Of a stretch of DNA of 64,000 nucleotides, positions 1 through 64,000 are shown one piece after another (within the stretch, counting starts at the first letter, position 1; the number at the start of each line of letters is the position of its first letter). The stretch is taken from assembly GCF_900103985.1 (NCBI RefSeq), contig NZ_FNIE01000005.1, positions 1-64,000 of the forward strand. The letters run 5' to 3'. The notes under the pieces were generated by a model that was given only the letters and a program-made list of their open reading frames with translations, made no database searches and was not told where the DNA came from. The stretch is from Actinacidiphila guanduensis. GTDB taxonomy: Bacteria; Actinomycetota; Actinomycetes; Streptomycetales; Streptomycetaceae. A program made the position numbers and the translations under genes.

Positions 1-2
1 CG

Positions 3-350
3 CTGTCCGGTGGGGCGGGGGGCGGTGCGGGTACGGGGGGTCCGACGGCTTCGGTGACGAGTGGGGGTGTGCCGTTCTCCGGGGGTGGGGCGTCGGTTTC
101 TGCTGATACGGGTGCGGCGCCTTCGGGTTCTGCCAAGCCGTCCGCTTCTGGTTCTGCCTCGCGTTCGGCTTCGCCCTCTGCGACGAGTGCGTCGCCCTCC
201 TCGCGTCCCAGTGCCTCGGTCTCGCACAAGTCGTCGCCGTCCGCACGGCCGCCCACGCACACGTCCAGTCCTTCGCCGACCCGCACGGCGAGTGCGCATC
301 CGAGTCCCAGTCAGACGACCTGTACTCCCGTGCTCTGGTGGTGCGGGTAG
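3..350 (+). CDS. C-terminal part of a Ser/Pro/Thr-rich protein (5' end outside window)
   Basis: An open frame enters from the left edge and stops with TAG at 348-350. The visible 115 residues are low complexity: a Gly-rich stretch, then runs of Ser, Pro, Ala and Thr, ending in CTPVLWWCG with two Cys in the last ten residues. Such tails are typical linkers of extracytoplasmic actinobacterial proteins (lipoproteins, kinase ectodomains). No catalytic domain is visible, so the function cannot be named. The terminal Cys-bracketed WW motif could be a small disulphide loop; this is inference. Confidence 0.6.
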   Translation: MSGGAGGGAGTGGPTASVTSGGVPFSGGGASVSADTGAAPSGSAKPSASGSASRSASPSATSASPSSRPSASVSHKSSPSARPPTHTSSPSPTRTASAHPSPSQTTCTPVLWWCG

Positions 351-367
351 GTCGGTGCCGCCGGGTC

Positions 368-434
368 GGGGGTGCGAAATCGTATATTTACGGGCCTGGC
401 GGCCCACAAATACACGTAAGCATTTCGCACCCCC
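368..434. terminator. Long inverted repeat between convergent genes
   Basis: Two perfect 13-nt arms (368-380 and 422-434, GGGGGTGCGAAAT and its complement) bracket an AT-richer centre that holds a second stem (GGGCC 392-396 with GGCCC 401-405). The element lies between the convergent gene ends at 350 and 731, so a bidirectional terminator is the simplest reading. The AT content is unlike its surroundings. Confidence 0.5.
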
Positions 435-606
435 AACCCACCGCCCCCTCCGCAGGGTTCCCCCAGGGCCACCACCAGCCCGAGTACGTCACCCGCGCCT
501 GAGCCAGCGGGCGACCGCCGCCTACCGCGTCGTCGGTTCCCGTGCGTGAGTGGGTCTGAACGTGTTCCGGCCGGTGTTGGGTGCCGGTGGGTGGGGTCGG
601 TGAGTT

Positions 607-676
607 GTACAACCCAGGGGCGCTGGGGGTACCTCCCAGGGGAAGCTCTGGGGGAGGAACTGCGCGACCGGCCACG
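607..676 (+). repeat. Dispersed G-rich hairpin repeat, copy 1
   Basis: First of six copies of an intergenic element built from CTGGGGG-TAC-CTCCCAG, a short spacer, then GCTCTGGGGGAGGAACTGCGCGAC. The C-rich segment can pair with either G-rich segment. This copy sits in the 380-bp gap between convergent gene ends; nothing else in the gap looks coding. Confidence 0.75.
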
Positions 677-730
677 GCGGTGGTGCGGGTCGTCGCCGGC
701 CGGTGGGGGCAGGCGGGAGCGGGGCGCGGT

Positions 731-1639
731 CTACGTCGGGGACGTGGCTACTGTTGCGAGGAGGCTCGCCAGAGCGGTTTGGCCCCTTTGGTTGGGGTGG
801 AACCAGTCCCACTCGCTGAGGTCGGCCGTGGTGAAGCGGTAGGCGAAGACGGCGCCGCCGTCGTACCGGCAGCGGGCGTACGTCGCGCAGACCTGGCCCA
901 GCACCGTGTTGTACGCCTGCACGCGGGTGCGGACGGTGGCGCGGCGGGCGGTCGCGGCGGCGTCCGTGGAGGTGGGGGCGTCGAGCATCGTGGGGCAGAG
1001 GCCGAGTTTCCAGACCTCGCGGCCGAGGGGGTTGGTGCGGCCCACGGACCAGAGGCGGCGCAGGTCGGGGATGCTCGCGACCAGGACCTCGGTGGTGGGC
1101 AGGGCGCGGTGGAGGGCGGCAAGCGCGGCCGTGAAGGAGGCCCGGAAGTCCGCCACGGGCGTCATCGCGGCCGTGGAGGCCGCGCACGCGTCGTTCGCCC
1201 CGATGAGGACCGTGACCAGCGCCGGGTGGTGGGCCGCGGCCCGCCGTACCTGCGCGGGCAGGTCCGCGACGCGGGCACCGGACTGCGCGAGGTTCCAGCT
1301 GCCCGCGGCGCCCAGGCGGCTGCTGAGGCTGTCCACCGTGGCGCGGGAACCCGTGGCCCAGGAGACGTCCGGGCAGTCCTGGAGGGGATGGCAGGCATCG
1401 AAGCCGCGGGTGATCGAATCGCCCAGGGCGGCGACGCTGCCGGGGTGAACGTTCCACGGCCGGGCAGGAGCCTCTTCGTGCCGCGGGGTGCCGCCGGGGC
1501 GGGAGGGGGAAGCGGAATGCGAACTGTGTGCGGGGGCCGTCCGGGCGCCGCCGTCCGGGTCGGTGCCGCCCGCTCCGCATCCGCCCAGCAGAACGGCGGT
1601 CACCGCAAGTGCCAGCGCGCGGCCGGAAAGTGTCCGCAT
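731..1639 (-). CDS. Lipoprotein SGNH/GDSL-family esterase or lipase
   Basis: A 302-aa exported hydrolase. ATG at 1639 is chosen because GGAGGGAGG lies just upstream and a lipoprotein signal follows at once (MRTLSGR, then a hydrophobic stretch ending in the lipobox LLGGC). A Ser/Pro/His-rich linker leads into the SGNH fold: block I GDSITRGFD with the nucleophile Ser, block III GANDAC, and block V with Asp and His in DWFHPN. Family members hydrolyse ester bonds of lipids or sugar acetates; the substrate cannot be read from sequence. It is transcribed divergently from the DUF3145 gene and convergently with the partial gene at the window edge. Confidence 0.88.
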   Translation of the reverse strand: MRTLSGRALALAVTAVLLGGCGAGGTDPDGGARTAPAHSSHSASPSRPGGTPRHEEAPARPWNVHPGSVAALGDSITRGFDACHPLQDCPDVSWATGSRATVDSLSSRLGAAGSWNLAQSGARVADLPAQVRRAAAHHPALVTVLIGANDACAASTAAMTPVADFRASFTAALAALHRALPTTEVLVASIPDLRRLWSVGRTNPLGREVWKLGLCPTMLDAPTSTDAAATARRATVRTRVQAYNTVLGQVCATYARCRYDGGAVFAYRFTTADLSEWDWFHPNQRGQTALASLLATVATSPT

Positions 1640-1908
1640 GCGCCGCCTCCCTCCGACGAGTGGGTGACATCCCTTACGAGCCCGACGGTACGTCACTCCC
1701 TCGAAGACGCCGCACGGTAGCGTCTTCCCTGACAGCAGGTCGCAGATCTGCGGAACGACGAGTGGAGGCCGTTGCCTGGCGAGTGTCGCAGACGGGTTTT
1801 CCCCGTCGGTGGTGAATAGTGCAGTATGTCTGATGTTGCCCCGGGTTCAACCGGTTCGTGGGTGAGGCCGCTGGGGAAGGCGAACCTCGTCCCACACTGG
1901 AGGTACCG

Positions 1909-2403
1909 GTGACGACACGTGGAGTTCTGTACGTGCACGCCGCACCGCGCGCGCTGTGCCCGCATGTGGAGTGGGCGGTGGCGGGTGTCCTCGGCGTGCG
2001 CGTGAACCTGGACTGGGTCCGCCAGCCGGCCGCCCCGGGCACCTGGCGCGCCGAGTTCTCCTGGCAGGGCGAACCCGGCACCGCCTCGAAGCTCGCCTCC
2101 GCGCTGCGCGGCTGGCAGTTGCTGCGCTTCGAGGTGACCGCCGAGCCGTGCGCCACCGCCGAGGGCGAGCGCTACAGCGCCACCCCCGAACTCGGCATCT
2201 TCCACGCCGTGATCGGCATGCACGGCGACATCCTCATCCCCGAGGACCGATTGCGCGCCGCCATGGCCCGCGCCCGCGTCGGCGAGGCCGACCTCGAGCA
2301 GGAGCTCTCCCGCCTCCTCGGCAAGCCCTGGGACGACGAACTCGAGCCCTTCCGCTACGCCGGCGAGGGCGCCCCCGTCCGCTGGCTCCACCAGGTCGTC
2401 TGA
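1909..2403 (+). CDS. DUF3145 domain-containing protein
   Basis: A 164-aa soluble protein conserved in actinobacteria. GTG at 1909 is preferred over in-frame upstream codons because the conserved N-terminus TTRGVLYVHAAPRALCPHVEW begins here and GGAGG sits 5 nt before it. The family has no established biochemical role. The single domain fills the protein, which has no signal peptide or membrane segment and an acidic C-terminal third. It is monocistronic, followed by a 500-bp repeat-bearing gap. Confidence 0.85.
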   Translation: MTTRGVLYVHAAPRALCPHVEWAVAGVLGVRVNLDWVRQPAAPGTWRAEFSWQGEPGTASKLASALRGWQLLRFEVTAEPCATAEGERYSATPELGIFHAVIGMHGDILIPEDRLRAAMARARVGEADLEQELSRLLGKPWDDELEPFRYAGEGAPVRWLHQVV

Positions 2404-2448
2404 CGGCCCCACCGCACCCTCCGAGGGCCTGGGTTCCCGTCCCACCGG

Positions 2449-2735
2449 CCGGTTCACGGGTCACATGACGGATGCCTGCACAACGCTGATGTCGGCCGGG
2501 TGGGTGGGGGTGTCGAGGGCGGTTCACGAGTGTCACGGTTGAGGGCGGTTGGGGTTGAGGGGCGGGTGGCCGAGGGCCGTTCACGAGTGACACGGTTGAG
2601 GGCGGTTGGGGGAGGGTGGCTGAGGGCCGTTCACGGGTGCCACGGCTGATGTCGGTTGAGGTCGGCTGACGTCGGTTGGGGGCCCGAGTGCCAAGGGCCG
2701 TTCACGGGCGGCACCGCTGACGCCGGCTGAGGGCG
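2449..2735 (+). repeat. Five degenerate copies of a GGCCGTTCACGRGTG-type intergenic repeat
   Basis: Between 2404 and 2906 no coding frame looks real. The stretch instead holds five diverged units starting near 2449, 2519, 2576, 2626 and 2697. Each begins GSCSGTTCACGRG and most continue into a CACGGYTGA segment and a GGCGGTTGG-like segment. Spacing is 50-71 bp. Function unknown; it may be decaying minisatellite or binding-site repeats. Confidence 0.6.
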
Positions 2736-2906
2736 ATTCAGGGGCCCGGTGGCCGGACGCCGGGGGCGGGCGGGGCGAGGGCGGTCGATGGGCCGTCAGG
2801 GCGGGTGAGGGCGCGTTCGGTACGGGGTCCGCGGCGAGTCGCTGTCCGGCGCCGCTTGTGGCCGTGGTGTTGCCGGTCGGCGGGGCGGGCGCAATAGCCT
2901 GGGCGT

Positions 2907-3791
2907 ATGTCGAATCAGCCAACGAAGAGCCTCACCGTCGCCGTCCTCGGGACCGGGATCATGGGTGCCGGGATGGCCCGCAACCTCGCCGCCGCCGGAC
3001 ACGAGGTGCGGGCCTGGAACCGTACGATCGCCCGGGCGCAGCCCCTCGCCGAGGCCGGGATCCGGGTGGAGGAGGACCCCGCGCAGGCCGTACGGGGCGC
3101 GGACGTGGTGATCACCATGCTGCTGGACGGGGATGCCGTCAGGGACGTGATGCGTACCGCCGGGCCCGCCGCTCAGGACGGCGCCCTGTGGGTGCAGAGC
3201 AGCACCGTGGGCCCCGACGCCCAGCGCGAGCTGGCCGGGCTCGCCGCCGGGTACGGCACCGTTTTCCTCGACGCTCCCGTCCTCGGGACGCGGCAGCCCG
3301 CCGAGAAGGGGCAGTTGACCGTTCTCGCGGCCGGGCCCGACTCCGCGCGGACGCTCGCGCAGCCCGTCTTCGACGCGATCGGGCAGAAGGTCGTGTGGGT
3401 GGGCGAGGACGCGGGAGAGGCGCCCGCGAGCGCGCTCAAGCTCGTCGTCAACAGCTGGGTGCTCGCGCTCACCGGCGCCACGGGCGAGGTCATGGCGCTG
3501 TCCAAGGCACTCGGGGTGGACCCCGAGAGGTTCTTCGAGGCGGTCGAGGGCGGCGCGATGGACGTGCCGTACATGCGGATGAAGGCCGCGGCCATCCGGG
3601 ACGAGGACTACTCGCCCAACTTCACAGTGGAGGGCGCGCTCAAGGACCTGCGGCTCATCGTCGCCGCCGGCCGCAGCGGCGGTGTGCGGCTCGACCTCGC
3701 CGCCGCGGGCGCCGAACGGTTCCGCCGCGCGGTCGAACTCGGGCACGGGGACGAGGACATGGCGGCGACCTATTTCGCGAGTTTCGGCTAG
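2907..3791 (+). CDS. NAD(P)-dependent beta-hydroxyacid dehydrogenase (3-hydroxyisobutyrate dehydrogenase-like)
   Basis: A 294-aa cytosolic oxidoreductase. An N-terminal Rossmann domain carries the dinucleotide motif GTGIMGAGMA near residues 15-24. The substrate motif contains QSSTVGP, and the helical C-terminal domain has the catalytic Lys in ASALKLVVNSW. The family oxidises beta-hydroxyacids or reduces related semialdehydes such as succinic semialdehyde and tartronate semialdehyde; the substrate is not predictable. ATG at 2907 is preceded by TAGCCT ending 6 nt upstream and no ribosome binding site, so the mRNA is probably leaderless. Its end converges on fabF. Confidence 0.85.
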   Translation: MSNQPTKSLTVAVLGTGIMGAGMARNLAAAGHEVRAWNRTIARAQPLAEAGIRVEEDPAQAVRGADVVITMLLDGDAVRDVMRTAGPAAQDGALWVQSSTVGPDAQRELAGLAAGYGTVFLDAPVLGTRQPAEKGQLTVLAAGPDSARTLAQPVFDAIGQKVVWVGEDAGEAPASALKLVVNSWVLALTGATGEVMALSKALGVDPERFFEAVEGGAMDVPYMRMKAAAIRDEDYSPNFTVEGALKDLRLIVAAGRSGGVRLDLAAAGAERFRRAVELGHGDEDMAATYFASFG

Positions 3792-3897
3792 CCGACGGGG
3801 CTTCGTCTCGCTGCCGGGTGCCACCCGGCGGGGGCTGAGCGCGCAGTGCCCCGCGCCCCTCGGTAGGGCACCCTTCGCACGAAGGGCGTCCCGTCAG

Positions 3898-3953
3898 GGC
3901 GCTGGGGGTACCTCCCAGGCGAAGCTCTGGGGGAGGAACTGCGCGACAAGCCA
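3898..3953 (+). repeat. Dispersed G-rich hairpin repeat, copy 2
   Basis: Full-length copy (GGCGCTGGGGGTACCTCCCAG, GCGAAG, then CTCTGGGGGAGG and the GCGCGACAAGCCAC tail). It lies between the converging ends of the dehydrogenase gene and fabF. It is preceded by a GCGCAGTGCCCCGCGCCCC segment that also occurs in similar form beside copy 4. Confidence 0.8.
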
Positions 3954-4006
3954 CGGCCGTGTGGCAGCCGGCAACGGCGGCGAACTGCTACGGCGGGTTT
4001 CCGCCC

Positions 4007-5275
4007 TCAGTGCTGCACTGAGCGCAGGGCCAGGACGACGTTGTGGCCGCCGAAGCCGAAGGAGTCGTTGAGGGCCACGATGGTGCCCGCGGGCAGCGGG
4101 CGCGGCTCGGCCGCCACGATGTCCGCGTCGAGGTCGGGGTCGGGGTTCTCGAGGTTGATGGTGGGCGGGGCCAGGCGGTTGTGGAGGGCGAGGACGGTCG
4201 CCACCGTCTCGATGCCGCCCGCGCCGCCGAGCAGGTGCCCGGTCATCGACTTCGTCGCCGAGATCGCCATGTGGTCGACGTCGTCGCCGAACACCTTGCG
4301 CAGCGCCTTGAGTTCGGCCATGTCGCCCTGCGGCGTCGAGGTCGCGTGCGCGTTGACGTGCGCGATCTCGGCCGGCTTCAGGTCGCTGTTGTCCATCAGG
4401 TGCTGCAGCGCGGCGGCGATGCCGCGGCCGGACGGCTCCGGCTGGGTGATGTGGTGCGCGTCGGAGGAGATGCCCTGGCCGACCACCTCGCAGTAGACGC
4501 GGGCGCCGCGGGCGGCCGCGTGCTCCGCGGACTCCAGGACCACGATGCCCGCGCCCTCGCCGAGCACGAAGCCGTCGCGGGCCGCGTCGTAGGGCCGGGA
4601 GGCGCCCTGCGGGTCGTCGTTGTTCTTCGACATCGCCATCATGTTGGCGAAGGCGACGATCGGCAGCGGGTGCATCGCGGCCTCGGTGCCGCCGGCGACC
4701 ACCACGTCGGCGCGGCCGGTGCGGATCATCTCCGTGGCGTAGCCGATCGCCTCGGCACCCGAGGCGCAGGCGCTGACCGGGGTGTGGACGCCCGCCCGGG
4801 CGCCCAGGTCGATGCCGACGTTCGCCGCCGGGCTGTTCGGCATGAGCATGGGGACGGTGTGCGGGGAGACCTTGCGCACACCCTGGTTCTTCAGCACGTC
4901 GTACTGATTGAGCAGGGTGGTCACGCCGCCGATACCGGAGGCGACCACGGCGCCGGTCCGGTCCGGGTCGGCCGCCGGGTCCTCGCCCGCCTTGGCGGTG
5001 TAGCCGGCGTCGGCCCACGCCTCGCGGGCGGCGATGAGCGCGAACTGCGCGCTGCGGTCCAGCTTGCGGGCCAGCGGGCGCGGCAGCACCTCGCCCGGCT
5101 CGACCGCCACCGGCGCGCCGATCCGCACCGGCAGCTCGGCCGCCCACTCGTACGGGAGCACCTGCACGCCGGACCGGCCGGCCAGCAGGGCTTCCCAGGT
5201 CGACGCGCTGTCGCCACCCAGCGGTGTGGTTGCTCCGATACCGGTGACGACCACGGTGCGATTGGTCGGGCTCAC
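4007..5275 (-). CDS. fabF: Beta-ketoacyl-ACP synthase II
   Basis: A 422-aa condensing enzyme of type II fatty acid synthesis; it elongates acyl chains by decarboxylative Claisen condensation of malonyl-ACP. Catalytic residues are visible: Cys170 in VSACASGAEA, His in NAHATSTPQGD, the Lys/His motif KSMTGHLLGGAGG and the C-terminal GFGGHN loop. Length and motif order are those of the family. The start is GTG at 5275, with GGAGAG upstream. It is the last gene of fabD-fabH-acpP-fabF. The 111-bp gap to acpP is the largest in the operon. Paralogous polyketide synthases share the motifs, but the context fixes the role in primary metabolism. Confidence 0.96.
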   Translation of the reverse strand: MSPTNRTVVVTGIGATTPLGGDSASTWEALLAGRSGVQVLPYEWAAELPVRIGAPVAVEPGEVLPRPLARKLDRSAQFALIAAREAWADAGYTAKAGEDPAADPDRTGAVVASGIGGVTTLLNQYDVLKNQGVRKVSPHTVPMLMPNSPAANVGIDLGARAGVHTPVSACASGAEAIGYATEMIRTGRADVVVAGGTEAAMHPLPIVAFANMMAMSKNNDDPQGASRPYDAARDGFVLGEGAGIVVLESAEHAAARGARVYCEVVGQGISSDAHHITQPEPSGRGIAAALQHLMDNSDLKPAEIAHVNAHATSTPQGDMAELKALRKVFGDDVDHMAISATKSMTGHLLGGAGGIETVATVLALHNRLAPPTINLENPDPDLDADIVAAEPRPLPAGTIVALNDSFGFGGHNVVLALRSVQH

Positions 5276-5386
5276 AGGAATGTCTCTCCACGTCTAGAAG
5301 GGCGGGCGACAGGCGTCGTCCGGTGAACGCGGCCCCCGGGGGCCGCTGGTGGGGCCGGTGAGGTCACCGGCCGCCGCAGGACCAGG

Positions 5387-5635
5387 TCAGCTCTGGGCCT
5401 TGAGGATGTAGTCGACGGCGTCGCCCACGGTCTTGAGGTTCTTCACGTCGTCGTCCGGGATCTTCACGCTGAACTGCTCCTCGGCCGCCACGACGACCTC
5501 GACCATGGACAGCGAGTCGACGTCCAGGTCGTCGGTGAAGGACTTGTCCAGCTCGACGTCCTCGGTGGGGATACCGGCGATCTCGTTCACGATGTCGGCG
5601 AGACCGGAGAGGATCTCTTCCTTGGTGGCTGCCAT
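5387..5635 (-). CDS. acpP: Acyl carrier protein of fatty acid synthesis
   Basis: An 82-aa acidic four-helix carrier protein. Ser41 in DVDSLSM is the site for the 4'-phosphopantetheine arm that carries growing acyl chains between FabD, FabH and FabF. ATG at 5635 has AAGGAG about 10 nt upstream. Its place between fabH and fabF, and a sequence close to primary-metabolic ACPs, argue against a secondary-metabolite ACP. Confidence 0.96.
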   Translation of the reverse strand: MAATKEEILSGLADIVNEIAGIPTEDVELDKSFTDDLDVDSLSMVEVVVAAEEQFSVKIPDDDVKNLKTVGDAVDYILKAQS

Positions 5636-5709
5636 GTCTACGGCGCTCCTTGATGTGTCGCTGTTCGGTGCGGCGGGCGGAACTGCGGCGCCGCGGTGTC
5701 GAGGTGTGA

Positions 5710-6744
5710 CTAGGGGAGGGTAACGACCGTGGCGGCGTAGACCAGACCCGCCCCGAACCCGATGACCAGGGCCGTGTCGCCGCTCTTGGCCGCGCCCGTG
5801 GCCAGCAGCCGCTCCATCGCCAGCGGGATGGAGGCCGCCGAGGTGTTGCCGGTGGTCTCGATGTCGCGGGCGACGGCCACGTGCTCGGGCAGCTTGAGCG
5901 CCTTGATCATCGAGTCGATGATCCGCATGTTCGCCTGGTGCGGGATGAACGCGTCCAGGTCGGCGGCGCTGACCCCGGCGGCGTCCAGCGCCTCCTGGGC
6001 GACCCGCGCCATCTCGTACACCGCCCAGCGGAAGACCGCCTGGCCCTCCTGCGTGAGCGCCGGGAAGACCACCGCGCCGTTCTCGTCCACCGGCAGCTTC
6101 GCGACGTCGTCCACGCGGAAGGCGTCCCACGGCACGGTCTGCGTGATCGTGCCGGACTTGTCGCCCTCCGAACCCCAGACCGTGGGGCCTATCGCGGGCA
6201 CGTCGGACGGGCCGAGGACGACCGCGCCGGCGCCGTCGCCGAACAGGAACGCGGTGGCGCGGTCCTTCTTGTCGGTGAGGTCGCTCAGCCGCTCCACGCC
6301 GATCACCAGCACGTACTTGGCGGTGCCGTCGGTGATCATGCCCTTGCCGAGGGTCAGGCCGTAGGTGAAACCGGCGCAGCCCGCGGAGATGTCGAACGCG
6401 GCCGGCCGGCCGGTGCCCAGCCGGTGCGCGATCTCGGTCGCGACAGCCGGGGTCTGCTTGAAGTGCGAGACGGTCGCCACCACCACCGCGTCGATCTCGT
6501 CGGCGGAGATCCCGGCGTCGGCGATGGCCTTGCCGCCGGCCTCGATCGACATCTCGGCCACGGTCTCCTCGGGACCGGCCCAGTGCCGCGAGGCGATCCC
6601 GGACCGGGACCGGATCCACTCGTCGCTGGAGTCGATGTTCTCGAGGATGACCTCGTTGGGTACCACGCGGACCGGGCGGTAGCCGCCCACTCCGATGATC
6701 CGCGCGTACGTCGCGCCCTTGCTGGGGGTGATCTTCGCTGTCAT
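5710..6744 (-). CDS. fabH: Beta-ketoacyl-ACP synthase III
   Basis: A 344-aa initiating condensing enzyme; it joins an acyl-CoA starter with malonyl-ACP. The triad is visible: Cys123 in SAGCAGF, His in FIPHQANMR and Asn in ETTGNTSAAS. In streptomycetes the family accepts branched starters (isobutyryl-, anteiso-methylbutyryl-CoA), which sets the iso/anteiso lipids; specificity is inferred from the genus. The ATG at 6744 overlaps the stop codon of fabD by ATGA, so translation of the two is probably coupled. Confidence 0.96.
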   Translation of the reverse strand: MTAKITPSKGATYARIIGVGGYRPVRVVPNEVILENIDSSDEWIRSRSGIASRHWAGPEETVAEMSIEAGGKAIADAGISADEIDAVVVATVSHFKQTPAVATEIAHRLGTGRPAAFDISAGCAGFTYGLTLGKGMITDGTAKYVLVIGVERLSDLTDKKDRATAFLFGDGAGAVVLGPSDVPAIGPTVWGSEGDKSGTITQTVPWDAFRVDDVAKLPVDENGAVVFPALTQEGQAVFRWAVYEMARVAQEALDAAGVSAADLDAFIPHQANMRIIDSMIKALKLPEHVAVARDIETTGNTSAASIPLAMERLLATGAAKSGDTALVIGFGAGLVYAATVVTLP

Positions 6745-7724
6745 CGCTGCGGTGGCTCCTCTTCGGCTTCCTGCACTCGGACGTGCGCCGGACCCGCGGC
6801 CTCGGCGGCGAGCGCGCGGGCCGCGTCGAGGTCGTCGGGCGTCTTCAGCGCGAGGGTGCGGACCCCGGACAGTGCCCGCTTGGCCAGTCCGACCAGAGTG
6901 CCGCCCGGCGCCACCTCGATGACCGCGGTGACCCCGCGCTGTTCGAAGGTCTGCATGCACAGGTCCCAGCGAACCGGGTTGGACACCTGGACGACGAGCC
7001 TGCGGACGACCTCCGTGCCCGTGTCCACCGTCTGCCCGTCGGCGTTGGAGACATACGGCAGGACCGGGTCGCTCGCGCCGAGGGTGGGCGCCAGCGCCTC
7101 CAGTGTGGCCACCGCGGGCGCCATGTGCGAGGTGTGGAACGCACCCGCGACCTTCAACGGCATCACGCGGGTCTTCTCGGGCTTGTCGGCGCTGAGCGCG
7201 GCCAGCTGCTCCACCGTGCCGGCGGCCACGATCTGGCCGGCGCCGTTGATGTTCGCCGGGGTCAGGCCGAGCCCGGCGAGGTGGGCGAGCACCGCGTCGG
7301 GGTCGCCGCCGAGGACCGCGGACATGCCGGTCTGCGTGACGGCGGCGGCCTCGGCCATCGCCCGCCCTCGGGCGGCCACGAAGGTCAGTGCGTCCTGCTC
7401 GGAGAGGACCCCGGCCAGCACGGCCGCGGTGATCTCGCCGACGCTGTGGCCGGCCACCGCGCCGGGGGCGTGGGCGCTGCCCGCACCGGTGATGCCGAGC
7501 GCGTCGGCCGACAGCAGGCCGGCGGCCACCAGCAGGGGCTGGGCGACCTTGGTGTCGCGGATCTCCTCCGCGTCCGCCTTGGTGCCGTAGTGGACGAGGT
7601 CGAGTCCGACCGTGTCGGACCACGCCGCGACGCGGTCGGCCACGCCGGGCAGTTCGAGCCAGGGGTTCAGGAAGCCGGGGGTCTGGGCACCTTGGCCAGG
7701 AGCGACGAGTACGAGCACAATCAC
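6741..7724 (-). CDS. fabD: Malonyl-CoA:ACP transacylase
   Basis: A 327-aa acyltransferase that loads malonate onto ACP for fatty acid synthesis and, in streptomycetes, often also onto polyketide ACPs. It shows GQGAQ near the N-terminus, the nucleophile Ser94 in AGHSVGE and a conserved His in GAFHTSHM. GTG at 7724 and GTG at 7718 both fit; a GAGAGAG purine run just upstream could serve either. It is the first gene of the operon. The 84-bp gap behind it, down to fasR, carries the operon promoter. Confidence 0.95.
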   Translation of the reverse strand: MIVLVLVAPGQGAQTPGFLNPWLELPGVADRVAAWSDTVGLDLVHYGTKADAEEIRDTKVAQPLLVAAGLLSADALGITGAGSAHAPGAVAGHSVGEITAAVLAGVLSEQDALTFVAARGRAMAEAAAVTQTGMSAVLGGDPDAVLAHLAGLGLTPANINGAGQIVAAGTVEQLAALSADKPEKTRVMPLKVAGAFHTSHMAPAVATLEALAPTLGASDPVLPYVSNADGQTVDTGTEVVRRLVVQVSNPVRWDLCMQTFEQRGVTAVIEVAPGGTLVGLAKRALSGVRTLALKTPDDLDAARALAAEAAGPAHVRVQEAEEEPPQR

Positions 7725-7808
7725 ACTCTCTCTCGCTTGGGGGCGTCACCGCCCGTGGGGACAGGGACCAAGAACTGTCAGGTGATTTGTGGGTGTCCAA
7801 CAAAGGTG
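7725..7808 (-). promoter_or_regulatory. fabD promoter and probable FasR target region
   Basis: This short gap between the fasR stop and fabD must hold the promoter of fabDHPF. On the minus strand it has TTTGT and ACAAA half-sites about 9 bp apart, overlapping TTGGAC, in an AT-richer patch near 7780-7800. FasR of S. coelicolor is reported to bind and activate this promoter; which bases it contacts here is inference. Confidence 0.5.
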
Positions 7809-9011
7809 TCAGCGGGCGCGTTCGGACTCCGAGAGCCGGCCCAGGATGAGCGCGATGCGCAGGGTGAACGCCGAACGGACATCGGAGGGTGACCACCCGG
7901 TGACATCGGTCACACGTCGCAGCCGGTAGCGAACGGTATTGGGGTGGACGAAGAGCATCCTGGCCGCGCCTTCCAGCGAGGAGGCCTGTTCCAGGTAGAC
8001 ACTCAGCGTCTCCAGCAGGGCGGAGCCTGCCTCTTCCAACGGCCTGTAGATCTCCTCCACCAACTGGTCGCGGGCATAACGGTCCCCGGCCATCGCGCGC
8101 TCCGGCAGGAGATCGTCGGAGAGTACCGGGCGCGGCGCGTCCGGCCACGCGCGGCACGCCCGCAGGCCCGCCGCTGCCGCCTGGGCGGACCTGGTGGCCG
8201 ACAGCAGGTCGCCGACGACCGGGCCCGCCACCACGGGTCCCGGCGCGAACGGGCCGATCAGCGCCTTGGCGACGCGGATCGGGTCGTCGTCCCCGCCCGC
8301 CACCACCACCAGCCGTTCGCCGAGCACCCCGGTGAGCACCTGGAGCTTGGCGTGCCGGGAGGCGCGGCGGATCGCCTCCACGGTCAGCTCGCTGTCGCCG
8401 TTGGGCGCGGTGCCGAGCACCACCACGATCTTGTCCGGGGAGTTCCAGCCGAGCGCGGCCGCCCGGGAGAGCACGCCCTCGTCGGCCTCGCCGGAGAGCA
8501 CCGCGTTGACCACCAGCGACTCCAGGCGTGCGTCCCAGGCGCCGCGGGCCTCGGCGGCCTGGGCGTAGACCTGGGCGGTGGCGAAGGCGATCTCGCGGGC
8601 GTAGACCAGCAGGGCCTCGCGCAGCACGCTCTCGTCGCCGGGGGCGGCCACGTCGTCGATGGCCGCCTCCATCACCTCGATCGTGGTGCGCACCATCTCC
8701 ACGGTCTGGCGCAGCGAGATCGCCCGGGTCAGCTCGCGCGGGGCGGTGCCGAAGACGTCGGTGCTGATCGCCTGCGGGGCCTCCGGGCGGCGGAACCACT
8801 CGGTGAAGGCGGCGATACCGGCCTGTGCGACCAGGCCGATCCAACTGCGGTTCTCCGGGGGCATCGCCCGGTACCACGGCAGCGTCTCGTCCATCCGCGC
8901 GATGGCGTGCGCGGCCAGCCGCCCCGCGGACTTCTCCAGGCGGCGCAGCGTCGCCGTACGGTCACCGCGCTCCGGCACGGCGGGATGGGGCTTCTGCGAG
9001 GGTTCGGGCAC
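7809..9011 (-). CDS. fasR: PucR-type activator of fatty acid synthesis genes
   Basis: A 400-aa regulator just upstream of fabD in the same direction. The N-terminal three quarters form the sensor part (GGDEF-like/PucR architecture), and the C-terminus holds the PucR helix-turn-helix (SLEGAARMLFVHPNTVRYRLRR in substance, residues about 350-380). The S. coelicolor orthologue at this locus activates fabDHPF. The GTG at 9011 fits the conserved PEPSQKPHP N-terminus and is preceded by GGAGGG. A TAGGGT box ends 7 nt before the GTG, so a leaderless transcript is equally possible. That box touches the end of a MITE-like element. Confidence 0.92.
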   Translation of the reverse strand: MPEPSQKPHPAVPERGDRTATLRRLEKSAGRLAAHAIARMDETLPWYRAMPPENRSWIGLVAQAGIAAFTEWFRRPEAPQAISTDVFGTAPRELTRAISLRQTVEMVRTTIEVMEAAIDDVAAPGDESVLREALLVYAREIAFATAQVYAQAAEARGAWDARLESLVVNAVLSGEADEGVLSRAAALGWNSPDKIVVVLGTAPNGDSELTVEAIRRASRHAKLQVLTGVLGERLVVVAGGDDDPIRVAKALIGPFAPGPVVAGPVVGDLLSATRSAQAAAAGLRACRAWPDAPRPVLSDDLLPERAMAGDRYARDQLVEEIYRPLEEAGSALLETLSVYLEQASSLEGAARMLFVHPNTVRYRLRRVTDVTGWSPSDVRSAFTLRIALILGRLSESERAR

Positions 9012-9024
9012 GCCCTCCACCCTA

Positions 9025-9198
9025 GGGCCTGCCCGGCAAACATCGTCTGGGCGGTGGGGCCTGGCACGCACTCTCGCTGCGTTGTCGGTCGTCGGCGCAG
9101 CCCGCTGCGCTCTCCTCCCTCCGCCTTGCGACAGCACGCCCCAGACCCCACCGCCCCCCGCCCTCACGGGCGGACGACGCTGTTTGCCGGGCAGGCCC
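9025..9198. mobile_element. MITE-like element with 23-bp terminal inverted repeats
   Basis: The 174-bp segment starts at 9025 with GGGCCTGCCCGGCAAACATCG and ends at 9198 with its complement; the 23-bp ends match at all but one position. Inner arms are also partly complementary (GGCGGTGGGGCCTGG against a GGCGGTGGGGTCTGG complement), so the whole can fold into one long hairpin. It encodes no plausible protein. No target-site duplication is obvious. It fills most of the gap between fasR and the pirin gene. Confidence 0.6.
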
Positions 9199-9248
9199 CG
9201 GGGTCCCTTTTCGTGACGGGGCGCCCCCGGTGAACACGGCTTCCGGGG

Positions 9249-9959
9249 TCAGCCGTACGACGGTTCGGCGTGCATCTCCCAGACCGCGTACTCGGCGTCC
9301 TGGGTGGCGGGTTGGGCGTGCAGGGCGGGGGCGTGGCCGGCGCGCAGGGCGTCGCCCGGGGCGAGGGTGTCGGGGCCGACCCGGAGGGTGCCGCGGATCA
9401 CGTGCAGGTAGAGGAAGGGCGCCTCGGGCAGGGCGGCGGCGCCGCGGCCGACGTGGAGGGTGGCCGCGGCCTGGCGCAGCCGCAGCGGCGCGGGGCTGTC
9501 CGGGTCGCCGGAGACGAGCGGGTGCAGGCCCGGCCCCGGCGGCAGGGCTGCGGGCGCGGCCGCGTACCGGGGCGGGCCGCCGAAGGCGTCGGGGTGCAGC
9601 CACATCTGCAGGAACCGCAAAGGCTCTCCGCCCGGGTTGCGCTCCACGTGCCGCACCCCGCCGCCCGCGCCGAGCAGTTGGGCGCCGCCCGCCCGCAGCC
9701 GCGTGGCGCGGCCGTCCTCGCCGCGGTGCTCCAACTCGCCCTCGAGCACGAGCGAGACGATCTCGGTGTCCCGGTGCGGATGCTCGGCGAAGCCCGCGCC
9801 GGGGGCCAACTGCTCCTCGTTGCAGGCCAGCAGCAGCCCGAAGCGGGTGTTGTCCGGGTCGTAGAAACCCGCGAACGAGAAGGCGTGCAGCGTCCGGACG
9901 CCGGCCGCCGGGTCGCCGCCGCGGTAGCGCTCGCCGGCCCGCCGCACCGACACGCTCAT
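9249..9959 (-). CDS. Pirin family protein (bicupin)
   Basis: A 236-aa cupin-fold protein. The N-terminal cupin holds HPHRDTEIV, whose His residues with a later Glu and His form the metal site of pirins. The second cupin (about residues 150-236) is short and lacks clear ligands. Some family members oxidise quercetin, others act as iron-dependent regulators; neither can be chosen here. ATG at 9959 overlaps the stop of the upstream serine hydrolase by ATGA, so the two form a coupled unit. Confidence 0.82.
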   Translation of the reverse strand: MSVSVRRAGERYRGGDPAAGVRTLHAFSFAGFYDPDNTRFGLLLACNEEQLAPGAGFAEHPHRDTEIVSLVLEGELEHRGEDGRATRLRAGGAQLLGAGGGVRHVERNPGGEPLRFLQMWLHPDAFGGPPRYAAAPAALPPGPGLHPLVSGDPDSPAPLRLRQAAATLHVGRGAAALPEAPFLYLHVIRGTLRVGPDTLAPGDALRAGHAPALHAQPATQDAEYAVWEMHAEPSYG

Positions 9960-10777
9960 CCGGCCGCGCGCAACTCGGTGAGCACGGCGTCGGTGAGCTG
10001 TGGCCAGCGCGGCAGCGCCCACTCGCCGAAGTCCCGGTCGGTGAGGGCCACACAGGCCGCGCCCGCGGCCGGGTCCACCCACAGGAACGTGCCGGACTGG
10101 CCGAAGTGCCCGAACGTGGCGGGGGAGGACAGGGCGCCGGTCCAGTGCGGGGACTTGTGATCGCGGATCTCGTAGCCCAGGCCCCAGTCGTTCGGGTTCT
10201 GGTGGCCGTAGCCGGGCAGCACGCCCTTCAGGCCGGGGAAGGCGACGGTGGTCGCGGCCGCGAGGGTCGAGGGGTGCAGCAGCCGCGGGGCCTGCAGTTC
10301 GGCGGCGAAGCTCAGCAGGTCCTCGACGGTGGAGGTGGCGCCGGCGGCCGGCGAGCCGCCCAGCGTGGTGGCGGCCATGCCGAGCGGCTCGAACACGGCC
10401 TGCCGCAGATACTCGGCGAAGGGGATGCCGGCGGCCTTGGCCAGGGTGTCGGCCAGCACCTCGAACCCGGCGTTGGAGTACAGCCGCCGGTTGCCGGGCG
10501 CGGCCATGGGCGTGGGTGCGTCGAAGGCGAGCCCCGAGGCATGCGCGAGCAGGTGCCGTACGGTGGCCCCTTCCGGCCCCGCCGGATCGTCCAGCTCGAA
10601 CACGCCCTCCTCGCAGGCGAGCAGAGCCGCGTACGCGGTGAGCGGCTTGGTCACCGAAGCGAGCGCGAACCGCCCCTTCGTATCCCCGTACGCCCCCACC
10701 ACGGCCCCGTCCCGCCGCACCACCCCCACCCCGACCCGCCCCACAGGCCACTCTTCGACCAACCTCAAGCTCTCCAT
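9956..10777 (-). CDS. Class C beta-lactamase-like serine hydrolase
   Basis: A 273-aa member of the serine beta-lactamase/penicillin-binding fold. The SxxK nucleophile motif is SVTK near residue 42, the second motif YSNAG near residue 98, and a GHFGQSG motif stands where the KTG-like box is expected. It has no signal peptide, so it is probably a cytoplasmic esterase or peptidase rather than a secreted beta-lactamase. ATG at 10777 has TACGCT ending 7 nt upstream and no ribosome binding site, fitting a leaderless mRNA. It is followed by the pirin gene with overlapping codons. Confidence 0.82.
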   Translation of the reverse strand: MESLRLVEEWPVGRVGVGVVRRDGAVVGAYGDTKGRFALASVTKPLTAYAALLACEEGVFELDDPAGPEGATVRHLLAHASGLAFDAPTPMAAPGNRRLYSNAGFEVLADTLAKAAGIPFAEYLRQAVFEPLGMAATTLGGSPAAGATSTVEDLLSFAAELQAPRLLHPSTLAAATTVAFPGLKGVLPGYGHQNPNDWGLGYEIRDHKSPHWTGALSSPATFGHFGQSGTFLWVDPAAGAACVALTDRDFGEWALPRWPQLTDAVLTELRAAG

Positions 10778-10880
10778 ACGCCAAAGCGTACGGGGGCACG
10801 GGTTCCCCTCCGCCCCACGAGGCCGCCGCCCCGACGCCGGGAACGGCGGAGTGGGCGCAGGCGAGTTGCCGTCTTTTGGG

Positions 10881-10936
10881 GGCGCTGGGGGTCCCTCCCA
10901 GGCGAAGCTCTGGGGGAGGAACCGCGCGACAAGCCA
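10881..10936 (+). repeat. Dispersed G-rich hairpin repeat, copy 3
   Basis: Nearly full copy, with GTC instead of GTAC in the first loop. Unlike most others it lies between two divergent genes (serine hydrolase and merR), so it cannot be acting only as a terminator. Confidence 0.75.
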
Positions 10937-11003
10937 CAACGAGGCGGAAGGTCCCGCGACAAGCACAAGGCACCCCGTCCGGGGGCCCGTAAGGGCAAGC
11001 TGT

Positions 11004-11034
11004 TTGCCTAGAGCGCACTCCAAGGTCCTAGCGT
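11004..11034 (+). promoter_or_regulatory. MerR-type promoter with 19-bp spacer
   Basis: TTGCCT (11004-11009) and TAGCGT (11029-11034) are separated by 19 bp, the overlong spacer typical of MerR-controlled promoters. CTTG (left half) and CAAG sit symmetrically around a GAGCGCACTC core. The -10 box ends 7 nt before the regulator's ATG, suggesting autoregulation and a leaderless transcript. Confidence 0.6.
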
Positions 11035-11041
11035 GGAACCC

Positions 11042-11493
11042 ATGACGATCGTGGAGGAGAAGACCGCGGCGGACCCGTGCGCCGAAGCGCAGCGCTACCT
11101 CCGCCCGGACGGACAGGACCAGTACACGATCAGCGAGGTCGCCGAGTTCACCGGCATGAGCGCGCACACGCTGCGCTGGTACGAGCGGATCGGGCTGATG
11201 CCCCACGTGGACCGCTCGCACACCGGCCAGCGCCGGTTCAGCAACAAGGACCTGGACTGGCTCGCCTTCGTGGGCAAGCTGCGGCTGACCGGGATGCCGG
11301 TGGCGGACATGGTGGCCTACGCCGAGATGCTGCGGGCCGGTGATCACACCTCGCGGCAGCGCCAGGCGCTGCTGGAGGCGACCCGGGTGGACGTGGTGCG
11401 GCGGATCGCCGAACTGCAGGACACCCTCTCGGTGCTGGACTCGAAGATCAGTGCGTACGCGGGCGCCGGACAGGCGCCGGAGAGGACGGCGTG

Positions 11494-11494
<1 letters not shown>
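11042..11494 (+). CDS. MerR family transcriptional regulator
   Basis: A 150-aa regulator. The winged helix-turn-helix begins at YTISEVAEFTGMSAHTLRWYER (residues about 29-50) and is followed by the RRFSNKDLDWLAFV segment and a dimerisation helix with a short C-terminus. It lacks the Cys of metal or redox sensors, so the inducer is probably organic. ATG 11042 is leaderless by the promoter spacing. Its stop overlaps the start of the aldo/keto reductase (TGATG), so the two are co-translated; control of the reductase and of itself is the likely job. Confidence 0.9.
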
Positions 11495-12516
<1,022 letters not shown>

Positions 12517-13281
12517 TCACGGGCGGGTCCCGGCCGCCTGGATCGCGGCCAGGACCGCCGCCGCGAACGGCAGCGACTCGTGCACGGAGCCGTAGCCGAG
12601 GCCGAAGACGACCGCGGCCGGGTCCTGGTCGGGCGGGCAGGGGCCCTCGTCGTCCGGCGCCACACCCGGCACCGGCGGCAGCCGCAGGGCGCCGGGCTGC
12701 TCGCGCGGCAGCAGCCGCAGGTGGCCGTGGACCTGGTCCGGCGAGCGCCAGCGCACCCCGGCCAGCTCATCCACCGGGAACTGCTGGTCGCCCGCCTTCC
12801 ACTTGGCCGTGGAGGCCCCGGTGCGGAACCAGTGGAAGCCGACCGTGCGGCCGTCGAAGCTCGCCTTGGCGTCGTACGCCTTGAAGGAGCGGGGCACCTC
12901 GGGCGCGGCCACCAGGAAGCGGGTCGGCGGCTCGGGCGTGGCCGCCGCCTCGATCGCGGCCAGCAGCGCCGCCCGGAACTCCTCCGCGGGCTCGCGGTTC
13001 TGCTCGGGCAGCACCAAGTGGTACGGGTCGGCGCTGGCCCGCAGCTGCCCGTCGGCGACCTCGATCAGCGGGTCGGCGCCGGGCCTGGGCAGCGCCCGCA
13101 GCACCACGGTGCCGCGCCGGCCCTCGACGAACTCCGCACCCCCCAGCGCCTCGTACGGCACACGCCGCTCACCGAGCGCCTGGAGCAGTCGTGAGCCCCT
13201 TACGCCCCTGCTGTACCGGATGACCACGGCCTCGGGTTCGATGTCCCACACGGCGTTGCTTCCGGCCAGCACCTCACCCAT
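12517..13281 (-). CDS. DUF4429 domain-containing protein
   Basis: A 254-aa protein with two copies of the DUF4429 fold. The first half starts SNAVWDIEPEAVVIRYSRG; the second, around residues 140-180, has SFDGRTVGFHWF. The fold resembles PH-like/short-chain binding domains, and function is unknown. There is no signal or membrane helix. ATG 13281 has TAAGCT ending 7 nt upstream and no ribosome binding site, so it is probably leaderless. Confidence 0.8.
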   Translation of the reverse strand: MGEVLAGSNAVWDIEPEAVVIRYSRGVRGSRLLQALGERRVPYEALGGAEFVEGRRGTVVLRALPRPGADPLIEVADGQLRASADPYHLVLPEQNREPAEEFRAALLAAIEAAATPEPPTRFLVAAPEVPRSFKAYDAKASFDGRTVGFHWFRTGASTAKWKAGDQQFPVDELAGVRWRSPDQVHGHLRLLPREQPGALRLPPVPGVAPDDEGPCPPDQDPAAVVFGLGYGSVHESLPFAAAVLAAIQAAGTRP

Positions 13282-13483
13282 GAGGCTCAGCTTAGGACGG
13301 GCTGTGCGCCGCGCACCCCCCTTCGCTACGCGCGTCACCGAAACCGGCGACGTCCCCGTGCGGACACGCGCGGGGACATCTGCCGGATTCCGCTGGTCCC
13401 GGGGGTGGCGGGGCGGGAAAGCCGCCACCGAGGCCCCGGCAGCGGACCGGGAGCCGGTACGAGCGCCGGGTGAGCCGGGTGGG

Positions 13484-14674
13484 CTAGGGGAGGCCGGCGG
13501 TGCAGGCGAGGCCGTTGCGGCAGGCCACCGCCGTGTAGGAGCCCAGGGCGATCTCGGCGAAGTTGGCGAGGCTGGTGGTGTCGGGGGCGAAGTAGTTGGG
13601 ATGGCCGCTGGCGCCCGTCGAGCTGATCACCCGGGCGCCGAAGGAGCGCGAGACGGGGTCGGGGCCGTGGCCGAGGCCGGCGAACTCCAGGTGCGGCACA
13701 TCGCCGATCCAGTCGCCGGAGTCCCGGACGGCCCACACGTGGGCCCTGGTGTGCAGGTCGGCGACGTTGTTCGCGCGCATGCCGGGGCTGCCCAGGACGG
13801 TGAGGTCGCTCACCCGCCCCGGCAGGCCGGGCGCGGCCACCCCGCAGAGCACCGAGCCGTAGGAGTGGCAGAAGAGCGCCACCTGGGCCCGCTGCGGGAG
13901 CGCCGAGAGCAGGCCGTTCAGCCGGACGGCGCCGCGCTGGGCGAGGGTGCCGGTGGAGGCGTCCAGGCCGAGGCCGGCGGGGGCGGTGTAGTCGGCCCAC
14001 GCGATCACCGCGGTGTGCGCCCCGGGGTCGTCGTGCCGCTCGGCGGCGTACAGCTCGCGGGCCATGCCGGCGGGCGCCTGGTAGGTCTTGGTGTCCCGCT
14101 CGAAGGTCAGCAGGTCGGTGTCCACGCCCGGCACGACCACCGCGACCCGCCGGGCCGTCGACAGGTCGCCCAGCACCTCGGCGACGCGGCCGGAGCCCGT
14201 GGGGTCGAAGGCGAGGATCTGCCGGTGGCCGCTGAGCAGCGAGGTGTAGCGCTGGGCGAGGTCGGCGGCGTCCTGCTGCCCCTCGTAGCTGAGGTCGCTG
14301 CTGTGCGAGCGGCGCAGGGCGACCGTGCGCTGGTGGATCAGGGCGAACCGGTTGGCGGTGTAGCGCAGCGCGGGGGCGACGCCGTTGAGGTTGCCGACGA
14401 CCAGCGGGTAGCGCTTGGCCAGGCCGAGCCGCTGGGAGGCGGTGAGGGAGGCGAAGAACCGGGCGATGGCCCCGGGGGCCGCGTTGGGGCTCGGCAGGTG
14501 CCGCACGCCCACCGTGCCGGTCATCCAGGCGGCCACCGCCGCGGCTCTGGCGTCGTCGGCGGCGTGGGGCCGCAGCCCCGTCCACCCCGTGGTCGCCAGC
14601 ATCACGAACGCGACGGCCAGGGCCAGCAGCGTACGGACGGAAATGCGGCTCAGTTGCCTGCGTGCCGGAATCAC
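13484..14674 (-). CDS. Exported alpha/beta hydrolase (DUF1023 family)
   Basis: A 396-aa protein with an N-terminal hydrophobic segment (TLLALAVAFVMLATTGW) that acts as signal or anchor, then an alpha/beta hydrolase domain. The nucleophile elbow is FCHSYGSV. A VVVPGVDTD strand precedes it, and a His near the end (SGHPNYF) can close the triad. The family is common in mycelial actinobacteria; the substrate is unknown. GTG at 14674 puts the basic residues right before the hydrophobic stretch, but longer in-frame starts exist, so the start is uncertain. Confidence 0.75.
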   Translation of the reverse strand: MIPARRQLSRISVRTLLALAVAFVMLATTGWTGLRPHAADDARAAAVAAWMTGTVGVRHLPSPNAAPGAIARFFASLTASQRLGLAKRYPLVVGNLNGVAPALRYTANRFALIHQRTVALRRSHSSDLSYEGQQDAADLAQRYTSLLSGHRQILAFDPTGSGRVAEVLGDLSTARRVAVVVPGVDTDLLTFERDTKTYQAPAGMARELYAAERHDDPGAHTAVIAWADYTAPAGLGLDASTGTLAQRGAVRLNGLLSALPQRAQVALFCHSYGSVLCGVAAPGLPGRVSDLTVLGSPGMRANNVADLHTRAHVWAVRDSGDWIGDVPHLEFAGLGHGPDPVSRSFGARVISSTGASGHPNYFAPDTTSLANFAEIALGSYTAVACRNGLACTAGLP

Positions 14675-14860
14675 TCGCTCATGCCTCGTGCTCTTCGTGC
14701 CGGGAGAGGGACCGGACTGTCCTTCCAGGGTAGAAGACACCCCGCGGGACCCGTCGGATGCGTGACCGCGGTCACGTTTGGCGCGTCGCACAGCGGATCG
14801 GAAAGGGCTGCGGGCGCCTGTGGGAGGCCGCCGGACGGCCCCCGCGCGGCCTCGGAAAGG

Positions 14861-14911
14861 CCGCGGCCCCGCCCGTCCCGGCTGGTGCACCGGGTGCGGG
14901 CGGGGCCGCGG
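14861..14911 (-). terminator. aceE terminator hairpin
   Basis: A perfect 15-bp stem (14861-14875 with 14897-14911, CCGCGGCCCCGCCCG) and a 21-nt loop start 23 bp beyond the aceE stop. No U-tract follows, as is usual in this genus. Confidence 0.75.
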
Positions 14912-14933
14912 TGAAGCCGCTTGCGGGGACCGG

Positions 14934-17678
14934 TCAGGCGTCGCCGCCGGCCGCGCCCGGGTCGGCCGCGGAGGCGTCGAGCAGCTGGTAGCGGTCGATC
15001 GCCTGCTTCAGCGCGCCGCGGTCCACCTTGCCGTCGCGGGCCAGCTCGGTGAGCACCGCGAGGACGATCGACTGGGCGTCGATGTGGAAGAACCGGCGGG
15101 CCGCCCCGCGGGTGTCGGCGAAGCCGAAGCCGTCGGCGCCGAGCGAGGTGTAGCGGCCCGGCACCCAGCGGGCGATCTGGTCCGGCACCGAGCGCATCCA
15201 GTCCGAGACGGCCACGAACGGGCCCTCGTGCCCGGAGAGCTTGCGGGTCACCCACGGCACCCGCTCCTCCTCCTCGGGGTGCAGCAGGTTGTGCTCCTCG
15301 GTGGCCACGGCCTCGCGCCGCAGCTCGTTCCAGGACGTCGCGGACCACACGTCGGCCCGTACGTTCCACTCCTCGGCGAGGATCCGCTGGGCCTCGATCG
15401 CCCACGGCACGGCCACGCCCGAGGCGAGGATCTGCGCCGGGATCTCGCCATCGGTGCCCGGCTGCAGCCGGTGCACGCCCTTGAGGATGCCCTCGACGTC
15501 CACGTCGGCCGGCTCGGCGGGGTGCCGGATCGGCTCGTTGTAGACGGTCAGGTAGTAGAAGACGTCCTCGCCCGGTTTGCCGTCGGCGGTCTCGCCGTAC
15601 ATCCGGCGCAGGCCGTCCTGCACGATGTAGGAGATCTCGAAGGCGTACGCCGGGTCGTAGGCGACGCAGGCGGGGTTGGTGGACGCCAGCAGCTGGGAGT
15701 GGCCGTCGGCGTGCTGCAGGCCTTCGCCGGTGAGCGTGGTGCGCCCCGCGGTGGCGCCGAGCACGAAGCCGCGGGCGAGCTGGTCGGCCATCTGCCAGAA
15801 CTGGTCGCCGGTGCGCTGGAAGCCGAACATCGAGTAGAAGACGTAGACCGGGATCAGCGGCTCGCCGTGGGTGGCGTAGGCGGAGCCCGCGGCGATCAGC
15901 GAGGCGGTGCAGCCGGCCTCGGAGATGCCGTCGTGCAGCATCTGGCCGGTCGGCGACTCCTTGTACGCCAGCAGCAGCTCGCGGTCGACCGACTCGTACT
16001 GCTGGCCGAGCGGGTTGTAGATCTTCGCGCTCGGGAAGAAGGCGTCCATGCCGAAGGTGCGGTACTCGTCGGGCGCGATCAGCACGAACCGCTTGCCGAT
16101 CTCCTTGTCCCGCATCAGGTCCTTCAGCACCCGCACGAAGGCCATGGTGGTGGCGATCGGCTGGGCGCCGGAGCCCTTCCGGGCGGCCGCGTAGGTCTTG
16201 TCCGGCGGCTGCGGCAGCGGCTTGGCGCGGACCACGCGGGTGGGCACGTAACCGCCGCAGGCCTTGCGGTGGTCGTGCATGTACTGGATCTCCTCGGAGT
16301 CCCGGCCCGGGTGGTAGTAGGGCGGGTAGCCCTCCTCCAGCCGCCGGTCGGTGATCGGCAGGTGCAGCCGGTCCCGGAACCGCTTGAGGTCGTCGACGGT
16401 GAGCTTCTTCATCTGGTGGGTCGCGTTGCGGCCCTCGAAGTTCGGGCCCAGCGTCCAGCCCTTGATGGTCTGGGCGAGGATCACCGTCGGCTGGCCCTTG
16501 TGCTCCAGGGCGGCGGTGTAGGCGGCGAAGATCTTGCGGTGGTCGTGGCCGCCGCGGCCCAGGTGCAGGATCTGCTCGTCGGTGAGGTTCTCCACCATCG
16601 AGCGCAGCCGCTGGTCGTCGCCGAAGAAGTGCTCGCGGATGTACGCGCCCGTCTCGGTGGCGTACGTCTGGAACTGGCCGTCCGGCGTGGTGTTCATCTT
16701 GTTCACCAGCAGGCCGTCGCGGTCCTGGGCGAGCAGCGGGTCCCAGGAGCGGTCCCAGATGAGCTTGATGACGTTCCAGCCGGCGCCGCGGAACTGCGAC
16801 TCCAGCTCCTGGATGATCTTGCCGTTGCCGCGCACCGGGCCGTCGAGCCGCTGCAGGTTGCAGTTGACGACGAAAGTCAGGTTGTCCAGGCCCTCGCGGG
16901 CGGCGATGGACAGCTGGCCGAGCGACTCCGGCTCGTCCATCTCGCCGTCGCCGAGGAAGGCCCACACGTGCGAGCCGGAGGTGTCGGCGATGCCGCGGGC
17001 CTGCATGTAGCGGTTCATCCGGGCCTGGTAGATCGCGCCGAGCGGGCCCAGGCCCATCGACACGGTCGGGAACTCCCAGAAGTCCGGCATGAGCCGCGGG
17101 TGCGGGTAGCTGGACAGGCCGTCGGGCGCCTTGGACTTCTCCTGGCGGAACGCGTCCAGCTGCGCCTCGGTGAGCCGGTCCAGCAGGAAGGCGCGGGCGT
17201 AGATGCCGGGCGAGGCGTGGCCCTGGAAGAAGATCTGGTCGCCGCCCTTCCCGTCGTCCTTGCCGCGGAAGAAGTGGTTGAAGCCCACGTCGTAGAGCGA
17301 GGCGGAGGAGGCGAAGGTGGCGATGTGGCCGCCGACCCCGATGCCGGGGCGCTGCGCCCGGGAGACCATCACGGCCGCGTTCCAGCGGGTCGCGTTGAGG
17401 ATCTTGCGCTCGATCTCCTCGTTGCCGGGGAAGAACGGCTCGTCCTTGGTCGCGATGGTGTTCACGTAGTCGGTGCTGCGCATCTCGGGCACGGCGACGC
17501 GCTTCTCGCGGGCCCGCTCGATGAGCCGGAGCATCAGGTAGCGGGCCCGCTCGCGGCCGCGCTCGTCGATGGCCGCGTCGAGCGAGTCGAGCCATTCCGC
17601 CGTTTCCTCGGGATCGAAGTCCGGGACCTGGCTGGGAAGGCCGCCAATGATGATCGGGTTGCGATCGGTGGAAGCCAC
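14934..17678 (-). CDS. aceE: Pyruvate dehydrogenase E1 component, homodimeric type
   Basis: A 914-aa thiamine-diphosphate enzyme that decarboxylates pyruvate and passes the acetyl group to the E2 lipoyl arm. The TPP motif starts [12 protein letters not shown] and ends NCNLQ (about residues 220-255). The [20 protein letters not shown] region matches E. coli-type E1 rather than the alpha/beta type. GTG at 17678 suits the [21 protein letters not shown]-terminus, with AAGGAAC upstream. E2 and E3 are not in the window. The gene is followed by a strong hairpin and preceded by a 509-bp gap. Confidence 0.95.
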
Positions 17679-18187
17679 GCTGTTCCTTCGTCTACTGGGG
17701 GCTGGCGGGTCTGGCCGGGGCCCGGCCCTGGCGCGTGGGGGGCGCCGGGTCCGTCGCGGTCGGTGCCGGGGCGTTCCGGTCCGGTGTGAGGGGCGCATCC
17801 ATCGTCCACCGCGGGCGTTCGATACGTCATCTCTACGGGTCGGTAACCCCTGGCGTGCGGCCAAACCCGAACTCTACGCCCACGCGGACGTGACCCCGAC
17901 GCGCGCCGCCAATCGCCCACAACACCGGCAAACCGTCGTGATCTGCATCACCATGGGAAGAGACCTCGGGCGGCGGAGCGCGGGGAACTTGCGGCGAAGA
18001 CGGTCGAATCATCACCGTTTCGGCGGTCTCGTACGCCGGGTACTTGCGCGATCCGCCGCGCCCGTGTGGACTACCGCCAATAAACCCGCACCGCAGCGGG
18101 CACAGAGCCAGTCCGAGGCCGGTCACAGCAAGCCAGGGCCGGCCGCAGCACCGACGCACGAACAGTGCCCATGACAGGAGGCAAAGC
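17679..18187. promoter_or_regulatory. Long divergent intergenic region between aceE and the DUF3052 gene
   Basis: About 509 bp without a credible coding frame. It must carry both divergent promoters. On the minus strand GGGTTACCGACCCGT near 17837-17851 forms a short dyad upstream of aceE. An AT-richer patch near 18000-18085 (GAATCATCACC, CCAATAAACC) is the best promoter zone for the rightward gene. No RNA gene was recognised. Confidence 0.4.
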
Positions 18188-18628
18188 GTGAGCGCGACCG
18201 CGGACCACGCGGAGGAGCGGACCAACCCGGCGAGCCGGCTTGGTTTCGAGCCCGGACAGGTGGTCCAGGAGCTCGGGTACGACGAGGATTGCGACCAGGA
18301 GCTCCGCGAGGGGATCGAGGAGCTGACCGGCGAGGAGCTCGCGGACGAGGAGTACGACGACGTGCCCGACGCCGTCCTGCTGTGGTTCCGCGAGGACGAC
18401 GGCGACCTCACCGACGCGCTCGTGGACGCCACGTCGACGGTCGATCCCGGCGCCCCGATCTGGCTCATGACGCCGAAGACCGGGCGTGACGGCCATGTCG
18501 AGCCGAGCGAGATCGGCGAGGCGGCCCAGACCGCCGGGCTGGCCCAGACGAGCAGCGTGAACGCTGCGAAGGACTGGACCGGGAGCCGGCTGGTCACGCC
18601 CAAGACAGCGAAGGCCGGCAAGCGGTAG
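18188..18628 (+). CDS. DUF3052 domain-containing protein
   Basis: A 146-aa acidic protein, one of the conserved actinobacterial signature families. GTG 18188 follows AGGAGG at 6-nt spacing. The domain runs from SRLGFEPGQVVQELGYDED to PIWLMTPKTGRDGHVEPSEI, then a Ser/Thr/Lys tail. Function is not established. A position next to aceE and a peroxiredoxin is what I recall from other streptomycetes. No signal peptide or membrane helix. Confidence 0.85.
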   Translation: MSATADHAEERTNPASRLGFEPGQVVQELGYDEDCDQELREGIEELTGEELADEEYDDVPDAVLLWFREDDGDLTDALVDATSTVDPGAPIWLMTPKTGRDGHVEPSEIGEAAQTAGLAQTSSVNAAKDWTGSRLVTPKTAKAGKR

Positions 18629-18746
18629 CGGGGCGGCATCCCGCCGCCGGGGTTCCCGTCTCGTCGCCGACAGCCGCCCGGCGGCCGGTTGCGCGCGCAG
18701 TTCCCCGCGCCCCTGAAAACGTTGCCCTTGGCGCGCAGGGCGAGGC

Positions 18747-18816
18747 CGTACAACCCAAGGGGCGCTGGGGGCACCCCCAGGCGAAGCCCTGGGGGAGGAA
18801 CTGCGCGACAAGCCAC
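18747..18816 (+). repeat. Dispersed G-rich hairpin repeat, copy 4
   Basis: This copy keeps the CGTACAACCCAAGGGGCGCTGGGGG leader also seen at copy 1, with compensated changes (GCACCCCCAG, GCCCTGGGGG) that keep pairing. It lies between two co-directional genes. Just after it, 18850-18895 has two direct copies of GGCGGGGAGCCGTGA. Confidence 0.8.
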
Positions 18817-18920
18817 CCTCGGTCTGCGGCCGGGAACGCGGAGAAGCCCCCACGGCGGGGAGCCGTGAAACCCCCTGCGGCGGGGAGCCGTGATTCGTAC
18901 AACGTAAGGGGACCGTTCGG

Positions 18921-19379
18921 ATGAGCCTCGCCGCAGGCGACACCGCCCCGGACTTCGGGCTGAAGGACCAGCACGGGCGGACGGTGGGCCTGGAGCAGTT
19001 CCGGGGCGCCAAGAACGTCGTGCTGCTGTTCTTCCCGTTCGCGTTCACGAGCGTGTGCTCGGGCGAGTTGCAGGCCGTGCAGAGCGAGCTGGCCGCGTTC
19101 CAGAACGACAGCACACAGGTGCTCGCCGTCTCGTGCGACTCCATGCACGCCCTGCGCGGCTTCGCCGAGCAGGAGAAGCTCGACTTCCCGCTGCTGAGCG
19201 ATTTCTGGCCGCATGGAACGGCTGCCCGGGCCTACGGCGTCTTCGCGGAGGACAAGGGCTGCGCCCTGCGCGGCACCTTCGTCATCGACAAGCAGGGCAC
19301 CGTGCGGTGGACCGTGGTCAACGGCCTTCCCGACGCCCGGGACCTCCGCGCCTACGCCGAGGCGCTCCAGGCGCTGTAG
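18921..19379 (+). CDS. Peroxiredoxin, AhpE-like
   Basis: A 152-aa thiol peroxidase. The peroxidatic Cys46 is in PFAFTSVCSGEL, with the usual Thr and a later Arg (RGTFVIDKQG). No second Cys sits at the AhpC or Bcp resolving position, although other Cys occur at SCDS and KGCA. This fits the one-Cys AhpE group, which is recycled by mycothiol/mycoredoxin in actinobacteria (family knowledge). A strong hairpin follows. It lies directly upstream of the Ter genes, in keeping with a stress role. Confidence 0.88.
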   Translation: MSLAAGDTAPDFGLKDQHGRTVGLEQFRGAKNVVLLFFPFAFTSVCSGELQAVQSELAAFQNDSTQVLAVSCDSMHALRGFAEQEKLDFPLLSDFWPHGTAARAYGVFAEDKGCALRGTFVIDKQGTVRWTVVNGLPDARDLRAYAEALQAL

Positions 19380-19417
19380 CGCGGGGGAACCGGTCACTAG
19401 GCTCTGCTCGTTGACAG

Positions 19418-19443
19418 CAGCACCGCCGCTTTCGGCGGTGCTG
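19418..19443 (+). terminator. Hairpin after the peroxiredoxin gene
   Basis: An 11-bp perfect stem CAGCACCGCCG/CGGCGGTGCTG with a CTTT loop, 40 nt beyond the stop and before the terD ribosome binding site. A wider pair (GCTCGTTG near 19406, CAACGAGC near 19474) encloses it. Confidence 0.75.
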
Positions 19444-19499
19444 TACCAGGACGCGACGGCACACCCCGCGGCAACGAGCGGGATAGGACGGGAGGACTC

Positions 19500-20075
19500 G
19501 TGGGAGTCAGCCTCAGCAAGGGTGGCAACGTCTCGCTGACCAAGGAGGCGCCGAACCTCACGGCGGTCGTGGTCGGTCTGGGCTGGGACGCCCGTACCAC
19601 GACGGGCGCCGACTTCGACCTCGACGCGAGCGCTCTGCTCACCGACGAACAGGGCAAGGTCCTGTCCGACCAGCACTTCGTCTTCTTCAACAACCTGCGC
19701 AGCCCCGACGGCTCGGTGGAGCACACCGGCGACAACCTCACCGGTGAGGGCGAGGGCGACGACGAGGTGATCAACGTCAACCTGGCCGGCGTCCCGGCCG
19801 ACGTCGCCAAGATCGTCTTCCCGGTCTCCATCTACGACGCCGAGCCGCGCCAGCAGAGCTTCGGCCAGGTGCGCAACGCCTACATCCGCGTGGTCAACGC
19901 CGCCGACAACCGCGAGCTGGCCCGCTACGACCTCACCGAGGACGCCTCCACCGAGACCGCCATGGTCTTCGGCGAGCTCTACCGGCACGGCGGCGAGTGG
20001 AAGTTCCGGGCCATCGGCCAGGGCTACGCCTCGGGCCTGCGCGGCATCGCCCAGGACTTCGGCGTGAACGTCTGA
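19500..20075 (+). CDS. terD: TerD family tellurium/calcium stress protein, copy A
   Basis: A 191-aa TerD protein. It opens [17 protein letters not shown] and carries the Ca2+-binding motifs [12 protein letters not shown] and [12 protein letters not shown], with the C-terminal signature [19 protein letters not shown]. TerD proteins bind Ca2+ in the cytosol and are thought to tie a membrane Ter complex to stress signalling. GTG 19500 follows GGGAGGA. A close paralogue follows 160 bp downstream, so this is a tandem duplication. Confidence 0.93.
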
Positions 20076-20235
20076 CATCGGGCACGTCCGGGCCCACCCA
20101 GCGGCCACAGGGCCGCCGCGTGGCCGCCATCCAGCCGCTGCCGAGCCGCCGCAGGGCTGCCGCAGGGCCACGGTGAGCCACCGGGCCGTGCGGCCGGCGG
20201 CACACCACCACACCGAGCGAGGGGGAAGAACCACG

Positions 20236-20811
20236 ATGGGCGTCACGCTCGCCAAGGGAGGCAACGTCTCCCTGTCCAAGGCCGCGCCGAACCTCACCCA
20301 GGTCCAGATCGGACTGGGCTGGAGGGCCCGGTCGACCACGGGAGCCGACTTCGACCTGGACGCCAGCGCGCTGCTGTGCGCGAACGGCCGGGTCAAGGGG
20401 GACGAGTACTTCGTCTTCTACAACAACCTCAAGAGCCCCGAGGGCTCCGTCGAGCACACCGGCGACGAGCTGGTCGGCGGCAGCGGGGGTGACGACGAGA
20501 CGATCCTGGTCGACCTCTCCAAGGTGCCGGCCGACGTCGACAAGATCGTCTTCCCGGTCTCCATCTACGACGCGGACGCCCGGGTGCAGACCTTCGGGCA
20601 GGTCAGCGACGCCTACATCCGGGTGATCAACCAGAGCGACGGCAGCGAGCTGGCCCGTTACGACCTGACCGAGGACGCGTCCACCGAGACGGCGATGATC
20701 TTCGGCGAGCTCTACCGGTACGGAGGCGAGTGGAAGTTCCGTGCGGTGGGTCAGGGGTACGCGTCCGGACTGCGGGGCATCGCCCTAGACTTCGGGGTCA
20801 ACGTTTCGTAA
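20236..20811 (+). CDS. terD: TerD family protein, copy B
   Basis: A second 191-aa TerD protein, about 80% identical by eye to copy A over the Ca2+-binding motifs ([12 protein letters not shown]; a GGSGGDDE loop in place of GEGEGDDE). ATG 20236 follows a GGGGGAAG run. The 160-bp gap between the copies has no gene. Equal lengths and conserved ligands suggest both copies are functional, perhaps with different Ca2+ affinities in the altered loop; that last point is inference. Confidence 0.93.
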   Translation: MGVTLAKGGNVSLSKAAPNLTQVQIGLGWRARSTTGADFDLDASALLCANGRVKGDEYFVFYNNLKSPEGSVEHTGDELVGGSGGDDETILVDLSKVPADVDKIVFPVSIYDADARVQTFGQVSDAYIRVINQSDGSELARYDLTEDASTETAMIFGELYRYGGEWKFRAVGQGYASGLRGIALDFGVNVS

Positions 20812-20872
20812 AGCCGCGTCCTGCGCGGGGGCCCCGACCGTAGGGGAATCCAAGAGATTGGGTGGGTAGCAC

Positions 20873-22051
20873 GTGCTCCTCAGAACATTCGGCTGGTCGT
20901 TCGGCATCACCGCCGCCGGCCTTGCCCTGGCCGGCGTCCTCTGGGGGGGCAAGGGCCTCGCGATCGTCGCGATCCTGTCCATCCTCGAGATCTCCCTCTC
21001 GTTCGACAACGCGGTGATCAACGCGGGGATCCTCCGCAAGCTCAACGCGTTCTGGCAGAAGATCTTCCTGACCGTCGGTGTGCTGATCGCCGTCTTCGGC
21101 ATGCGGCTGGTCTTCCCGATCATCATCGTGGCGGTCACCGCCAAGCTCAGCCCGTGGGAGGCCGTGCGCATCGCGGTCGACGACCACGACCGCTACGAGA
21201 ACCTGGTCACCAACGCGCATCCGGCGATCGCGGCGTTCGGCGGCATGTTCCTGCTGATGATCTTCCTCGACTTCATCTTCGAGGAGCGGGAGATCACCTG
21301 GCTCTCCTGGCTGGAGAAGCCGCTCGCCAAGCTCGGCAAGCTGGACATGCTCTCGGTGGTCGTGGCGATGGTCGCCCTGGTGATCGCCGGCACCACGGTG
21401 GCCACCGCGGTCCCGCTGCACGGCGGCCACGGCACCATCGACAAGGCCGAGACGGTGCTGCTGGCCGGCGTCGGCGGCCTGATCACGTACCTGGTGGTCG
21501 GCGGCATCTCCAGCTTCTTCGAGGAGCGGCTGGAGGACGACGAGGACGAGGACGGGGACGACGCCGAGGACGGGGCCGCCGAGGAGAAGGCGCCCGCGCC
21601 TGCCGCCAAGGGCAGCGGCAGCACCGCGCAGGTGGTCGGGCTGGCCGGCAAGGCCGCGTTCTTCATGTTCCTCTACCTGGAGGTCATCGACGCGTCCTTC
21701 TCCTTCGACGGTGTCATCGGCGCCTTCGCCATCAGCAACGACATCTTCGAGATCGCGCTCGGCCTCGGCATCGGCGCGATGTACATCAGGTCGCTGACCG
21801 TCTTCCTGGTCCGCAAGGGCACGCTGGACGACTACGTGTACCTGGAGCACGGCGCCCACTACGCCATCGGCGCCCTGGCGGTGATCCTGCTGGTCACCAT
21901 CAAGTACGACGTCAGCGAGGTGATCACCGGCCTGGTCGGCGTGGTGCTGATCGCCGCGTCGTACTGGTCCTCGGTCGTGCGCAACCGGCGCCTGGCGGAG
22001 AGCGCCGAGGAGTCGGACGACGACAAGACCGAAGTGCCCTCGGGGGTCTGA
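20873..22051 (+). CDS. DUF475/TerC-like integral membrane protein
   Basis: A 392-aa polytopic protein with about eight hydrophobic helices. Acidic residues within helices (EISLSFDNAVINAG; EVIDASFSFDGVIGAF) form the paired motifs expected for TerC-like metal or ion binding. A long acidic, disordered loop (about residues 220-245, runs of Asp/Glu, then Ala/Pro) divides the two halves. GTG 20873 is the start. In Ter systems TerC is the membrane hub that TerD proteins dock to. Here the gene follows the terD pair by 61 bp and is probably in the same operon. Confidence 0.88.
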   Translation: MLLRTFGWSFGITAAGLALAGVLWGGKGLAIVAILSILEISLSFDNAVINAGILRKLNAFWQKIFLTVGVLIAVFGMRLVFPIIIVAVTAKLSPWEAVRIAVDDHDRYENLVTNAHPAIAAFGGMFLLMIFLDFIFEEREITWLSWLEKPLAKLGKLDMLSVVVAMVALVIAGTTVATAVPLHGGHGTIDKAETVLLAGVGGLITYLVVGGISSFFEERLEDDEDEDGDDAEDGAAEEKAPAPAAKGSGSTAQVVGLAGKAAFFMFLYLEVIDASFSFDGVIGAFAISNDIFEIALGLGIGAMYIRSLTVFLVRKGTLDDYVYLEHGAHYAIGALAVILLVTIKYDVSEVITGLVGVVLIAASYWSSVVRNRRLAESAEESDDDKTEVPSGV

Positions 22052-22067
22052 CCGCTCCCGTCCCCGG

Positions 22068-22101
22068 CTGCCCCCGCCCCCTGTCCCACCGGCGGGGGCA
22101 G
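22068..22101 (+). terminator. Hairpin after the DUF475 gene
   Basis: CTGCCCCCGCC (22068-22078) pairs with GGCGGGGGCAG (22091-22101) across a 12-nt loop, starting 17 nt beyond the stop codon. It separates the membrane-protein gene from the next Ter-like gene. Confidence 0.7.
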
Positions 22102-22169
22102 TCGCATGCCCGGGGACGCGGCAGGGAAGACTGTCGGCACAGCGTGCGAACACAGGAGGACGGACAGCG

Positions 22170-22901
22170 ATGGCCTGGTGGCGGTTCCTGCGGCCGGACG
22201 GCGCCGAGCAGTTCGACGTCACGAATGTCCACACCGTCGAACTCACCAAGCGGCATCCGGAGATCAACCTGAGCCGGCAGGGTGCCGCCGTGGGCAACAT
22301 GCGGGTCAACCTGTCCTGGCAGATGCGCCCTTCGGACAGCGGCGACTGGGTCACCGACCGGGGCGGCTTCCTGCGGCGGCAGGTGGACGTCTTCAAGCCG
22401 CGGATCGTGCAGGCGGCCGGCCCGGCGATGGTCAACGTCGACCTGGACCTCGCCTGCCTGTACGAACTCGCCGACGGCACCAAGGGGGTGGTGCAGCCAC
22501 TCGGCAACTTCCTCGGCGATCTGGACGCGGCCCCGTACATCCAGATGAGCGGCGACGACCGGTTCGGTGGCTCCTCCGGCGAGACGCTCTACATCAACTT
22601 CGACAAGCGCGAGGAGTTCAAGCGGCTGCTGGTGTTCGTCTACATCTACGACGGCACGCCGGCGTTCGACCGCACCCACGCGAAGGTGGAGATCTTCCCC
22701 GGCTCGGGCCCGCGGATCGAGATCCCCCTCACCGAGCGCGAGCCGCAGGCCCGCTCCTGCGCGGTGGTCCTGATCGAGAACCGCAAGGGCGAGATGTACG
22801 TCCGCCGCGAGGTCCGCTACGTCTACGGCTTCCAGGCCGAGATCGACCGCCTCTACGGCTGGGGGTTGCAGTGGGGGCGGGGCTACAAGACGAAGGTCTG
22901 A
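22170..22901 (+). CDS. TerA-like tellurium resistance family protein
   Basis: A 243-aa protein of the wider TerD superfamily. It starts WWRFLRPDGAEQFDVTNVHTV and has a central beta-rich part with GNMRVNLSWQM and VNVDLDLACLYEL. The C-terminus contains YVRREVRYVYGFQAEIDRLYGWGLQWGRG. The acidic VDLDL motif and tail match proteins annotated as TerA-like in actinobacteria; assignment is by pattern, and TerZ/TerX relatives are possible. ATG 22170 follows AGGAGGA. It ends facing the proline-tailed TerD gene across a strong bidirectional hairpin. Confidence 0.75.
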   Translation: MAWWRFLRPDGAEQFDVTNVHTVELTKRHPEINLSRQGAAVGNMRVNLSWQMRPSDSGDWVTDRGGFLRRQVDVFKPRIVQAAGPAMVNVDLDLACLYELADGTKGVVQPLGNFLGDLDAAPYIQMSGDDRFGGSSGETLYINFDKREEFKRLLVFVYIYDGTPAFDRTHAKVEIFPGSGPRIEIPLTEREPQARSCAVVLIENRKGEMYVRREVRYVYGFQAEIDRLYGWGLQWGRGYKTKV

Positions 22902-22961
22902 TCTTCTCCGCCGTCCACCGATCTCCGACGCCGCCCCCGCACCGCTTGCGCGGCCTTCGGA

Positions 22962-22992
22962 CGGCCCCACCGGACTCCGTCCGGTGGGGCCG
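22962..22992. terminator. Bidirectional terminator
   Basis: A 13-bp perfect stem CGGCCCCACCGGA/TCCGGTGGGGCCG with a 5-nt loop, midway between the convergent gene ends at 22901 and 23046. Confidence 0.8.
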
Positions 22993-23045
22993 CTTCGTGC
23001 CGACGTGGCGGGAACAGGTCCGGGCCCCCAGTGGCCCCGGGGGGG

Positions 23046-23996
23046 TCAGCGGGGGTTCTGGAACTGGGGGCCCTGGAGGGGGAGGGTGAAGGTGCCGTCC
23101 GGGGCCGGCGGGGCGCCGTTGGCCGGGGCGGCGACCGGCTGGGGGTAGCCGTAGGCGGGGTAGCCCTCCTGGGGCTGCTGGAGGACCGGGGGAGCGGTCG
23201 GCGGCGGGGGCGGCACGGGTGCCGTGGGTGCCGCGGCTCCGGCTCCGGCTCCCGCCACGGGCTGCGGGTAGCCGTAGGCGGGCTGGGCGGGGACGTGCGC
23301 GGGGTAGGGGGCCTGGAGCGGGTAGCCGTAGGCGCTGGTGGGCTGGGCCTCGGGGGAGGCCGCGGTGGCCGCGGTGGCCGGGGCGCTCGCGGCGTGCGCG
23401 GGCGCGCTCGGGGCGGACGTCGGGGCCGGGGCGGGGTCGGAGTCGGGCTCGCCGTCGTCCACCGCGATCCCGAACTCCGTCGCCAGGCCGACGAGTCCGG
23501 ACACGTACCCCTGGCCGAGGGCGCGGAACTTCCAGTCGGCGCCCCTGCGGTAGAGCTCGCCGCAGATCAGCGCGGTCTCCCGGCCGGTGTCGGGCACGAC
23601 GTCGAAGGTGGCCATGGGGGCGGCGTGCTGCGGCCCGGCCGTGTCGTACAGGGCCAGCACGAGGTCCTGGACGAGGTGGAAGGCCCCGCCGTCGCAGGAG
23701 GCGGCCAGCACCACCCGGTCCACGCCCGCGTCCAGCGCGGCCAGGTCCACCTCGACGGTGTCCGTCAGGCCCTCGGGCACGCGCTTCTTCGGCAGGTGGC
23801 GGGCGAGCCCGGAGGGGTGCCGGGGCGCGTTGTAGAAGACGAAGTCGGCGTCGGAGCGCACCCGCCCGTCGGCCCCGAGCAGCAGGGCGGAGGCGTCCAC
23901 GTCGGGCGCGGTGGGTCCGGGGCTCCAGCGCAGCACCGCGCGGACCCCGACGGCGTCCAGCGTGATGTTCGAGCCCTTCACCATCCGTTGCGTCAT
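23046..23996 (-). CDS. TerD-domain protein with long Pro/Ala/Tyr-rich C-terminal tail
   Basis: A 316-aa protein. Residues 1-175 form a TerD domain (SNITLDAVGVRAVLRWS; DVDASALLLG; ending GQGYVSGLVGLATEFG). Residues 176-316 are disordered and rich in Ala, Pro and Gln, with repeated YGYP motifs (AYGYPLQ, AYGYPQPV twice). Several acidic Ca2+ ligands of standard TerD are reduced here (GDDE-type loop replaced by PKKRVPEGL), so Ca2+ binding may be weak. ATG 23996 is used; ATG 23984 is possible. It is divergent from the lyase operon and shares its regulatory region (23997-24222). Confidence 0.85.
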   Translation of the reverse strand: MTQRMVKGSNITLDAVGVRAVLRWSPGPTAPDVDASALLLGADGRVRSDADFVFYNAPRHPSGLARHLPKKRVPEGLTDTVEVDLAALDAGVDRVVLAASCDGGAFHLVQDLVLALYDTAGPQHAAPMATFDVVPDTGRETALICGELYRRGADWKFRALGQGYVSGLVGLATEFGIAVDDGEPDSDPAPAPTSAPSAPAHAASAPATAATAASPEAQPTSAYGYPLQAPYPAHVPAQPAYGYPQPVAGAGAGAAAPTAPVPPPPPTAPPVLQQPQEGYPAYGYPQPVAAPANGAPPAPDGTFTLPLQGPQFQNPR

Positions 23997-24222
23997 GCCC
24001 GCCATCCTGCCTGCTGCGCGGGCCGCGCGACAACGCCGCCCGCCGCATCCCGCAGGCGCCGCGATGGTCATACCTCGGTCGTGCTCCGGTTACCTGTTTG
24101 TCACGCGCTGGGGGAACCTTTACGCCACCCGCACACGTACGATTATCGGCCATGCCTCGGCCGTGCATGGTTGACCGCCATTTGACGCACGTCTGCCCGG
24201 CGCGCAATCTGTAAGGGGGCTT

Positions 24223-25395
24223 ATGCGACACTTCGGACATCTCGCCGCGGATCTCAGAGGTGAACTCTTCCACCGGGAACCTCAGGAGTTCACTGCCGAC
24301 TCGCCCGCCCAGACCCTCGCCACGGCGCTGGGTGCGACGCTGTACAGCCCTGCCACCCGTACCCACCTCGCCGACGACGTCCTGAAGCAGGCGGGCCGCG
24401 GAGTGGTCTCCATGGTGCTCTGCCTGGAGGACTCCATCGACGACCGCGACGTGCCCGCCGGCGAGGCCAACCTCGTCCGGCAGTTCGCCGACCTGGCAGC
24501 CCGGCCCGGCGTGGAGCACGCCCTGCCGCTGCTCTTCATCCGTGTGCGCACCCCCGGCCAGATCACGGACCTCGTCGGGCGGCTGGGGAGCGCCGCACGG
24601 CTGCTGTCCGGATTCGTGCTGCCGAAGTTCACCGAGGAGTCGGGCGTCCCCTTCCTCGAAGCCCTCACCCGCGCCGAAGCCGCCTGCGGGCGGCGGCTGT
24701 TCGCCATGCCCGTGCTGGAGTCCCCCGAACTGCTGCACCTGGAGAGCCGGGTCGAGACGCTGTACGGGATCTCCCGCACCGTCGACAAGTACCGGGACCG
24801 GGTGCTCGCGCTGCGGCTCGGTGTCACCGACTTCTGCTCTTCCTACGCCCTGCGCCGGGCGCCCGCGATGACCGCCTACGACGTCCAGATCGTCGCCTCC
24901 GTCATCGCCGACGTCGTCAACGTGCTCGGCCGCGCCGACGGCAGCGGCTTCACCGTCACCGGCCCGGTCTGGGAGTACTTCCGGCACAGCGAGCGGATGT
25001 TCAAGCCGCAACTGCGGCAGAGCCCCTTCACCCCCGAGGCCGAGGACCTGCGCGAGTCCCTGATCGAGCACGACATGGACGGCCTGCTGCGCGAGGTCGA
25101 ACTCGACCGCGCCAACGGCCTGCAGGGCAAGACCTGCATCCACCCCAGCCACGTGCCGGTCGTCAACGCGCTCAACGTCGTCACGCACGAGGAGTACAGC
25201 GACGCGGCCGACATCCTGCACGTGGACCGCAGCGGCGGCGGCGTGCTGCGCTCGGCGTACACGAACAAGATGAACGAGGTGAAGCCGCACCGCGCCTGGG
25301 CCGAGCGGACCGTCCGCCGGGCCGAGGTCTTCGGCGTGGCCCGCGCCGACATCGGCTTCGTGGACCTGCTCGCGGCGGGCCTGCCGGCGTCGTGA
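24223..25395 (+). CDS. HpcH/HpaI (CitE-like) aldolase/lyase of the Ter metabolite module
   Basis: A 390-aa TIM-barrel lyase. Visible family marks are VLCLEDSI (first acidic metal ligand), PVLESPELL (second), and GKTCIHPSHVPVVN near the C-terminus. In the Ter systems surveyed by Anantharaman, Iyer and Aravind, this enzyme is grouped with phosphoribosyltransferases, an ATP-grasp enzyme and a HAD phosphatase predicted to make a nucleoside-like compound. ATG 24223 follows GTAAGGGGG. Its stop overlaps a GTG that opens a short low-complexity frame leading to the PRTase gene. Confidence 0.85.
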   Translation: MRHFGHLAADLRGELFHREPQEFTADSPAQTLATALGATLYSPATRTHLADDVLKQAGRGVVSMVLCLEDSIDDRDVPAGEANLVRQFADLAARPGVEHALPLLFIRVRTPGQITDLVGRLGSAARLLSGFVLPKFTEESGVPFLEALTRAEAACGRRLFAMPVLESPELLHLESRVETLYGISRTVDKYRDRVLALRLGVTDFCSSYALRRAPAMTAYDVQIVASVIADVVNVLGRADGSGFTVTGPVWEYFRHSERMFKPQLRQSPFTPEAEDLRESLIEHDMDGLLREVELDRANGLQGKTCIHPSHVPVVNALNVVTHEEYSDAADILHVDRSGGGVLRSAYTNKMNEVKPHRAWAERTVRRAEVFGVARADIGFVDLLAAGLPAS

Positions 25396-25601
25396 CGGCC
25401 GCCGTGCTCCGCCCCGCAGGTGCCCCGCCCGTGCCGGGCGCTCCGGGTGCTCCGGGTACTCGCCGTGCCGTGGGCGCCCTGCGTGCTTCCGGTGCTCCGG
25501 GTACCGCGGCTGCTTCGCGCGCCCTGCCGGCCGTCCCTGTCCCGCCCTTTCCCCGTGTCCTGCGTGCCCAGCGTGTCCCGAGTGTGAGGAACCCCTCCTG
25601 A
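25392..25601 (+). CDS. Possible small low-complexity ORF bridging lyase and PRTase genes
   Basis: A 69-aa frame rich in Ala, Pro, Gly and Arg (PGAPGAPGT-type repeats). Its GTG overlaps the lyase stop (GTGA) and its TGA overlaps the PRTase ATG (TGATG), so on paper it couples the two genes. Third-position G+C is visibly lower than in the neighbours and the DNA is built from GCTCCGGGT repeats. It may be real coupling, or repeat DNA that happens to stay open. No family is recognised. Confidence 0.3.
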   Translation: MTAAVLRPAGAPPVPGAPGAPGTRRAVGALRASGAPGTAAASRALPAVPVPPFPRVLRAQRVPSVRNPS

Positions 25602-28069
25602 TGCCCCCCACCCCGCCCTGGACCGGCCAGTGGGTCGCCGACCGGCTCGGTGTCGCCCTGCACGGGGACGGCCTGGCCGACCTGCTCGGCCTCGCCCTGC
25701 GGCGCAACCCCAAGCGCGCCCACTTGCTCGTCTCCCACGTGCTGGGCAAGCACGTGCCCGCCGACCCGCGCACCGTCCACGGCCACGCGGTCGGCCTGGG
25801 CCGCCGGGTCCGCGCACTGCTCGGCGAGCAGGAGGCCGCGCGGGCCGTCGTCCTCGGCTACGCCGAGACCGCCACCGGGCTCGGCCACGGCGTCGCCGAC
25901 GGCCTCGGCCCCGTGCCCTACCTGCACTCCACCCGGCGCGCGGTCCCCGGTGTCGCCCCCCAGGGCGGCTTCGAGGAGGAGCACAGCCACGCCACCTCCC
26001 ACCTGCTGCTCCCCGAGGAGCCGGACCTGCTCGCCCGGCCGGGACCGCTGGTGCTGGTCGACGACGAGTTCTCCACCGGCCGCACCATCCGCAACACCAT
26101 CGCCGCCCTGCACGGCCTGCACCCGCGCGAGCGCTACGTCGTCGTCGCCCTCACCGACCTGCGCTCGGCCGCCGACCGCGCCGCCCTGGCCGCCTTCGCG
26201 GTGGGCCTGGGCACCCGCATCGACGTCCTCGCGCTGGCCACCGGCTCGGTGACGCTCCCCGACGATGTCCTCACCCGCGGCCAGGCACTGGTCGCCGCGC
26301 ACGAGGAGGCACCGCCGGTCGCCGGGCCCGGCACCGGCGCCGTCCGGCGGGTCGATCTCGGGTGGCCCGCCGGGCTGCCCGACGGCGGCCGGCACGGCTT
26401 CACGCCCAAGCACGCCGCACGGCTGGCGGCCGCCCTGCCCGCCATGGGCGCCCGCCTGGCCGCCGCCCTGCCCGAGGACGCCCGCAGCGTGCTCGTCCTC
26501 GGCACCGAGGAGCTGATGTACGCGCCGCTGCGGCTCGCCGGCGCGCTCCAGGACGCCCTGGCGGCCCCGGCGCGGGACGGGCGCCCCGGCGCGGCCGCGC
26601 CCGAGGTCCGCTACTCCACCACCACCCGCTCCCCGGTGCTTGCCGTGGACGACCCGGGGTACGCCATCCGCACCAGGATCGCCTTCCCCGCCCACGACGA
26701 CCCCGGCGACGGCGGCAGCCCCGAGCGGTACGCGTACAACGTGCGCGGCTTCGACGCGGTGGTCTGCGTGGCCGACTCCGCCGGCGACACCCCCGCCCTG
26801 CACGCCCCCGGCGGCCTGCTCGACCGGCTCGCCGCCGTCACCGGCACGGTGCTGCTCGCCGTGGTGCCCTCCTACCGACCGAACGGAAGCCCCTTGACCT
26901 CAGCGCCCGACCTGGCCGAGCCGCTGCGCGGACCGCACTTCTCCTCGTACCCGCCCGAGGAGGTGGGCTGGCTGCTCAAGGACCTCTCCGGCGCCGAACT
27001 CGAAGCGCCCACCGAGGAGCGCGAGGAGGCGATCCAGAGCGGCGGCGCCCACTACGCCGAGTCGCTGCCGGTGGAGTACCAGCCGAGCGCGGAGTACCAG
27101 GAGCTGTTCCGCGCCGCCCTCGACGCCTCGGCGGCGCGGATCGCGCGGGCGGTCGGCGCCGTCACCGAACTCGTCCTCGCCGAGCGCGGTCCCGACGCCG
27201 TGCTCGTCTCGCTGGCCCGCGCCGGCACCCCCGTCGGTGTGCTGATGCGCCGCTGGGCCCGGCACGCGCACGGGCTGAAGCTGCCGCACTACGCGGTCTC
27301 GATCGTGCGCGGCCGCGGCATCGACGCCAACGCGCTGCGCTGGATCGCCGCCCACCACGACCCCGCGTCCGCGGTGTTCGTGGACGGCTGGACCGGCAAG
27401 GGCGCCATCACCCGCGAGCTGGCCGACGCGGTCGCCGGCCTCGCGGCCGCCACCGGTATCGGCGGCTTCGACCCCTCCATCGCGGTGCTCGCCGACCCCG
27501 GCGGCTGCGTGTCCACCTACGGCACCCGCGAGGACTTCCTCATCCCCTCGGCCTGCCTGAACTCCACCGTCTCCGGGCTCGTCTCGCGCACCGTGCTGCG
27601 GGAGGGACTGATCGGCCCGCACGACTTCCACGGCGCCAAGTTCTACCGGGAGCTGGCCGGCGCGGACGTCTCCGGGCTCTTCCTGGACACCGTCACCGGC
27701 GCCTTCGACGCGGTGGGCGAGGGCGTGACCGAGGACGTCAAGGCGCTGCGGGCGCAGGACCGCACCCCGACCTGGGCGGGCTGGGCCGCCGTCGAGCGGA
27801 TCAGCGAGGAGTACGGCATCGGCGACGTCAACCTCGTCAAGCCCGGCGTCGGCGAGACCACCCGGGTGCTGCTGCGCCGGGTGCCCTGGCGCATCCTCGC
27901 CAAGCGGGGCGCGGGCGCGGACCTGGACCACGTACGGCTGCTCGCCGGGCAGCGGGGGGTGCCGGTCGAGGAGACCGACGACCTGCCGTACTCCTGCGTC
28001 GGCCTGATCCACCCGCGCTTCACCCGGGGCGCGACCGGCACCGACGGCAAGGCGGTGGCCGCGAAGTGA
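25601..28069 (+). CDS. Fused phosphoribosyltransferase-TRSP-StiP-like protein of the Ter module
   Basis: An 822-aa multidomain protein. Residues 1-240 are a type I PRTase with the PRPP-binding motif VLVDDEFSTGRT (151-162). Residues about 255-430 are the TRSP domain, with the name motif TRSP at 342-345. Residues about 450-815 match the StiP/PRTase-like family, starting HFSSYPPEEVGWLLKDL and including a second PRPP-loop-like VFVDGWTGKGAI. In many genomes these parts are separate genes. The predicted role is ribosyl transfer to make a nucleoside-like metabolite (from the published Ter analysis; not shown experimentally here). It is followed by a HAD gene with a GTGA overlap. Confidence 0.82.
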   Translation: MPPTPPWTGQWVADRLGVALHGDGLADLLGLALRRNPKRAHLLVSHVLGKHVPADPRTVHGHAVGLGRRVRALLGEQEAARAVVLGYAETATGLGHGVADGLGPVPYLHSTRRAVPGVAPQGGFEEEHSHATSHLLLPEEPDLLARPGPLVLVDDEFSTGRTIRNTIAALHGLHPRERYVVVALTDLRSAADRAALAAFAVGLGTRIDVLALATGSVTLPDDVLTRGQALVAAHEEAPPVAGPGTGAVRRVDLGWPAGLPDGGRHGFTPKHAARLAAALPAMGARLAAALPEDARSVLVLGTEELMYAPLRLAGALQDALAAPARDGRPGAAAPEVRYSTTTRSPVLAVDDPGYAIRTRIAFPAHDDPGDGGSPERYAYNVRGFDAVVCVADSAGDTPALHAPGGLLDRLAAVTGTVLLAVVPSYRPNGSPLTSAPDLAEPLRGPHFSSYPPEEVGWLLKDLSGAELEAPTEEREEAIQSGGAHYAESLPVEYQPSAEYQELFRAALDASAARIARAVGAVTELVLAERGPDAVLVSLARAGTPVGVLMRRWARHAHGLKLPHYAVSIVRGRGIDANALRWIAAHHDPASAVFVDGWTGKGAITRELADAVAGLAAATGIGGFDPSIAVLADPGGCVSTYGTREDFLIPSACLNSTVSGLVSRTVLREGLIGPHDFHGAKFYRELAGADVSGLFLDTVTGAFDAVGEGVTEDVKALRAQDRTPTWAGWAAVERISEEYGIGDVNLVKPGVGETTRVLLRRVPWRILAKRGAGADLDHVRLLAGQRGVPVEETDDLPYSCVGLIHPRFTRGATGTDGKAVAAK

Positions 28070-28902
28070 GCCGCCCGCTCTCCCCCCGCCGCGCCGACGT
28101 CCTGGTCGCCAGCGACCTGGACCGCACCCTCATCTACTCCGCCGCGGCCCTGGCGCTGCCCATGCCGGACGAGCACGCGCCCCGGCTGCTGTGCGTCGAG
28201 GTGCACGAGGGCCGGCCGCTGTCCTTCATGACCGAGACCGCGGGCGCGCTGCTGGCCGGACTCGCCGACGCCGTACGGTTCGTGCCCACCACCACCCGCA
28301 CCCGCAAGCAGTACCGGCGGGTCGGCCTGCCCGGCCGCACCCCGCGCTACGCGATCTGCGCCAACGGCGGTCACCTGCTGGTGGACGGCCGCACCGACCA
28401 CGACTGGAACGCCGAGATGCGGCGGCGGCTGGCCGACGGCAGCGCGCCGCTCGCCGAGGTGCGCGCGCACCTGGCCGCCACGGCCGACCCGGAGTGGCTG
28501 CGCAAGGAGCGGATCGCCGAGGACCTCTTCGCGTACCTGGTGGTCGACCGGGAGCGGCTGCCGCTGGGCTGGGTCAAGGAGCTGGCGGTGTGGGCCGAGG
28601 AGCGCGGCTGGACGGTCTCCCTGCAGGGCCGCAAGATCTACGCGGTGCCGCGGCCGCTGACCAAGAGCGCGGCGCTGGCGGAGGTGGTCCGCCGCTCCGG
28701 GGTCACCCGGGTGCTGGCGGCGGGCGACTCCCTCCTCGACGCGGACCTGCTGCTGGCCGCGCACACCGGCTGGACCCCGGGCCATGGCGAACTCGCCGAC
28801 ACGGGCTGGACGGCCCCCCACGTCACCGCGCTGCCCGCGGTGGGCGTGGCGGCGGGGGAGGAGATCCTCCGCGAGATGCTCCGCGAGGCGGCGGGGGAGT
28901 AG
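28066..28902 (+). CDS. HAD family hydrolase of the Ter module
   Basis: A 278-aa HAD-fold phosphatase. Motif I is DLDRT (Asp17 nucleophile, Asp19 acid/base), motif II is within FVPTTTRTRKQY, the Lys is in LTKSAAL and motif IV is AAGDSLLDADLL. The cap between motifs I and III is of the C2 type by size. The GTG start at 28066 overlaps the PRTase stop, so the two are translationally coupled. In the proposed pathway it would dephosphorylate the nucleotide product. Confidence 0.85.
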   Translation: MSRPLSPRRADVLVASDLDRTLIYSAAALALPMPDEHAPRLLCVEVHEGRPLSFMTETAGALLAGLADAVRFVPTTTRTRKQYRRVGLPGRTPRYAICANGGHLLVDGRTDHDWNAEMRRRLADGSAPLAEVRAHLAATADPEWLRKERIAEDLFAYLVVDRERLPLGWVKELAVWAEERGWTVSLQGRKIYAVPRPLTKSAALAEVVRRSGVTRVLAAGDSLLDADLLLAAHTGWTPGHGELADTGWTAPHVTALPAVGVAAGEEILREMLREAAGE

Positions 28903-29111
28903 GGGGCCGGGCGCCGCTCGGGGTGGCGCCGGGGTTCGGTTCGTCCGGGTTCGCCCGTGGTGGTTCCGCGAGGTGGGCGGGCCTGGGCGCGGGGTGCCCG
29001 TGACAGGTGGGGAAGAGGGAGTGTTCCGGGGGAAGCGGGGCAGACGGCCGGTGTGATCCGCGGGCGCGGTGGACCGGCCCCGCGGTGGGCGCGGCTGCAA
29101 GGGGGCTCGCG

Positions 29112-29405
29112 ATGGGACTGTCACCGAAAGGACGACTGACCGTGCGGGCCCTGCTGGAACGCGAGTTGCGCAGCCCCCGGGTGCCCTCGCTGGAAACGGC
29201 GTGCGCCCGGCTGGCCGACCGTCCGCTCGACGACACCCTGGCCGACCTGGACGACGTCCTGTCGGGCCCGGTCACCGTCGAGGCCGGCTGGCGGCTGCAG
29301 GTCCTGGTCTCCGCCCTGTACCACCACGCCGGTGCCTCCCTCCCGCTGACGGAGGAGCTCCGGGCCCGCATCCACACCGCTCAGGCCACCACCGCCAAGG
29401 AGTAG
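29112..29405 (+). CDS. Small conserved-looking protein of unknown function
   Basis: A 97-aa protein, mostly helical by composition, with no recognised motif beyond VRALLERELRSPRVPSLE and a Leu-rich centre. ATG 29112 has AAGGGGG about 10 nt upstream; a GTG at 29142 is possible. Third-position G+C is high, supporting coding. It lies 209 bp beyond the HAD gene and 7 bp before a Cys-rich mini-ORF that uses a ribosome binding site at its stop codon. Confidence 0.6.
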   Translation: MGLSPKGRLTVRALLERELRSPRVPSLETACARLADRPLDDTLADLDDVLSGPVTVEAGWRLQVLVSALYHHAGASLPLTEELRARIHTAQATTAKE

Positions 29406-29412
29406 ACCCGCG

Positions 29413-29493
29413 ATGTCCTGCTCGAACCTCGACTGCCGCAAGATGGGCTGCACCACCACTCCCCGGCCCACCCCGCCCGCGGGGCCCAGGTAG
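29413..29493 (+). CDS. 26-residue Cys-rich peptide (C-x4-C-x4-C)
   Basis: A short ORF starting at ATG 29413 encodes a peptide with Cys at residues 3, 8 and 13 and a Pro/Thr-rich tail (TTTPRPTPPAGPR). AAGGAG at 29396-29401 overlaps the stop of the preceding gene and stands 11 nt from the ATG, and a GC-rich hairpin follows 4 nt after the stop. Both support a real gene. Regular Cys spacing suggests metal binding or a modified peptide; no family is recognised. Confidence 0.5.
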   Translation: MSCSNLDCRKMGCTTTPRPTPPAGPR

Positions 29494-29496
29494 GAC

Positions 29497-29519
29497 GCCG
29501 GGCCCGGGCAGGGCCCGGC
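29497..29519 (+). terminator. Hairpin after the Cys-rich peptide ORF
   Basis: A 9-bp perfect stem GCCGGGCCC/GGGCCCGGC with a 5-nt loop, directly after the TAG at 29491-29493 and before the end of the convergent DUF6493 gene. Confidence 0.65.
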
Positions 29520-29575
29520 CGTCCTCCTCGTCGGTCCAGCCGGCTCAGTCGGTCTTTCCGGTCCAGCCGGCCCGG

Positions 29576-32263
29576 TCAGCCCTCGCGGCTCAGCGTCGCG
29601 CTGAGCCGCCGGGCCTGCTTGATCAGCTGCGACGATCCCTTGCGCGCCGCCACCGCGTCGATCTCCGGGAGCGCGCCGCGGGCCCCGGACTGCTCCGCGC
29701 AGTCGGCCGCGAGGGCGAGCAGGGTGCCGTCGGCCGATGCCGGCCCGCTGGCCAGGAGCCCGGGAAGGGCGCCCAGGAGCACCGCCCACACCGTGCCGTA
29801 CGCGCCGGTCTGCGCCGCTTCCCGCAGCGCGGCCACGACCCGTTTCGGCTTGAGCCGCCCCAGGCCGCACAGTTCGGCGATGTCCCGGCCGAGCCCTTGC
29901 GTGTCGAGCTGTCCGCGCGCGGCCAGCACGAGCATCGCGTCCACCGCGAACAGTTGCTCCTCGAAGCGCCGCGCCCCCAGGCCGTAAGCCACCAGCAGAT
30001 GGGTCGCGGGCCCGGCGGGACCGCCGGACTCGGCCAGCGCGGGCAGCACGGCTGTCTCCTGGCCCACGTGGTCGCCCTCGGCCAGGTCCGCGAAGGTCGA
30101 CAGCATGCGCGCCGCGACGATCTCCCGGTGCTGGGGCAGGACGGCCAGGGTCTGCGGGGAGCACTGCCCGCCGCCCCCGCACCTGCACGGCTGCTCGATC
30201 GGGTCGTGCGCGCCGAGCAGGGAGCGGAACGGCTCGGGATGGTCCTCGCGCCCGGGCAGGGCCTCGGTGCGCACGAGCACACCGGGGCGGGGGGTCCTCA
30301 GCCTCAGCCGCTCGGTCTCCCGGGACAGGACGGGGTCGGGCAGTCCGCCCGAGGCGAGCCACGCGGCCAGCCGCCGCCCCGCCGGGGACGTGAGCCGATC
30401 CGCCGCGGCCCGCACCTCGGGCGGCACCTCCCGCTCCAGCCGCAGCAGGGCCTGGAGCAGGTCGGCCGGACCGGGCTCGGTGCCCGACTCCTCGTACGCG
30501 GCCAGCCGCGCCACCAGCTCCGACGCCTCGATGGTCCCGGTCGCCCAGGTGGGCGTGGCCAGCAGGAAGGGCAGCGGGTCGCCGAGCTCCAGCCGCGCCC
30601 CGATCTCGGCCGCGCGGCTGAGGAAGACGGACCACATCGCCGTGTGCGGGCACTGGTGCTCCTGGAACCGGAACCGCAGGGCGCCCAGGCCGGACTGGAC
30701 GCGCAGGGTGCGCGTCTGCTCCTGCGTGACCTCCCCCATGACGAACATGACGACGGCTTCGAGGGCCTGCGCGAAGACGTTCTGGCTCAGCCACGCGGCG
30801 GGCTGCCGGTGTGCCGCGACGACCGGTTCCAGGGCCGTGCGGAGCCCCGCCGGGTCGGCGTGGGCGTGGACCACGAGGCTGTTCAGCGCCCGCTCCTCCT
30901 GGGCCGGGGTGCCCTTGCCGCGCAGCAGCACGGCGATCTCCTCGGCGAGTTCGACCGGGGCGAGCGGTGCGGGGTCCAGGCGCTCGGGTTCCGGCACGGG
31001 CGGCAGGACGTCGCCCTCCGCGGCGGACGGGCCGGGCTCCTCGTCGGCCACGGCGCCGCCGAACGCCTCGGCCGCGCGTGCGCGCAGGTCGGTGGGGAGC
31101 AGCTCGGCGCTCTCCGCCAGCTCGGCGAGGACGGTCTCGCCCGCGTGCCTGCGGTGGCGCAGGACCAGGGCGAGGGCCCGGTCCTGGAGGCTGTGCTCGC
31201 CGCTGCCGAAGACCTCGGCGGCCAGCGGCAGCAGCTCGTCCGCCAGGCGGTGGTCGCGCTTGACCGCCTTGTCGAGCATGGCCAGTTGGGCGCGCACGAT
31301 CTTCTTCTCGGGCCGGAACAGGGCGCCCCTGGACGCCTCGACCAGGTGCTCGGTCTCCAGCCCGCCCGCCGCGTCGAGCGCGGCCAGTTCCTCCTGGGCG
31401 CGGGCGGCGGCGAGCGCGTGCCCGTCACAGAGCATCCGCACCCAGGTGGGGATGTGCGCCGCCCGCTCGTCCGCGGTCAGCTCCAGGGCGGTCAGCAGGA
31501 CGAGGTAGCCCTTCACGATGCCCTGCCGGCCCCCGCGCAGCAGCCGGGACAGGCAGCCGGCGACCAGCATGTCGCGGCTGAGCCGCCCTTCCCGCGCGAG
31601 GGCGGCCAGCGCGGCGGGCCATCCCGGGTCGCTGTCCCAGGCGTACTGGAAGGTCGAGCCGGCCTCGTCCACCTCGAAGAGCCGGGGGACGGCCGCCTGC
31701 AGGAACGGGTTCTCGCGCAGCTGCTCCAGGGTCGTCCGGCCCCGCCCCGGGACGTCCCGCTCCCAGGCGAGGACGAGGCCGTCCGTCATCGGCGGTTCGG
31801 CGTCGGCGATCCGCGACAGCTGCTTGACCAGGGCGTACTCCCACCAGCCGAGGGCGCGGCGCTCCGCCAGCCGGCGGACCACCTCGGCCAGCCAGGCCGG
31901 GTCGCGGTCGCCGAGCACGCCGGCGACAGCCTGGGGGTCCTCCTGATTGGCCCACCACAGGGTGCGGCTCGTGAGGAGCCACTGGGCCGCGGCCGCCGCT
32001 CCGGTGCAGCACCCCGCCCCCGCGAGCAGCAGGCTCCGGCTCACCCCCAGGTCGCCCTCGCTGCGCCAGATGTCCGGGGTGTCCTTGCGCCACTGCTTGA
32101 GGACGGGCAGGGCCTTGCGCCGCTCGGCGTCGGTGAGGGCGCCGAGCAGCTTGGGGACATCGGCGACGCGGCCCTCGCGCACCGCGTCCAGCAGGGCGCG
32201 AGGGCCTTCGGCGATCCCGTCGGGTATGCGGTGGACGTCGGTGGTGTCGGTGGTGTCGCTCAT
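29576..32263 (-). CDS. DUF6493 family large alpha-helical protein
   Basis: An 895-aa Leu/Ala-rich protein made of many short helices, like a HEAT-type solenoid, with no catalytic motif and no signal peptide. A Cys cluster CRCGGGGQC lies near residue 680. The family is restricted to actinobacteria and is found beside SWIM zinc-finger genes. ATG 32263 overlaps the stop of the SWIM gene by ATGA, so the pair is translationally coupled and the proteins probably work together. A role as a scaffold is inference from the solenoid look. Confidence 0.8.
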   Translation of the reverse strand: MSDTTDTTDVHRIPDGIAEGPRALLDAVREGRVADVPKLLGALTDAERRKALPVLKQWRKDTPDIWRSEGDLGVSRSLLLAGAGCCTGAAAAAQWLLTSRTLWWANQEDPQAVAGVLGDRDPAWLAEVVRRLAERRALGWWEYALVKQLSRIADAEPPMTDGLVLAWERDVPGRGRTTLEQLRENPFLQAAVPRLFEVDEAGSTFQYAWDSDPGWPAALAALAREGRLSRDMLVAGCLSRLLRGGRQGIVKGYLVLLTALELTADERAAHIPTWVRMLCDGHALAAARAQEELAALDAAGGLETEHLVEASRGALFRPEKKIVRAQLAMLDKAVKRDHRLADELLPLAAEVFGSGEHSLQDRALALVLRHRRHAGETVLAELAESAELLPTDLRARAAEAFGGAVADEEPGPSAAEGDVLPPVPEPERLDPAPLAPVELAEEIAVLLRGKGTPAQEERALNSLVVHAHADPAGLRTALEPVVAAHRQPAAWLSQNVFAQALEAVVMFVMGEVTQEQTRTLRVQSGLGALRFRFQEHQCPHTAMWSVFLSRAAEIGARLELGDPLPFLLATPTWATGTIEASELVARLAAYEESGTEPGPADLLQALLRLEREVPPEVRAAADRLTSPAGRRLAAWLASGGLPDPVLSRETERLRLRTPRPGVLVRTEALPGREDHPEPFRSLLGAHDPIEQPCRCGGGGQCSPQTLAVLPQHREIVAARMLSTFADLAEGDHVGQETAVLPALAESGGPAGPATHLLVAYGLGARRFEEQLFAVDAMLVLAARGQLDTQGLGRDIAELCGLGRLKPKRVVAALREAAQTGAYGTVWAVLLGALPGLLASGPASADGTLLALAADCAEQSGARGALPEIDAVAARKGSSQLIKQARRLSATLSREG

Positions 32264-33678
32264 CGGGTGGCTCCGGTGCGGATGGTGTCCTGGGCGGCGG
32301 TGGTCGTGCGGGACTCGCCCGCGCGGCGGGCGATGCGGACGGCGAGGGCGTGCTTGCACGGGCCGCGGCCGCCGCGGTACTCGGCCCACCAGCGGCAGGT
32401 GCAGGTCAGCCGCCCGTCGGCGGACCTCACCCGGTGGCTGTGGTCGTCGACGGTGACGGTGGCCGTCTCGCCGTCGAGGCGCACCGCGCCCGCGTCCACC
32501 AGGGCGCGGGCGGCGCGCAGCCGGGGGTTGTCCCGCTCGGCCCGGCCGGTGTCGTACGGCAGCTCCCGGTGGAAGTAGGCGGCCTCCGCGGCGTCGTAGC
32601 CGATGCGGCCGGAGGTGGCGAGGCGGGTGAGCGCGGCCCGTACCCGCTGCGGGTCCAGACCGGACTGCGCGGCGAGGTCGGCGACGTCGACGGCGGGGTC
32701 CCAGGCGAGCAGCACGGAGACGAGGTCGGCGTCCTCGGCCGACTCGTCCGCCGCGAGGGCGTCCAGGACGCCGCCCTCGCCGGAGAAGCCGCGTGCGGTG
32801 TCCGGGGACAGGGTGAGGGTCATCCGCATCCCGGGCAGTGCGATCTCCCACGCGCTCGCCACCGGGGAGCTGCCCGCGGTGACGGCCGGGCCGTGGACGC
32901 GCAGCCCCGTCGCGTGGCGCAGCACCCGCGTCAGCGCGGACAGCCGCTCGGGCCCGGGCAGGCAGACCGCGCCGGGGACCGGCCGGGTGGTGGCGCGCAG
33001 CGAGCGGCCCGCGGGGACGATCCAGCGCGCTCCCGTGGAGGCGCCGCGGGCCGAGCTGGGGCGGGGCAGCGAGCGCAGGAAGCGGACGGCCTCGACCGCG
33101 GGGAGTTCGGCCCGCACGTCGAAGGCGGCGGCGGTCACCTGGGTCTCGGCGAAGCCGCGCAGCCAGCGCTCGGGCAGCGGCACCTTCTTCTCCACCACCG
33201 GCCCGTCGAAGGTGGTGACGACCATCTCGTCGGGCCCGACGTCCAGACGCAGCGGATCGCCCGCGCCCACCCGGCTCAGGGCGTCCCGCAGCGGGACGTT
33301 CACGTCGACGTTGGTCGTGCCGTAGCCGATGTCGCCGCCGTCGAGGGCGTCGCCCAGCACGTCGAGCCGCGCGTACACCCCGCAGCAGGCGGAGAACGAC
33401 TCGAACCTCAGCCGGTCCCCGTTCCCGGTGACGACGGGGTCGCGCCACCGGTCGGGCCGCGGCTGGTAGTAGCGGGCGGCGGCCACGTCGGCCACGCACA
33501 GGAGTCCGGCGGCGGTCGCCTCAGGGTGGGTCAGGAAGCCGCTGAAGAAGCGGGGATGGGCTTCCCACCCGGCGGGGGTGGCGCCGCCGGAGGTCTCCAG
33601 CCCGATGCTCTGCCCCTCGGCGGTGCCCCGCACGGCGGAGGGGCGGAGGTAGGCGTACGTCTGTGCCGTTCGCGTCAT
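32260..33678 (-). CDS. SWIM zinc-finger domain protein
   Basis: A 472-aa protein. The C-terminal SWIM finger is LTCTCRWWAEYRGGRGPCKH (CxC...CxH, about residues 425-445). A winged-helix-like stretch precedes it (VDVADLAAQSGLDPQRVRAALT). The N-terminal 300 residues have no named motif. SWIM fingers bind nucleic acid or protein. In other loci this family sits with MoxR ATPase and VWA genes; none is present here. ATG 33678 has TAGCAT ending 7 nt upstream and no ribosome binding site, so the mRNA is probably leaderless. Confidence 0.85.
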   Translation of the reverse strand: MTRTAQTYAYLRPSAVRGTAEGQSIGLETSGGATPAGWEAHPRFFSGFLTHPEATAAGLLCVADVAAARYYQPRPDRWRDPVVTGNGDRLRFESFSACCGVYARLDVLGDALDGGDIGYGTTNVDVNVPLRDALSRVGAGDPLRLDVGPDEMVVTTFDGPVVEKKVPLPERWLRGFAETQVTAAAFDVRAELPAVEAVRFLRSLPRPSSARGASTGARWIVPAGRSLRATTRPVPGAVCLPGPERLSALTRVLRHATGLRVHGPAVTAGSSPVASAWEIALPGMRMTLTLSPDTARGFSGEGGVLDALAADESAEDADLVSVLLAWDPAVDVADLAAQSGLDPQRVRAALTRLATSGRIGYDAAEAAYFHRELPYDTGRAERDNPRLRAARALVDAGAVRLDGETATVTVDDHSHRVRSADGRLTCTCRWWAEYRGGRGPCKHALAVRIARRAGESRTTTAAQDTIRTGATR

Positions 33679-33831
33679 GGCCGAGATGCTAGGGCCAGGG
33701 GCTGACAGGCCGTCCGGTCGATGTTCCCGCGGTCGCTCGACCATGCCTGTATGGGCAAGTGATCGAGCCGTGCCTGCGGACCGGACGCCCGCGGGGTGCC
33801 GCCCACCGGGGCTCGGGCCGGGCGACGGCGG

Positions 33832-33865
33832 GAAGCCCTTCCCGGAGAGTGGCGGGAAGGGCTTC
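33832..33865 (-). terminator. tRNA-Val terminator
   Basis: A 13-bp perfect stem GAAGCCCTTCCCG/CGGGAAGGGCTTC with an 8-nt loop, 33 nt beyond the 3' end of the tRNA on the same strand. Confidence 0.75.
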
Positions 33866-33897
33866 GGGGTGCGGTGGGGGCCCGGGGGTTGTGAGGG

Positions 33898-33969
33898 TGG
33901 GCGTGGACGGGTTCGAACCGCCGACATCCGCCTTGTAAGGGCGGCGCTCTACCGCTGAGCTACACGCCC
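33898..33969 (-). tRNA. tRNA-Val (anticodon TAC)
   Basis: A 72-nt cloverleaf on the minus strand. The acceptor stem GGGCGTG pairs with CACGCCC. The D arm contains TAGCTCAGCGGTAGAGC. The anticodon stem CCGCC/GGCGG encloses loop CTTACAA (anticodon TAC), and the T arm has GGTTCGAACC. The discriminator is A and CCA is not encoded. It reads GUA codons, which are rare in this genome. No integrase or att-like duplication is seen at its 3' end. Confidence 0.96.
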
Positions 33970-34116
33970 GGGAGGTTGCGACGACACAGGTTACCTTGCG
34001 GTGGTACCTGGTCAGCAACCACCGCGGCGCCCGGAGGGGGCCGTGTGTTCGGGGCGGACGGGTGGGAGGATGGACCGGACGGCGGCAGGCGGCGAGCACG
34101 GGGAGAGAGTGTCACT

Positions 34117-35358
34117 GTGACGACGGCACGTTCGTGGTGGCGGCGCGGCGACAACGGGCGTGCGGAGGCGCAGGCCGCGAAGGACGCGGCCGCCCAGGCG
34201 TTCTACGAGCTGGACACCGCCCAGCGCGAGCTGGAGATCGCCATCGAGACGATCTCCGCCGTCGACAGCACCCCCGAGGCCCGCCGCGCCCTGGAGGGCT
34301 TCCGCGCCCTCGGCGAGAAGATCGACCGGGTCAGCGCCGCCTACATCACCACCGTGGACGCCCACGACCTGGACCGCGACGGCCTGGAGCACGGCGAGGC
34401 GTCCCGCGCCCGCGGCGAGCTGACCCGCGCCAAGGACGAGCTGGTCAACACCCGTACCGAGCTGGAGCGCTTCCAGGCGGGCCTGGCCCCGCTGCTGGGC
34501 AAGGCCGAGACGCAGCTGGCCCGGCTCGCCCCGGCCCGCGAGCGCGCCAAGCAGTCGCTGCTCGCGGCGAGCCAGGCGCTGGACACCGTGCGCGCCGCCG
34601 GGCTCAAGGCCGACGACCTCGCGGCCCGTCTGGCCGCCCTCGGCCCCGAGCTCACCAAGCTCAATGAGGGCGCGAGCAAGCACGGCGTCCAGGACACCGT
34701 CCGCCGCGCCGACGAGATGCGGCGCACCGCCGACGCGGTGCGGGCCGAGGCCGAGCGGCTGCCGCACCAGGCCGAGGAGATCGACAAGCGCCTGGTGTCG
34801 CTGCGCACCCGAGTCCAAGCGCTCGGCACCCGGGCCGAGGGCGTCGCGCCCGTGCTCAGCGAGCTGCGCCGCCGCTTCTCCGCGGCCTGCTGGCAGGACC
34901 TCCAGGCCGTGCCCGACCAGGCCGCGCAGGCCGTGCGGCAGGCCGAGGACGCGCTCGCCGAGGCCCGCAAGGCCCGCGCCGAGCAGCGCTGGGCCGACGC
35001 CACCGCGCGCCTGGCGACCGTACGCGCCCTGATGGACGACGTGGACGGCGCCGTGGCCGCCGCGGGCGACCGGCTGCGGCGGCTCAACGAGGTCAGCAAG
35101 GACCCCAAGGGCGAGGTCGAGCGGACCCGGTTCGCCATCCGTGACGCCCAGCGGCTGGCCATGCAGGGCCGCAGCACGCCCGAGCCGCGCCACGCCCGCC
35201 CGCTGGACGACGCCGTGGCCCGCCTCGACCGCGCCCTGGCCGGCCTCCAGGGCCGCCACCCGGACTACTGGGCCTTCCTCACCGAGACCGCTGCGGTCCG
35301 CGAGACCGCCAACCGCGTCGTCGCCAACATCCGCGAGGACCGGGCAGCCGGCCGCTGA
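34117..35358 (+). CDS. Large coiled-coil protein of unknown function
   Basis: A 413-aa protein, almost wholly helical, with heptad-like Ala/Leu/Glu/Arg patterns from residue 20 to 400 and long gap-free coiled coil. There is no signal peptide or membrane helix. The N-terminus TTARSWWRRGDNGRAEAQ has a small basic/aromatic patch that could touch membrane. GTG 34117 is chosen because GGGGAGAGAG stands 8 nt before it. It resembles streptomycete coiled-coil proteins without assigned function. A cytoskeletal or scaffold role is inference. Confidence 0.75.
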   Translation: MTTARSWWRRGDNGRAEAQAAKDAAAQAFYELDTAQRELEIAIETISAVDSTPEARRALEGFRALGEKIDRVSAAYITTVDAHDLDRDGLEHGEASRARGELTRAKDELVNTRTELERFQAGLAPLLGKAETQLARLAPARERAKQSLLAASQALDTVRAAGLKADDLAARLAALGPELTKLNEGASKHGVQDTVRRADEMRRTADAVRAEAERLPHQAEEIDKRLVSLRTRVQALGTRAEGVAPVLSELRRRFSAACWQDLQAVPDQAAQAVRQAEDALAEARKARAEQRWADATARLATVRALMDDVDGAVAAAGDRLRRLNEVSKDPKGEVERTRFAIRDAQRLAMQGRSTPEPRHARPLDDAVARLDRALAGLQGRHPDYWAFLTETAAVRETANRVVANIREDRAAGR

Positions 35359-35407
35359 CTACGGCTCCGGCCGGGGCCCGCACCACGAGCCGCCTGCCGG
35401 CAAGCCG

Positions 35408-35626
35408 TCAGCCGCAGCAGCCCCCGCCGCAGCAGCCGCCACCGCCGCCCGCGGACTCGGCGGCGCCGCTGCCGGACGCGCCGGCACCGACCGAGACCGT
35501 GGAGAGCAGCTTCACCGTGTCCGCGTGGCCGCGCGGGCAGGGGGCGGGAGCGTCGGACTGGGACATGGGGCGGCGCAGCTCGAAGGTGTAGCCGCACGCC
35601 TTGCAGCGGTATTCGTAACGAGGCAT
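35408..35626 (-). CDS. FmdB-family zinc-ribbon protein
   Basis: A 72-aa protein. The zinc ribbon is MPRYEYRCKACGYTFELRR (CxxC) with a second half CPRGH, where the usual second CxxC is reduced to C-x2-H-like spacing. The tail is Gly-rich and ends in two CC pairs (GGCCGGGCCG). FmdB-type proteins are small regulators of unclear role. ATG 35626 has TAAAGT ending 6 nt upstream, a leaderless pattern. Confidence 0.82.
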   Translation of the reverse strand: MPRYEYRCKACGYTFELRRPMSQSDAPAPCPRGHADTVKLLSTVSVGAGASGSGAAESAGGGGGCCGGGCCG

Positions 35627-35731
35627 GCGCTCACTTTAGCCCGCCGCATCGCCCCTTCCGCGGTTGTCCACAGGCCACTCGGGTGGAGCGGTACGGAACC
35701 GCCCGCGGCGGCTGCGGATCGGGCCGGACCG

Positions 35732-35760
35732 GGGGCTGGCCAGGGGCTGGCCAGGGGCTG
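35732..35760 (+). repeat. Short tandem repeat in a gene-free stretch
   Basis: The 342-bp gap 35627-35968 holds no credible gene. It has 2.6 copies of the 11-mer GGGGCTGGCCA at 35732-35760, then loose repeats of GGGCTG/GGGCCGGAAC-like words to about 35880. These look like slippage products. TTGTCCACAG-like words near 35664 and 35904 resemble DnaA-box-related sequence but are too few to mean an origin. Confidence 0.5.
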
Positions 35761-35968
35761 AACCGGGGCGGGAACAGGGCTGTGCCCGGGCTGGACCAGG
35801 GTCGGGTCCGGGCAGTTCCGGGGCCGGAACAGAGCTGTCTCCCGGCCGGGCCAGGGCCGTTCCAGGGGACGGTACCGGCCTGCGACGAGCGCTGGCGCGG
35901 AGTTGTCCACAGCCTTGGCAGGCGTCCCGGCGGACGTGCTACCGCCGGGGCTGACCTGCTGTGCAGCG

Positions 35969-36628
35969 CTACCTCCGCCGGGCCAGCGTCGTCCCGTCCG
36001 CCACCGTCAGCAGCACGTCGTCCACGCGGTCGTCCGCCCGCACGTGATCGTTGAACGCACGGATCGCCGCCGCGCCCCCGCCCGCGGCAGGGTCCGTGAC
36101 CTCACCGTGGAAGAGCGTGTTGTCCACGACGAGGAGCCCGCCGGGGTTCATCCGCGGCACCAGCTCCTCCCAGTAGTCGATGTAGGAGCCCTTGTCGGCG
36201 TCGAGGAAGGCCAGGTCGATCCACGGCCCCTCGGGAAGGGCGCGGAGCGTCTCCAGCGCGGGGGCGATCCGCAGGTCGATCCGGTCGGCCACGCCCGCGT
36301 CCGCCCACGCGGCGCGGCCGACCGCGGTCCATTCCTCGGAGACGTCGCAGGCGATGACCCGCCCGCCCTCGGGCAGCGCCTGTGCCATCGAGAGGGTGGA
36401 GAAGCCGGTGAAGGTGCCGATCTCCACGATCTGCCGGGCGCCGGTGAGCCTGACCAGGAAGGAGAGCAGCGGTCCCTGTTCCTCGGCGGTCTGCAGGCCG
36501 GCCACGTCGGCGAGTTCACGGTGGGTGGTGTCCACCAGGGCCCGCTGGGTGGGCGTCAGCGGCGGGTTGTGCGCCAGGACGTAGGCGTAGAGCTCGGGCG
36601 TGAGCTGCGGGTTCTTCGTCTCGTACAC
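35969..36628 (-). CDS. SAM-dependent O-methyltransferase (caffeoyl-CoA/catechol type)
   Basis: A 219-aa class I methyltransferase. The SAM motif is VEIGTFTGFSTLSMA, the catalytic metal-binding Asp is in FLDADKGSYIDYW, and a second metal motif is VVDNTLFHG. These mark the cation-dependent O-methyltransferase family, which methylates catechol-like hydroxyls; the natural substrate is unknown. GTG 36628 follows GGGAGAAG. It is divergent from the kinase gene, from which it is separated by 66 bp. Confidence 0.88.
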   Translation of the reverse strand: MYETKNPQLTPELYAYVLAHNPPLTPTQRALVDTTHRELADVAGLQTAEEQGPLLSFLVRLTGARQIVEIGTFTGFSTLSMAQALPEGGRVIACDVSEEWTAVGRAAWADAGVADRIDLRIAPALETLRALPEGPWIDLAFLDADKGSYIDYWEELVPRMNPGGLLVVDNTLFHGEVTDPAAGGGAAAIRAFNDHVRADDRVDDVLLTVADGTTLARRR

Positions 36629-36694
36629 GGTCTTCTCCCGGTGCGGTGATCCGGACCGGCGGGGCCGTACCGCATTTGGCCCTAGGCTGACCGG

Positions 36695-37318
36695 ATGCTC
36701 GTGGATGACGTGGTCGCTCTGGTGCCCAGCATTCCAGGCCGCCGGGTGCTGCTCGGCCTGGCAGGCGCCCCGGCGGCGGGAAAGTCGACGCTCGCCCGGC
36801 ACCTGGTGACGGAGGTGGACGCCCGGCTCGGCCCCGGCACGGCGGCCTGTGTGCCGATGGACGGGTTCCACCTGTCCAACGCGCAGCTGGACCGGTTGGG
36901 GCTGCGCGACCGCAAGGGCGCGCCCGAGACGTTCGACGTCGACGGGTACGTCCATCTGCTGCGCCGGCTGCGGGCGGCGCGCGAACGGCCCGTCTACGCA
37001 CCGGACTTCGACCGAAGCCTGGACGAGCCCGTGGCCGCGGGCCTCGTCGTGCCGCCCGAGGCGCGGCTGGTGGTCACCGAGGGCAACTACCTCGCCGACG
37101 ACGGCGAGGACTGGGCGGAGGTCCGCGACCTGCTCGACGAACTCTGGTACGTCGAGGCCCCGCGGCACCTGCGCGAGCAGCGCCTGCTGCACCGCCACGT
37201 CATCGGCGGCCGCAGCCAGGAGGAGGCGATGGCCTTCATCGCGGCGAGCGAGCGCCCCAACGCCCTGCGCGCCGAGTCCGGCCGTGCCCACTGCAGCCGC
37301 GTGGTGACCCTGGGCTGA
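36695..37318 (+). CDS. P-loop nucleoside/nucleotide kinase family protein
   Basis: A 207-aa kinase of the pantothenate kinase/uridine kinase/FrcK-like group. The Walker A motif is GAPAAGKST (residues 24-32), followed by VPMDGFHLSNAQL (substrate and Mg2+ region) and VTEGNYLADD (Walker B-like). Annotated relatives phosphorylate sugars or nucleosides; the exact substrate is not evident. ATG 36695 has TAGGCT ending 6 nt upstream, so it is probably leaderless. Confidence 0.82.
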   Translation: MLVDDVVALVPSIPGRRVLLGLAGAPAAGKSTLARHLVTEVDARLGPGTAACVPMDGFHLSNAQLDRLGLRDRKGAPETFDVDGYVHLLRRLRAARERPVYAPDFDRSLDEPVAAGLVVPPEARLVVTEGNYLADDGEDWAEVRDLLDELWYVEAPRHLREQRLLHRHVIGGRSQEEAMAFIAASERPNALRAESGRAHCSRVVTLG

Positions 37319-37354
37319 GGCCCGCCCGGGGCCCAACCGGGGCGGGGCGGGGGT

Positions 37355-37681
37355 TCAGTCCCGGGGAGCCGTCTCCGTGTCGAGCCAGGCGAGGTATTCG
37401 GTGCTGGCATGGGTGATGGGCGCGGCGATGATCTCCGGGGTGTCGTAGGTGTGGGCGGCCTTGATCGCCGCCTCAAGGGCGGGGTAGCGGTCGGCGGGCG
37501 CCTTGAACAGCACGCGCCACTCCTCTTCCTCCTGCAGTTCGCCCTGCCACCAGTAGACCGAGCGGATCGGGCCGTCGATCTGCGCGCAGGCGGCGGCGCG
37601 CTGCCGTACGACCGCGCGGGCCAGGTCGGCCGCGCGGTCGGGGCTGTCGGTCGTGGTCAGGACGGTGATGTGGCCGGGCAC
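37355..37681 (-). CDS. cutA: Divalent cation tolerance protein CutA
   Basis: A 108-aa trimeric PII-like protein. The family core is readable: AACAQIDGPIRSVYWWQGEL, EEEWRVLFKA and HTYDTPEIIAAPI. CutA is linked to copper and divalent metal tolerance. GTG 37681 follows GGAGG at 5-nt spacing. It converges with the kinase gene at 37318 across a 36-bp GC-rich gap. Confidence 0.92.
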   Translation of the reverse strand: MPGHITVLTTTDSPDRAADLARAVVRQRAAACAQIDGPIRSVYWWQGELQEEEEWRVLFKAPADRYPALEAAIKAAHTYDTPEIIAAPITHASTEYLAWLDTETAPRD

Positions 37682-37833
37682 GGGTACCTCCGCGAGGACG
37701 ATGGCCGTCCGAGCGTATCCGCGACGGCACCCCCGGGCTTGGCTTCGCGCCACGGCCGGACCGCCCCGGCGGGACCGCTGCGGGAGGACAGCTGTGACAG
37801 GACAGCTGCGACAGGGCGGTGAAAGCAGGACGG

Positions 37834-37999
37834 CTACGGCAGGACCTGGACCGTGTTGCCGACCGGGCGCTCGCCCCTGGCGTCGGAGATGTGGTTGACC
37901 AGGTCGCCGTCCACGGCCATCGCCGTGGAGCCGCCGCCGTCGAAGTTGAGCGCCTGGGTGGCAGCCGCCGCGGGCCACGCCCGGACCCTGTGGCCATGA
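37834..37999 (-). pseudogene. Remnant of a phosphodiester glycosidase (NAGPA/DUF2233-like) C-terminus
   Basis: Read on the minus strand, the last 40 codons before TAG (37834-37836) give ALNFDGGGSTAMAVDG, a loop and RPVGNTVQVLP. This is the conserved C-terminal active-site region of N-acetylglucosamine-1-phosphodiester glycosidase-like proteins. Upstream of about 37960 the homology stops and no start or domain body exists, so only a fragment survives. Tandem 14-bp repeats (GGACAGCTGYGACA, 37786-37813) follow its end, and the remaining DNA to 38235 has no gene. Confidence 0.7.
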
Positions 38000-38235
38000 A
38001 CGGGCTCTGAACGTCGGGCGCGGAGCGGGAGTTGCCCCCGGGGTGCCCGAGGCGCGCGGCCCGGTCGGGGTCGTGTGCGGCAGAGCGCGGCTCAACCGGG
38101 CGGAGGGGCGCACGGATTGGCGCCGGGGTGCGCTGGTGCGCCTGGCCTCTGCGGGTTTGGGCCGATCATTACCCGAATGGGTGAACGGAGGGTGTAGGCG
38201 GCGGTTCGCGGGGAAACGGTGCGAACCATGGAGGC

Positions 38236-39399
38236 GTGACCACAGCAAGGGGGAGGCTCGCCCGCATGGGCGCGGCGCTCGTCGTGGTGATGGCAGCGGC
38301 GTCCTGGGGGCTGGGCGGCGGGTACGCCGCTGCCGCCGCCCGGCACCACTGCCACGACGCCATACGCGTGCCACGCGCCTGCACGAGCTCCGATCCACCG
38401 TTGGGGCCCGGCAGTTCGCCTGCCGCGCGCCCCCCGCAACCCGTCCTGTCCCCGCCACCATTCGCCCGTACGCCGTCGCGCGCGCCGAACAAGCCGTCTG
38501 TGCGCGGGAGTTCGGCACCGGAGACGAGTTCGCCGCCGATGCGGCATCCGACGCCGGTTACGCAGACGGATCGGGAGCCGCGTGCGCACCCGAGCAGCGA
38601 GCCGAAGCCGCTTCCGAAGCCGCACGCGAGCAGCCGTCCCGAGGGGGACTCGTCCCGGACTCTGCCGGAAGGCGCGCGTTCCGAGCGGCACCCGGAACCG
38701 AAGCCGCACGCGAGCAGCCCGCAAAAGGCGGACCCGGCGTGGACTGCGCCGGAAGGTGCGCAATCCGAGCCGAAACCGAAGCCGCCGGCGCACGTTCATC
38801 CGAAGCCGCGCGCCACGCCGCGCCCGCACCCGCACCGGCACCCGTGGCCGCCGCTGTGCGGCTGGTGGTGGCCCTGGGCATCCGACCCGCACTGGCCGTT
38901 CGGCGGCAGCGGCGGGCACGGCCACGCTCAACCCCCGGACAAGCAGCTGCCGTTCTGGGCCCGGCCGTGCCACCCGCACAGGAAGCCGCCCCCACCGCCA
39001 CCTCCGCCCCCACCTCCACCGCCCCCGCCCAGCACCCCGACACCCGAGCCGACCCACAGCCACCTGCCGCCGACCAAGCCCCCGACCACCCCGAAACCCA
39101 AGCCCGTTCGCACCCCCGCACCCCGACTCGCCCCCGTCCAGGCACCACCACCCATCGCACCGCCCACCACGCCGCCGCCCACCCGGCCGCCGCGGGCCGA
39201 GCCGGCGCCCAAGCCCCGCTCCACACCCGCGCCTTCGCCGACGGCGACCGTGTGGAAGGCCGCGGCGCCGCAACCCGTGGACAGGCCCGCGCAGCACCGG
39301 CGCAGCCCCGTCACCACGATGCTGCTCACCGCCGTGCCCGCACTGCTCGCCGTGGCGGTGCTGCGGCCCGGCTCGTCCACCTATCGCAGGAACCGCTGA
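38236..39399 (+). CDS. Exported proline-rich protein with C-terminal membrane anchor
   Basis: A 387-aa protein. An Arg-bearing n-region and hydrophobic core (MGAALVVVMAAASWGLGGG) form a signal peptide. A Pro/Ser/His/Lys-rich disordered body follows, with two repeats around PKPHASS...PEGA.SE, a WPPLCGWWWPWASDPHWPF aromatic patch, a run of 15 prolines and a C-terminal hydrophobic helix ending in YRRNR. It looks like a cell-wall-spanning stalk. GTG 38236 supplies the basic n-region; ATG 38266 has the better ribosome binding site. The next gene is 22 bp downstream. Function unknown. Confidence 0.72.
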   Translation: MTTARGRLARMGAALVVVMAAASWGLGGGYAAAAARHHCHDAIRVPRACTSSDPPLGPGSSPAARPPQPVLSPPPFARTPSRAPNKPSVRGSSAPETSSPPMRHPTPVTQTDREPRAHPSSEPKPLPKPHASSRPEGDSSRTLPEGARSERHPEPKPHASSPQKADPAWTAPEGAQSEPKPKPPAHVHPKPRATPRPHPHRHPWPPLCGWWWPWASDPHWPFGGSGGHGHAQPPDKQLPFWARPCHPHRKPPPPPPPPPPPPPPPSTPTPEPTHSHLPPTKPPTTPKPKPVRTPAPRLAPVQAPPPIAPPTTPPPTRPPRAEPAPKPRSTPAPSPTATVWKAAAPQPVDRPAQHRRSPVTTMLLTAVPALLAVAVLRPGSSTYRRNR

Positions 39400-39421
39400 C
39401 ATCCGAGGGGGAGTTGACGTT

Positions 39422-40180
39422 ATGTCGCAGTGGCTGGTGCTGATCATCGCCATGGTGGCGGTGTGCGCGGTGGTGATCAGCGTGGTGGTGCTCAGGCAGC
39501 GCCGGATCGCCGCCGATGACGATCCGACCGAGACGCCCGACGTCATCGAGTACATGGTGATGATGATCGGGGTGGTGTACGCGATCGTGCTGGGTCTGGC
39601 GATCGCCGGCGTCTGGGAGGGCAGGGGCGGCGCGCAGGCCGATGTCCTCGCCGAGGCGCAGGCGCTGCACGAGGTGAAGGCCCGCGTGCAGGTCTACCCG
39701 GCGCCGGTGCGCGACCGGGTGCGGGCGGACGTGGACGCGTACGCGCGCTACGTCACCGACCGCGAGTGGCCGTACATGCGTGACCACGGCGAACTCTCGC
39801 CGCAGGGAACGAAGTTGCTCGCCCAGGTGCGCACCGACATCGAGAGCTACGACCCGAAGGACGACCTCGGCCAGCAGGCGTACCAGCCGCTGGTGGACGA
39901 GGTCGCCGCCGCCGACCAGGCCCGGGCCTCGCGCGGGCAGAGCGCCGGCGCCACGATGCCGGGCGTGGTGTGGTTCGGCCTGATCGTGGGCGCGCTGGTG
40001 ACCGTCGGGCTCATCTTCACCCTGCAGATCCGGCGCTCCGCACGGGAGTTGCTGCTCGCCGGGCTCTTCAGCGCGCTGATCGCCTTCCTGCTCTTCCTGA
40101 TCTGGGACCTCGACGCGCCCTTCGGGACCGGTCTGGCGGTGGGCGCGGGCGCGCTGAAGGACATCGTCCTGCGCCAGTGA
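39422..40180 (+). CDS. DUF4239 integral membrane protein
   Basis: A 252-aa protein with two N-terminal helices (residues 4-25 and 43-67), a soluble helical middle (about 70-175) and two C-terminal helices (about 183-225). This is the bestrophin-like topology of DUF4239; channel activity has not been shown for the family to my knowledge. ATG 39422 follows GAGGGGGAG. It is probably co-transcribed with the proline-rich exported protein. A 20-bp perfect hairpin terminates it. Confidence 0.83.
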   Translation: MSQWLVLIIAMVAVCAVVISVVVLRQRRIAADDDPTETPDVIEYMVMMIGVVYAIVLGLAIAGVWEGRGGAQADVLAEAQALHEVKARVQVYPAPVRDRVRADVDAYARYVTDREWPYMRDHGELSPQGTKLLAQVRTDIESYDPKDDLGQQAYQPLVDEVAAADQARASRGQSAGATMPGVVWFGLIVGALVTVGLIFTLQIRRSARELLLAGLFSALIAFLLFLIWDLDAPFGTGLAVGAGALKDIVLRQ

Positions 40181-40197
40181 GGAGAAGCGCGCACGCA

Positions 40198-40243
40198 CAA
40201 GGGCGGCTCCCCCACCCCGGCCCGGGTGGGGGAGCCGCCCTTG
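40198..40243. terminator. Strong bidirectional terminator
   Basis: A 20-bp perfect stem (40198-40217 with 40224-40243, starting CAAGGGCGGC) and a 6-nt loop between the convergent gene ends at 40180 and 40287. It is the strongest hairpin in the window. Confidence 0.85.
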
Positions 40244-40286
40244 GTGAGAACCCCGCGCGGCCCCGGTCAGGGGCGCGCGCGAGCGG

Positions 40287-41702
40287 TCAGCGCCAGTTGG
40301 CCACGTTCACGTTCTCCAGCACGCCCAGCGCGTCCGGCACCAGCACGGCCGCCGAGAAGTACGTGCTCACCAGGTAGCTGATGACGGCCTTCTCGTCGAT
40401 GCCCATGAAGCGGACGTTGAGCCCGGGCTCGTACTCGTCCGGAAGGCCGGTCTGGTTGAGGCCGATCACGCCCTGGTTGTCCTCGCCGGTGCGGATGGCG
40501 ATGATCGAGCTGGTGCGGGCCGGCGAGATCGGGATCTTGTTGCAGCTGAGGATCGGCACCCCGCGCCAGGCCGGCACGGTGGAGCCGAGTACCTCGACCG
40601 GGTCGGGGTAGACGCCCGCGCGCGTCCACTCGCGGCCGATCGCCGCGATCGTCTTCGGGTGGGCGAGCAGGTAGCGGGTGCCGCGGCGGCGGCTGATCAG
40701 CTCGTCCAGGTCGTCCGGCAGCGGCGGCCCCGCGTGCGGCTGGAGCCGCTGCTCGTACTCCGCGTTGTGCAGCAGCCCGAACTCCCGGTTGTTGATCAGC
40801 TCGTGCTCCTGGCGTTCGCGCAACGCCTCGACGGTGAGCTTGAGTTGCTGCTCGGTCTGGTTCATCGGCTCGTTGTAGAGGTCGGCCACCCGGCTGTGCA
40901 CCCGCAGTACCGTCTGGGCGACGCTCAGTTCGTACTCGCGGGGGTTGGCGTCGTAGTCGGCGAAGGTGGCCGGCAGGGCGGGCTCGCCGCTGTGGCCCGA
41001 GGCCAGCTCGATGTCCGCCTCACCGCGCCGGTTCGCCCGCTGCCTGGGCAGGGAGCGCACCGCCTCCAGGTGCCCGCGCAGCGCGTCGGAGACACCGAGC
41101 AGGGACGACAGGGCGGTACGCGGCAGGGCGAGCACCGTGGTGGGGGTGGCCGCCTTCGCGGTGTACTCCCAGGTGCCGTCCCCGTCGAGCAGCGCCTGCT
41201 CGCCGAAGTGGTCGCCGTCGGCCAGGACGCCGAGCCGGGTCGCCTCCCCGTACGGACCCTCGCCGAGCTTTTCGACCTTGCCGTGCGCCACCAGGTAGAC
41301 GGTGTCGGCGCTCTCGCCGGCGTGTGCGATGACCTCGCCCGTGTCGAACTCGCGCTGCACGAACCGGTCGGCGAGCGCGGTGAGCGCCTCGACGTTGCCG
41401 AACGAGCGCAGCGCCGCCAGCTCGCCCAGTTCCTGCGGGATGACCCGGACCTCGGAGCCGGTCTTGACGAACGTCACCCGCCCGTCGCCCACCGCGTAGC
41501 TGAGCCGCCGGTTCACCCGGTAGGTGCCCGAGTTCACCTGCACCCAGGGCAGCACCTTCAGCAGCCACCGCGAGGAGATGCCCTGCATCTGCGGGGCCGA
41601 CTTGGTGGTGGTGGCCAAGGTGCGCGCGGCGGCCGTGTCCAGGCTCGTACGCGCGTCCTGCGGATCGATGTGTGCGGCTTCCTGCCCCGCATCAACCGAC
41701 AT
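40287..41702 (-). CDS. Family 2B encapsulin nanocompartment shell protein with cyclic-nucleotide-binding insertion
   Basis: A 471-aa shell protein. Residues about 1-75 form the N-arm ([26 protein letters not shown]). Residues 85-205 are an inserted CNB domain, with a DHFGEQALL phosphate-binding cassette in which the usual cassette Arg is replaced (WEYTAKA). Residues 230-471 have the HK97-like fold ([31 protein letters not shown]). Family 2B shells usually sit beside terpene cyclase or polyprenyl transferase cargo genes; none is adjacent. ATG 41702 follows GGAAGGA. It is transcribed alone. Confidence 0.9.
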
Positions 41703-41950
41703 GTGCCGTCCTTCCCGTCATGGGTGATACGGCCGTCATTCTTTCCGCGGCCCGCGGGGCTGGCTATTGCCGAATCGAGTGAGATTACTTTCCGAAATAC
41801 GGGCAAGCAGCCGGCCCCCGCTCGGGCGCAAGACGGGCCGACGGCTCGCTGACCAGCGGGTACGCGAAAACGGCCCGGCGTGAGGGCCGGACCGCCGTGC
41901 GGAGGAGAAACGATTCGCGAGGGAGGAACCGGGGAGGAAGCAGCGCGTCG

Positions 41951-42637
41951 TCAGAGCGCTTCGACCACGGCGCCGCGCTCCGGCGGCGGGCCCTGCGGCG
42001 GGATCGTCAGCGGCACCGCCGCGTAGGCGGCCCCGGAGGCCAGCACCATGCGGCGCTCGCGGCGGAAGACGTACGCGGCGAACGCGCCGGCCGCCAGCAG
42101 CGCCAGGAAGGACATCAGGGTGCCGAACCAGCTCGCGCCCAGCCAGTGCCCGCCGACCCAGCCGAGGCCCACGCTGTAGGTGGCCCAGCAGACCCCGGCC
42201 AGCGCCGACCAGGGCAGGAACTCGCGCGGCTTGCGGCGGGCGGCGCCCGCGCCCAGGCTCACCACGCTGCGCCCGGCGGGCGCGAAGCGGGCGAGCACCA
42301 CCAGGGCGCCGCCGCCGCGGGCGAGCACCTGGCCGAGCCGTTCGTGAGCGGCGGCCAGCTTCCGGGACCGGGACACCCGGCGGTGGTACCACGCCCCGCC
42401 GCGCCAGGCCAGCCGGTACGCCAGCAGGTCGCCGACGCAGGAGGCCGCGGCCGCACAGAGCAGCAGCACGAGGATGTCGAGCAGGCCGTCGCGGGTGCCG
42501 CGGGAGCCGGTGGTGGCCGCGCTGATCACCAGGACGCCGCTGGGCAGGATCGGCAGGAAGACGTCGAGCAGCACCGACAGGCCCACCAGGATGTAGATCC
42601 ACGGCCATTCGAACAGGACGTCCAGCGTGTGCAGCAA
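41951..42637 (-). CDS. DedA/SNARE-associated family membrane protein
   Basis: A 228-aa membrane protein. It has re-entrant and transmembrane stretches (WIYILVGLSVLLDVFLPILPSGVLVI; LLDILVLLLCAAAASCVGDLLAY), the DedA motif with R in FAPAGRSVVSLGAGA, and two C-terminal helices. DedA proteins help move lipid carriers across the membrane. I prefer the TTG at 42637, which has AGGAGG 5 nt upstream and starts right at the family N-terminus; a TTG at 42694 would add 19 non-conserved residues. Confidence 0.82.
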   Translation of the reverse strand: MLHTLDVLFEWPWIYILVGLSVLLDVFLPILPSGVLVISAATTGSRGTRDGLLDILVLLLCAAAASCVGDLLAYRLAWRGGAWYHRRVSRSRKLAAAHERLGQVLARGGGALVVLARFAPAGRSVVSLGAGAARRKPREFLPWSALAGVCWATYSVGLGWVGGHWLGASWFGTLMSFLALLAAGAFAAYVFRRERRMVLASGAAYAAVPLTIPPQGPPPERGAVVEAL

Positions 42638-42967
42638 CGCCGCCTCCTGCCCTTCGCCGAGTCCTGCCCGAGTGGTGCTTTCGTGGTCCTGCAAGCCCGT
42701 GAGCGAAGGGTCCCGAGCGGATGCAGCGGTGCCTCTTCACGAGCGGCGGATCTTCATCCGCCGTCAGCCGTACAGCGTACGCCAGTACGGGCCCGCGGTT
42801 CCGCCGGGGGCACGTGACGTAAAAGACAATCACGTGCTGGTCACGGCGGGAATACCGGCCGGGAAACAGTTCGGCACAGATGTGGCGGATCATGTGTGCG
42901 CAAGGCCGCCGCGGCGCGGGTGAGCCGGGCCGTCGTGGCGGGCGCGGGATGACGTAGGGTGGTGATC

Positions 42968-43115
42968 AGCAGAAGGGGAGTAGCTCTTCGCCGGACCGTC
43001 GACATACTGCCCGCCCGCCCGTACCCCGCGTACGGCGCCATGGCGGGCCGGCGCCCGGGGGCGGTGCGGATGCCCGCCAGCGAGACCTTCGGCCGCAGTG
43101 TCCTGGACGCTGCCG
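42968..43115 (+). promoter_or_regulatory. yybP-ykoY manganese riboswitch
   Basis: The gene-free stretch 42638-43187 contains the hallmark strings of the yybP-ykoY class: AAGGGGAGTAGC at 42972, then GTCGACATACTGCCC near 43008, and CCAGCGAGACCTTCGGC near 43077. Paired segments lie between them. The class binds Mn2+ and turns on exporters. It sits directly in front of a GDT1-type exporter gene. Ends are approximate. Confidence 0.82.
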
Positions 43116-43187
43116 TGCCGAAGCGACCCCTCGGAAGTCCGTGGTCGGATCGGCGCGGCCGCCCGACCGATCAAGGAACCGACTTCC

Positions 43188-43769
43188 GTGCTCAGCCTCA
43201 GCGTCATCGCCGTCGTCTTCGGCGTGATCTTCGTCGCCGAGCTGCCCGACAAGACCGCGCTCGCGAGCCTCATGCTCGGCACCCGCTACCGCGCGTCCTA
43301 CGTCTTCGCCGGGGTGGCCGCCGCCTTCGTCGTCCACGTCGCGCTCGCCATCGCCGCGGGCAGCCTGCTCACGCTGCTCCCGCACCGCTGGGTGCAGGGG
43401 GTGGTGGGGGTGCTCTTCCTCGGCGGGGCGGCGGTGCTGCTGTTCTCCAAGGCCGACGACGAGGAGGAGATCAAGCCGCCCGCCGACCAGAGCTTCGTGA
43501 AGGTGGCGGGAGCCGGGTTCATGCTCATCCTGGTCGCCGAGTTCGGCGACCTCACGCAGATCATGACGGCGAACCTCGCCGCCCGGTACAGCGACCCCGT
43601 CTCCGTCGCGCTGGGGGCCGTGCTCGGCCTGTGGGCGGTCGCCGCGCTCGGCATCTTCGGCGGGCGGCTGCTGATGAAGCGGGTGCCGCTCTCCCTGATC
43701 ACGAAGGTGGCCGCGGGCGTGATGGTGGCGCTGGCGGGCTTCAGTCTCTACGAGGCCGCCGCCGGCTGA
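43188..43769 (+). CDS. GDT1/TMEM165 (UPF0016) family cation exporter
   Basis: A 193-aa membrane protein with six hydrophobic helices in two homologous halves. The paired family motifs are AELPDKTAL (first helix; Pro replaces the usual Gly) and AEFGDLTQI (fourth helix), whose acidic residues bind Mn2+ or Ca2+. GTG 43188 is placed by AAGGA 10 nt upstream and by the start of the first helix (VLSLSVIAVVF). With the yybP-ykoY element upstream, manganese export is the likely role. Confidence 0.88.
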   Translation: MLSLSVIAVVFGVIFVAELPDKTALASLMLGTRYRASYVFAGVAAAFVVHVALAIAAGSLLTLLPHRWVQGVVGVLFLGGAAVLLFSKADDEEEIKPPADQSFVKVAGAGFMLILVAEFGDLTQIMTANLAARYSDPVSVALGAVLGLWAVAALGIFGGRLLMKRVPLSLITKVAAGVMVALAGFSLYEAAAG

Positions 43770-43799
43770 TGTGCGCGGGCGGCCGGTCCCGCCTGCCGG

Positions 43800-44369
43800 T
43801 CAGGGCCAGCCGCCCGCGAGCGCGACGGCACGCGCCTCGGGGACGCCCAGCATCAGCAGGCTCGTGATCGCCGCCGCCCGGGCTCCTTCGGCCCCGTTCG
43901 ACAGGTCGCTGTCCGCGATGGCGAACACGGCGCCGTAGGCGACCTGGCTCAGGACGCTTGCCGGAAGGTGCCCGGCGAACACCTCGCCGTCCTGGCCGCG
44001 CGCCACGAGGCCGGCGAGGAGGGCGTCGAGCGGTCCGAGCAGGCCGTGGATCGTCTCGCCGTACTCGCCGCGGCGCAGCGCGAGCAGCACCCGGTACCGG
44101 TGCGCGACCGGCCAGAGGCGGGCGACGAACCCGGCCCACGCCGCGTCCGCCTCCGTGCCGGCGGTGTCGGCCTGGGTGAGCACGGCGGTCATCTCGCTGA
44201 CGGCCCGCTGCGTGAGTGTCCGGACCAGGTCCAGGCGCGAGGGGAAGTGGCCGTAGACGGTGCGGCGGACGACACCGGCGGCCGAGGCGATGTCGCCCAT
44301 GCCGGCGTCGGGGTCCTCGCCCAGCACATCGAGGGCGACGTCGAGGATGCGGTCGCGCGTCTCGTTCAT
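43800..44369 (-). CDS. TetR family repressor of the divergent epoxide hydrolase gene
   Basis: A 189-aa TetR protein. The DNA-binding helices are within ETRDRILDVALDVLGEDPDAGMGDIASAAGVVRRTVYGHFPSR (recognition helix VVRRTVYGHF); the ligand domain is Ala/Leu-rich. ATG 44369 fits the family start; GTG 44399 is an alternative. Two identical palindromes lie in the 127-bp gap to the epoxide hydrolase gene, so it probably represses both genes and is released by a substrate-like molecule. Confidence 0.87.
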   Translation of the reverse strand: MNETRDRILDVALDVLGEDPDAGMGDIASAAGVVRRTVYGHFPSRLDLVRTLTQRAVSEMTAVLTQADTAGTEADAAWAGFVARLWPVAHRYRVLLALRRGEYGETIHGLLGPLDALLAGLVARGQDGEVFAGHLPASVLSQVAYGAVFAIADSDLSNGAEGARAAAITSLLMLGVPEARAVALAGGWP

Positions 44370-44409
44370 GGAGCGCGCACGGGAGGACTCGGCAGGCACA
44401 GCAGCATTG

Positions 44410-44454
44410 TTGCACACCAGTGTGCAATGACGTAGGTTGCACACCAGTGTGCAA
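44410..44454. promoter_or_regulatory. Two identical TetR operators
   Basis: The 18-bp sequence TTGCACACCAGTGTGCAA (8-bp perfect arms, 2-bp centre) occurs at 44410-44427 and again at 44437-44454, 27 bp apart start to start. It lies between the divergent tetR and epoxide hydrolase genes. The spacing is not a whole number of 10.5-bp turns, so two dimers would sit on different faces. Confidence 0.88.
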
Positions 44455-44496
44455 CGAAGCGTTGTGCCGTACTCCGAAACGCAGGAGGACAAGGCA

Positions 44497-45660
44497 ATGA
44501 CCGCACCGACGAAGCAGGAGCCGGCCCTCGTCCGCCCGTTCACCGTCTCGATCCCGGACGCGCAGATCGACGACCTGAAGCGGCGCCTGGCCGGGACCCG
44601 GTGGCCGGACCCGGAAACGGTGGACGACTGGTCCCAAGGGGTCCGCCTGGAGAACGCCAGGTCCCTGGTCGACTACTGGGAGCACGGCTACGACTGGCGG
44701 CGCCTGGAGACCGAACTCAACCGCTTCCCCCAGTTCCTGACCGAAATCGACGGGCTGGACATCCACTTCATCCACGTCAGGTCCCGGAATCCCGACGCGA
44801 TGCCGCTGCTGCTCACGCACGGCTGGCCGGGCTCGATCCTGGAGTTCCTGAAGCTGATCGGCCCGCTGACCGATCCGGTCGCGTTCGGAGGGGACGCCGC
44901 CGACTCCTTCGACGTGGTCATCCCGTCGCTCCCCGGGTTCGGGTTCTCCCAGAAGCCCGCGGAGACCGGATGGACGGTCGCACGCATCGCCCGCGCGTGG
45001 GTGGAGCTGATGGAGCGGCTGGGCTGCACGAGGTGGGCCGCGCAGGGCGGCGACTGGGGAGCCGTCGTCACCACCGCCCTGGGGGCGATGCGACCCGAGG
45101 GGCTGCTCGGAATCCACCTGAACACCCAGTACGCCTTTCCCGCGCAGATCCCCGACACCCTGACGTCCGGGCAGCGCCACGCCGTGGACACCCTCGCCCG
45201 CTACACCGGCGAACTCGGCGGCTCCAACCACCTCCAGGGCACGAAGCCGCAGACCGTCGGATTCGCCCTGGCGGACTCACCCGCCGGCCAGGCGGCCTGG
45301 ATCTACGAGAAGTTCCAGTCCAAGACCGACAACCACGGGCTGGCCGAGGACGCCCTCAGCCAGGACGACATGCTCGACGCGATATCCCTCTACTGGTTCA
45401 CCAACAGCGCGGCGTCGTCCGCCCGCATCTACTGGGAGAACCGGTCGGCGAGCATGGCCGGCCCGCAACTGACGCTCCCGGTCGCGGTGACCGTCTTCCC
45501 GAAGGACATCCCCCTCCTGCCGCGCAGCTGGATCGAGGACACCTACACCCACCTGATCCACTACGCCGAAGCACCCAACGGCGGCCACTTCGCGGCCATG
45601 GAACAGCCCGAGACCCTCGTCGGCGAAATCCGCAACGGTCTGCGCACCCTCCGCCCCTGA
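44497..45660 (+). CDS. Epoxide hydrolase (EHN-type alpha/beta hydrolase)
   Basis: A 387-aa protein. It has the N-terminal EHN domain (PFTVSIPDAQIDDLKRRLAGTRWP) and an alpha/beta hydrolase core with the HGWPGS oxyanion motif, the nucleophile Asp in QGGDWGAVV and the catalytic His in APNGGHFAAME. It opens epoxides to diols; the inducer and substrate are unknown. ATG 44497 follows AGGAGG. A divergent TetR gene with paired operators controls it. It ends at dispersed repeat copy 5. Confidence 0.9.
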   Translation: MTAPTKQEPALVRPFTVSIPDAQIDDLKRRLAGTRWPDPETVDDWSQGVRLENARSLVDYWEHGYDWRRLETELNRFPQFLTEIDGLDIHFIHVRSRNPDAMPLLLTHGWPGSILEFLKLIGPLTDPVAFGGDAADSFDVVIPSLPGFGFSQKPAETGWTVARIARAWVELMERLGCTRWAAQGGDWGAVVTTALGAMRPEGLLGIHLNTQYAFPAQIPDTLTSGQRHAVDTLARYTGELGGSNHLQGTKPQTVGFALADSPAGQAAWIYEKFQSKTDNHGLAEDALSQDDMLDAISLYWFTNSAASSARIYWENRSASMAGPQLTLPVAVTVFPKDIPLLPRSWIEDTYTHLIHYAEAPNGGHFAAMEQPETLVGEIRNGLRTLRP

Positions 45661-45702
45661 CCCCGAAACCTCGCCGTCGGCGCAAAGGGCGGGGCTGCAA
45701 AG

Positions 45703-45760
45703 GGCGCTGGGGGTGTCTCCCGGGCGAGGCTCTGGGCGAGGAACCGCGCGACGAGCCCAC
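45703..45760 (+). repeat. Dispersed G-rich hairpin repeat, copy 5
   Basis: A diverged copy (GGGCGCTGGGGGTGTCTCCCG...GGCTCTGGGCGAGGAACCGCGCGACGAGCCCAC) between the convergent gene ends at 45660 and 45811. The stem pairing is kept despite changes. A further segment (CCCCTACGGCGGGAAGCCG) resembles the flank of copy 4. Confidence 0.7.
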
Positions 45761-45810
45761 GGCCGGGCAGCACCCGGCAGCGGTGGGAAGCCCCTACGGC
45801 GGGAAGCCGT

Positions 45811-46485
45811 TCAGGACCGAACCGTGAGGACGAAGCCGCCGTCCTCGGTGAAAGCCACCTCCACGTGGTCCAAAGAGGGCACGTGCACCGTCGCGGGCTG
45901 CGCCACCGCACGAGCCCCGACCCCGACCACCCGCATCCCGGCGGAGCGCGCGGCTGCGATCCCCACCTCCGCGTCCTCGAAGACGACGCACTCCTGCGGC
46001 GTGAGTCCGAGCGCGGCGGCGCCCTTGAGGAACCCCTCGGGGTCCGGCTTGCTCGCGCTCACCGACTCCGCGGTGACGCGGTGCGGCGGGAGGGGGAGCC
46101 CGGCGGCACCCATGCGGGCCGCGACGAGGTCGGTGCTCGCGGAGGTGACGAGCGCGTGCGGGCGGCCCTGGAGGGCGGCGAGGAAGGCCGGCGCGCCGTC
46201 GATCGGCACGACACCCTCGGTGTCGGCGGTCTCCTCGGCGAGCAGCAGCGCGTTCTCCGCGTAGTTCTCGGCCATCGGCCGGTGGGGGAGGAGCGCGGCC
46301 ATCGTGGTGTGGCCCTGGCGCCCGTGGACGACGCTCAGCACGTGCTCCTGGTCGAGGTTGTGCTTGTCGGCCCAGCGGCGCCAGCAGCGCTCGACCACCG
46401 CGTCGGAGTTGACCAGGGTGCCGTCCATGTCCAGCAGCAGCCCTCGGGCGCGGAGCTCGGTGGACTGCTGCGGCTGCCTCGGCAT
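45811..46485 (-). CDS. HAD-superfamily sugar-phosphatase
   Basis: A 224-aa HAD hydrolase. Motif I is [13 protein letters not shown], motif II is ALVTSAST, motif III has Lys in [10 protein letters not shown] and motif IV is [18 protein letters not shown]. It belongs to the group that includes glycerol-3-phosphatase and 2-deoxyglucose-6-phosphatase; the exact sugar phosphate is unknown. ATG 46485 follows AAGGAGC at 6-nt spacing. Confidence 0.88.
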
Positions 46486-46634
46486 GTACGGGCTCCTTCG
46501 ACGGCCAAGCGGCGTACTCAGTGGCCCCGCCCGCCGGTCAGGGGAAGCGGGCGGAACCACTTTGTTCCTCCACGATACAAAAGATGTGCCGCCGGCGCCA
46601 CCCCCGGTTCCGTCCCCCCTCTAGACTCGCCGGC

Positions 46635-47213
46635 ATGCCCACCGAACGCTTCGGGCCCGACCACTTCCAACTCGTCCTGCTGCGGCGGATGGCCGACCAC
46701 AACCCCGGTCTCGTCGAGGACGCGCTGCGCGAGCTGGGGGCCACCCGGACCGAGCTGCGCGAGGCGCACAAGCGGTGGCAGGCGCGGTTGCACGCCCGCA
46801 CCTACCCCGGCGGCGAGGCACGCTACCGGGCCGCGCTCGGGCCGCCCGAGGCGGTGCGGGAGCGGCGGGTGGGCGACATGGCCTTGCGGGCCGCGCTCTG
46901 GCCGCTGCCGCTGTGGCCGCGGTTGCGCTTCGAGGTCGTCACCACCCCGCGCGGGTCCACCGGCGTGATCCTCAACGAGTGGCTGGTGCGCGCGCCCGGC
47001 GCCGAGCCGCCGCGGCTCGCCTCGATCGACGACCTCACGGCGTGGTCCTGCACGGTGGACGACGCCGCCCGCGCCTTCCCGCCGGCCACCCCGCTGCCGC
47101 CCGACGCCCCCAGTCGCGCCCGCCTCTCGCTCACCGACCCCGGGACGGGGCACCGCGTGCTCGCCCACTTCACCTGGGGCCTGCTGCAGTACGTCGAGCG
47201 GCTGCCGCACTGA
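46635..47213 (+). CDS. Hypothetical protein, 192 aa
   Basis: A soluble protein with no recognised domain. The N-terminal third is helical ([27 protein letters not shown], then [13 protein letters not shown]). The middle is Pro/Trp-rich ([20 protein letters not shown]), and the end is a mixed part with [15 protein letters not shown]. Codon bias supports coding. ATG 46635 has TAGACT ending 7 nt upstream and no ribosome binding site, a leaderless start. Its end converges with the peptidoglycan-binding protein gene across a small CGACGG/CCGTCG hairpin (47215-47243). Confidence 0.6.
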
Positions 47214-47255
47214 GCGACGGCGGGCCCGCCGCCGGGTCCGTCGAAACCGGAGCCG

Positions 47256-48611
47256 CTAGTTCGTCGCCTTCTCCAGGGCCGCGCGCGTCTTGGGGCCGTA
47301 GACGCCGTCGTAGCTGCCGTCCGGGGCGTCGCTGACGTGGTTCTCCATCTGGAAGAAGGCGAGCGACTTCTGCACCCGGTGGCTGAACTGGCCGTCCTGC
47401 GGGCCGTAGTAGAGACCGAGCTGCTGGAGCCGGCGCTGGAGGTCGGCCACGGCCGGGCCGCTGTCGCCCTCCCGCAGGACCGGGGGCGCCGTCGGGGAGG
47501 CGGGGGCCGAGCCGGACGCGGTGCCGGTCGGGGTCGCCGTCGCGGTGGGGGAGGCGCCGTGCGTGGTGCCGGCGCTGCCGTGGGCGGTCGCGGTGGCCGA
47601 GGGCGGCGGGCCCGAGGGCGAGGTGCTGGGCGAGGCCGCGGTGGTGGGGGCCGCGCTGCGGGTGAGCGCGGGGGCGGCGCTCGCCGACGCCTTGGCCGCA
47701 CTGCTCGGCAGGGTGACGTCCGGCATGGAACTGTTCTGGTCCGGCAGGGCGCGGTCGGGGGTGCTCTGCTCGTCCCCCATCACCTGGCCGGTGACCGCGA
47801 CCGCGCCCGCGGCCAGCGCGGAGGCGGCTATCGCGGAGGCGGCGACCACGAGTCTGCGTCTGCGCCTGCGGTGCCGCCCGCGCGCGGCCGCCGCCGCCTC
47901 GGCCCGCCGCGCCTCGGCCCCGTCGTGGTCGGCGCCGTACTCCACGCCCGCGAAGGCGGTGGGGAACAGGCCGAGGTCCTCCTCGGCGGGCCCGTCGCCG
48001 CCCTCCGTGTCGTCGGTGACCACCGGCCGTACGGTGCTCTCGGCCGGCTCCTGCCCGGGCTCGCCCACGTACGGCCGCAGCCGCAGCGGATGGAAGCCCT
48101 CCGTGGCGGCGAGCGCGGCCGCCCGCTCCGCCGACCGCTCGGCGTCCCGCAGCGCCATGTCCGGGTCGTCGGGATCGGCGGGCCCCGGGTACGGCTCGGC
48201 CGCGGGGCCGGTCACCCGGGGCAGGGCGGCGGTGTCGCCGGCCGCCGTATGCGGTTCCGGCCGCGCGTACGGGCTCGGTGCCTGGGGCCGGTGCGGGACG
48301 GCGGCGTCCCCGTACCGGCCGGACGGCGGGTACGGGCCCGTGACCGCCGGGAGGACCGCCGTGTCGGGCTCGGCGGGGGGCGCGGGACGTGCGTAGCCGG
48401 CGGCCGCCGGGCGGAGGCGGGACGCGCTCGTCGGCTCGGCGGCCGGGCCGGGACGCTCCTGCGGGCGCTGCTGGGGGATCGCCGCGGTGGCGTCCAGGTC
48501 GCCCCGGCCGTAGGAGGTCGGGTCCGCGGGCGCGGGCTCGCCGTACCCGGGCGGTTGCGACGGTTGCGCGGGGCCGCCCCGATCGGTCCGCCGCGGCTGC
48601 TTCGGCGCCAC
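47256..48611 (-). CDS. Membrane-anchored peptidoglycan-binding protein
   Basis: A 451-aa type II membrane protein. Residues 1-235 are a cytoplasmic Pro/Ala/Glu-rich disordered part, followed by a basic stop (RGRHRRRRRR) and one helix (LVVAASAIAASALAAGAVAV, about 252-272). A Ser/Thr/Pro linker comes next. The last about 75 residues are a PG_binding_1 domain (LREGDSGPAVADLQRRLQQLGLYYG; GVYGPKTRAALEKA). It should tether the membrane to the cell wall. GTG 48611 follows GAGGGG. No catalytic domain is present. Confidence 0.85.
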   Translation of the reverse strand: MAPKQPRRTDRGGPAQPSQPPGYGEPAPADPTSYGRGDLDATAAIPQQRPQERPGPAAEPTSASRLRPAAAGYARPAPPAEPDTAVLPAVTGPYPPSGRYGDAAVPHRPQAPSPYARPEPHTAAGDTAALPRVTGPAAEPYPGPADPDDPDMALRDAERSAERAAALAATEGFHPLRLRPYVGEPGQEPAESTVRPVVTDDTEGGDGPAEEDLGLFPTAFAGVEYGADHDGAEARRAEAAAAARGRHRRRRRRLVVAASAIAASALAAGAVAVTGQVMGDEQSTPDRALPDQNSSMPDVTLPSSAAKASASAAPALTRSAAPTTAASPSTSPSGPPPSATATAHGSAGTTHGASPTATATPTGTASGSAPASPTAPPVLREGDSGPAVADLQRRLQQLGLYYGPQDGQFSHRVQKSLAFFQMENHVSDAPDGSYDGVYGPKTRAALEKATN

Positions 48612-48811
48612 TGTGTCCCCTCCCGCCGGCGCATGCGTGCGCCCCCGGCGGCGCCGGGCGCGATGTCAGGGCCGATTATGCCGATCGTGTGGGCCCTCGG
48701 CACAAGTCCCGCACAACCGCGGACGACTCCGGCAGGTCATACCGGGGCAAAGGGTGGGAACATGAAGTACCGATGCCGGGGGGACGAGGCGAGGACCGTG
48801 AGGAGCTGTCC

Positions 48812-50875
48812 ATGGCCCAGTCCACGAGCACCGCCGCGGGGGCCGCGCCACCGGGCCAGGAGCTGGACCGGCGGTCGGTGCGGATCGCGATCGGCGCGCT
48901 GGCGCTCGGCCTGCTGCTGGCCGCGCTCGACCAGACGATCGTCTCCACCGCGCTGCCCACCATCGTCAGCGAGCTCGGCGGCATCGACCACCTGTCCTGG
49001 GTGGTGACCGCCTACCTGCTGGCGTCCACCGCGGCCACCCCGCTGTGGGGCAAGCTCGGCGACATGTACGGCCGCAAGCGGCTGTTCCAGACCGTCATCG
49101 TGGTCTTCCTGGTGGGCTCGGCGCTGTGCGGAGTGGCCCAGAGCATGGGCGAGTTGATCGCCTTCAGGGCCCTGCAGGGGCTGGGCGGCGGCGGGTTGAT
49201 CGCGCTGTCCATGGCGATCGTCGGCGACATCGTGCCGCCCCGCGAACGCGGCCGCTACCAGGGCGTGTTCGGCGGGGTCTTCGGCGCGGCCAGCGTGCTC
49301 GGGCCGCTGCTGGGCGGGGTCTTCACCGAACAGCTCTCCTGGCGCTGGGTGTTCTACATCAACCTGCCGATCGGCATCGTCGCGCTCGCCGTCATCGCCG
49401 CGGTGCTGCACATCCCGGCCCGCCGCACCGAGCACCGGATCGACTACCCGGGCATGGCGGTGGTGGCCGCGGCCGCGACCTGCCTGGTGCTGGTCACCTC
49501 GCTCGGCGGCAGCACCTGGGCCTGGGACTCGGCCGGCATCATCGGCCTCGGGGTCGCCGGCGTCCTGCTGATCGCGCTGTTCATGGTCATCGAGCGGCGG
49601 GCGCAGGAGCCGGTGCTGCCGCCGAAGCTGTTCCGGGTGCGCACCTTCCTGATCTGCTCGGCGATCTCCTTCATCATCGGCTTCGCGATGTTCGGCGCGA
49701 TGACCTACCTGCCGACCTTCCTGCAGGTCGTGCACGGCTACTCGCCCACGCTCTCGGGCGTGCACATGATCCCGATGGTGGTCGGCCTGCTGCTGTCGTC
49801 CACCGTCTCCGGGCAGATCGTCAGCCGCACCGGCCGCTACAAGGTCTTCCCGATCCTGGGCACCGCGGTCACCACCGGCGGCCTCGCGCTGCTGCACACC
49901 CTCGGCGTCGGCACCGCGACCTGGGTGATGAGCCTGTACTTCTTCGTCTTCGGCCTCGGTCTCGGCCTGGTGATGCAGGTGCTGGTGCTGGCCGTGCAGA
50001 ACGCGGTGGACTACCAGGACCTGGGTTCGGCGACCTCCGGGGCCACCTTCTTCCGCTCCATCGGGGCCTCCTTCGGCGTCTCGGTCTTCGGCACCGTCTT
50101 CACCCACCAGCTCTCGGAGAAGCTGGCGGGCGCGCTGCGCGGGGTGCCGGCCGCGGGGAGCGTGGACCCGGCGCGGCTGCAGGCCGACCCCAAGGCCATC
50201 GCGGGGCTGCCCCCCGCTGTCAGGACACCTGTGCTGCACGCCTTCTCCGACTCGATCACCACCGTGTTCCTGTGGGCGGTGCCGGTGGCGGGCTTCGCGT
50301 TCCTGCTGTCCTGGCTGCTGCGCGAGCAGCCGCTGCGCGGCAGCGTCACGGCGCCGGACGCGGGCGAGACGGTGGCCACCAACCCGGTGGACCGCAGCTC
50401 GCTGGACGAGATCGCCCGAGGCCTCTCGGTGCTGGGCAGCCGCGAGGCCAAGCGCGACCTGTACGTGCGGATCGTGCGGAGATCCGGGGCCGACATCCAC
50501 CCGGCCACCGGCTGGCTGCTGCTGCGCCTGGCGCACAAGGGCGGGGTGGACCCGGTGGAGCTCGCCCTGCACTCCTCGGTGCCGCGCGAGGTGATCGAGC
50601 ACGCGGCGGTGGAGGCCGAGGCGCGAGGCCTCGCGGTGCGCTCGGGCAACCCGCTGGTGCTCACCGACGACGGCCGGGCGATGGCCGGGCGGCTGGAGGA
50701 GACCCGCCGTTCGGTGCTCGCCGACCTGCTCGGCGACTGGGACCCCGACCGGCACGCCGAACTCGCCGCCCTGCTGACGAAGCTGAGCGGCGAGCTGTGC
50801 GGCGGCGACCACGACCGCCCCGAGGGCGCGCTGCGGGACACCCGCCCCGCCGACCGCCCGGCCCGGCACGTGTGA
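48812..50875 (+). CDS. DHA2-type MFS drug exporter with C-terminal winged-helix domain
   Basis: A 687-aa protein. Residues about 20-505 are a 14-helix MFS pump (DQTIVSTALPTIVSEL motif D1 and WGKLGDMYGRKRLFQ motif A). A linker leads to a soluble C-terminal domain (about 530-660) that looks like a MarR-type winged helix (TGWLLLRLAHKGGVDPVELALHSSVPREVIEHAAVEAEARGLAVRSGNPLVLTDDGR in substance). ATG 48812 follows GAGGAG. The pump probably exports a hydrophobic compound. The fused helix-turn-helix could sense substrate or anchor DNA; that part is inference. Confidence 0.87.
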   Translation: MAQSTSTAAGAAPPGQELDRRSVRIAIGALALGLLLAALDQTIVSTALPTIVSELGGIDHLSWVVTAYLLASTAATPLWGKLGDMYGRKRLFQTVIVVFLVGSALCGVAQSMGELIAFRALQGLGGGGLIALSMAIVGDIVPPRERGRYQGVFGGVFGAASVLGPLLGGVFTEQLSWRWVFYINLPIGIVALAVIAAVLHIPARRTEHRIDYPGMAVVAAAATCLVLVTSLGGSTWAWDSAGIIGLGVAGVLLIALFMVIERRAQEPVLPPKLFRVRTFLICSAISFIIGFAMFGAMTYLPTFLQVVHGYSPTLSGVHMIPMVVGLLLSSTVSGQIVSRTGRYKVFPILGTAVTTGGLALLHTLGVGTATWVMSLYFFVFGLGLGLVMQVLVLAVQNAVDYQDLGSATSGATFFRSIGASFGVSVFGTVFTHQLSEKLAGALRGVPAAGSVDPARLQADPKAIAGLPPAVRTPVLHAFSDSITTVFLWAVPVAGFAFLLSWLLREQPLRGSVTAPDAGETVATNPVDRSSLDEIARGLSVLGSREAKRDLYVRIVRRSGADIHPATGWLLLRLAHKGGVDPVELALHSSVPREVIEHAAVEAEARGLAVRSGNPLVLTDDGRAMAGRLEETRRSVLADLLGDWDPDRHAELAALLTKLSGELCGGDHDRPEGALRDTRPADRPARHV

Positions 50876-50881
50876 GGGGCG

Positions 50882-50920
50882 GCGGCGCCGCCGGACACTC
50901 CCCGTCGTCCGGTGCGCCGC
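50882..50920. terminator. Imperfect hairpin between convergent genes
   Basis: GCGGCGCCGCCGGAC (50882-50896) pairs with GTCCGGTGCGCCGC (50907-50920) with one bulge, just after the MFS gene stop and before the end of the DUF397 gene. Confidence 0.5.
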
Positions 50921-50951
50921 TCGCTCCCCGTTTGCGTGGCCGGCCCGCTGC

Positions 50952-51176
50952 CTACGGCCTGGCGCCGCGGGCGCGGGAGGGCGGCAGATGGGCGGGCAGG
51001 GGCGCGGACTTCAGGAAGCGCAGGAAGCGCGCCAGGTCCTTGCGGGTGGTGGTGAGGATGACGGTGGGGTCGTCGCTCTCCCGGAGCAGCACCGCTCCTC
51101 CGTGGGCCCTCAGCTCCACGCAGTCCCCGGCGTCCTGCGAGTACGACGACTTCTGCCAAGACTGGCGCACGGTCAT
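50952..51176 (-). CDS. DUF397 domain protein
   Basis: A 74-aa protein with the DUF397 signature (WQKSSYSQDAGDCVELRAHGGAVLLRESDDP). These small proteins are partners, often inhibitors or antitoxin-like companions, of the adjacent XRE/DUF5753 regulators in Streptomyces (for example the WhiJ-like systems). It starts 16 bp after the regulator gene ends, so the two form an operon. The C-terminal 25 residues are an unusual Pro/Arg-rich extension. Confidence 0.87.
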   Translation of the reverse strand: MTVRQSWQKSSYSQDAGDCVELRAHGGAVLLRESDDPTVILTTTRKDLARFLRFLKSAPLPAHLPPSRARGARP

Positions 51177-51192
51177 GGGATCGGTTGCCCTT

Positions 51193-52047
51193 TCAGAGGT
51201 CTCGGGACATGGCGAGGACGAAGTCGCGGGACTGCTGGCGGTCCAGGGCCACCTTGGAAAGGCTCTCGAAGCGGGCGTGATAGTTGGCCAGGTGCGTTGC
51301 CGAGTGCAGCAGCAGCACCCCGTGGGCGTTGTCGATCTGCACCGTGTCCAGTTGGGGCACGGTCCCGCTCGCGTAGAGCATCGCGTAGTTCGACCCGACG
51401 TAGGCGCCGGAGGCGAAGGGGACCACCCGGACGCTTATGTGCGGCAGGTGGCTCAGCTCGACGATGTGCTCCAACTGCGCCTTGGTCACGCGGGTGCCGC
51501 CGAAGCGCATCCGCAGCGCGGTCTCGTGGAGCAGCACCTCGTAGGGTGGGGCGCCCTCGCGGTGCAGGATGCCGGCGCGCTGGCGGCGGTAGGCCGCGCG
51601 GGCCTCCAGTTCGTTGTCCGGCAGGGGCGGGATGGCGTGGCCGAAGACGGCGCGGATGTACGCCTCGGTCTGCAGCAGGCCGGGGACGTGGGTGATCTGG
51701 ATGGAGCGCAGCCGGGTGGAGTGGTGCTCGAGCTCGGCGATGTCGAGCTCGCCCGCGGGCACCACCCCGCGGTACGCCTCCCACCAGCCCTTGCGGCCGT
51801 TGCCGTTCGCCATGGCGACCAGCGCGGCGACGAGGTCCTGGTCGCCGCACTCGTAGAACGTGGCCAGACGCCGTAAACGCTCCTCGCTGACGCCGAGCCG
51901 GCCCGCCTCGATGTGGCTCACCTTGGCCGGGTCGGTTCCGAGCAGCCGCGCGGTGTCGCGGGCGGTGATCCCCGCCGCCTCCCGCATCTTGCGCAGCTCC
52001 GCACCGAGGCGCTCCTGGCGCGCGGTCGCGGTGCTTCTCAGCGGCAT
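51193..52047 (-). CDS. XRE family regulator with DUF5753 domain
   Basis: A 284-aa regulator. The helix-turn-helix lies at residues about 10-65 (LGAELRKMREAAGITARDTARLLGTDPAKVSHIEAGRLG in substance). The DUF5753 ligand domain follows (VPGLLQTEAYIRAVF; HISVRVVPFASGAY). Such proteins with their DUF397 partner act in developmental or antibiotic control in streptomycetes. ATG 52047 follows AAGGGAC. Three inverted repeats upstream may be its operators. Confidence 0.9.
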   Translation of the reverse strand: MPLRSTATARQERLGAELRKMREAAGITARDTARLLGTDPAKVSHIEAGRLGVSEERLRRLATFYECGDQDLVAALVAMANGNGRKGWWEAYRGVVPAGELDIAELEHHSTRLRSIQITHVPGLLQTEAYIRAVFGHAIPPLPDNELEARAAYRRQRAGILHREGAPPYEVLLHETALRMRFGGTRVTKAQLEHIVELSHLPHISVRVVPFASGAYVGSNYAMLYASGTVPQLDTVQIDNAHGVLLLHSATHLANYHARFESLSKVALDRQQSRDFVLAMSRDL

Positions 52048-52105
52048 GGTGTCCCTTCTTGATGCTCGTTCAGAGTGTGCCGTTCCGCTCTCGCGCGGTC
52101 CAGAT

Positions 52106-52190
52106 CGTTTCCGGAGAAAACGGCGACAATGTTGCAGAGGTGCAGTATTGCCCCATAACCCCCGTCGGGTTATGTCAGGGGATAGTCAAC
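52106..52190. promoter_or_regulatory. Cluster of inverted repeats upstream of the XRE gene
   Basis: The gene-free stretch 52048-52435 is AT-richer than its neighbours. It contains CGTTTCCGGAGAAAACG (52106-52122), CATAACCC-CCGTC-GGGTTATG (52154-52174, perfect 8-bp arms) and GGGATAGTCAACTCCC (near 52179-52194). They are candidate operators and promoter for the XRE/DUF397 operon. The rest of the gap shows nothing recognisable. Confidence 0.5.
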
Positions 52191-52435
52191 TCCCTTGTGA
52201 CCATGCCTTGTTGCGCGGGGCCGTCGGTCCCGGGCGGCGCCGCGGGGGTGGTGTGACGTATCTGCGCCAGTGCGGCGGGAGGGTCGCCGGATGCCGGGCG
52301 TTCACGCTGGGCGAACAAATCTGCCCCGGATGGAGGAACGCAAAGTGGCTTCCGTGTGTCATGGCAGAGAGCCCACGCCGCCGAAGCGGCACGGCGGTCC
52401 CGCCCTGCGGTGCCGGGCGGGGGAGGGTTCCCTGC

Positions 52436-53062
52436 TCAGCGCCCCGCGGGGTCCAGCAGGGTGCAGGCCGTACGGATGTCGGCGGTCACCTGCTCGACGT
52501 CGGCCCGCTGCGCGAGCCAGGCGACGAGCCCCGCGTGCCAGGTGTGCTCGATCACCCGGATGGCGCACACCTGCTCCGGTGTCGGCTCGCCGTCCGCCCG
52601 CAGCGCCCGCGCGCCCATCGCCTCCAGGACGATCGCCCTGGTCAGCCGGGACACCGCGGTCACCTCGTCCCGTACCGAGCGGTCGCCGAAGATCACCGCG
52701 CGCACCATCGCGTCGGCCAGCAGCGGTTCGCGCTGCAGCGCGCGGAACGCCCGCAGCAGGGTCTCGGCGACCCGGGCGCCGGGCGCCTCGGCGGCCGGCG
52801 GGCGGGTCCGCAGCGTGGTCTGCAACTGCACGAGCTGGTCCTCCATCACCGCGACCAGCAGGTGGATCTTGGAGGGGAAATAGCGGTAGAGGGTGCCCAG
52901 CGCGACCTGCGAGTGCTCGGCGACCTCCCGCATCTGCACCGCGTCGAAGCCGCCGCCGCAGGCCAGCCGAGTGCTCGCGGCCAGGATGCGCCGCCGCCGG
53001 GCCTCCTGCCGCGCGCTCAGCGGCGCCACCCGCGCCGCCGGCGCCGCCTGATCCGTGCTCAT
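52436..53062 (-). CDS. TetR family regulator, KstR-like
   Basis: A 208-aa TetR protein. The N-terminal helix-turn-helix (RRILAASTRLA; VQMREVAEHSQVALGTLYRYFPSK) strongly resembles KstR, the mycobacterial repressor of sterol catabolism; the ligand domain is more diverged. ATG 53062 is chosen for the GGTGAG upstream. It is divergent from the glycosyltransferase operon. The shared gap holds a KstR-type half-palindromic box, so it probably controls that operon. Confidence 0.85.
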   Translation of the reverse strand: MSTDQAAPAARVAPLSARQEARRRRILAASTRLACGGGFDAVQMREVAEHSQVALGTLYRYFPSKIHLLVAVMEDQLVQLQTTLRTRPPAAEAPGARVAETLLRAFRALQREPLLADAMVRAVIFGDRSVRDEVTAVSRLTRAIVLEAMGARALRADGEPTPEQVCAIRVIEHTWHAGLVAWLAQRADVEQVTADIRTACTLLDPAGR

Positions 53063-53161
53063 CGCCCGCTCACCTGTCCGACCCCGCGTTGCGCATACAG
53101 CGTGGATACACGCTTCCGGCCCTCGCGCGCGCCCCCCGCGCACCCTCTGTACCATCAAGTC

Positions 53162-53175
53162 TGAAACTTGTTCTA
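53162..53175. promoter_or_regulatory. KstR-type operator candidate
   Basis: On the minus strand the bases read TAGAACAAGTTTCA, matching TnnAACnnGTTnnA, the core of published KstR sites. It lies between the divergent tetR and glycosyltransferase genes, within a locally AT-rich segment. Confidence 0.6.
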
Positions 53176-53228
53176 GATTAGCGCGACCGGTTACGCTCCG
53201 GCTCAATCGCAGCGAGAAGGGGGCCGGA

Positions 53229-54599
53229 GTGACCTCACAGGCCAGGCCGCTACGGATCGCGCTGCTCACCTACAAGGGCAATCCCTTCTGCGGTGGCCAG
53301 GGCGTCTACGTACGGCACCTGTCCCGCGAACTGGCCGTCCTCGGGCACAGCGTCGAGGTGATCGGCGCCCAGCCCTACCCCGTGCTCGACTCCCTCGGCG
53401 CCGGCGTCACCCTCACCGAACTGCCCAGCCTCGACCTCTACCGGCAGCCCGACCCCTTCCGCACCCCGCACCGCTCGGAGTACCGGGACTGGATCGACGC
53501 CCTGGAGGTCGCCACCATGTGGACCGGCGGCTTCCCCGAGCCGCTCACCTTCAGCCTGCGCGCCCGCCGCCATCTGGCCGCCCGCCGCGGCGACTTCGAC
53601 GTCGTGCACGACAACCAGACGCTCGGCTACGGCCTGCTCGGCCTGCCGCTGCCGCTGGTCACCACGATCCACCACCCCATCACCGTGGACCGCCGGCTGG
53701 AGCTGGCGGCGGCCGCCACCCGCGGCCGCCGCGCCTCCATCCGCCGCTGGTACGCCTTCACCCGCATGCAGAAGCGGGTGGCCCGGCGGCTGCCGTCGGT
53801 CCTCACCGTCTCCGGCTCCTCGCGCGACGAGATCGTCGCCGACCTCGGGGTGCGCCCCGAGCGCATCCACACCGTGCCGATCGGCGCCGACGCCCGGCTG
53901 TTCGCCCCCGACCCCGCCGTCCCGGAGGTGCCCGGCCGCATCGTCACCACCTCCAGCGCCGACGTGCCGCTCAAGGGCCTGGTCTTCCTCGTCGAGGCGC
54001 TGGCGAAGGTCCGTGTCCAGCGGCCCGAGGCGCACCTGGTGGTCGTCGGCAAGCGGCCCGAGGAGGGCCCGGTCGCCCGCGCGCTCGCCGACTTCGGCCT
54101 GGCCGGCGCCGTCGACTTCGTCAAGGGCATCAGCGACCAGGAGCTGGTCGACCTGATCCGCAGCGCCCAGGTCGCCTGCGTGCCCTCGCTCTACGAGGGC
54201 TTCTCGCTGCCCGCCGCCGAGGCCATGGCCACCGGCACCCCGCTGCTGGCCACGACCGGCGGCGCCATACCCGAGGTGGCCGGGCCCGACGGCCGCACCT
54301 GCCTCGCGGTGCCGCCCGGCGACGCCGGCGCCCTGGCCGCGGGGCTCGAACGCCTGCTGGACGACGCGGAGTTGCGCGCCCGCCTGGGCGCCGCCGGACG
54401 CGAGCGGGTGCTCGCCCGCTTCACCTGGGCGCGGGCCGCCGAGGCCACCGCCGAGCAGTACCGGGCGGCGATCGCCGAGCAGGCCCGCCCCGGGCGCCTG
54501 CCCGCCGCCGGGCCGGCGCCGGCCGCGCCCGTACGCACCGCCGCCCCGGCCGTGCCGCCCGCCGCAGAACCCGGACGTCCCGTGGGGAGCAACCGCTGA
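53229..54599 (+). CDS. GT4-family glycosyltransferase
   Basis: A 456-aa retaining glycosyltransferase with two Rossmann domains. The N-terminal acceptor part shows NPFCGGQGVYVRHLSREL. The C-terminal donor part has SLYEGFSLPAAEAMATGTPLLAT, the E-x7-E motif of GT4 enzymes, and a late GGAIPEV loop. A Pro/Ala-rich tail follows residue 420. The donor is a nucleotide sugar; the acceptor is unknown. GTG 53229 follows AAGGGGG. It is first of three coupled genes. Confidence 0.88.
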   Translation: MTSQARPLRIALLTYKGNPFCGGQGVYVRHLSRELAVLGHSVEVIGAQPYPVLDSLGAGVTLTELPSLDLYRQPDPFRTPHRSEYRDWIDALEVATMWTGGFPEPLTFSLRARRHLAARRGDFDVVHDNQTLGYGLLGLPLPLVTTIHHPITVDRRLELAAAATRGRRASIRRWYAFTRMQKRVARRLPSVLTVSGSSRDEIVADLGVRPERIHTVPIGADARLFAPDPAVPEVPGRIVTTSSADVPLKGLVFLVEALAKVRVQRPEAHLVVVGKRPEEGPVARALADFGLAGAVDFVKGISDQELVDLIRSAQVACVPSLYEGFSLPAAEAMATGTPLLATTGGAIPEVAGPDGRTCLAVPPGDAGALAAGLERLLDDAELRARLGAAGRERVLARFTWARAAEATAEQYRAAIAEQARPGRLPAAGPAPAAPVRTAAPAVPPAAEPGRPVGSNR

Positions 54600-55345
54600 T
54601 GCTGACCGTCGACTTCACCCGCTTCCCGCTCGCCGCCGGCGACCGCGTGCTCGACCTCGGGTGCGGCGGCGGCCGGCACGCCTTCGAGTGCTACCGGCGC
54701 GGCGCCGACGTGGTGGCGCTGGACCGCAACGGCGAGGAGATCCGCGAGGTCGCCAAGTGGTTCGCCGCGATGCGCGAGGCGGGCGAGGCCCCGGCCGGCG
54801 CCAGCGCCGTCGCCATGGAGGGCGACGCACTCCAACTGCCCTTCCCCGACGCCAGCTTCGACGTCGTCATCATCTCCGAGGTGATGGAGCACATCCCCGA
54901 CGACAAGGGCGTGCTTGCCGAGATGGTCCGGGTGCTGCGCCCCGGCGGCCGGATCGCCGTCACCGTCCCGCGCTACGGCCCGGAGAAGGTCTGCTGGGCG
55001 CTCTCCGACGCCTACCACGAGGTCGAGGGCGGCCACATCCGCATCTACAAGGGCGACGAGCTGCTGGAGCGGATGCGCGAGGCGGGCCTGAAGCCCTACG
55101 GCACCCACCACGCCCACGGCCTGCACGCCCCCTACTGGTGGATCAAGTGCGCGGTCGGCGTCGACAACGACCGGGCGCTGCCGGTGAAGCTGTACCACAA
55201 GCTGCTGGTCTGGGACATCATGAAGAAGCCGCGCGCCACCCGGCTCGCCGAGCAGGCGCTCAACCCGCTGATCGGCAAGAGCTTCGTCGCCTACGCCACC
55301 AAGCCGCACCTGCCGCGCGGGGCCGCCGTGGCGGAGCCGCAGTGA
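54599..55345 (+). CDS. SAM-dependent class I methyltransferase
   Basis: A 248-aa methyltransferase. Motif I is VLDLGCGGGRHAFE, the acidic loop VALDRN, motif II SFDVVIISEVMEHIPD, and motif III RVLRPGGRIAVTVP. The C-terminal part (HAHGLHAPYWWIKC and KLYHKLLVWDIMKKP) is characteristic but unassigned. ATG 54599 overlaps the glycosyltransferase stop (TGATG). It probably methylates the glycosylated intermediate of this operon. Confidence 0.87.
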   Translation: MLTVDFTRFPLAAGDRVLDLGCGGGRHAFECYRRGADVVALDRNGEEIREVAKWFAAMREAGEAPAGASAVAMEGDALQLPFPDASFDVVIISEVMEHIPDDKGVLAEMVRVLRPGGRIAVTVPRYGPEKVCWALSDAYHEVEGGHIRIYKGDELLERMREAGLKPYGTHHAHGLHAPYWWIKCAVGVDNDRALPVKLYHKLLVWDIMKKPRATRLAEQALNPLIGKSFVAYATKPHLPRGAAVAEPQ

Positions 55346-56427
55346 CGGCACCCAGTCCGGGCCAGGGCCGCCGCACCGGACGGCTGGCGCTGCCCGGGGT
55401 GCTCACCGCCGCGCAGGCCGCGCACACCGTCGCCGCACTGGCCGCGCTCCAGCGCACCGACGGCGCCATCCCCTGGTTCCGCGGCCACCACCTCGACCCC
55501 TGGGACCACACCGAGGCCGCCATGGCGCTGGACGCGGCCGGCGAGCACGAGCGGGCCGCCGCCGCGTACGAGTGGCTGGCCCGGCACCAGAACCCGGACG
55601 GCTCCTGGTACGCCGCCTACCAGGACGGCGACGCCGCCGACCCCACCGACCTCGGCCGCGAGACCAACTTCTGCGCCTACGTGGCCGTGGGCACCTGGCA
55701 CCACTTCCTCGCCACCGGCGACAGCGCGTTCCTGGACCGGATGTGGCCGATCGTGTACGCGGCCGTCGAGTTCGTCCTCGCCCTCCAGCAGCCCGGCGGG
55801 CAGATCGGCTGGAAGCGCGAGGCCGACGGCACCCCGGTCGCCGACGCCCTGCTCACCGGCAGCTCCTCCGTCCACCAGGCGCTGCGCTGCGCGCTGGCCG
55901 TCGCCGAGCATCGCGGGGAGCCGCAGCCCGACTGGGAGCTGGCCGCGGGCGCCCTCGGGCACGCGGTCCGCCGCCACCCCGAGCGGTTCCTCGACAAGTC
56001 CCGCTACTCCATGGACTGGTACTACCCCGTCCTGTCCGGCACCCTGCGCGGGCCGCGCGCGGTCGCCCGGATCGAGGGCGGCTGGAGCCGCTTCGTCGTC
56101 CCCGGCCGCGGGGTGCGCTGCGTCGTCCCCAACCCGTGGGTCACCGGCGGCGAGTCCGCCGAACTCGCCCTCGCCCTCTGGACGATCGGCCAGTCCGAAC
56201 GCGCGGTGCGCATCCTTGCCGACATCCAGCACCTGCGCGCGGAGGACGGCCTGTACTGGACCGGCCACGTCTACGCCGACGACGCCTTCTGGCCGGCGGA
56301 GCGCACCAGCTGGACCGCGGCGGCGCTCCTTCTCGCCGTCGCCGCGCTGTGCGGCGACGAGCCCACGCGGGCGGTCTTCCGCGCCGACGCCCTCCCCGAG
56401 GGCCTGGACGACGGCGACTGCTGTTGA
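55342..56427 (+). CDS. Terpenoid cyclase/prenyltransferase-like alpha-barrel protein
   Basis: A 361-aa protein with the (alpha/alpha)6 barrel look of the prenyltransferase/squalene-oxidase repeat or glycoside hydrolase-like group (DGAIPWFRGHHLDPWDHTEAAMAL; NPDGSWYAAYQ; ETNFCAYVAVGTWHHFL). The classical DxDD cyclase motif is absent, so it may not be a cyclase; a sugar-processing barrel is possible. GTG 55342 overlaps the methyltransferase stop (GTGA). The tail is acidic and ends DDGDCC. Confidence 0.75.
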   Translation: MTAPSPGQGRRTGRLALPGVLTAAQAAHTVAALAALQRTDGAIPWFRGHHLDPWDHTEAAMALDAAGEHERAAAAYEWLARHQNPDGSWYAAYQDGDAADPTDLGRETNFCAYVAVGTWHHFLATGDSAFLDRMWPIVYAAVEFVLALQQPGGQIGWKREADGTPVADALLTGSSSVHQALRCALAVAEHRGEPQPDWELAAGALGHAVRRHPERFLDKSRYSMDWYYPVLSGTLRGPRAVARIEGGWSRFVVPGRGVRCVVPNPWVTGGESAELALALWTIGQSERAVRILADIQHLRAEDGLYWTGHVYADDAFWPAERTSWTAAALLLAVAALCGDEPTRAVFRADALPEGLDDGDCC

Positions 56428-56598
56428 CGGCTGTTGACGGTCGCTGATCGTCGCCGGCGGTCCCGCCCCGGTCCGCCCCGGTCCGCCGCGGGGCCGGCCT
56501 GGGCGCCGGTGTCGGACCCCGCGGATATGTTTCCTCCGAGACGACGCCCCCGCGGCCCGCGGGAAGCGCCGAACGCACGTATCGAGAGGGCCACTTCG

Positions 56599-57048
56599 TT
56601 GACCAGCCTCCCCCAGACGAGCAGCACCCTGCTGATCCGCACCGACTTCTCCGACCAGGCCGCCTGGCAGGCCCTGCGGACGGCGGTCACCGCGCCGAAC
56701 GAGGACGAATTCCTCGCGGACCTCCACTTCGTGGACGACCCCGCCTACGGCGACCTGACGCCCGAGCAGATCGTCGCCCTGGCCCCCGAGCATGACCGCC
56801 TGCTGATCCTCGCCGACAAGACCGCCCTCACCGCCCCCGACATGCCGCTGCTGGCCGTCCTGCGCCACAGGGAGTACGACGACGGGGGAGAGGGCGAGGA
56901 GGAGGGCGCCGACCGTCCGGCGCACGAGGAACTGCGGGTCATAGCCGAGGAGTTGTGGTCGATCGAGAACAACATCTCGCTGGCCAACATGGACTGGGAG
57001 GAGTTCGTCGACGCCGCGGACGAGGACGGCGTCTTCCGCGGCTTCTGA
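56599..57048 (+). CDS. DUF6924-like small acidic protein
   Basis: A 149-aa acidic protein (LLIRTDFSDQAAWQALRTAV; FVDDPAYGDLTPEQIVAL; ending SIENNISLANMDWEEFVDAADEDGVFRGF). The family is actinobacterial and of unknown role. TTG 56599 has GAGAGGG 8 nt upstream and suits the family start; ATG 56527 would add 24 atypical residues. A Gly/Glu-rich loop near residue 100 is probably flexible. Confidence 0.7.
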   Translation: MTSLPQTSSTLLIRTDFSDQAAWQALRTAVTAPNEDEFLADLHFVDDPAYGDLTPEQIVALAPEHDRLLILADKTALTAPDMPLLAVLRHREYDDGGEGEEEGADRPAHEELRVIAEELWSIENNISLANMDWEEFVDAADEDGVFRGF

Positions 57049-57119
57049 CCCGGGACCCGAGGAGCGCGGGGCCGCGGCGCCCGCACAGCCCGGGCTGGCC
57101 CGCCCCCTACGCTGGAGGG

Positions 57120-57740
57120 ATGGATGGTGGGAAGGGCGTGCGGGTGCTGCTGGCCGAGGACCAGGGGATGATGCGGGGGGCGCTCGCGCTGCTGCTGGAC
57201 CTGGAGGACGACATCGAGGTCGTCGCCCAAGTGGGGGCCGGGGACAGGATCGTCGCCGAGGCGCTGGCCGCGCGGCCGGACGTGGCGCTGCTGGACATCG
57301 AACTGCCCGGCCGCAGCGGGCTGGACGCAGCCGCCGAACTGTACGAGAAGCTGCCCGAGTGCCGGGTGCTGATCCTGACGACCTTCGGCCGGCCGGGATA
57401 CCTGCGGCGGGCGATGGAGGCCGGGGCCGCCGGGTTCCTCGTGAAGGACGGCTCCGTGGAGGAGCTGGCGGGGGCGATCCGGCGGGTGCTGCGAGGGGAG
57501 CGGGTGATCGACCCGGCCCTGGCGGCGGCCGCCTTGAGCGCGGGGCCCAACCCGCTGACCCCGCGCGAGCAGGACGTCCTCAACGCCGCCGCGGACGGCG
57601 CCACGGTCGCCGACATCGCGGCCCGCGTCTTCCTCTCGGAGTCCACCGTCCGCAACTACCTGTCCGCGGCGATCGGCAAGACCTCCACCCGCAACCGCAT
57701 GGAGGCCGTCCGCGCCGCCCGCCGCAACGGCTGGCTGTAG
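57120..57740 (+). CDS. NarL/DesR-type response regulator without an adjacent kinase
   Basis: A 206-aa regulator. The receiver domain has the acidic pair in LLAEDQ, phospho-acceptor Asp59 in VALLDIELPG, and Lys in GFLVKDGS. The LuxR-type helix-turn-helix is at the C-terminus (LTPREQDVLNAAADGATVADIAARVFLSESTVRNYLS in substance). ATG 57120 has TACGCT ending 6 nt upstream, so it is probably leaderless. Its usual partner would be a DesK-type histidine kinase next door; none is adjacent. Confidence 0.9.
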   Translation: MDGGKGVRVLLAEDQGMMRGALALLLDLEDDIEVVAQVGAGDRIVAEALAARPDVALLDIELPGRSGLDAAAELYEKLPECRVLILTTFGRPGYLRRAMEAGAAGFLVKDGSVEELAGAIRRVLRGERVIDPALAAAALSAGPNPLTPREQDVLNAAADGATVADIAARVFLSESTVRNYLSAAIGKTSTRNRMEAVRAARRNGWL

Positions 57741-57788
57741 GGCCGGCCGCAGGTGCGGAACGGCCCCCGTAGGAACGCTTCGTTTTCG

Positions 57789-60087
<2,299 letters not shown>

Positions 60088-60090
<3 letters not shown>

Positions 60091-60135
60091 TCGCCTGATC
60101 GCCTGATCGCCTGATCGCCTGATCGCCTGATCGCC
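60088..60135 (+). repeat. Six perfect tandem copies of TGATCGCC
   Basis: Units run without a break from 60088 to 60135. The first TGA is the stop codon of the methyltransferase gene. The repeat is a microsatellite in a 191-bp gap before the amidase gene. Each unit carries a GATC. Confidence 0.95.
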
Positions 60136-60281
60136 GTCAGCGTCGGAACCGGACCGCGGCCGTAGCAGTCCGGTGGCCTTCCCGGCACCCCGGCACGACG
60201 GCGCTCGGTGGTGATCCTGTTGCGGACCCGTAGCACGTACGCCGGGTGCGCGGCGGCAGCCGCGGCCGATAGAGTCGCGGC

Positions 60282-61220
60282 GTGTTCAGCAACGAGTCAC
60301 ACGGGGGCGGTCGTGGCGGCGGGCTCGCCGCAGCGGCCGTGGTGGCGACGGCGGTACTCCTGGGCGGCTGCGGGACAGCGGGCTCGGACTCCGGCGGAGC
60401 GGCCAGGGACGGCGGGAGCGCCGGGGGCACCAGCAGTGCGCCGGCGACCCGTACCCCGGGGGCGACATCGAGTCCCCCGGGCGGCACTCCCTCGGCGACC
60501 GCGTCCGCTGAAACGCTTCCCCTGGCCGGGAGGACGGTCGTGCTCGACCCCGGGCACAACCCGACGAACTACTTGCACACCAAGGAGATCAACCGCCTGG
60601 TCGGCATCGGCACGAACCGCAAGGCGTGCGACACCACGGGCACGGAGACCGACAGCGGCTACGCCGAGGCCTCCTACACCCTGGACGTCTCACGCCGGGT
60701 GCGGGCCCTGCTGACCGCCCGCGGCGCGAAGGTCGTGCTCACCCAGGACGGCGACCGCCCGTACGGCCCCTGTGTCGACGAGCGGGCCCGGATCGGCAAC
60801 CAGGCGCACGCGGACGCGGCGCTGTCCATCCACGCCGACGGGGCGCCCGCGGCCGACCGTGGCTTCCACGTGATCGCGCCGAAGTCGCTGCACGCGGGAG
60901 CAGCCGACACCCGGGCGATCGCCGCGCCCTCGCTGCGCCTGGCAACCACCTTGCGTGCGCACTTCAAGGACGCGACCGGTGAGCCGTTCGCCGACTACCT
61001 CGGCGGCGGGAAGGGGTTGATGGTCCGGGGCGACCTGGGCGGCCTCAACCTGTCGATCGTGCCGAAGGCGTTCATCGAGTGCGGCAACATGCGCAACAGC
61101 CAGGACGCCGCGGAGTTGACGGATCCGAAGTGGCGGCAGCGCGCCGCCCTGGGGATCGCCGACGGACTCACCGCTTTTCTCGAGGGTTCCTCCCAGGGCT
61201 CTGCCGGCGGGAAGAGGTGA
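60282..61220 (+). CDS. Lipoprotein N-acetylmuramoyl-L-alanine amidase (Amidase_3)
   Basis: A 312-aa exported lipoprotein. The signal ends in the lipobox LLGGC, then a Gly/Ser/Pro/Thr linker to about residue 80. The Amidase_3 domain has Zn ligands in LDPGHN (His), a Glu within the AEASYTLD region, and SIHADG (His), plus the catalytic Glu in IECGN. It cleaves the amide bond between muramic acid and the stem peptide, so it acts in cell-wall remodelling. GTG 60282 has TAGAGT ending 6 nt upstream, a leaderless start. Confidence 0.9.
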   Translation: MFSNESHGGGRGGGLAAAAVVATAVLLGGCGTAGSDSGGAARDGGSAGGTSSAPATRTPGATSSPPGGTPSATASAETLPLAGRTVVLDPGHNPTNYLHTKEINRLVGIGTNRKACDTTGTETDSGYAEASYTLDVSRRVRALLTARGAKVVLTQDGDRPYGPCVDERARIGNQAHADAALSIHADGAPAADRGFHVIAPKSLHAGAADTRAIAAPSLRLATTLRAHFKDATGEPFADYLGGGKGLMVRGDLGGLNLSIVPKAFIECGNMRNSQDAAELTDPKWRQRAALGIADGLTAFLEGSSQGSAGGKR

Positions 61221-61370
61221 CAGGGCTGTAGCAGTCAGGTATGGATCGTGCAGCAATGCGCATACCCGGCACCCGGCCGAAGATCACACCCGTACGATGG
61301 GGCACCGCTTTCCGCCCCACCGCACGACGGCAAACGAACCGCAAGCGAACTGCAAAGGACAGGACCCGAC

Positions 61371-62213
61371 GTGAACATCCGCTCCCTGACCCGAGGAGAC
61401 GGCGCGGTGATCGGAGCAGCGGTGCTGCTGCTGATCGCCTCGTTCCTGCCGTTCTTCAGCGTCGACATCCCGAACTTCGGCGGTGGCAGCTCGTCGCACT
61501 CCGAGAACCTCTGGCACTCCGAGCTGTTCCCGACGCTGCCCTCGGTGACGCTGGCCGCGATCGTCGCGGCCGTCGCGGTGGTCCTGGCCCGTGCCCCGCA
61601 GTTCGCCGGCAAGCACGTGATCGGCCTGACGCTGGAGCAGTGGACGGTCGCGCTGTCCGTCTTCGTCGGCTGGACCGCCCTGTGGGCGACGCTCTTCAAC
61701 AACCAGGACGGCGTGTCCAAGGGTGCGGGTGCCTGGCTGACGCTGATCTTCGGCCTCGCGCTGGCCGTCGTCGCCGTGCTGTCCAACCGGCTGCCGGCGC
61801 TGAAGGCCCCGCTGCTCGGCGCCCCCGCGCAGCCGCAGCCCTACGGCATGGGCGCCCCCCAGCCCTACGGTGTGACCCCGCCGCAGGCCGGCTACGGCTA
61901 CCCGGGCGGCGCGCAGTCCGTGGACCCGGCGTACGGCGGCGCCCCGGCGCCCCAGCCCCCGTACGGCGGTGCGCAGGTGGCCGCGACGCCGACACAGGCC
62001 GCGACGCCGTCGGCCGACTTCAGCGCGTTCTGGTTCGCGGTGCCGGTGCCGCGCCCGCTGTTCGCCGAGGACGGCAGCGGCGCGCAGATCGCCGAACTCA
62101 CCCCTGGTACGTGGTACTTGGCGGTCGACCAGCGCGGGCAGGCGCTGGTCGCGCAGACGCAGGACGGTCGGCGCGGCGTGCTGCAGGACAGTAGCGGGAT
62201 CCAGCGCGGCTGA
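61371..62213 (+). CDS. DUF5336-like membrane protein with Pro/Tyr/Gly-rich tail
   Basis: A 280-aa protein. Four hydrophobic helices lie in residues 12-145 (VIGAAVLLLIASFLPFFSVDI; VTLAAIVAAVAVVLA; LSVFVGWTALWATLF; GAWLTLIFGLALAVVAVLS). A Pro/Gly/Tyr-rich tail with YGxxP repeats follows, then a folded C-terminal segment of about 60 residues ending DSSGIQRG. GTG 61371 follows AAAGGAC. Function unknown. The C-terminal segment's WFAVPVPRPL and ELTPGTWYLAVDQ look like a small beta domain (SH3-like). Confidence 0.7.
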   Translation: MNIRSLTRGDGAVIGAAVLLLIASFLPFFSVDIPNFGGGSSSHSENLWHSELFPTLPSVTLAAIVAAVAVVLARAPQFAGKHVIGLTLEQWTVALSVFVGWTALWATLFNNQDGVSKGAGAWLTLIFGLALAVVAVLSNRLPALKAPLLGAPAQPQPYGMGAPQPYGVTPPQAGYGYPGGAQSVDPAYGGAPAPQPPYGGAQVAATPTQAATPSADFSAFWFAVPVPRPLFAEDGSGAQIAELTPGTWYLAVDQRGQALVAQTQDGRRGVLQDSSGIQRG

Positions 62214-62346
62214 TTTTTTACGGGGTTGGTGGCGGTCGGTTGCCCTTCGGCTTGGGCAGCCGGCCGTTTGCCTTGTGCGGGCGGGGTACTTGGGCTTCGC
62301 CACCGGTCCGGAGGGGTGGTTGCCGCCCGCTCGGGACCGTCCAACG

Positions 62347-62391
62347 GCCTTGGCCGGTCGCGCAGTTCCTCCCCCAGAGCTTCGCCTGCAT
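62347..62391 (-). repeat. Dispersed G-rich hairpin repeat, copy 6 (inverted, shortened)
   Basis: Only the second half is kept, on the minus strand (GGCGAAGCTCTGGGGGAGGAACTGCGCGACCGGCC); the first CTGGGGG-CTCCCAG part is replaced by CTCGCCATG. It lies in the 218-bp gap between two rightward genes. The rest of this gap shows nothing recognisable. Confidence 0.7.
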
Positions 62392-62431
62392 GGCGAGGTT
62401 TTGAGTTCGTAAAGGGGGCAAGGCGGTTGGC

Positions 62432-62719
62432 ATGTCCAGACGTTACGGCGGCAACCCCGCCGCGGTGATCATCCTGGTCGCCGCAGACATCGCCTCGTTG
62501 ATCCTGATTCTGTGGATCCTCTTCTTCCTGCTCGACGCGAACCGGGCGAACGACCTGGTCAACGCCGTTCATCATGCGGCGAACTGGCTGTCCGGCTGGT
62601 CGCGCGACCTGTTCACACCCGACAACGCCGACTGGCGCACCGTGCTCAACTACGGCCTGCCCGCGGCGGTGTACCTCGTGGTCGCCCACGCGGTCGCCGG
62701 CCGGGTCAACCGGGCCTGA
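62432..62719 (+). CDS. Small membrane protein (95 aa)
   Basis: A 95-aa protein with two hydrophobic helices (AAVIILVAADIASLILILWILFFLL, residues 10-34, and YGLPAAVYLVVAHAVAGRV near the end) and a short polar middle (WLSGWSRDLFTPDNADWRTVLN). It resembles small streptomycete membrane proteins of unknown function. ATG 62432 follows AAAGGGGG. No partner gene is evident; the next gene is convergent. Confidence 0.72.
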   Translation: MSRRYGGNPAAVIILVAADIASLILILWILFFLLDANRANDLVNAVHHAANWLSGWSRDLFTPDNADWRTVLNYGLPAAVYLVVAHAVAGRVNRA

Positions 62720-62756
62720 ACCAGGGGCCGTTCACGCGGCCGCCGGTCAACTCCCG

Positions 62757-63959
62757 TCACACGGACGCGTCCTCCTGGACGGGCAGCACCGCGGTCACCC
62801 GGAAGCCGCCGCCCTGGGCCGGACCCGACACCAGCGAGCCGCCCGCCGCGGCCAGCCGCTCGGTCAGCCCGCGCAGGCCCGTACCCGTGCGGTGCGGGCC
62901 TGCCGGCCGCTCCCGCGCCGGGGCGCCCGTGCCGTTGTCGGTGATCGTCAGGTGCGCCCGGCCGCCGTCGGTGCGCAGCTCGATCGTCGTCCGCGTGGCA
63001 CCGCTGTGCCGTACGACGTTGGTGACGCCCTCGCGCACCACCCAGCCGAGCAGCGCCTCGGTCTGCGGCGGCAGCGGTGGCCCGGTCTCCTGCACCACGA
63101 CCTCGATGTCGGAGGCGGCCAGCGCCGAGCGGGCCCGGTCCAGCTCCGTGGACAGGCTGCCCTCGCGGTAGCCGGTGACGGCCTCGCGGATCTCGGTGAG
63201 CGCCTGGCGGCCCACGGACTCGATGTCGCCGATCTGGGTCAGGGCCGCGTCCAGGTCCCGCGGGGCCAGCCGCCGGGCCGCCTCGGACTTCACCACGACC
63301 ACCGACAGGGTGTGCCCGAGCAGGTCGTGGAGGTCGCGGGAAAAGCGCAGCCGCTCCTGCGCGACCGCCGAGCGGGCCAGCTCCTGGCGGGTCGCCCGCA
63401 GTTGGGCCACGGCCTGGAAGAGGGTGATGATCACCGAGACGACCAGGCCGGACAGGAAGGAGCCGTACGCCAGGCTCGCGGTGGACCAGAAGCCCCGGTG
63501 CTGCGCCCCCGAGACGGTGCCGGCGGCCGCGCTCACCGGGATCAGCATGAAGCCGAGCCGCCGCCGGCTGCGCGCCACGCTGCCGACGCCGAGCGAGACC
63601 AGCACGAAGAGCAGCAGGAAATTCCCGCCGTAGCCGATGGCGAGCACCAGCGCGAGGGCGCCCAGCGCGCACAGCAGCCGGAAGGGCAACGCCTCCTCGG
63701 CCCACCGCTCGCTGAAGGCCGTACGGATCGTGGTCACGTAGAGGGCGCAGAAGGCGGCGAGGGCGACCCCGGCGAGCCACGGGTCGGCCGTCTTCCCCTG
63801 CGCCACATCGGTGGCGGGTCCGGCGGCGAGCAGCACCCAGGGGACCAGCGCCTTGCCGTCCGGCATGCGCAGCTGGTCGATCTCCTCCTCGAAGCTGTTC
63901 GTCCGCCGCCACCAGGCCCTGCGGCGGCACTTCTCCCCGTCCGCGGCGTCCCTCGTCAT
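62757..63959 (-). CDS. DesK/NarX-type sensor histidine kinase
   Basis: A 400-aa kinase. Four to five helices occupy residues about 38-185. The HisKA_3 dimer domain has phospho-acceptor His211 in SRDLHDLLGHTLSV. The C-terminal ATPase has the N box NVVRHSGA, DNGTG and GTGLRGL. It has no large sensor domain, so the membrane part probably senses the signal. No response-regulator gene sits next to it in this window. It converges with the small membrane protein gene. Confidence 0.92.
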   Translation of the reverse strand: MTRDAADGEKCRRRAWWRRTNSFEEEIDQLRMPDGKALVPWVLLAAGPATDVAQGKTADPWLAGVALAAFCALYVTTIRTAFSERWAEEALPFRLLCALGALALVLAIGYGGNFLLLFVLVSLGVGSVARSRRRLGFMLIPVSAAAGTVSGAQHRGFWSTASLAYGSFLSGLVVSVIITLFQAVAQLRATRQELARSAVAQERLRFSRDLHDLLGHTLSVVVVKSEAARRLAPRDLDAALTQIGDIESVGRQALTEIREAVTGYREGSLSTELDRARSALAASDIEVVVQETGPPLPPQTEALLGWVVREGVTNVVRHSGATRTTIELRTDGGRAHLTITDNGTGAPARERPAGPHRTGTGLRGLTERLAAAGGSLVSGPAQGGGFRVTAVLPVQEDASV

Positions 63960-64000
63960 GTCATGTCCCCGTCTCGCTGTGCTGCGTGCGGCACCGCCCG

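Follow-up and report, generated by a model that had tools for sequence, protein, structure and literature searches.

INTRODUCTION

The target duplication usually made by IS5 is reported as CTAG (PMC10379815), and CTAA or CTAG sites are described as flanking IS5 copies (PMC11677980). Among small non-autonomous elements, those of the Correia type affect transcription of adjoining genes; the review that covers them describes promoters inside the elements, and Streptomyces, actinobacteria and leaderless transcription are absent from its main text (PMC10969869). Another way in which an element can enter a promoter has been suggested for a member of the IS256 family in Paracoccus, a hybrid promoter with the -35 from the element and the -10 from the host (PMC3281130). 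In Streptomyces coelicolor, 21% of primary transcription start sites are reported to give leaderless mRNA, and NTGACC is the -35 motif of this organism that we used for scoring (PMC4895711). The activator of the fab operon is encoded by fasR (PMC7324645).

Here we analyse a window, by which we mean the whole stretch of 64,000 nt from Actinacidiphila guanduensis, in which a mobile element now lies in the predicted promoter of this activator of fatty-acid synthesis.

RESULTS

The repeat element and its family

Upstream of a fasR-like gene the window carries a MITE of 172 bp (positions 9026–9197, without assigned strand), palindromic over nearly its whole length as judged by copy comparison and fold. 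With at most 57 codons, a transposase gene would not fit. The terminal inverted repeat that faces fasR (9026–9047, plus strand) reads GGCCTGCCCGGCAAACATCGTC and the distal one (9176–9197, minus strand) reads GGCCTGCCCGGCAAACAGCGTC; the two ends are identical at 21 of 22 bases, or at 21 of 23 if the next base is counted, and a repeat search of the window reports the pair as 9019–9047/9176–9204 (29 nt, 90% identity). The borders were fixed from an alignment of 12 family copies together with a reading of copy borders, which places the start and the stop of the family at CTAG. On the gene side the target-site duplication CTAG occupies 9022–9025; the corresponding distal position, 9198–9201, reads CCGG today and is taken as a decayed CTAG. 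The sequence-only reading of this DNA had described a 174-bp element that ends at 9025, with 23-bp terminal repeats differing by one mismatch. The inverted repeat is confirmed and the size was about right, but its final base is already part of the duplicated CTAG, and the agreement of the ends is as given above.

The same reading had raised the question of other copies. They are numerous: 22 matches to the window element were found in its own genome, seven of which (the window copy among them) span most of the query, and of the 35 genomes available for the genus, with the own genome counted, 31 contain family matches at E-values up to 0.001, a limit that admits some weak ones. With up to three mismatches allowed, the end motif has 34 hits in the own genome vs none for a reversed-motif control; 24 of these hits form 12 pairs at distances of 69–292 bp, the other 10 are single, and no two of the 34 lie at an IS-like distance. 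CTAG is present on both sides in nine of the 12 own-genome copies for which both borders were read; the window copy, which is not among these 12, has CTAG on one side only. For the whole window element the predicted hairpin has an energy of -137.8 kcal/mol (z-score -12.6), equalled by none of 200 shuffled sequences. The 22 own-genome matches, the 34 vs 0 end-motif hits and the 0/200 outcome of the fold test confirm that the window element, a MITE, is real rather than a product of chance.

The strength of the hairpin and the proximity of some copies to gene starts would also suit a structural or regulatory host repeat that never transposed as a MITE. We regard this explanation as extremely improbable: it leaves the CTAG duplications and the ends paired at 69–292 bp unexplained, it fits neither the many near-identical-ended copies in the congener G032 nor the IS5-family element that has these ends, and it is contradicted by the relatives' loci without the element (empty sites).

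Two further observations concern the copies themselves. Across 13 copies (L138–L161 of the own genome and the window copy), the two ends of one copy are closer to each other than ends of different copies, with means of 0.92 vs 2.31 differences per 17 bases (permutation p about 0.0001), as if one arm had served to correct the other, or as if separate lineages had moved. In G032, many MITE copies have identical or nearly identical ends and fall into three size classes of about 71, 179 and 207 bp, and this genome also holds a likely autonomous IS5-type element alongside them.

An IS5-type partner in a congener

In the search for a partner, 20 unpaired ends were read inward (13 congeneric and seven of the own genome), and one of the 20 led to L193 in G032, an element about 1.28 kb long that has the ends of the MITE and CTAG at both sides. 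Its two transposase frames reach 134 and 162 bits with NF033580, the model of the IS5 family (cut-off 110), and the transposase also matches PF13340 and PF01609. Because its ends are common with those of L193, whose frames pass NF033580, the window element is, judged by sequence, a MITE of an IS5-type family. A CTAG-like 4-bp duplication is seen at L193 and at several related elements, and G027 and G034 contain CTAG-flanked relatives of L193 with slightly different ends.

In the own genome, none of the seven single ends that were read has a partner within about 2.6 kb inward, and none of the eight matches to PF13340 bears MITE ends. Only more distant IS5-type transposases are present there; a search of the assembly (33 contigs) with the G032 transposase gave one relative, 57% identical, whose inner end differs. 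The transposase with the same ends, envisaged in the sequence-only reading, has thus been found in a congener but not in the genome that carries the window. L169, a CTAG-flanked IS considered as an own-genome partner, was rejected; only CTAGGGCCTGT is common to both.

The predicted fasR promoter

The fasR-like gene (7809–9011, minus strand; start taken from comparison with relatives) encodes a PucR-type C-terminal HTH and a GGDEF-like domain, and lies upstream of an open reading frame of the ORF listing (6741–7724, minus strand) which we take to be fabD-like. On the other side of the element lies a pirin-family gene (9249–9959, minus strand), co-directional with fasR. In the direction of fasR, the minus strand runs through the element end, CTAG, GGT, the 7-nt spacer GGAGGGC and the GTG start codon (9011–9009; spacer and start codon together 9009–9018). 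The hexamer TAGGGT (9024–9019, minus strand), already proposed as the -10 box of fasR from the letters of the sequence, followed by seven nucleotides and GTG, has the leaderless layout of a TANNNT box shortly before a start codon, and we retain it as the predicted -10 box, with the element inserted directly on it. A point missing from the earlier reading is that the TAG of TAGGGT is the duplicated target site; the GGT is host sequence. Since the box is 7 nt from the GTG, a leaderless fasR transcript is predicted, with its start at the GTG or 1–2 nt earlier.

Elsewhere in the window, positions 41155–41659 (plus strand) match Rfam RF02735 (Sernc350, an antisense RNA) with 160 bits, opposite an ORF of 471 aa that presumably encodes a cyclic-nucleotide-binding protein. 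Conservation of that coding sequence may account for the match.

The fasR site in relatives

Loci of fasR were collected from named species, the nearest of which belong to Actinacidiphila and Streptomyces, as well as from congeneric genomes, where 29 of 34 relatives were read; G008, G009, G013, G025 and G029 have fasR, and their loci were left out of the count. At all 29 congeneric loci a [TC]ANNNT box stands 6–7 nt before an in-frame GTG (TAGGCT in eight, TAACCT in one, CAGGCT or CAGTCT in 20). Because the box is there in 29 of 29 loci without this element, we conclude from the comparison that the fasR -10-like box is in all likelihood the host's own and older than the insertion. The exact target CTAG is something we infer rather than observe, since the box is C-initial (CANNNT) in 20 of the 29 and CTAGNNT occurs in none.

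A blastn search of up to 700 nt upstream of 82 start-resolved fasR loci (the window counted, some genomes represented twice, and L051 and L119 searched over 177 and 381 nt) found the element in the window only, plus an end fragment at L133. At the remaining 28 of 110 fasR loci, which have no start anchor, the element was sought anywhere, and the result was a single weak inner match, at L068, about 1 kb before fasR. The site is therefore not fixed, a matter the sequence-only reading had left to a comparison with relatives: no examined relative has this element at fasR. The fragment at L133, in G020 of another clade, consists of about 30 nt resembling the distal MITE end, some 75–100 nt upstream of the fasR GTG, and is perhaps an independent decayed insertion.

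In the fasR-region tree the window falls into one group with L129, L111, L112 and L114 (SH-aLRT 99), and the pirin gene is co-directional with fasR in all five. Once the element and one duplication are removed, the pirin–fasR gap of the window is 61 nt, vs 55, 55, 56 and 82 nt in these four sisters. When the two flanks are joined, they can be aligned to L129 over the point of insertion, an alignment equalled by 13 of 5000 shuffles. Of 15 relatives compared in this way, L129 (5 of 300 shuffles equal) and L121 (3 of 300) stand out, and the remaining 13 fall short of this (at least 23 of 300 equal). With 15 relatives tried, the agreement is modest, and it does not recover the ancestral site base by base. 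Many relatives have a conserved block like GATAAGGCAGGCTTG before fasR; it exceeds a -10 box in length and was not seen in the window.

The arrangement of the genes bears on a different explanation, in which fasR transcription has its main source at another place, such as read-through out of pirin, TAGGGT is incidental and the hairpin acts on the transcript through processing or attenuation. The co-directional pirin gene in the own genome and the four sisters suits such read-through, and as RNA the element would fold with the energy given above. Still, pirin is divergent in 23 of the 29 relatives and none was found in two more, all with the -10-like box in place, and the same box layout recurs at five further genes (see below), which makes this explanation quite improbable.

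The same arrangement at other genes

Six of 16 own-genome copies lie on a TAGNNT box of the leaderless -10 type. Besides the fasR copy these are L143, L144, L159, L161 and L167, where TAGNNT is 6–7 nt from an ATG; the genes are presumably NAD-dependent-looking (L143 and L159), a methionyl-tRNA synthetase (L144), TatD-like (L161) and maleylpyruvate-isomerase-like (L167). Orthologues have TANNNT 6–8 nt before the start in 29 of 29 cases for L167 and four of four for L144; for L143 the box is present in all 10 readable of 11 orthologues (one locus stops short of the start), and for L161 in 27 of 29 (26 by script plus L318, with L300 and L304 uncounted). In the 700 nt upstream of these four genes, blastn with three versions of the element found it at the own-genome locus only, besides a single weak 34-nt match at L301.

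CTAG itself is rare. In 463,770 sampled bases (own-genome stretches L231–L250 of G000 and the window) it was observed 97 times, vs 1137 expected from base composition, an approximately 12-fold depletion, and 14 of these 97 sites form TAGNNT 5–8 nt from an open ATG or GTG. With CTAG so rare and 14 of 97 sites leaderless -10-like, an element specific to CTAG would often meet such a box. The share among own copies (6/16) exceeds this background (14/97) with a one-sided Fisher p of 0.036, or 0.08 for 5/15 when the fasR copy is left out; these values are to be read with the box criterion having been chosen after the first examples were seen, and with L147, L163, L167 and the window tested on one side only vs both sides for the background CTAGs. 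Outside the own genome, none of 40 copies (26 from G032) lies on such a box, which is below the own-genome background (p = 0.002); this set omits places in G009, G013, G020, G024 and G027 and the G032 IS. Reading by eye, one of 78 ends outside the own genome (in G002) fits, vs four of 10 own ends. A general preference for leaderless promoters, considered as an explanation, was not upheld, given 0/40 elsewhere and the modest own-genome excess. Preference beyond background is no more than suggestive, and we read the recurrence as chance plus possible retention, not as proven preference. Five of the six junctions present the same element end, numbers too small to count as an orientation bias.

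Two copies deserve further mention. At L280 (G014:C25:31644-31927) a gap of 3 bp separates a MITE copy, about 84 bp long, from a TAGAGT box, which is followed by the GTG of a protein we assume to be smc-like (VHLKSLTLRGFKSFA); this copy falls outside the strict box test. The methionyl-tRNA synthetase gene behind a 69-bp MITE (L144/L291, G000:C20:235255) has close matches (E-value up to 1e-80) in four of 34 other genomes, and may, to judge from this distribution, be a second or replaced type.

Does the element bring a -35?

The matching -35 position had been placed inside the terminal repeat, and the mobile element had been proposed to supply half of the fasR promoter. The position is right in both respects: at 17-nt spacing the hexamer is GACGAT, within the terminal repeat. 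It matches TTGACA, however, at 0 of 6 bases. The best match to NTGACC at spacings of 16–19 nt is CAGACG (3 of 5, spacing 19), vs means of 2.35–2.47 of 5 for shuffled sequences; native fasR promoters average 2.13 and their shuffles 2.43 (78 rows, some genomes twice), and the six element/box junctions average 2.17 of 5. A scan for promoters of the E. coli type returned no promoter, and such a scan expects none in sequence of this kind anyway. As no -35 is visible in either the old or the new fasR promoter, and CAGACG is near shuffle level, the supply of a working -35 by the element is unsupported; the upstream half appears to have been displaced by the element rather than demonstrably supplied by it.

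A regulator site in S. coelicolor is described as upstream of 'the -35 region' of sco2386 (fasR) and sco2390 (PMC7324645), wording which implies that its authors assume a -35 at fasR and which counts against a -35-less view. The position, moreover, fits a classical hybrid promoter, in which CAGACG at 19-nt spacing is a functional -35 joined to the host -10. CAGACG keeps the GAC of NTGACC and four of the other five junctions read CAGGCG, so the fasR copy is slightly better. Against such a promoter stand the absence of any matching base at 17 nt, a 3/5 match at 19 nt that is close to the shuffled means, and scores of 2/5 at the other five junctions; we consider it unlikely. For two of the other loci, native upstream sequence scores slightly above shuffles against NTGACC (2.66 vs 2.35, n = 29; 3.0 vs 2.47, n = 7), and insertion there may have taken out a weak -35.

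DISCUSSION

The element and its family, the CTAG duplications, the ends common to it and an IS5-family element, and the relatives that lack the element but have a -10-like box can all be read from the DNA itself. With these in hand, we think it very probable that fasR already had a leaderless promoter, that a CTAG forming part of its -10 was the target of a non-autonomous MITE of the IS5 type, and that target duplication kept the box. The gene-side copy of CTAG would have left TAG beside the host GGT, preserving TAGGGT and its 7-nt distance to the GTG; the box would have survived because the target is duplicated on insertion. Host DNA upstream of the -10 would have been shifted 176 bp away, with the terminal repeat now filling the spacer and the -35 position. 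As no -35 is recognisable before or after the insertion, transcription would depend mainly on the -10. Accepting this course of events, we infer that TAGGGT works as the -10 of a leaderless fasR transcript and that CTAG was present before the insertion.

The insertion as reconstructed would follow a simple rule: the element enters a core promoter without destroying it, since the target itself is part of the -10 and is doubled on insertion. A broader proposal, which we put forward tentatively as a possibility that may well prove wrong, is that in this lineage MITEs of the CTAG-targeting family have, on repeated occasions, taken the place of the upstream half of leaderless promoters, CTAG being rare and concentrated in TAGNNT boxes and the box being rebuilt by duplication, and that insertions have been kept as permanent uniform upstream modules, as at fasR and the methionyl-tRNA synthetase gene. 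The five tested genes provide natural pairs with and without the element, which could tell how much of the sequence upstream of a leaderless -10 is dispensable.

A literature search over titles and the starts of abstracts found no Streptomyces MITE or CTAG insertion in a -10 box, though absence is not proven, and no case of a target duplication itself rebuilding a -10. The nearest described systems each share part of the arrangement. The locus resembles E. coli IS5 and the IS5 family in the four-base duplication, CTAG, and the partner transposase is of the IS5 family by NCBIfam; unlike E. coli IS5, the window element is a derivative of 172 bp that is not autonomous, its host is a high-GC actinomycete, and the CTAG lies inside a predicted -10. 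Correia elements and other promoter-bearing MITEs are likewise small, non-autonomous and situated directly upstream of genes, but Correia elements carry their own sigma-70-like promoters, whereas none is recognisable in the window element, which would have left the host -10 in place through target duplication. In IS-made hybrid promoters, too, a host -10 lies beside the insertion point and an element end takes the -35 position; those promoters have a -35 hexamer from the element, while at fasR no such hexamer can be recognised and it is the target itself that divides the box. With the leaderless promoters of Streptomyces the fasR promoter shares a TANNNT -10 shortly before the start codon (PMC4895711), and unlike them it has a transposable element as its upstream part.

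Follow-up and report, generated by a model that had tools for sequence, protein, structure and literature searches.

The shell gene and its locus

The window, meaning the whole 64,000-nucleotide stretch of DNA analyzed in this study (C16:1-64000 of genome G000; Actinacidiphila, Streptomycetaceae), carries a family 2B encapsulin shell gene between two genes for membrane proteins. The following features were assigned (window coordinates, strand, description):

39422..40180, plus strand, DUF4239 bestrophin-like membrane protein, convergent with the shell gene (PF14023, 197 bits)
40287..41702, minus strand, family 2B encapsulin shell protein, 471 aa (NF041163, solved shells, orthologues)
40299..41048, minus strand, HK97/SrpI-like shell domain, residues 219-468 (PF19307, E 2.6e-134)
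41097..41354, minus strand, cyclic-nucleotide-binding (cNMP_binding) fold inserted in the E-loop, residues 117-202 (PF00027, E 7e-19)
41145..41219, minus strand, phosphate-binding cassette without Arg, Trp178 invariant (alignment of 37 homologues)
41710..41716, minus strand, likely ribosome-binding site GGGAAGG, kept in 13 Actinacidiphila loci
41762..41792, minus strand, upstream element AAAGTAATCTCACTCGATTCGGCAATAG, some 87 nt 5' of the start codon (conserved in 13 aligned Actinacidiphila loci)
41951..42637, minus strand, DedA/VTT membrane protein upstream of the shell gene (PF09335; syntenic in the genus)

The shell ORF is complete, begins with ATG and has a GC3 of 0.96. Its product matched the NF041163 model (family 2B encapsulin shell) over the full length, scoring 757 bits where the cut-off is 400, and its best solved relative was 9BHU (685 bits over the full length), the family 2B shell of Streptomyces griseus (PMC12407261). 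PF19307 together with NF041163 identifies the HK97/SrpI-like domain, and PF00027 identifies the cNMP-fold insert in the E-loop, which falls inside the NF041163 match. The sequence-only reading had described a 2B shell with an inserted cyclic-nucleotide-binding domain, flanked by DUF4239 and DedA genes and lacking an adjacent cargo gene, and this description was confirmed: no terpene cyclase, prenyl transferase (PT), cysteine desulfurase or xylulose kinase gene adjoins the shell gene in the window or in its orthologues. An adjacent cargo gene is a feature of the operon type and does not define the shell protein.

The nearest loci are the Actinacidiphila orthologues (80-87% identity). Compared with 12 orthologues, the shell gene showed a dN/dS of 0.19-0.29, and it is therefore regarded as live, with no decay. 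By part of the gene, dN was 0.13-0.23 in the insert versus 0.06-0.08 in the shell domain, the most constrained part. In the AlphaFold model (mean pLDDT 52.7) the insert was confident, at about 70-89, and the HK97 part was low; assembly into a closed T=1 shell would be expected from closely related solved shells. No second encapsulin was found in the 8.22-Mb, 99.99% complete genome, where the next match was a CRP-type regulator. With only one shell gene, the shell is thus a one-component shell, and the refuting case named in the sequence-only reading, a cargo gene next to a further encapsulin copy that supplies this shell, is excluded in G000.

The cassette of the insert contains no P-R-[AT]-A sequence, and all 37 aligned homologues carry Trp178 at that place; the Arg of the CRP/PKA-type cassette is absent. 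Because the homologues share Trp178, this loss is a property of the whole family and is not peculiar to the window gene. According to PMC12407261, which refers to earlier work, the insertion domain of the S. griseus shell binds no cyclic nucleotide. These observations bear out the doubt already raised about cyclic-nucleotide binding, and the outward cNMP-fold domains probably do not bind such ligands.

Upstream of the shell gene, the element was near-identical in 13/13 aligned Actinacidiphila loci, while the surrounding upstream DNA was otherwise divergent. This 28-nt element (AAAGTATTCTCACTCGAT-CGGCAATAG) also occurs in two further genomes (L147, L148). It is a probable promoter or operator, judging from this conservation. 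No match to it was found 5' of geosmin synthase or of other shells, and a scan for sigma-70 promoters and terminators around the shell gene returned nothing. Degenerate forms of the element precede the cargo-less shell copies of G018, G020 and G021 (L123, L125, L127).

Neighborhoods of related shells

Genes were called and clustered in 81 loci, comprising 80 related loci and the window. The shell lies with 2-MIB synthase (MIBS) and methyltransferase genes in 33 loci, with a PT gene in six, and with geosmin synthase in L015-L019 and L023. Two types lack a cargo gene: a shell-DUF4239 type in Kitasatospora and relatives (in Kitasatospora, DUF4239 shares the strand of the shell gene and follows it immediately), and the Actinacidiphila type (the window and L003-L014), in which DedA and shell genes are convergent with DUF4239. 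The DedA gene was present at 13/13 Actinacidiphila-type loci. DUF4239 occurred in 22/81 loci, in several shell clades and in differing orientations. It recurs near family 2B shells, and in places near geosmin synthase, at L020, L026, L036, L041, L047, L051, L068, L170 and L171; no mention of it as a shell neighbor was found in the 2021 encapsulin survey.

In the shell tree, all Actinacidiphila shells formed one clade (100/100). A family 2B shell was present in 35/35 Actinacidiphila genomes, and in 29 of the 35 a shell closely matched that of the window (at least 76% identity); in G008 and G025, a shell of 67% identity lies next to a DedA homologue. Nearly all members of the genus have the cargo-less shell at a window-type locus and a motif-tagged geosmin synthase elsewhere. 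G009 departs from this arrangement, its shell and geosmin synthase genes being adjacent; geosmin synthase likewise adjoins the shell in G121 and L015-L019 of the same genus, and the order shell-geosmin synthase-DUF4239 was seen in L023 (the same locus as G071) and in G128. Three genomes (G018, G020, G021) carry the cargo-less DedA/DUF4239 copy together with a close paralogue (76-79%) beside MIBS and methyltransferase genes (L123-L128). The MIBS beside this paralogue bears the same motif as geosmin synthase, so the window's shell clade has motif-bearing partners. In a different arrangement (L150/L213, G166), geosmin synthase adjoins a family 2 shell without the cNMP insert, of 2A-like architecture, unlike every other geosmin-synthase-linked shell seen.

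Geosmin synthase as candidate cargo

The smell of soil is made by geosmin synthase. The genome contains four PF19086 domains in three terpene-cyclase genes, one of which encodes the following protein on the contig of the shell gene, about 264 kb away:

G000:C16:305607-307901, geosmin synthase P0003, 765 aa, GS-like, with two terpene-cyclase domains

The linker between the two domains carries GGPTGLGTSAATILGSL, with the motif GPTGLGTSAA, and the C-terminus carries TPTGLGTAAARLPLRAR, with the motif TPTGLGTAAAR. Encapsulin-associated GS-like cyclases have a linker motif and a C-terminal motif with the consensus GPTGLGTSAAR, for which a targeting role was proposed (PMC8346489), and P0003 has GPTGLGTSAAR-like motifs at both places. 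It is the only motif-bearing terpene cyclase in the genome and has two copies; the other two cyclases (C19:44178, C21:608349), considered as cargo, have no motif. A DNA search for the motif core (TG-hydrophobic-GT-[SA]-A) gave three matches in the 8.2 Mb genome, two of them inside geosmin synthase; the third (C20:542292) falls in an unrelated ORF, where a membrane segment begins. The modelled relative from L023 has two confident helical domains, and the segments that hold the motif copies, one between these domains and the other after them, have pLDDT values under 50.

Against NF041168 (family 2 encapsulin cargo terpene cyclase), P0003 scored 1176.4 bits over positions 1-735 of 735, which is 24 bits below the cut-off of 1200. 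Shell-linked geosmin synthases scored 1196-1248, one of them likewise below the cut-off (1196), and Streptomyces ones without the tail scored 1131-1152. The C-tail motif was found in 33/34 Actinacidiphila geosmin synthases, with a mean of 0.23 for shuffled tails; in G028, the single exception, the copy is degenerate. It was also present in 19 of 20 geosmin synthases from other Actinomycete families, linked or unlinked, and, by a fixed pattern, in 20/40 from other Streptomycetaceae. Many Streptomyces enzymes have lost the tail copy and kept a degenerate linker copy, LTGPGTSAAD. Where shell genomes with a tail-less geosmin synthase were checked, they had their own PT or MIBS beside the shell.

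The sequence-only reading had proposed a cargo encoded elsewhere or a new one. The first part of this proposal now has a candidate in geosmin synthase and its two motif copies; the second found no support. The genome encodes six PF00266 proteins, and the examined one (C16:265141) was the only other enzyme found with an Ala/Pro-rich N-terminus. As a cysteine desulfurase cargo it was rejected: its N-terminal extension is not conserved in the genus. Across nine relatives the extension differs both in how long it is and in its sequence, and a conserved PLPVLGRDV stands at its end beside the core, so it is not a targeting domain. This desulfurase-like PLP enzyme (G000:C16:265141-266310; L241, L264) is encoded about 40 kb from geosmin synthase, and such an enzyme lies near geosmin synthase in nine relatives too.

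Co-occurrence of shell and geosmin synthase

Two samples were surveyed, of 150 Streptomycetaceae genomes and 395 Actinomycetes genomes. Among the Streptomycetaceae, geosmin synthase was found in 148/150 and the shell in 148/150, with both together in 148; the two genomes without either gene belong to different genera. Among the Actinomycetes, 94 of 395 genomes contained geosmin synthase, and 94/94 of these had a family 2 shell gene or fragment. This wording is needed because the shell of G166 has no insert and G393 has shell pieces only, on two contigs. At the search threshold the figure was 93/94, the apparent exception being G229, where part of a shell gene lies at the end of a contig, close to geosmin synthase. 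A 2B shell without geosmin synthase occurred in 10 genomes, and in 10/10 the shell lies beside MIBS and methyltransferase genes. These ten (L220-L229) belong to one genus (f15 g46), and in three sister genomes of that genus (G208, G304, G433) geosmin synthase is linked to the shell. Two genera with a shell only (g39, g54) were considered as counter-examples; their shells match the HK97 part only and, lacking the insert, are 2A-type, and they are therefore not counter-examples. With these counted as not 2B, Fisher's test gave 3e-24 by genus and about 4e-80 by genome, p-values that ignore shared ancestry and are descriptive. Since both genes are near-universal in Streptomycetaceae, the co-occurrence is phylogenetically confounded.

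Comparison with known systems

EshA resembles the window shell in its full-length family match (9BHU, 685 bits), its HK97 domain with an E-loop cNMP insert, and its degenerate cassette. EshA, however, is encoded in an operon with a terpene-cyclase neighbor, whereas the window shell has no adjacent cargo gene; an eshA-mibA-mibB operon was not found, and no MIBS is among the terpene-cyclase genes of the genome. EshB is presumably itself PT-linked. Like the shells of Streptomyces shell-PT loci, S. coelicolor EshB (SCO5249; PMC3878966) is a family 2B shell as in the window; at the Streptomyces loci a PT gene lies directly downstream, whereas the window shell has none. In the operons of GS-like terpene cyclases with family 2B shells (PMC8346489), the cyclases have the same pair of linker and C-terminal motifs as P0003; there the genes are adjacent, whereas here about 264 kb separates the cyclase from a cargo-less shell with DedA and DUF4239 neighbors. 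The two-component family 2B shells of S. lydicus (Sl-Enc1/Enc2, 9BJE/9BIX; PMC12407261) share the fold and the insert but have two shell components, in contrast to the single shell gene of the window's genome. In cyanobacteria and Deltaproteobacteria, geoA is followed by two cnb genes, with products of 471 and 469 aa annotated as Crp/Fnr regulators (PMC7251104); because these are the lengths of family 2B shells, the cnb proteins probably are such shells.

Discussion

We consider it likely that the window encodes a single-component family 2B encapsulin with cargo supplied in trans, for which the best candidate is the geosmin synthase encoded about 264 kb away. The cargo probably belongs to the known terpene-cyclase class and has been displaced from the locus, as the motif pair and the linked relatives suggest. 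Some findings count against geosmin synthase as the cargo. About half of the other Streptomycetaceae examined have no tail motif despite having a shell, P0003 scores under the NF041168 cut-off, no match to the upstream element of the shell was found upstream of geosmin synthase, and PT cargo carries no motif.

The last point bears on the idea that the shell packages another enzyme, such as the polyprenyl synthetase at G000:C27:47581, which seems unlikely. Shell-PT is the commonest arrangement among the Streptomycetaceae loci examined, and most Streptomyces shells adjoin a PT; moreover, PT cargo has no recognizable motif, none being conserved for targeting, and a PT acting in trans cannot be discriminated by its sequence. 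However, when compared with an encapsulin-linked PT, the two PTs of the genome reached only 235 and 94 bits; for shell-linked PTs from Streptomycetaceae the scores were 358-672. Both match standard chain-length synthases without a long N-terminal extension, and neither is linked to a window-type shell in any locus seen; the gene at G000:C27:47581 adjoins a squalene-hopene cyclase-like ORF. Less likely still is an empty or regulatory particle, a developmental protein like EshA/EshB whose role is independent of cargo. Of the other family 2B shells examined, almost all adjoin a cargo gene; every search for a motif-bearing terpene cyclase found one; and the cyclic-nucleotide cassette of the shell is degenerate. 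On the other side, EshA/EshB (S. coelicolor/S. venezuelae) have been described as putative cyclic-nucleotide-binding proteins of unclear function that are up-regulated in development (PMC6428758, PMC3878966), 2-MIB synthesis does not need eshA, and purifying selection acts on the window shell gene, which is preceded by a conserved element, probably a promoter.

The co-location of a close paralogue with MIBS and methyltransferase in G018, G020 and G021, together with the finding of no MIBS in the window's genome, would fit an original MIBS cargo lost by the lineage, the shell persisting with no cargo or a secondary one. This appears quite improbable, as a cargo-less shell is not expected to last genus-wide under a dN/dS of about 0.2, and besides the paralogue those genomes retain the DedA/DUF4239 copy that has no cargo gene; with both copies kept, the copies do different jobs. 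The least probable alternative is that the adjacent DUF4239 or DedA protein is the partner in a novel membrane-associated encapsulin system. DUF4239 does adjoin shells of several clades, and its same-strand position directly downstream in Kitasatospora favors such a link, but both proteins belong to integral membrane families, which makes them improbable contents of a shell lumen, and neither showed a disordered tail or a motif. The position of DUF4239 directly after geosmin synthase fits an accessory role and is compatible with geosmin synthase as the cargo.

For packaging of geosmin synthase, the following steps may be envisaged. The shell protomers would assemble into a T=1 particle and capture the enzyme through the two Gly/Pro/Ala motif copies in its disordered linker and C-tail. 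Farnesyl diphosphate and geosmin would cross the shell, perhaps through two-fold pores, which the outward cNMP-fold domains might gate. In the most economical reading, the ancestral locus would have been shell-geosmin synthase(-DUF4239); in the Actinacidiphila lineage, the geosmin synthase gene would then have moved away while its product was retained as shell cargo in trans. The window locus looks like a remnant of a shell-geosmin synthase-DUF4239 cluster. No paper tying an unlinked geosmin synthase to an encapsulin was found in an incomplete search of the literature.

Encapsulin cargo is usually assigned from gene adjacency, an approach that gives no account of shells without a neighboring cargo gene. 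In the present case, the motif, the linkage in relatives and the co-occurrence serve to assign a cargo to such an orphan, and the assignment implies that a single shell can receive its cargo from a gene far away. More tentatively, geosmin synthase may be a general client of family 2B encapsulins in Actinomycetes, even where the genes are distant. It is possible, though doubtful at this breadth, that a protein shell encloses geosmin synthesis, that one shell serves unlinked cargo, that DUF4239 is a third conserved component, and that the degenerate cNMP fold senses another ligand. If true, geosmin synthesis, which is ubiquitous in Streptomyces, would be placed inside a nanocompartment.
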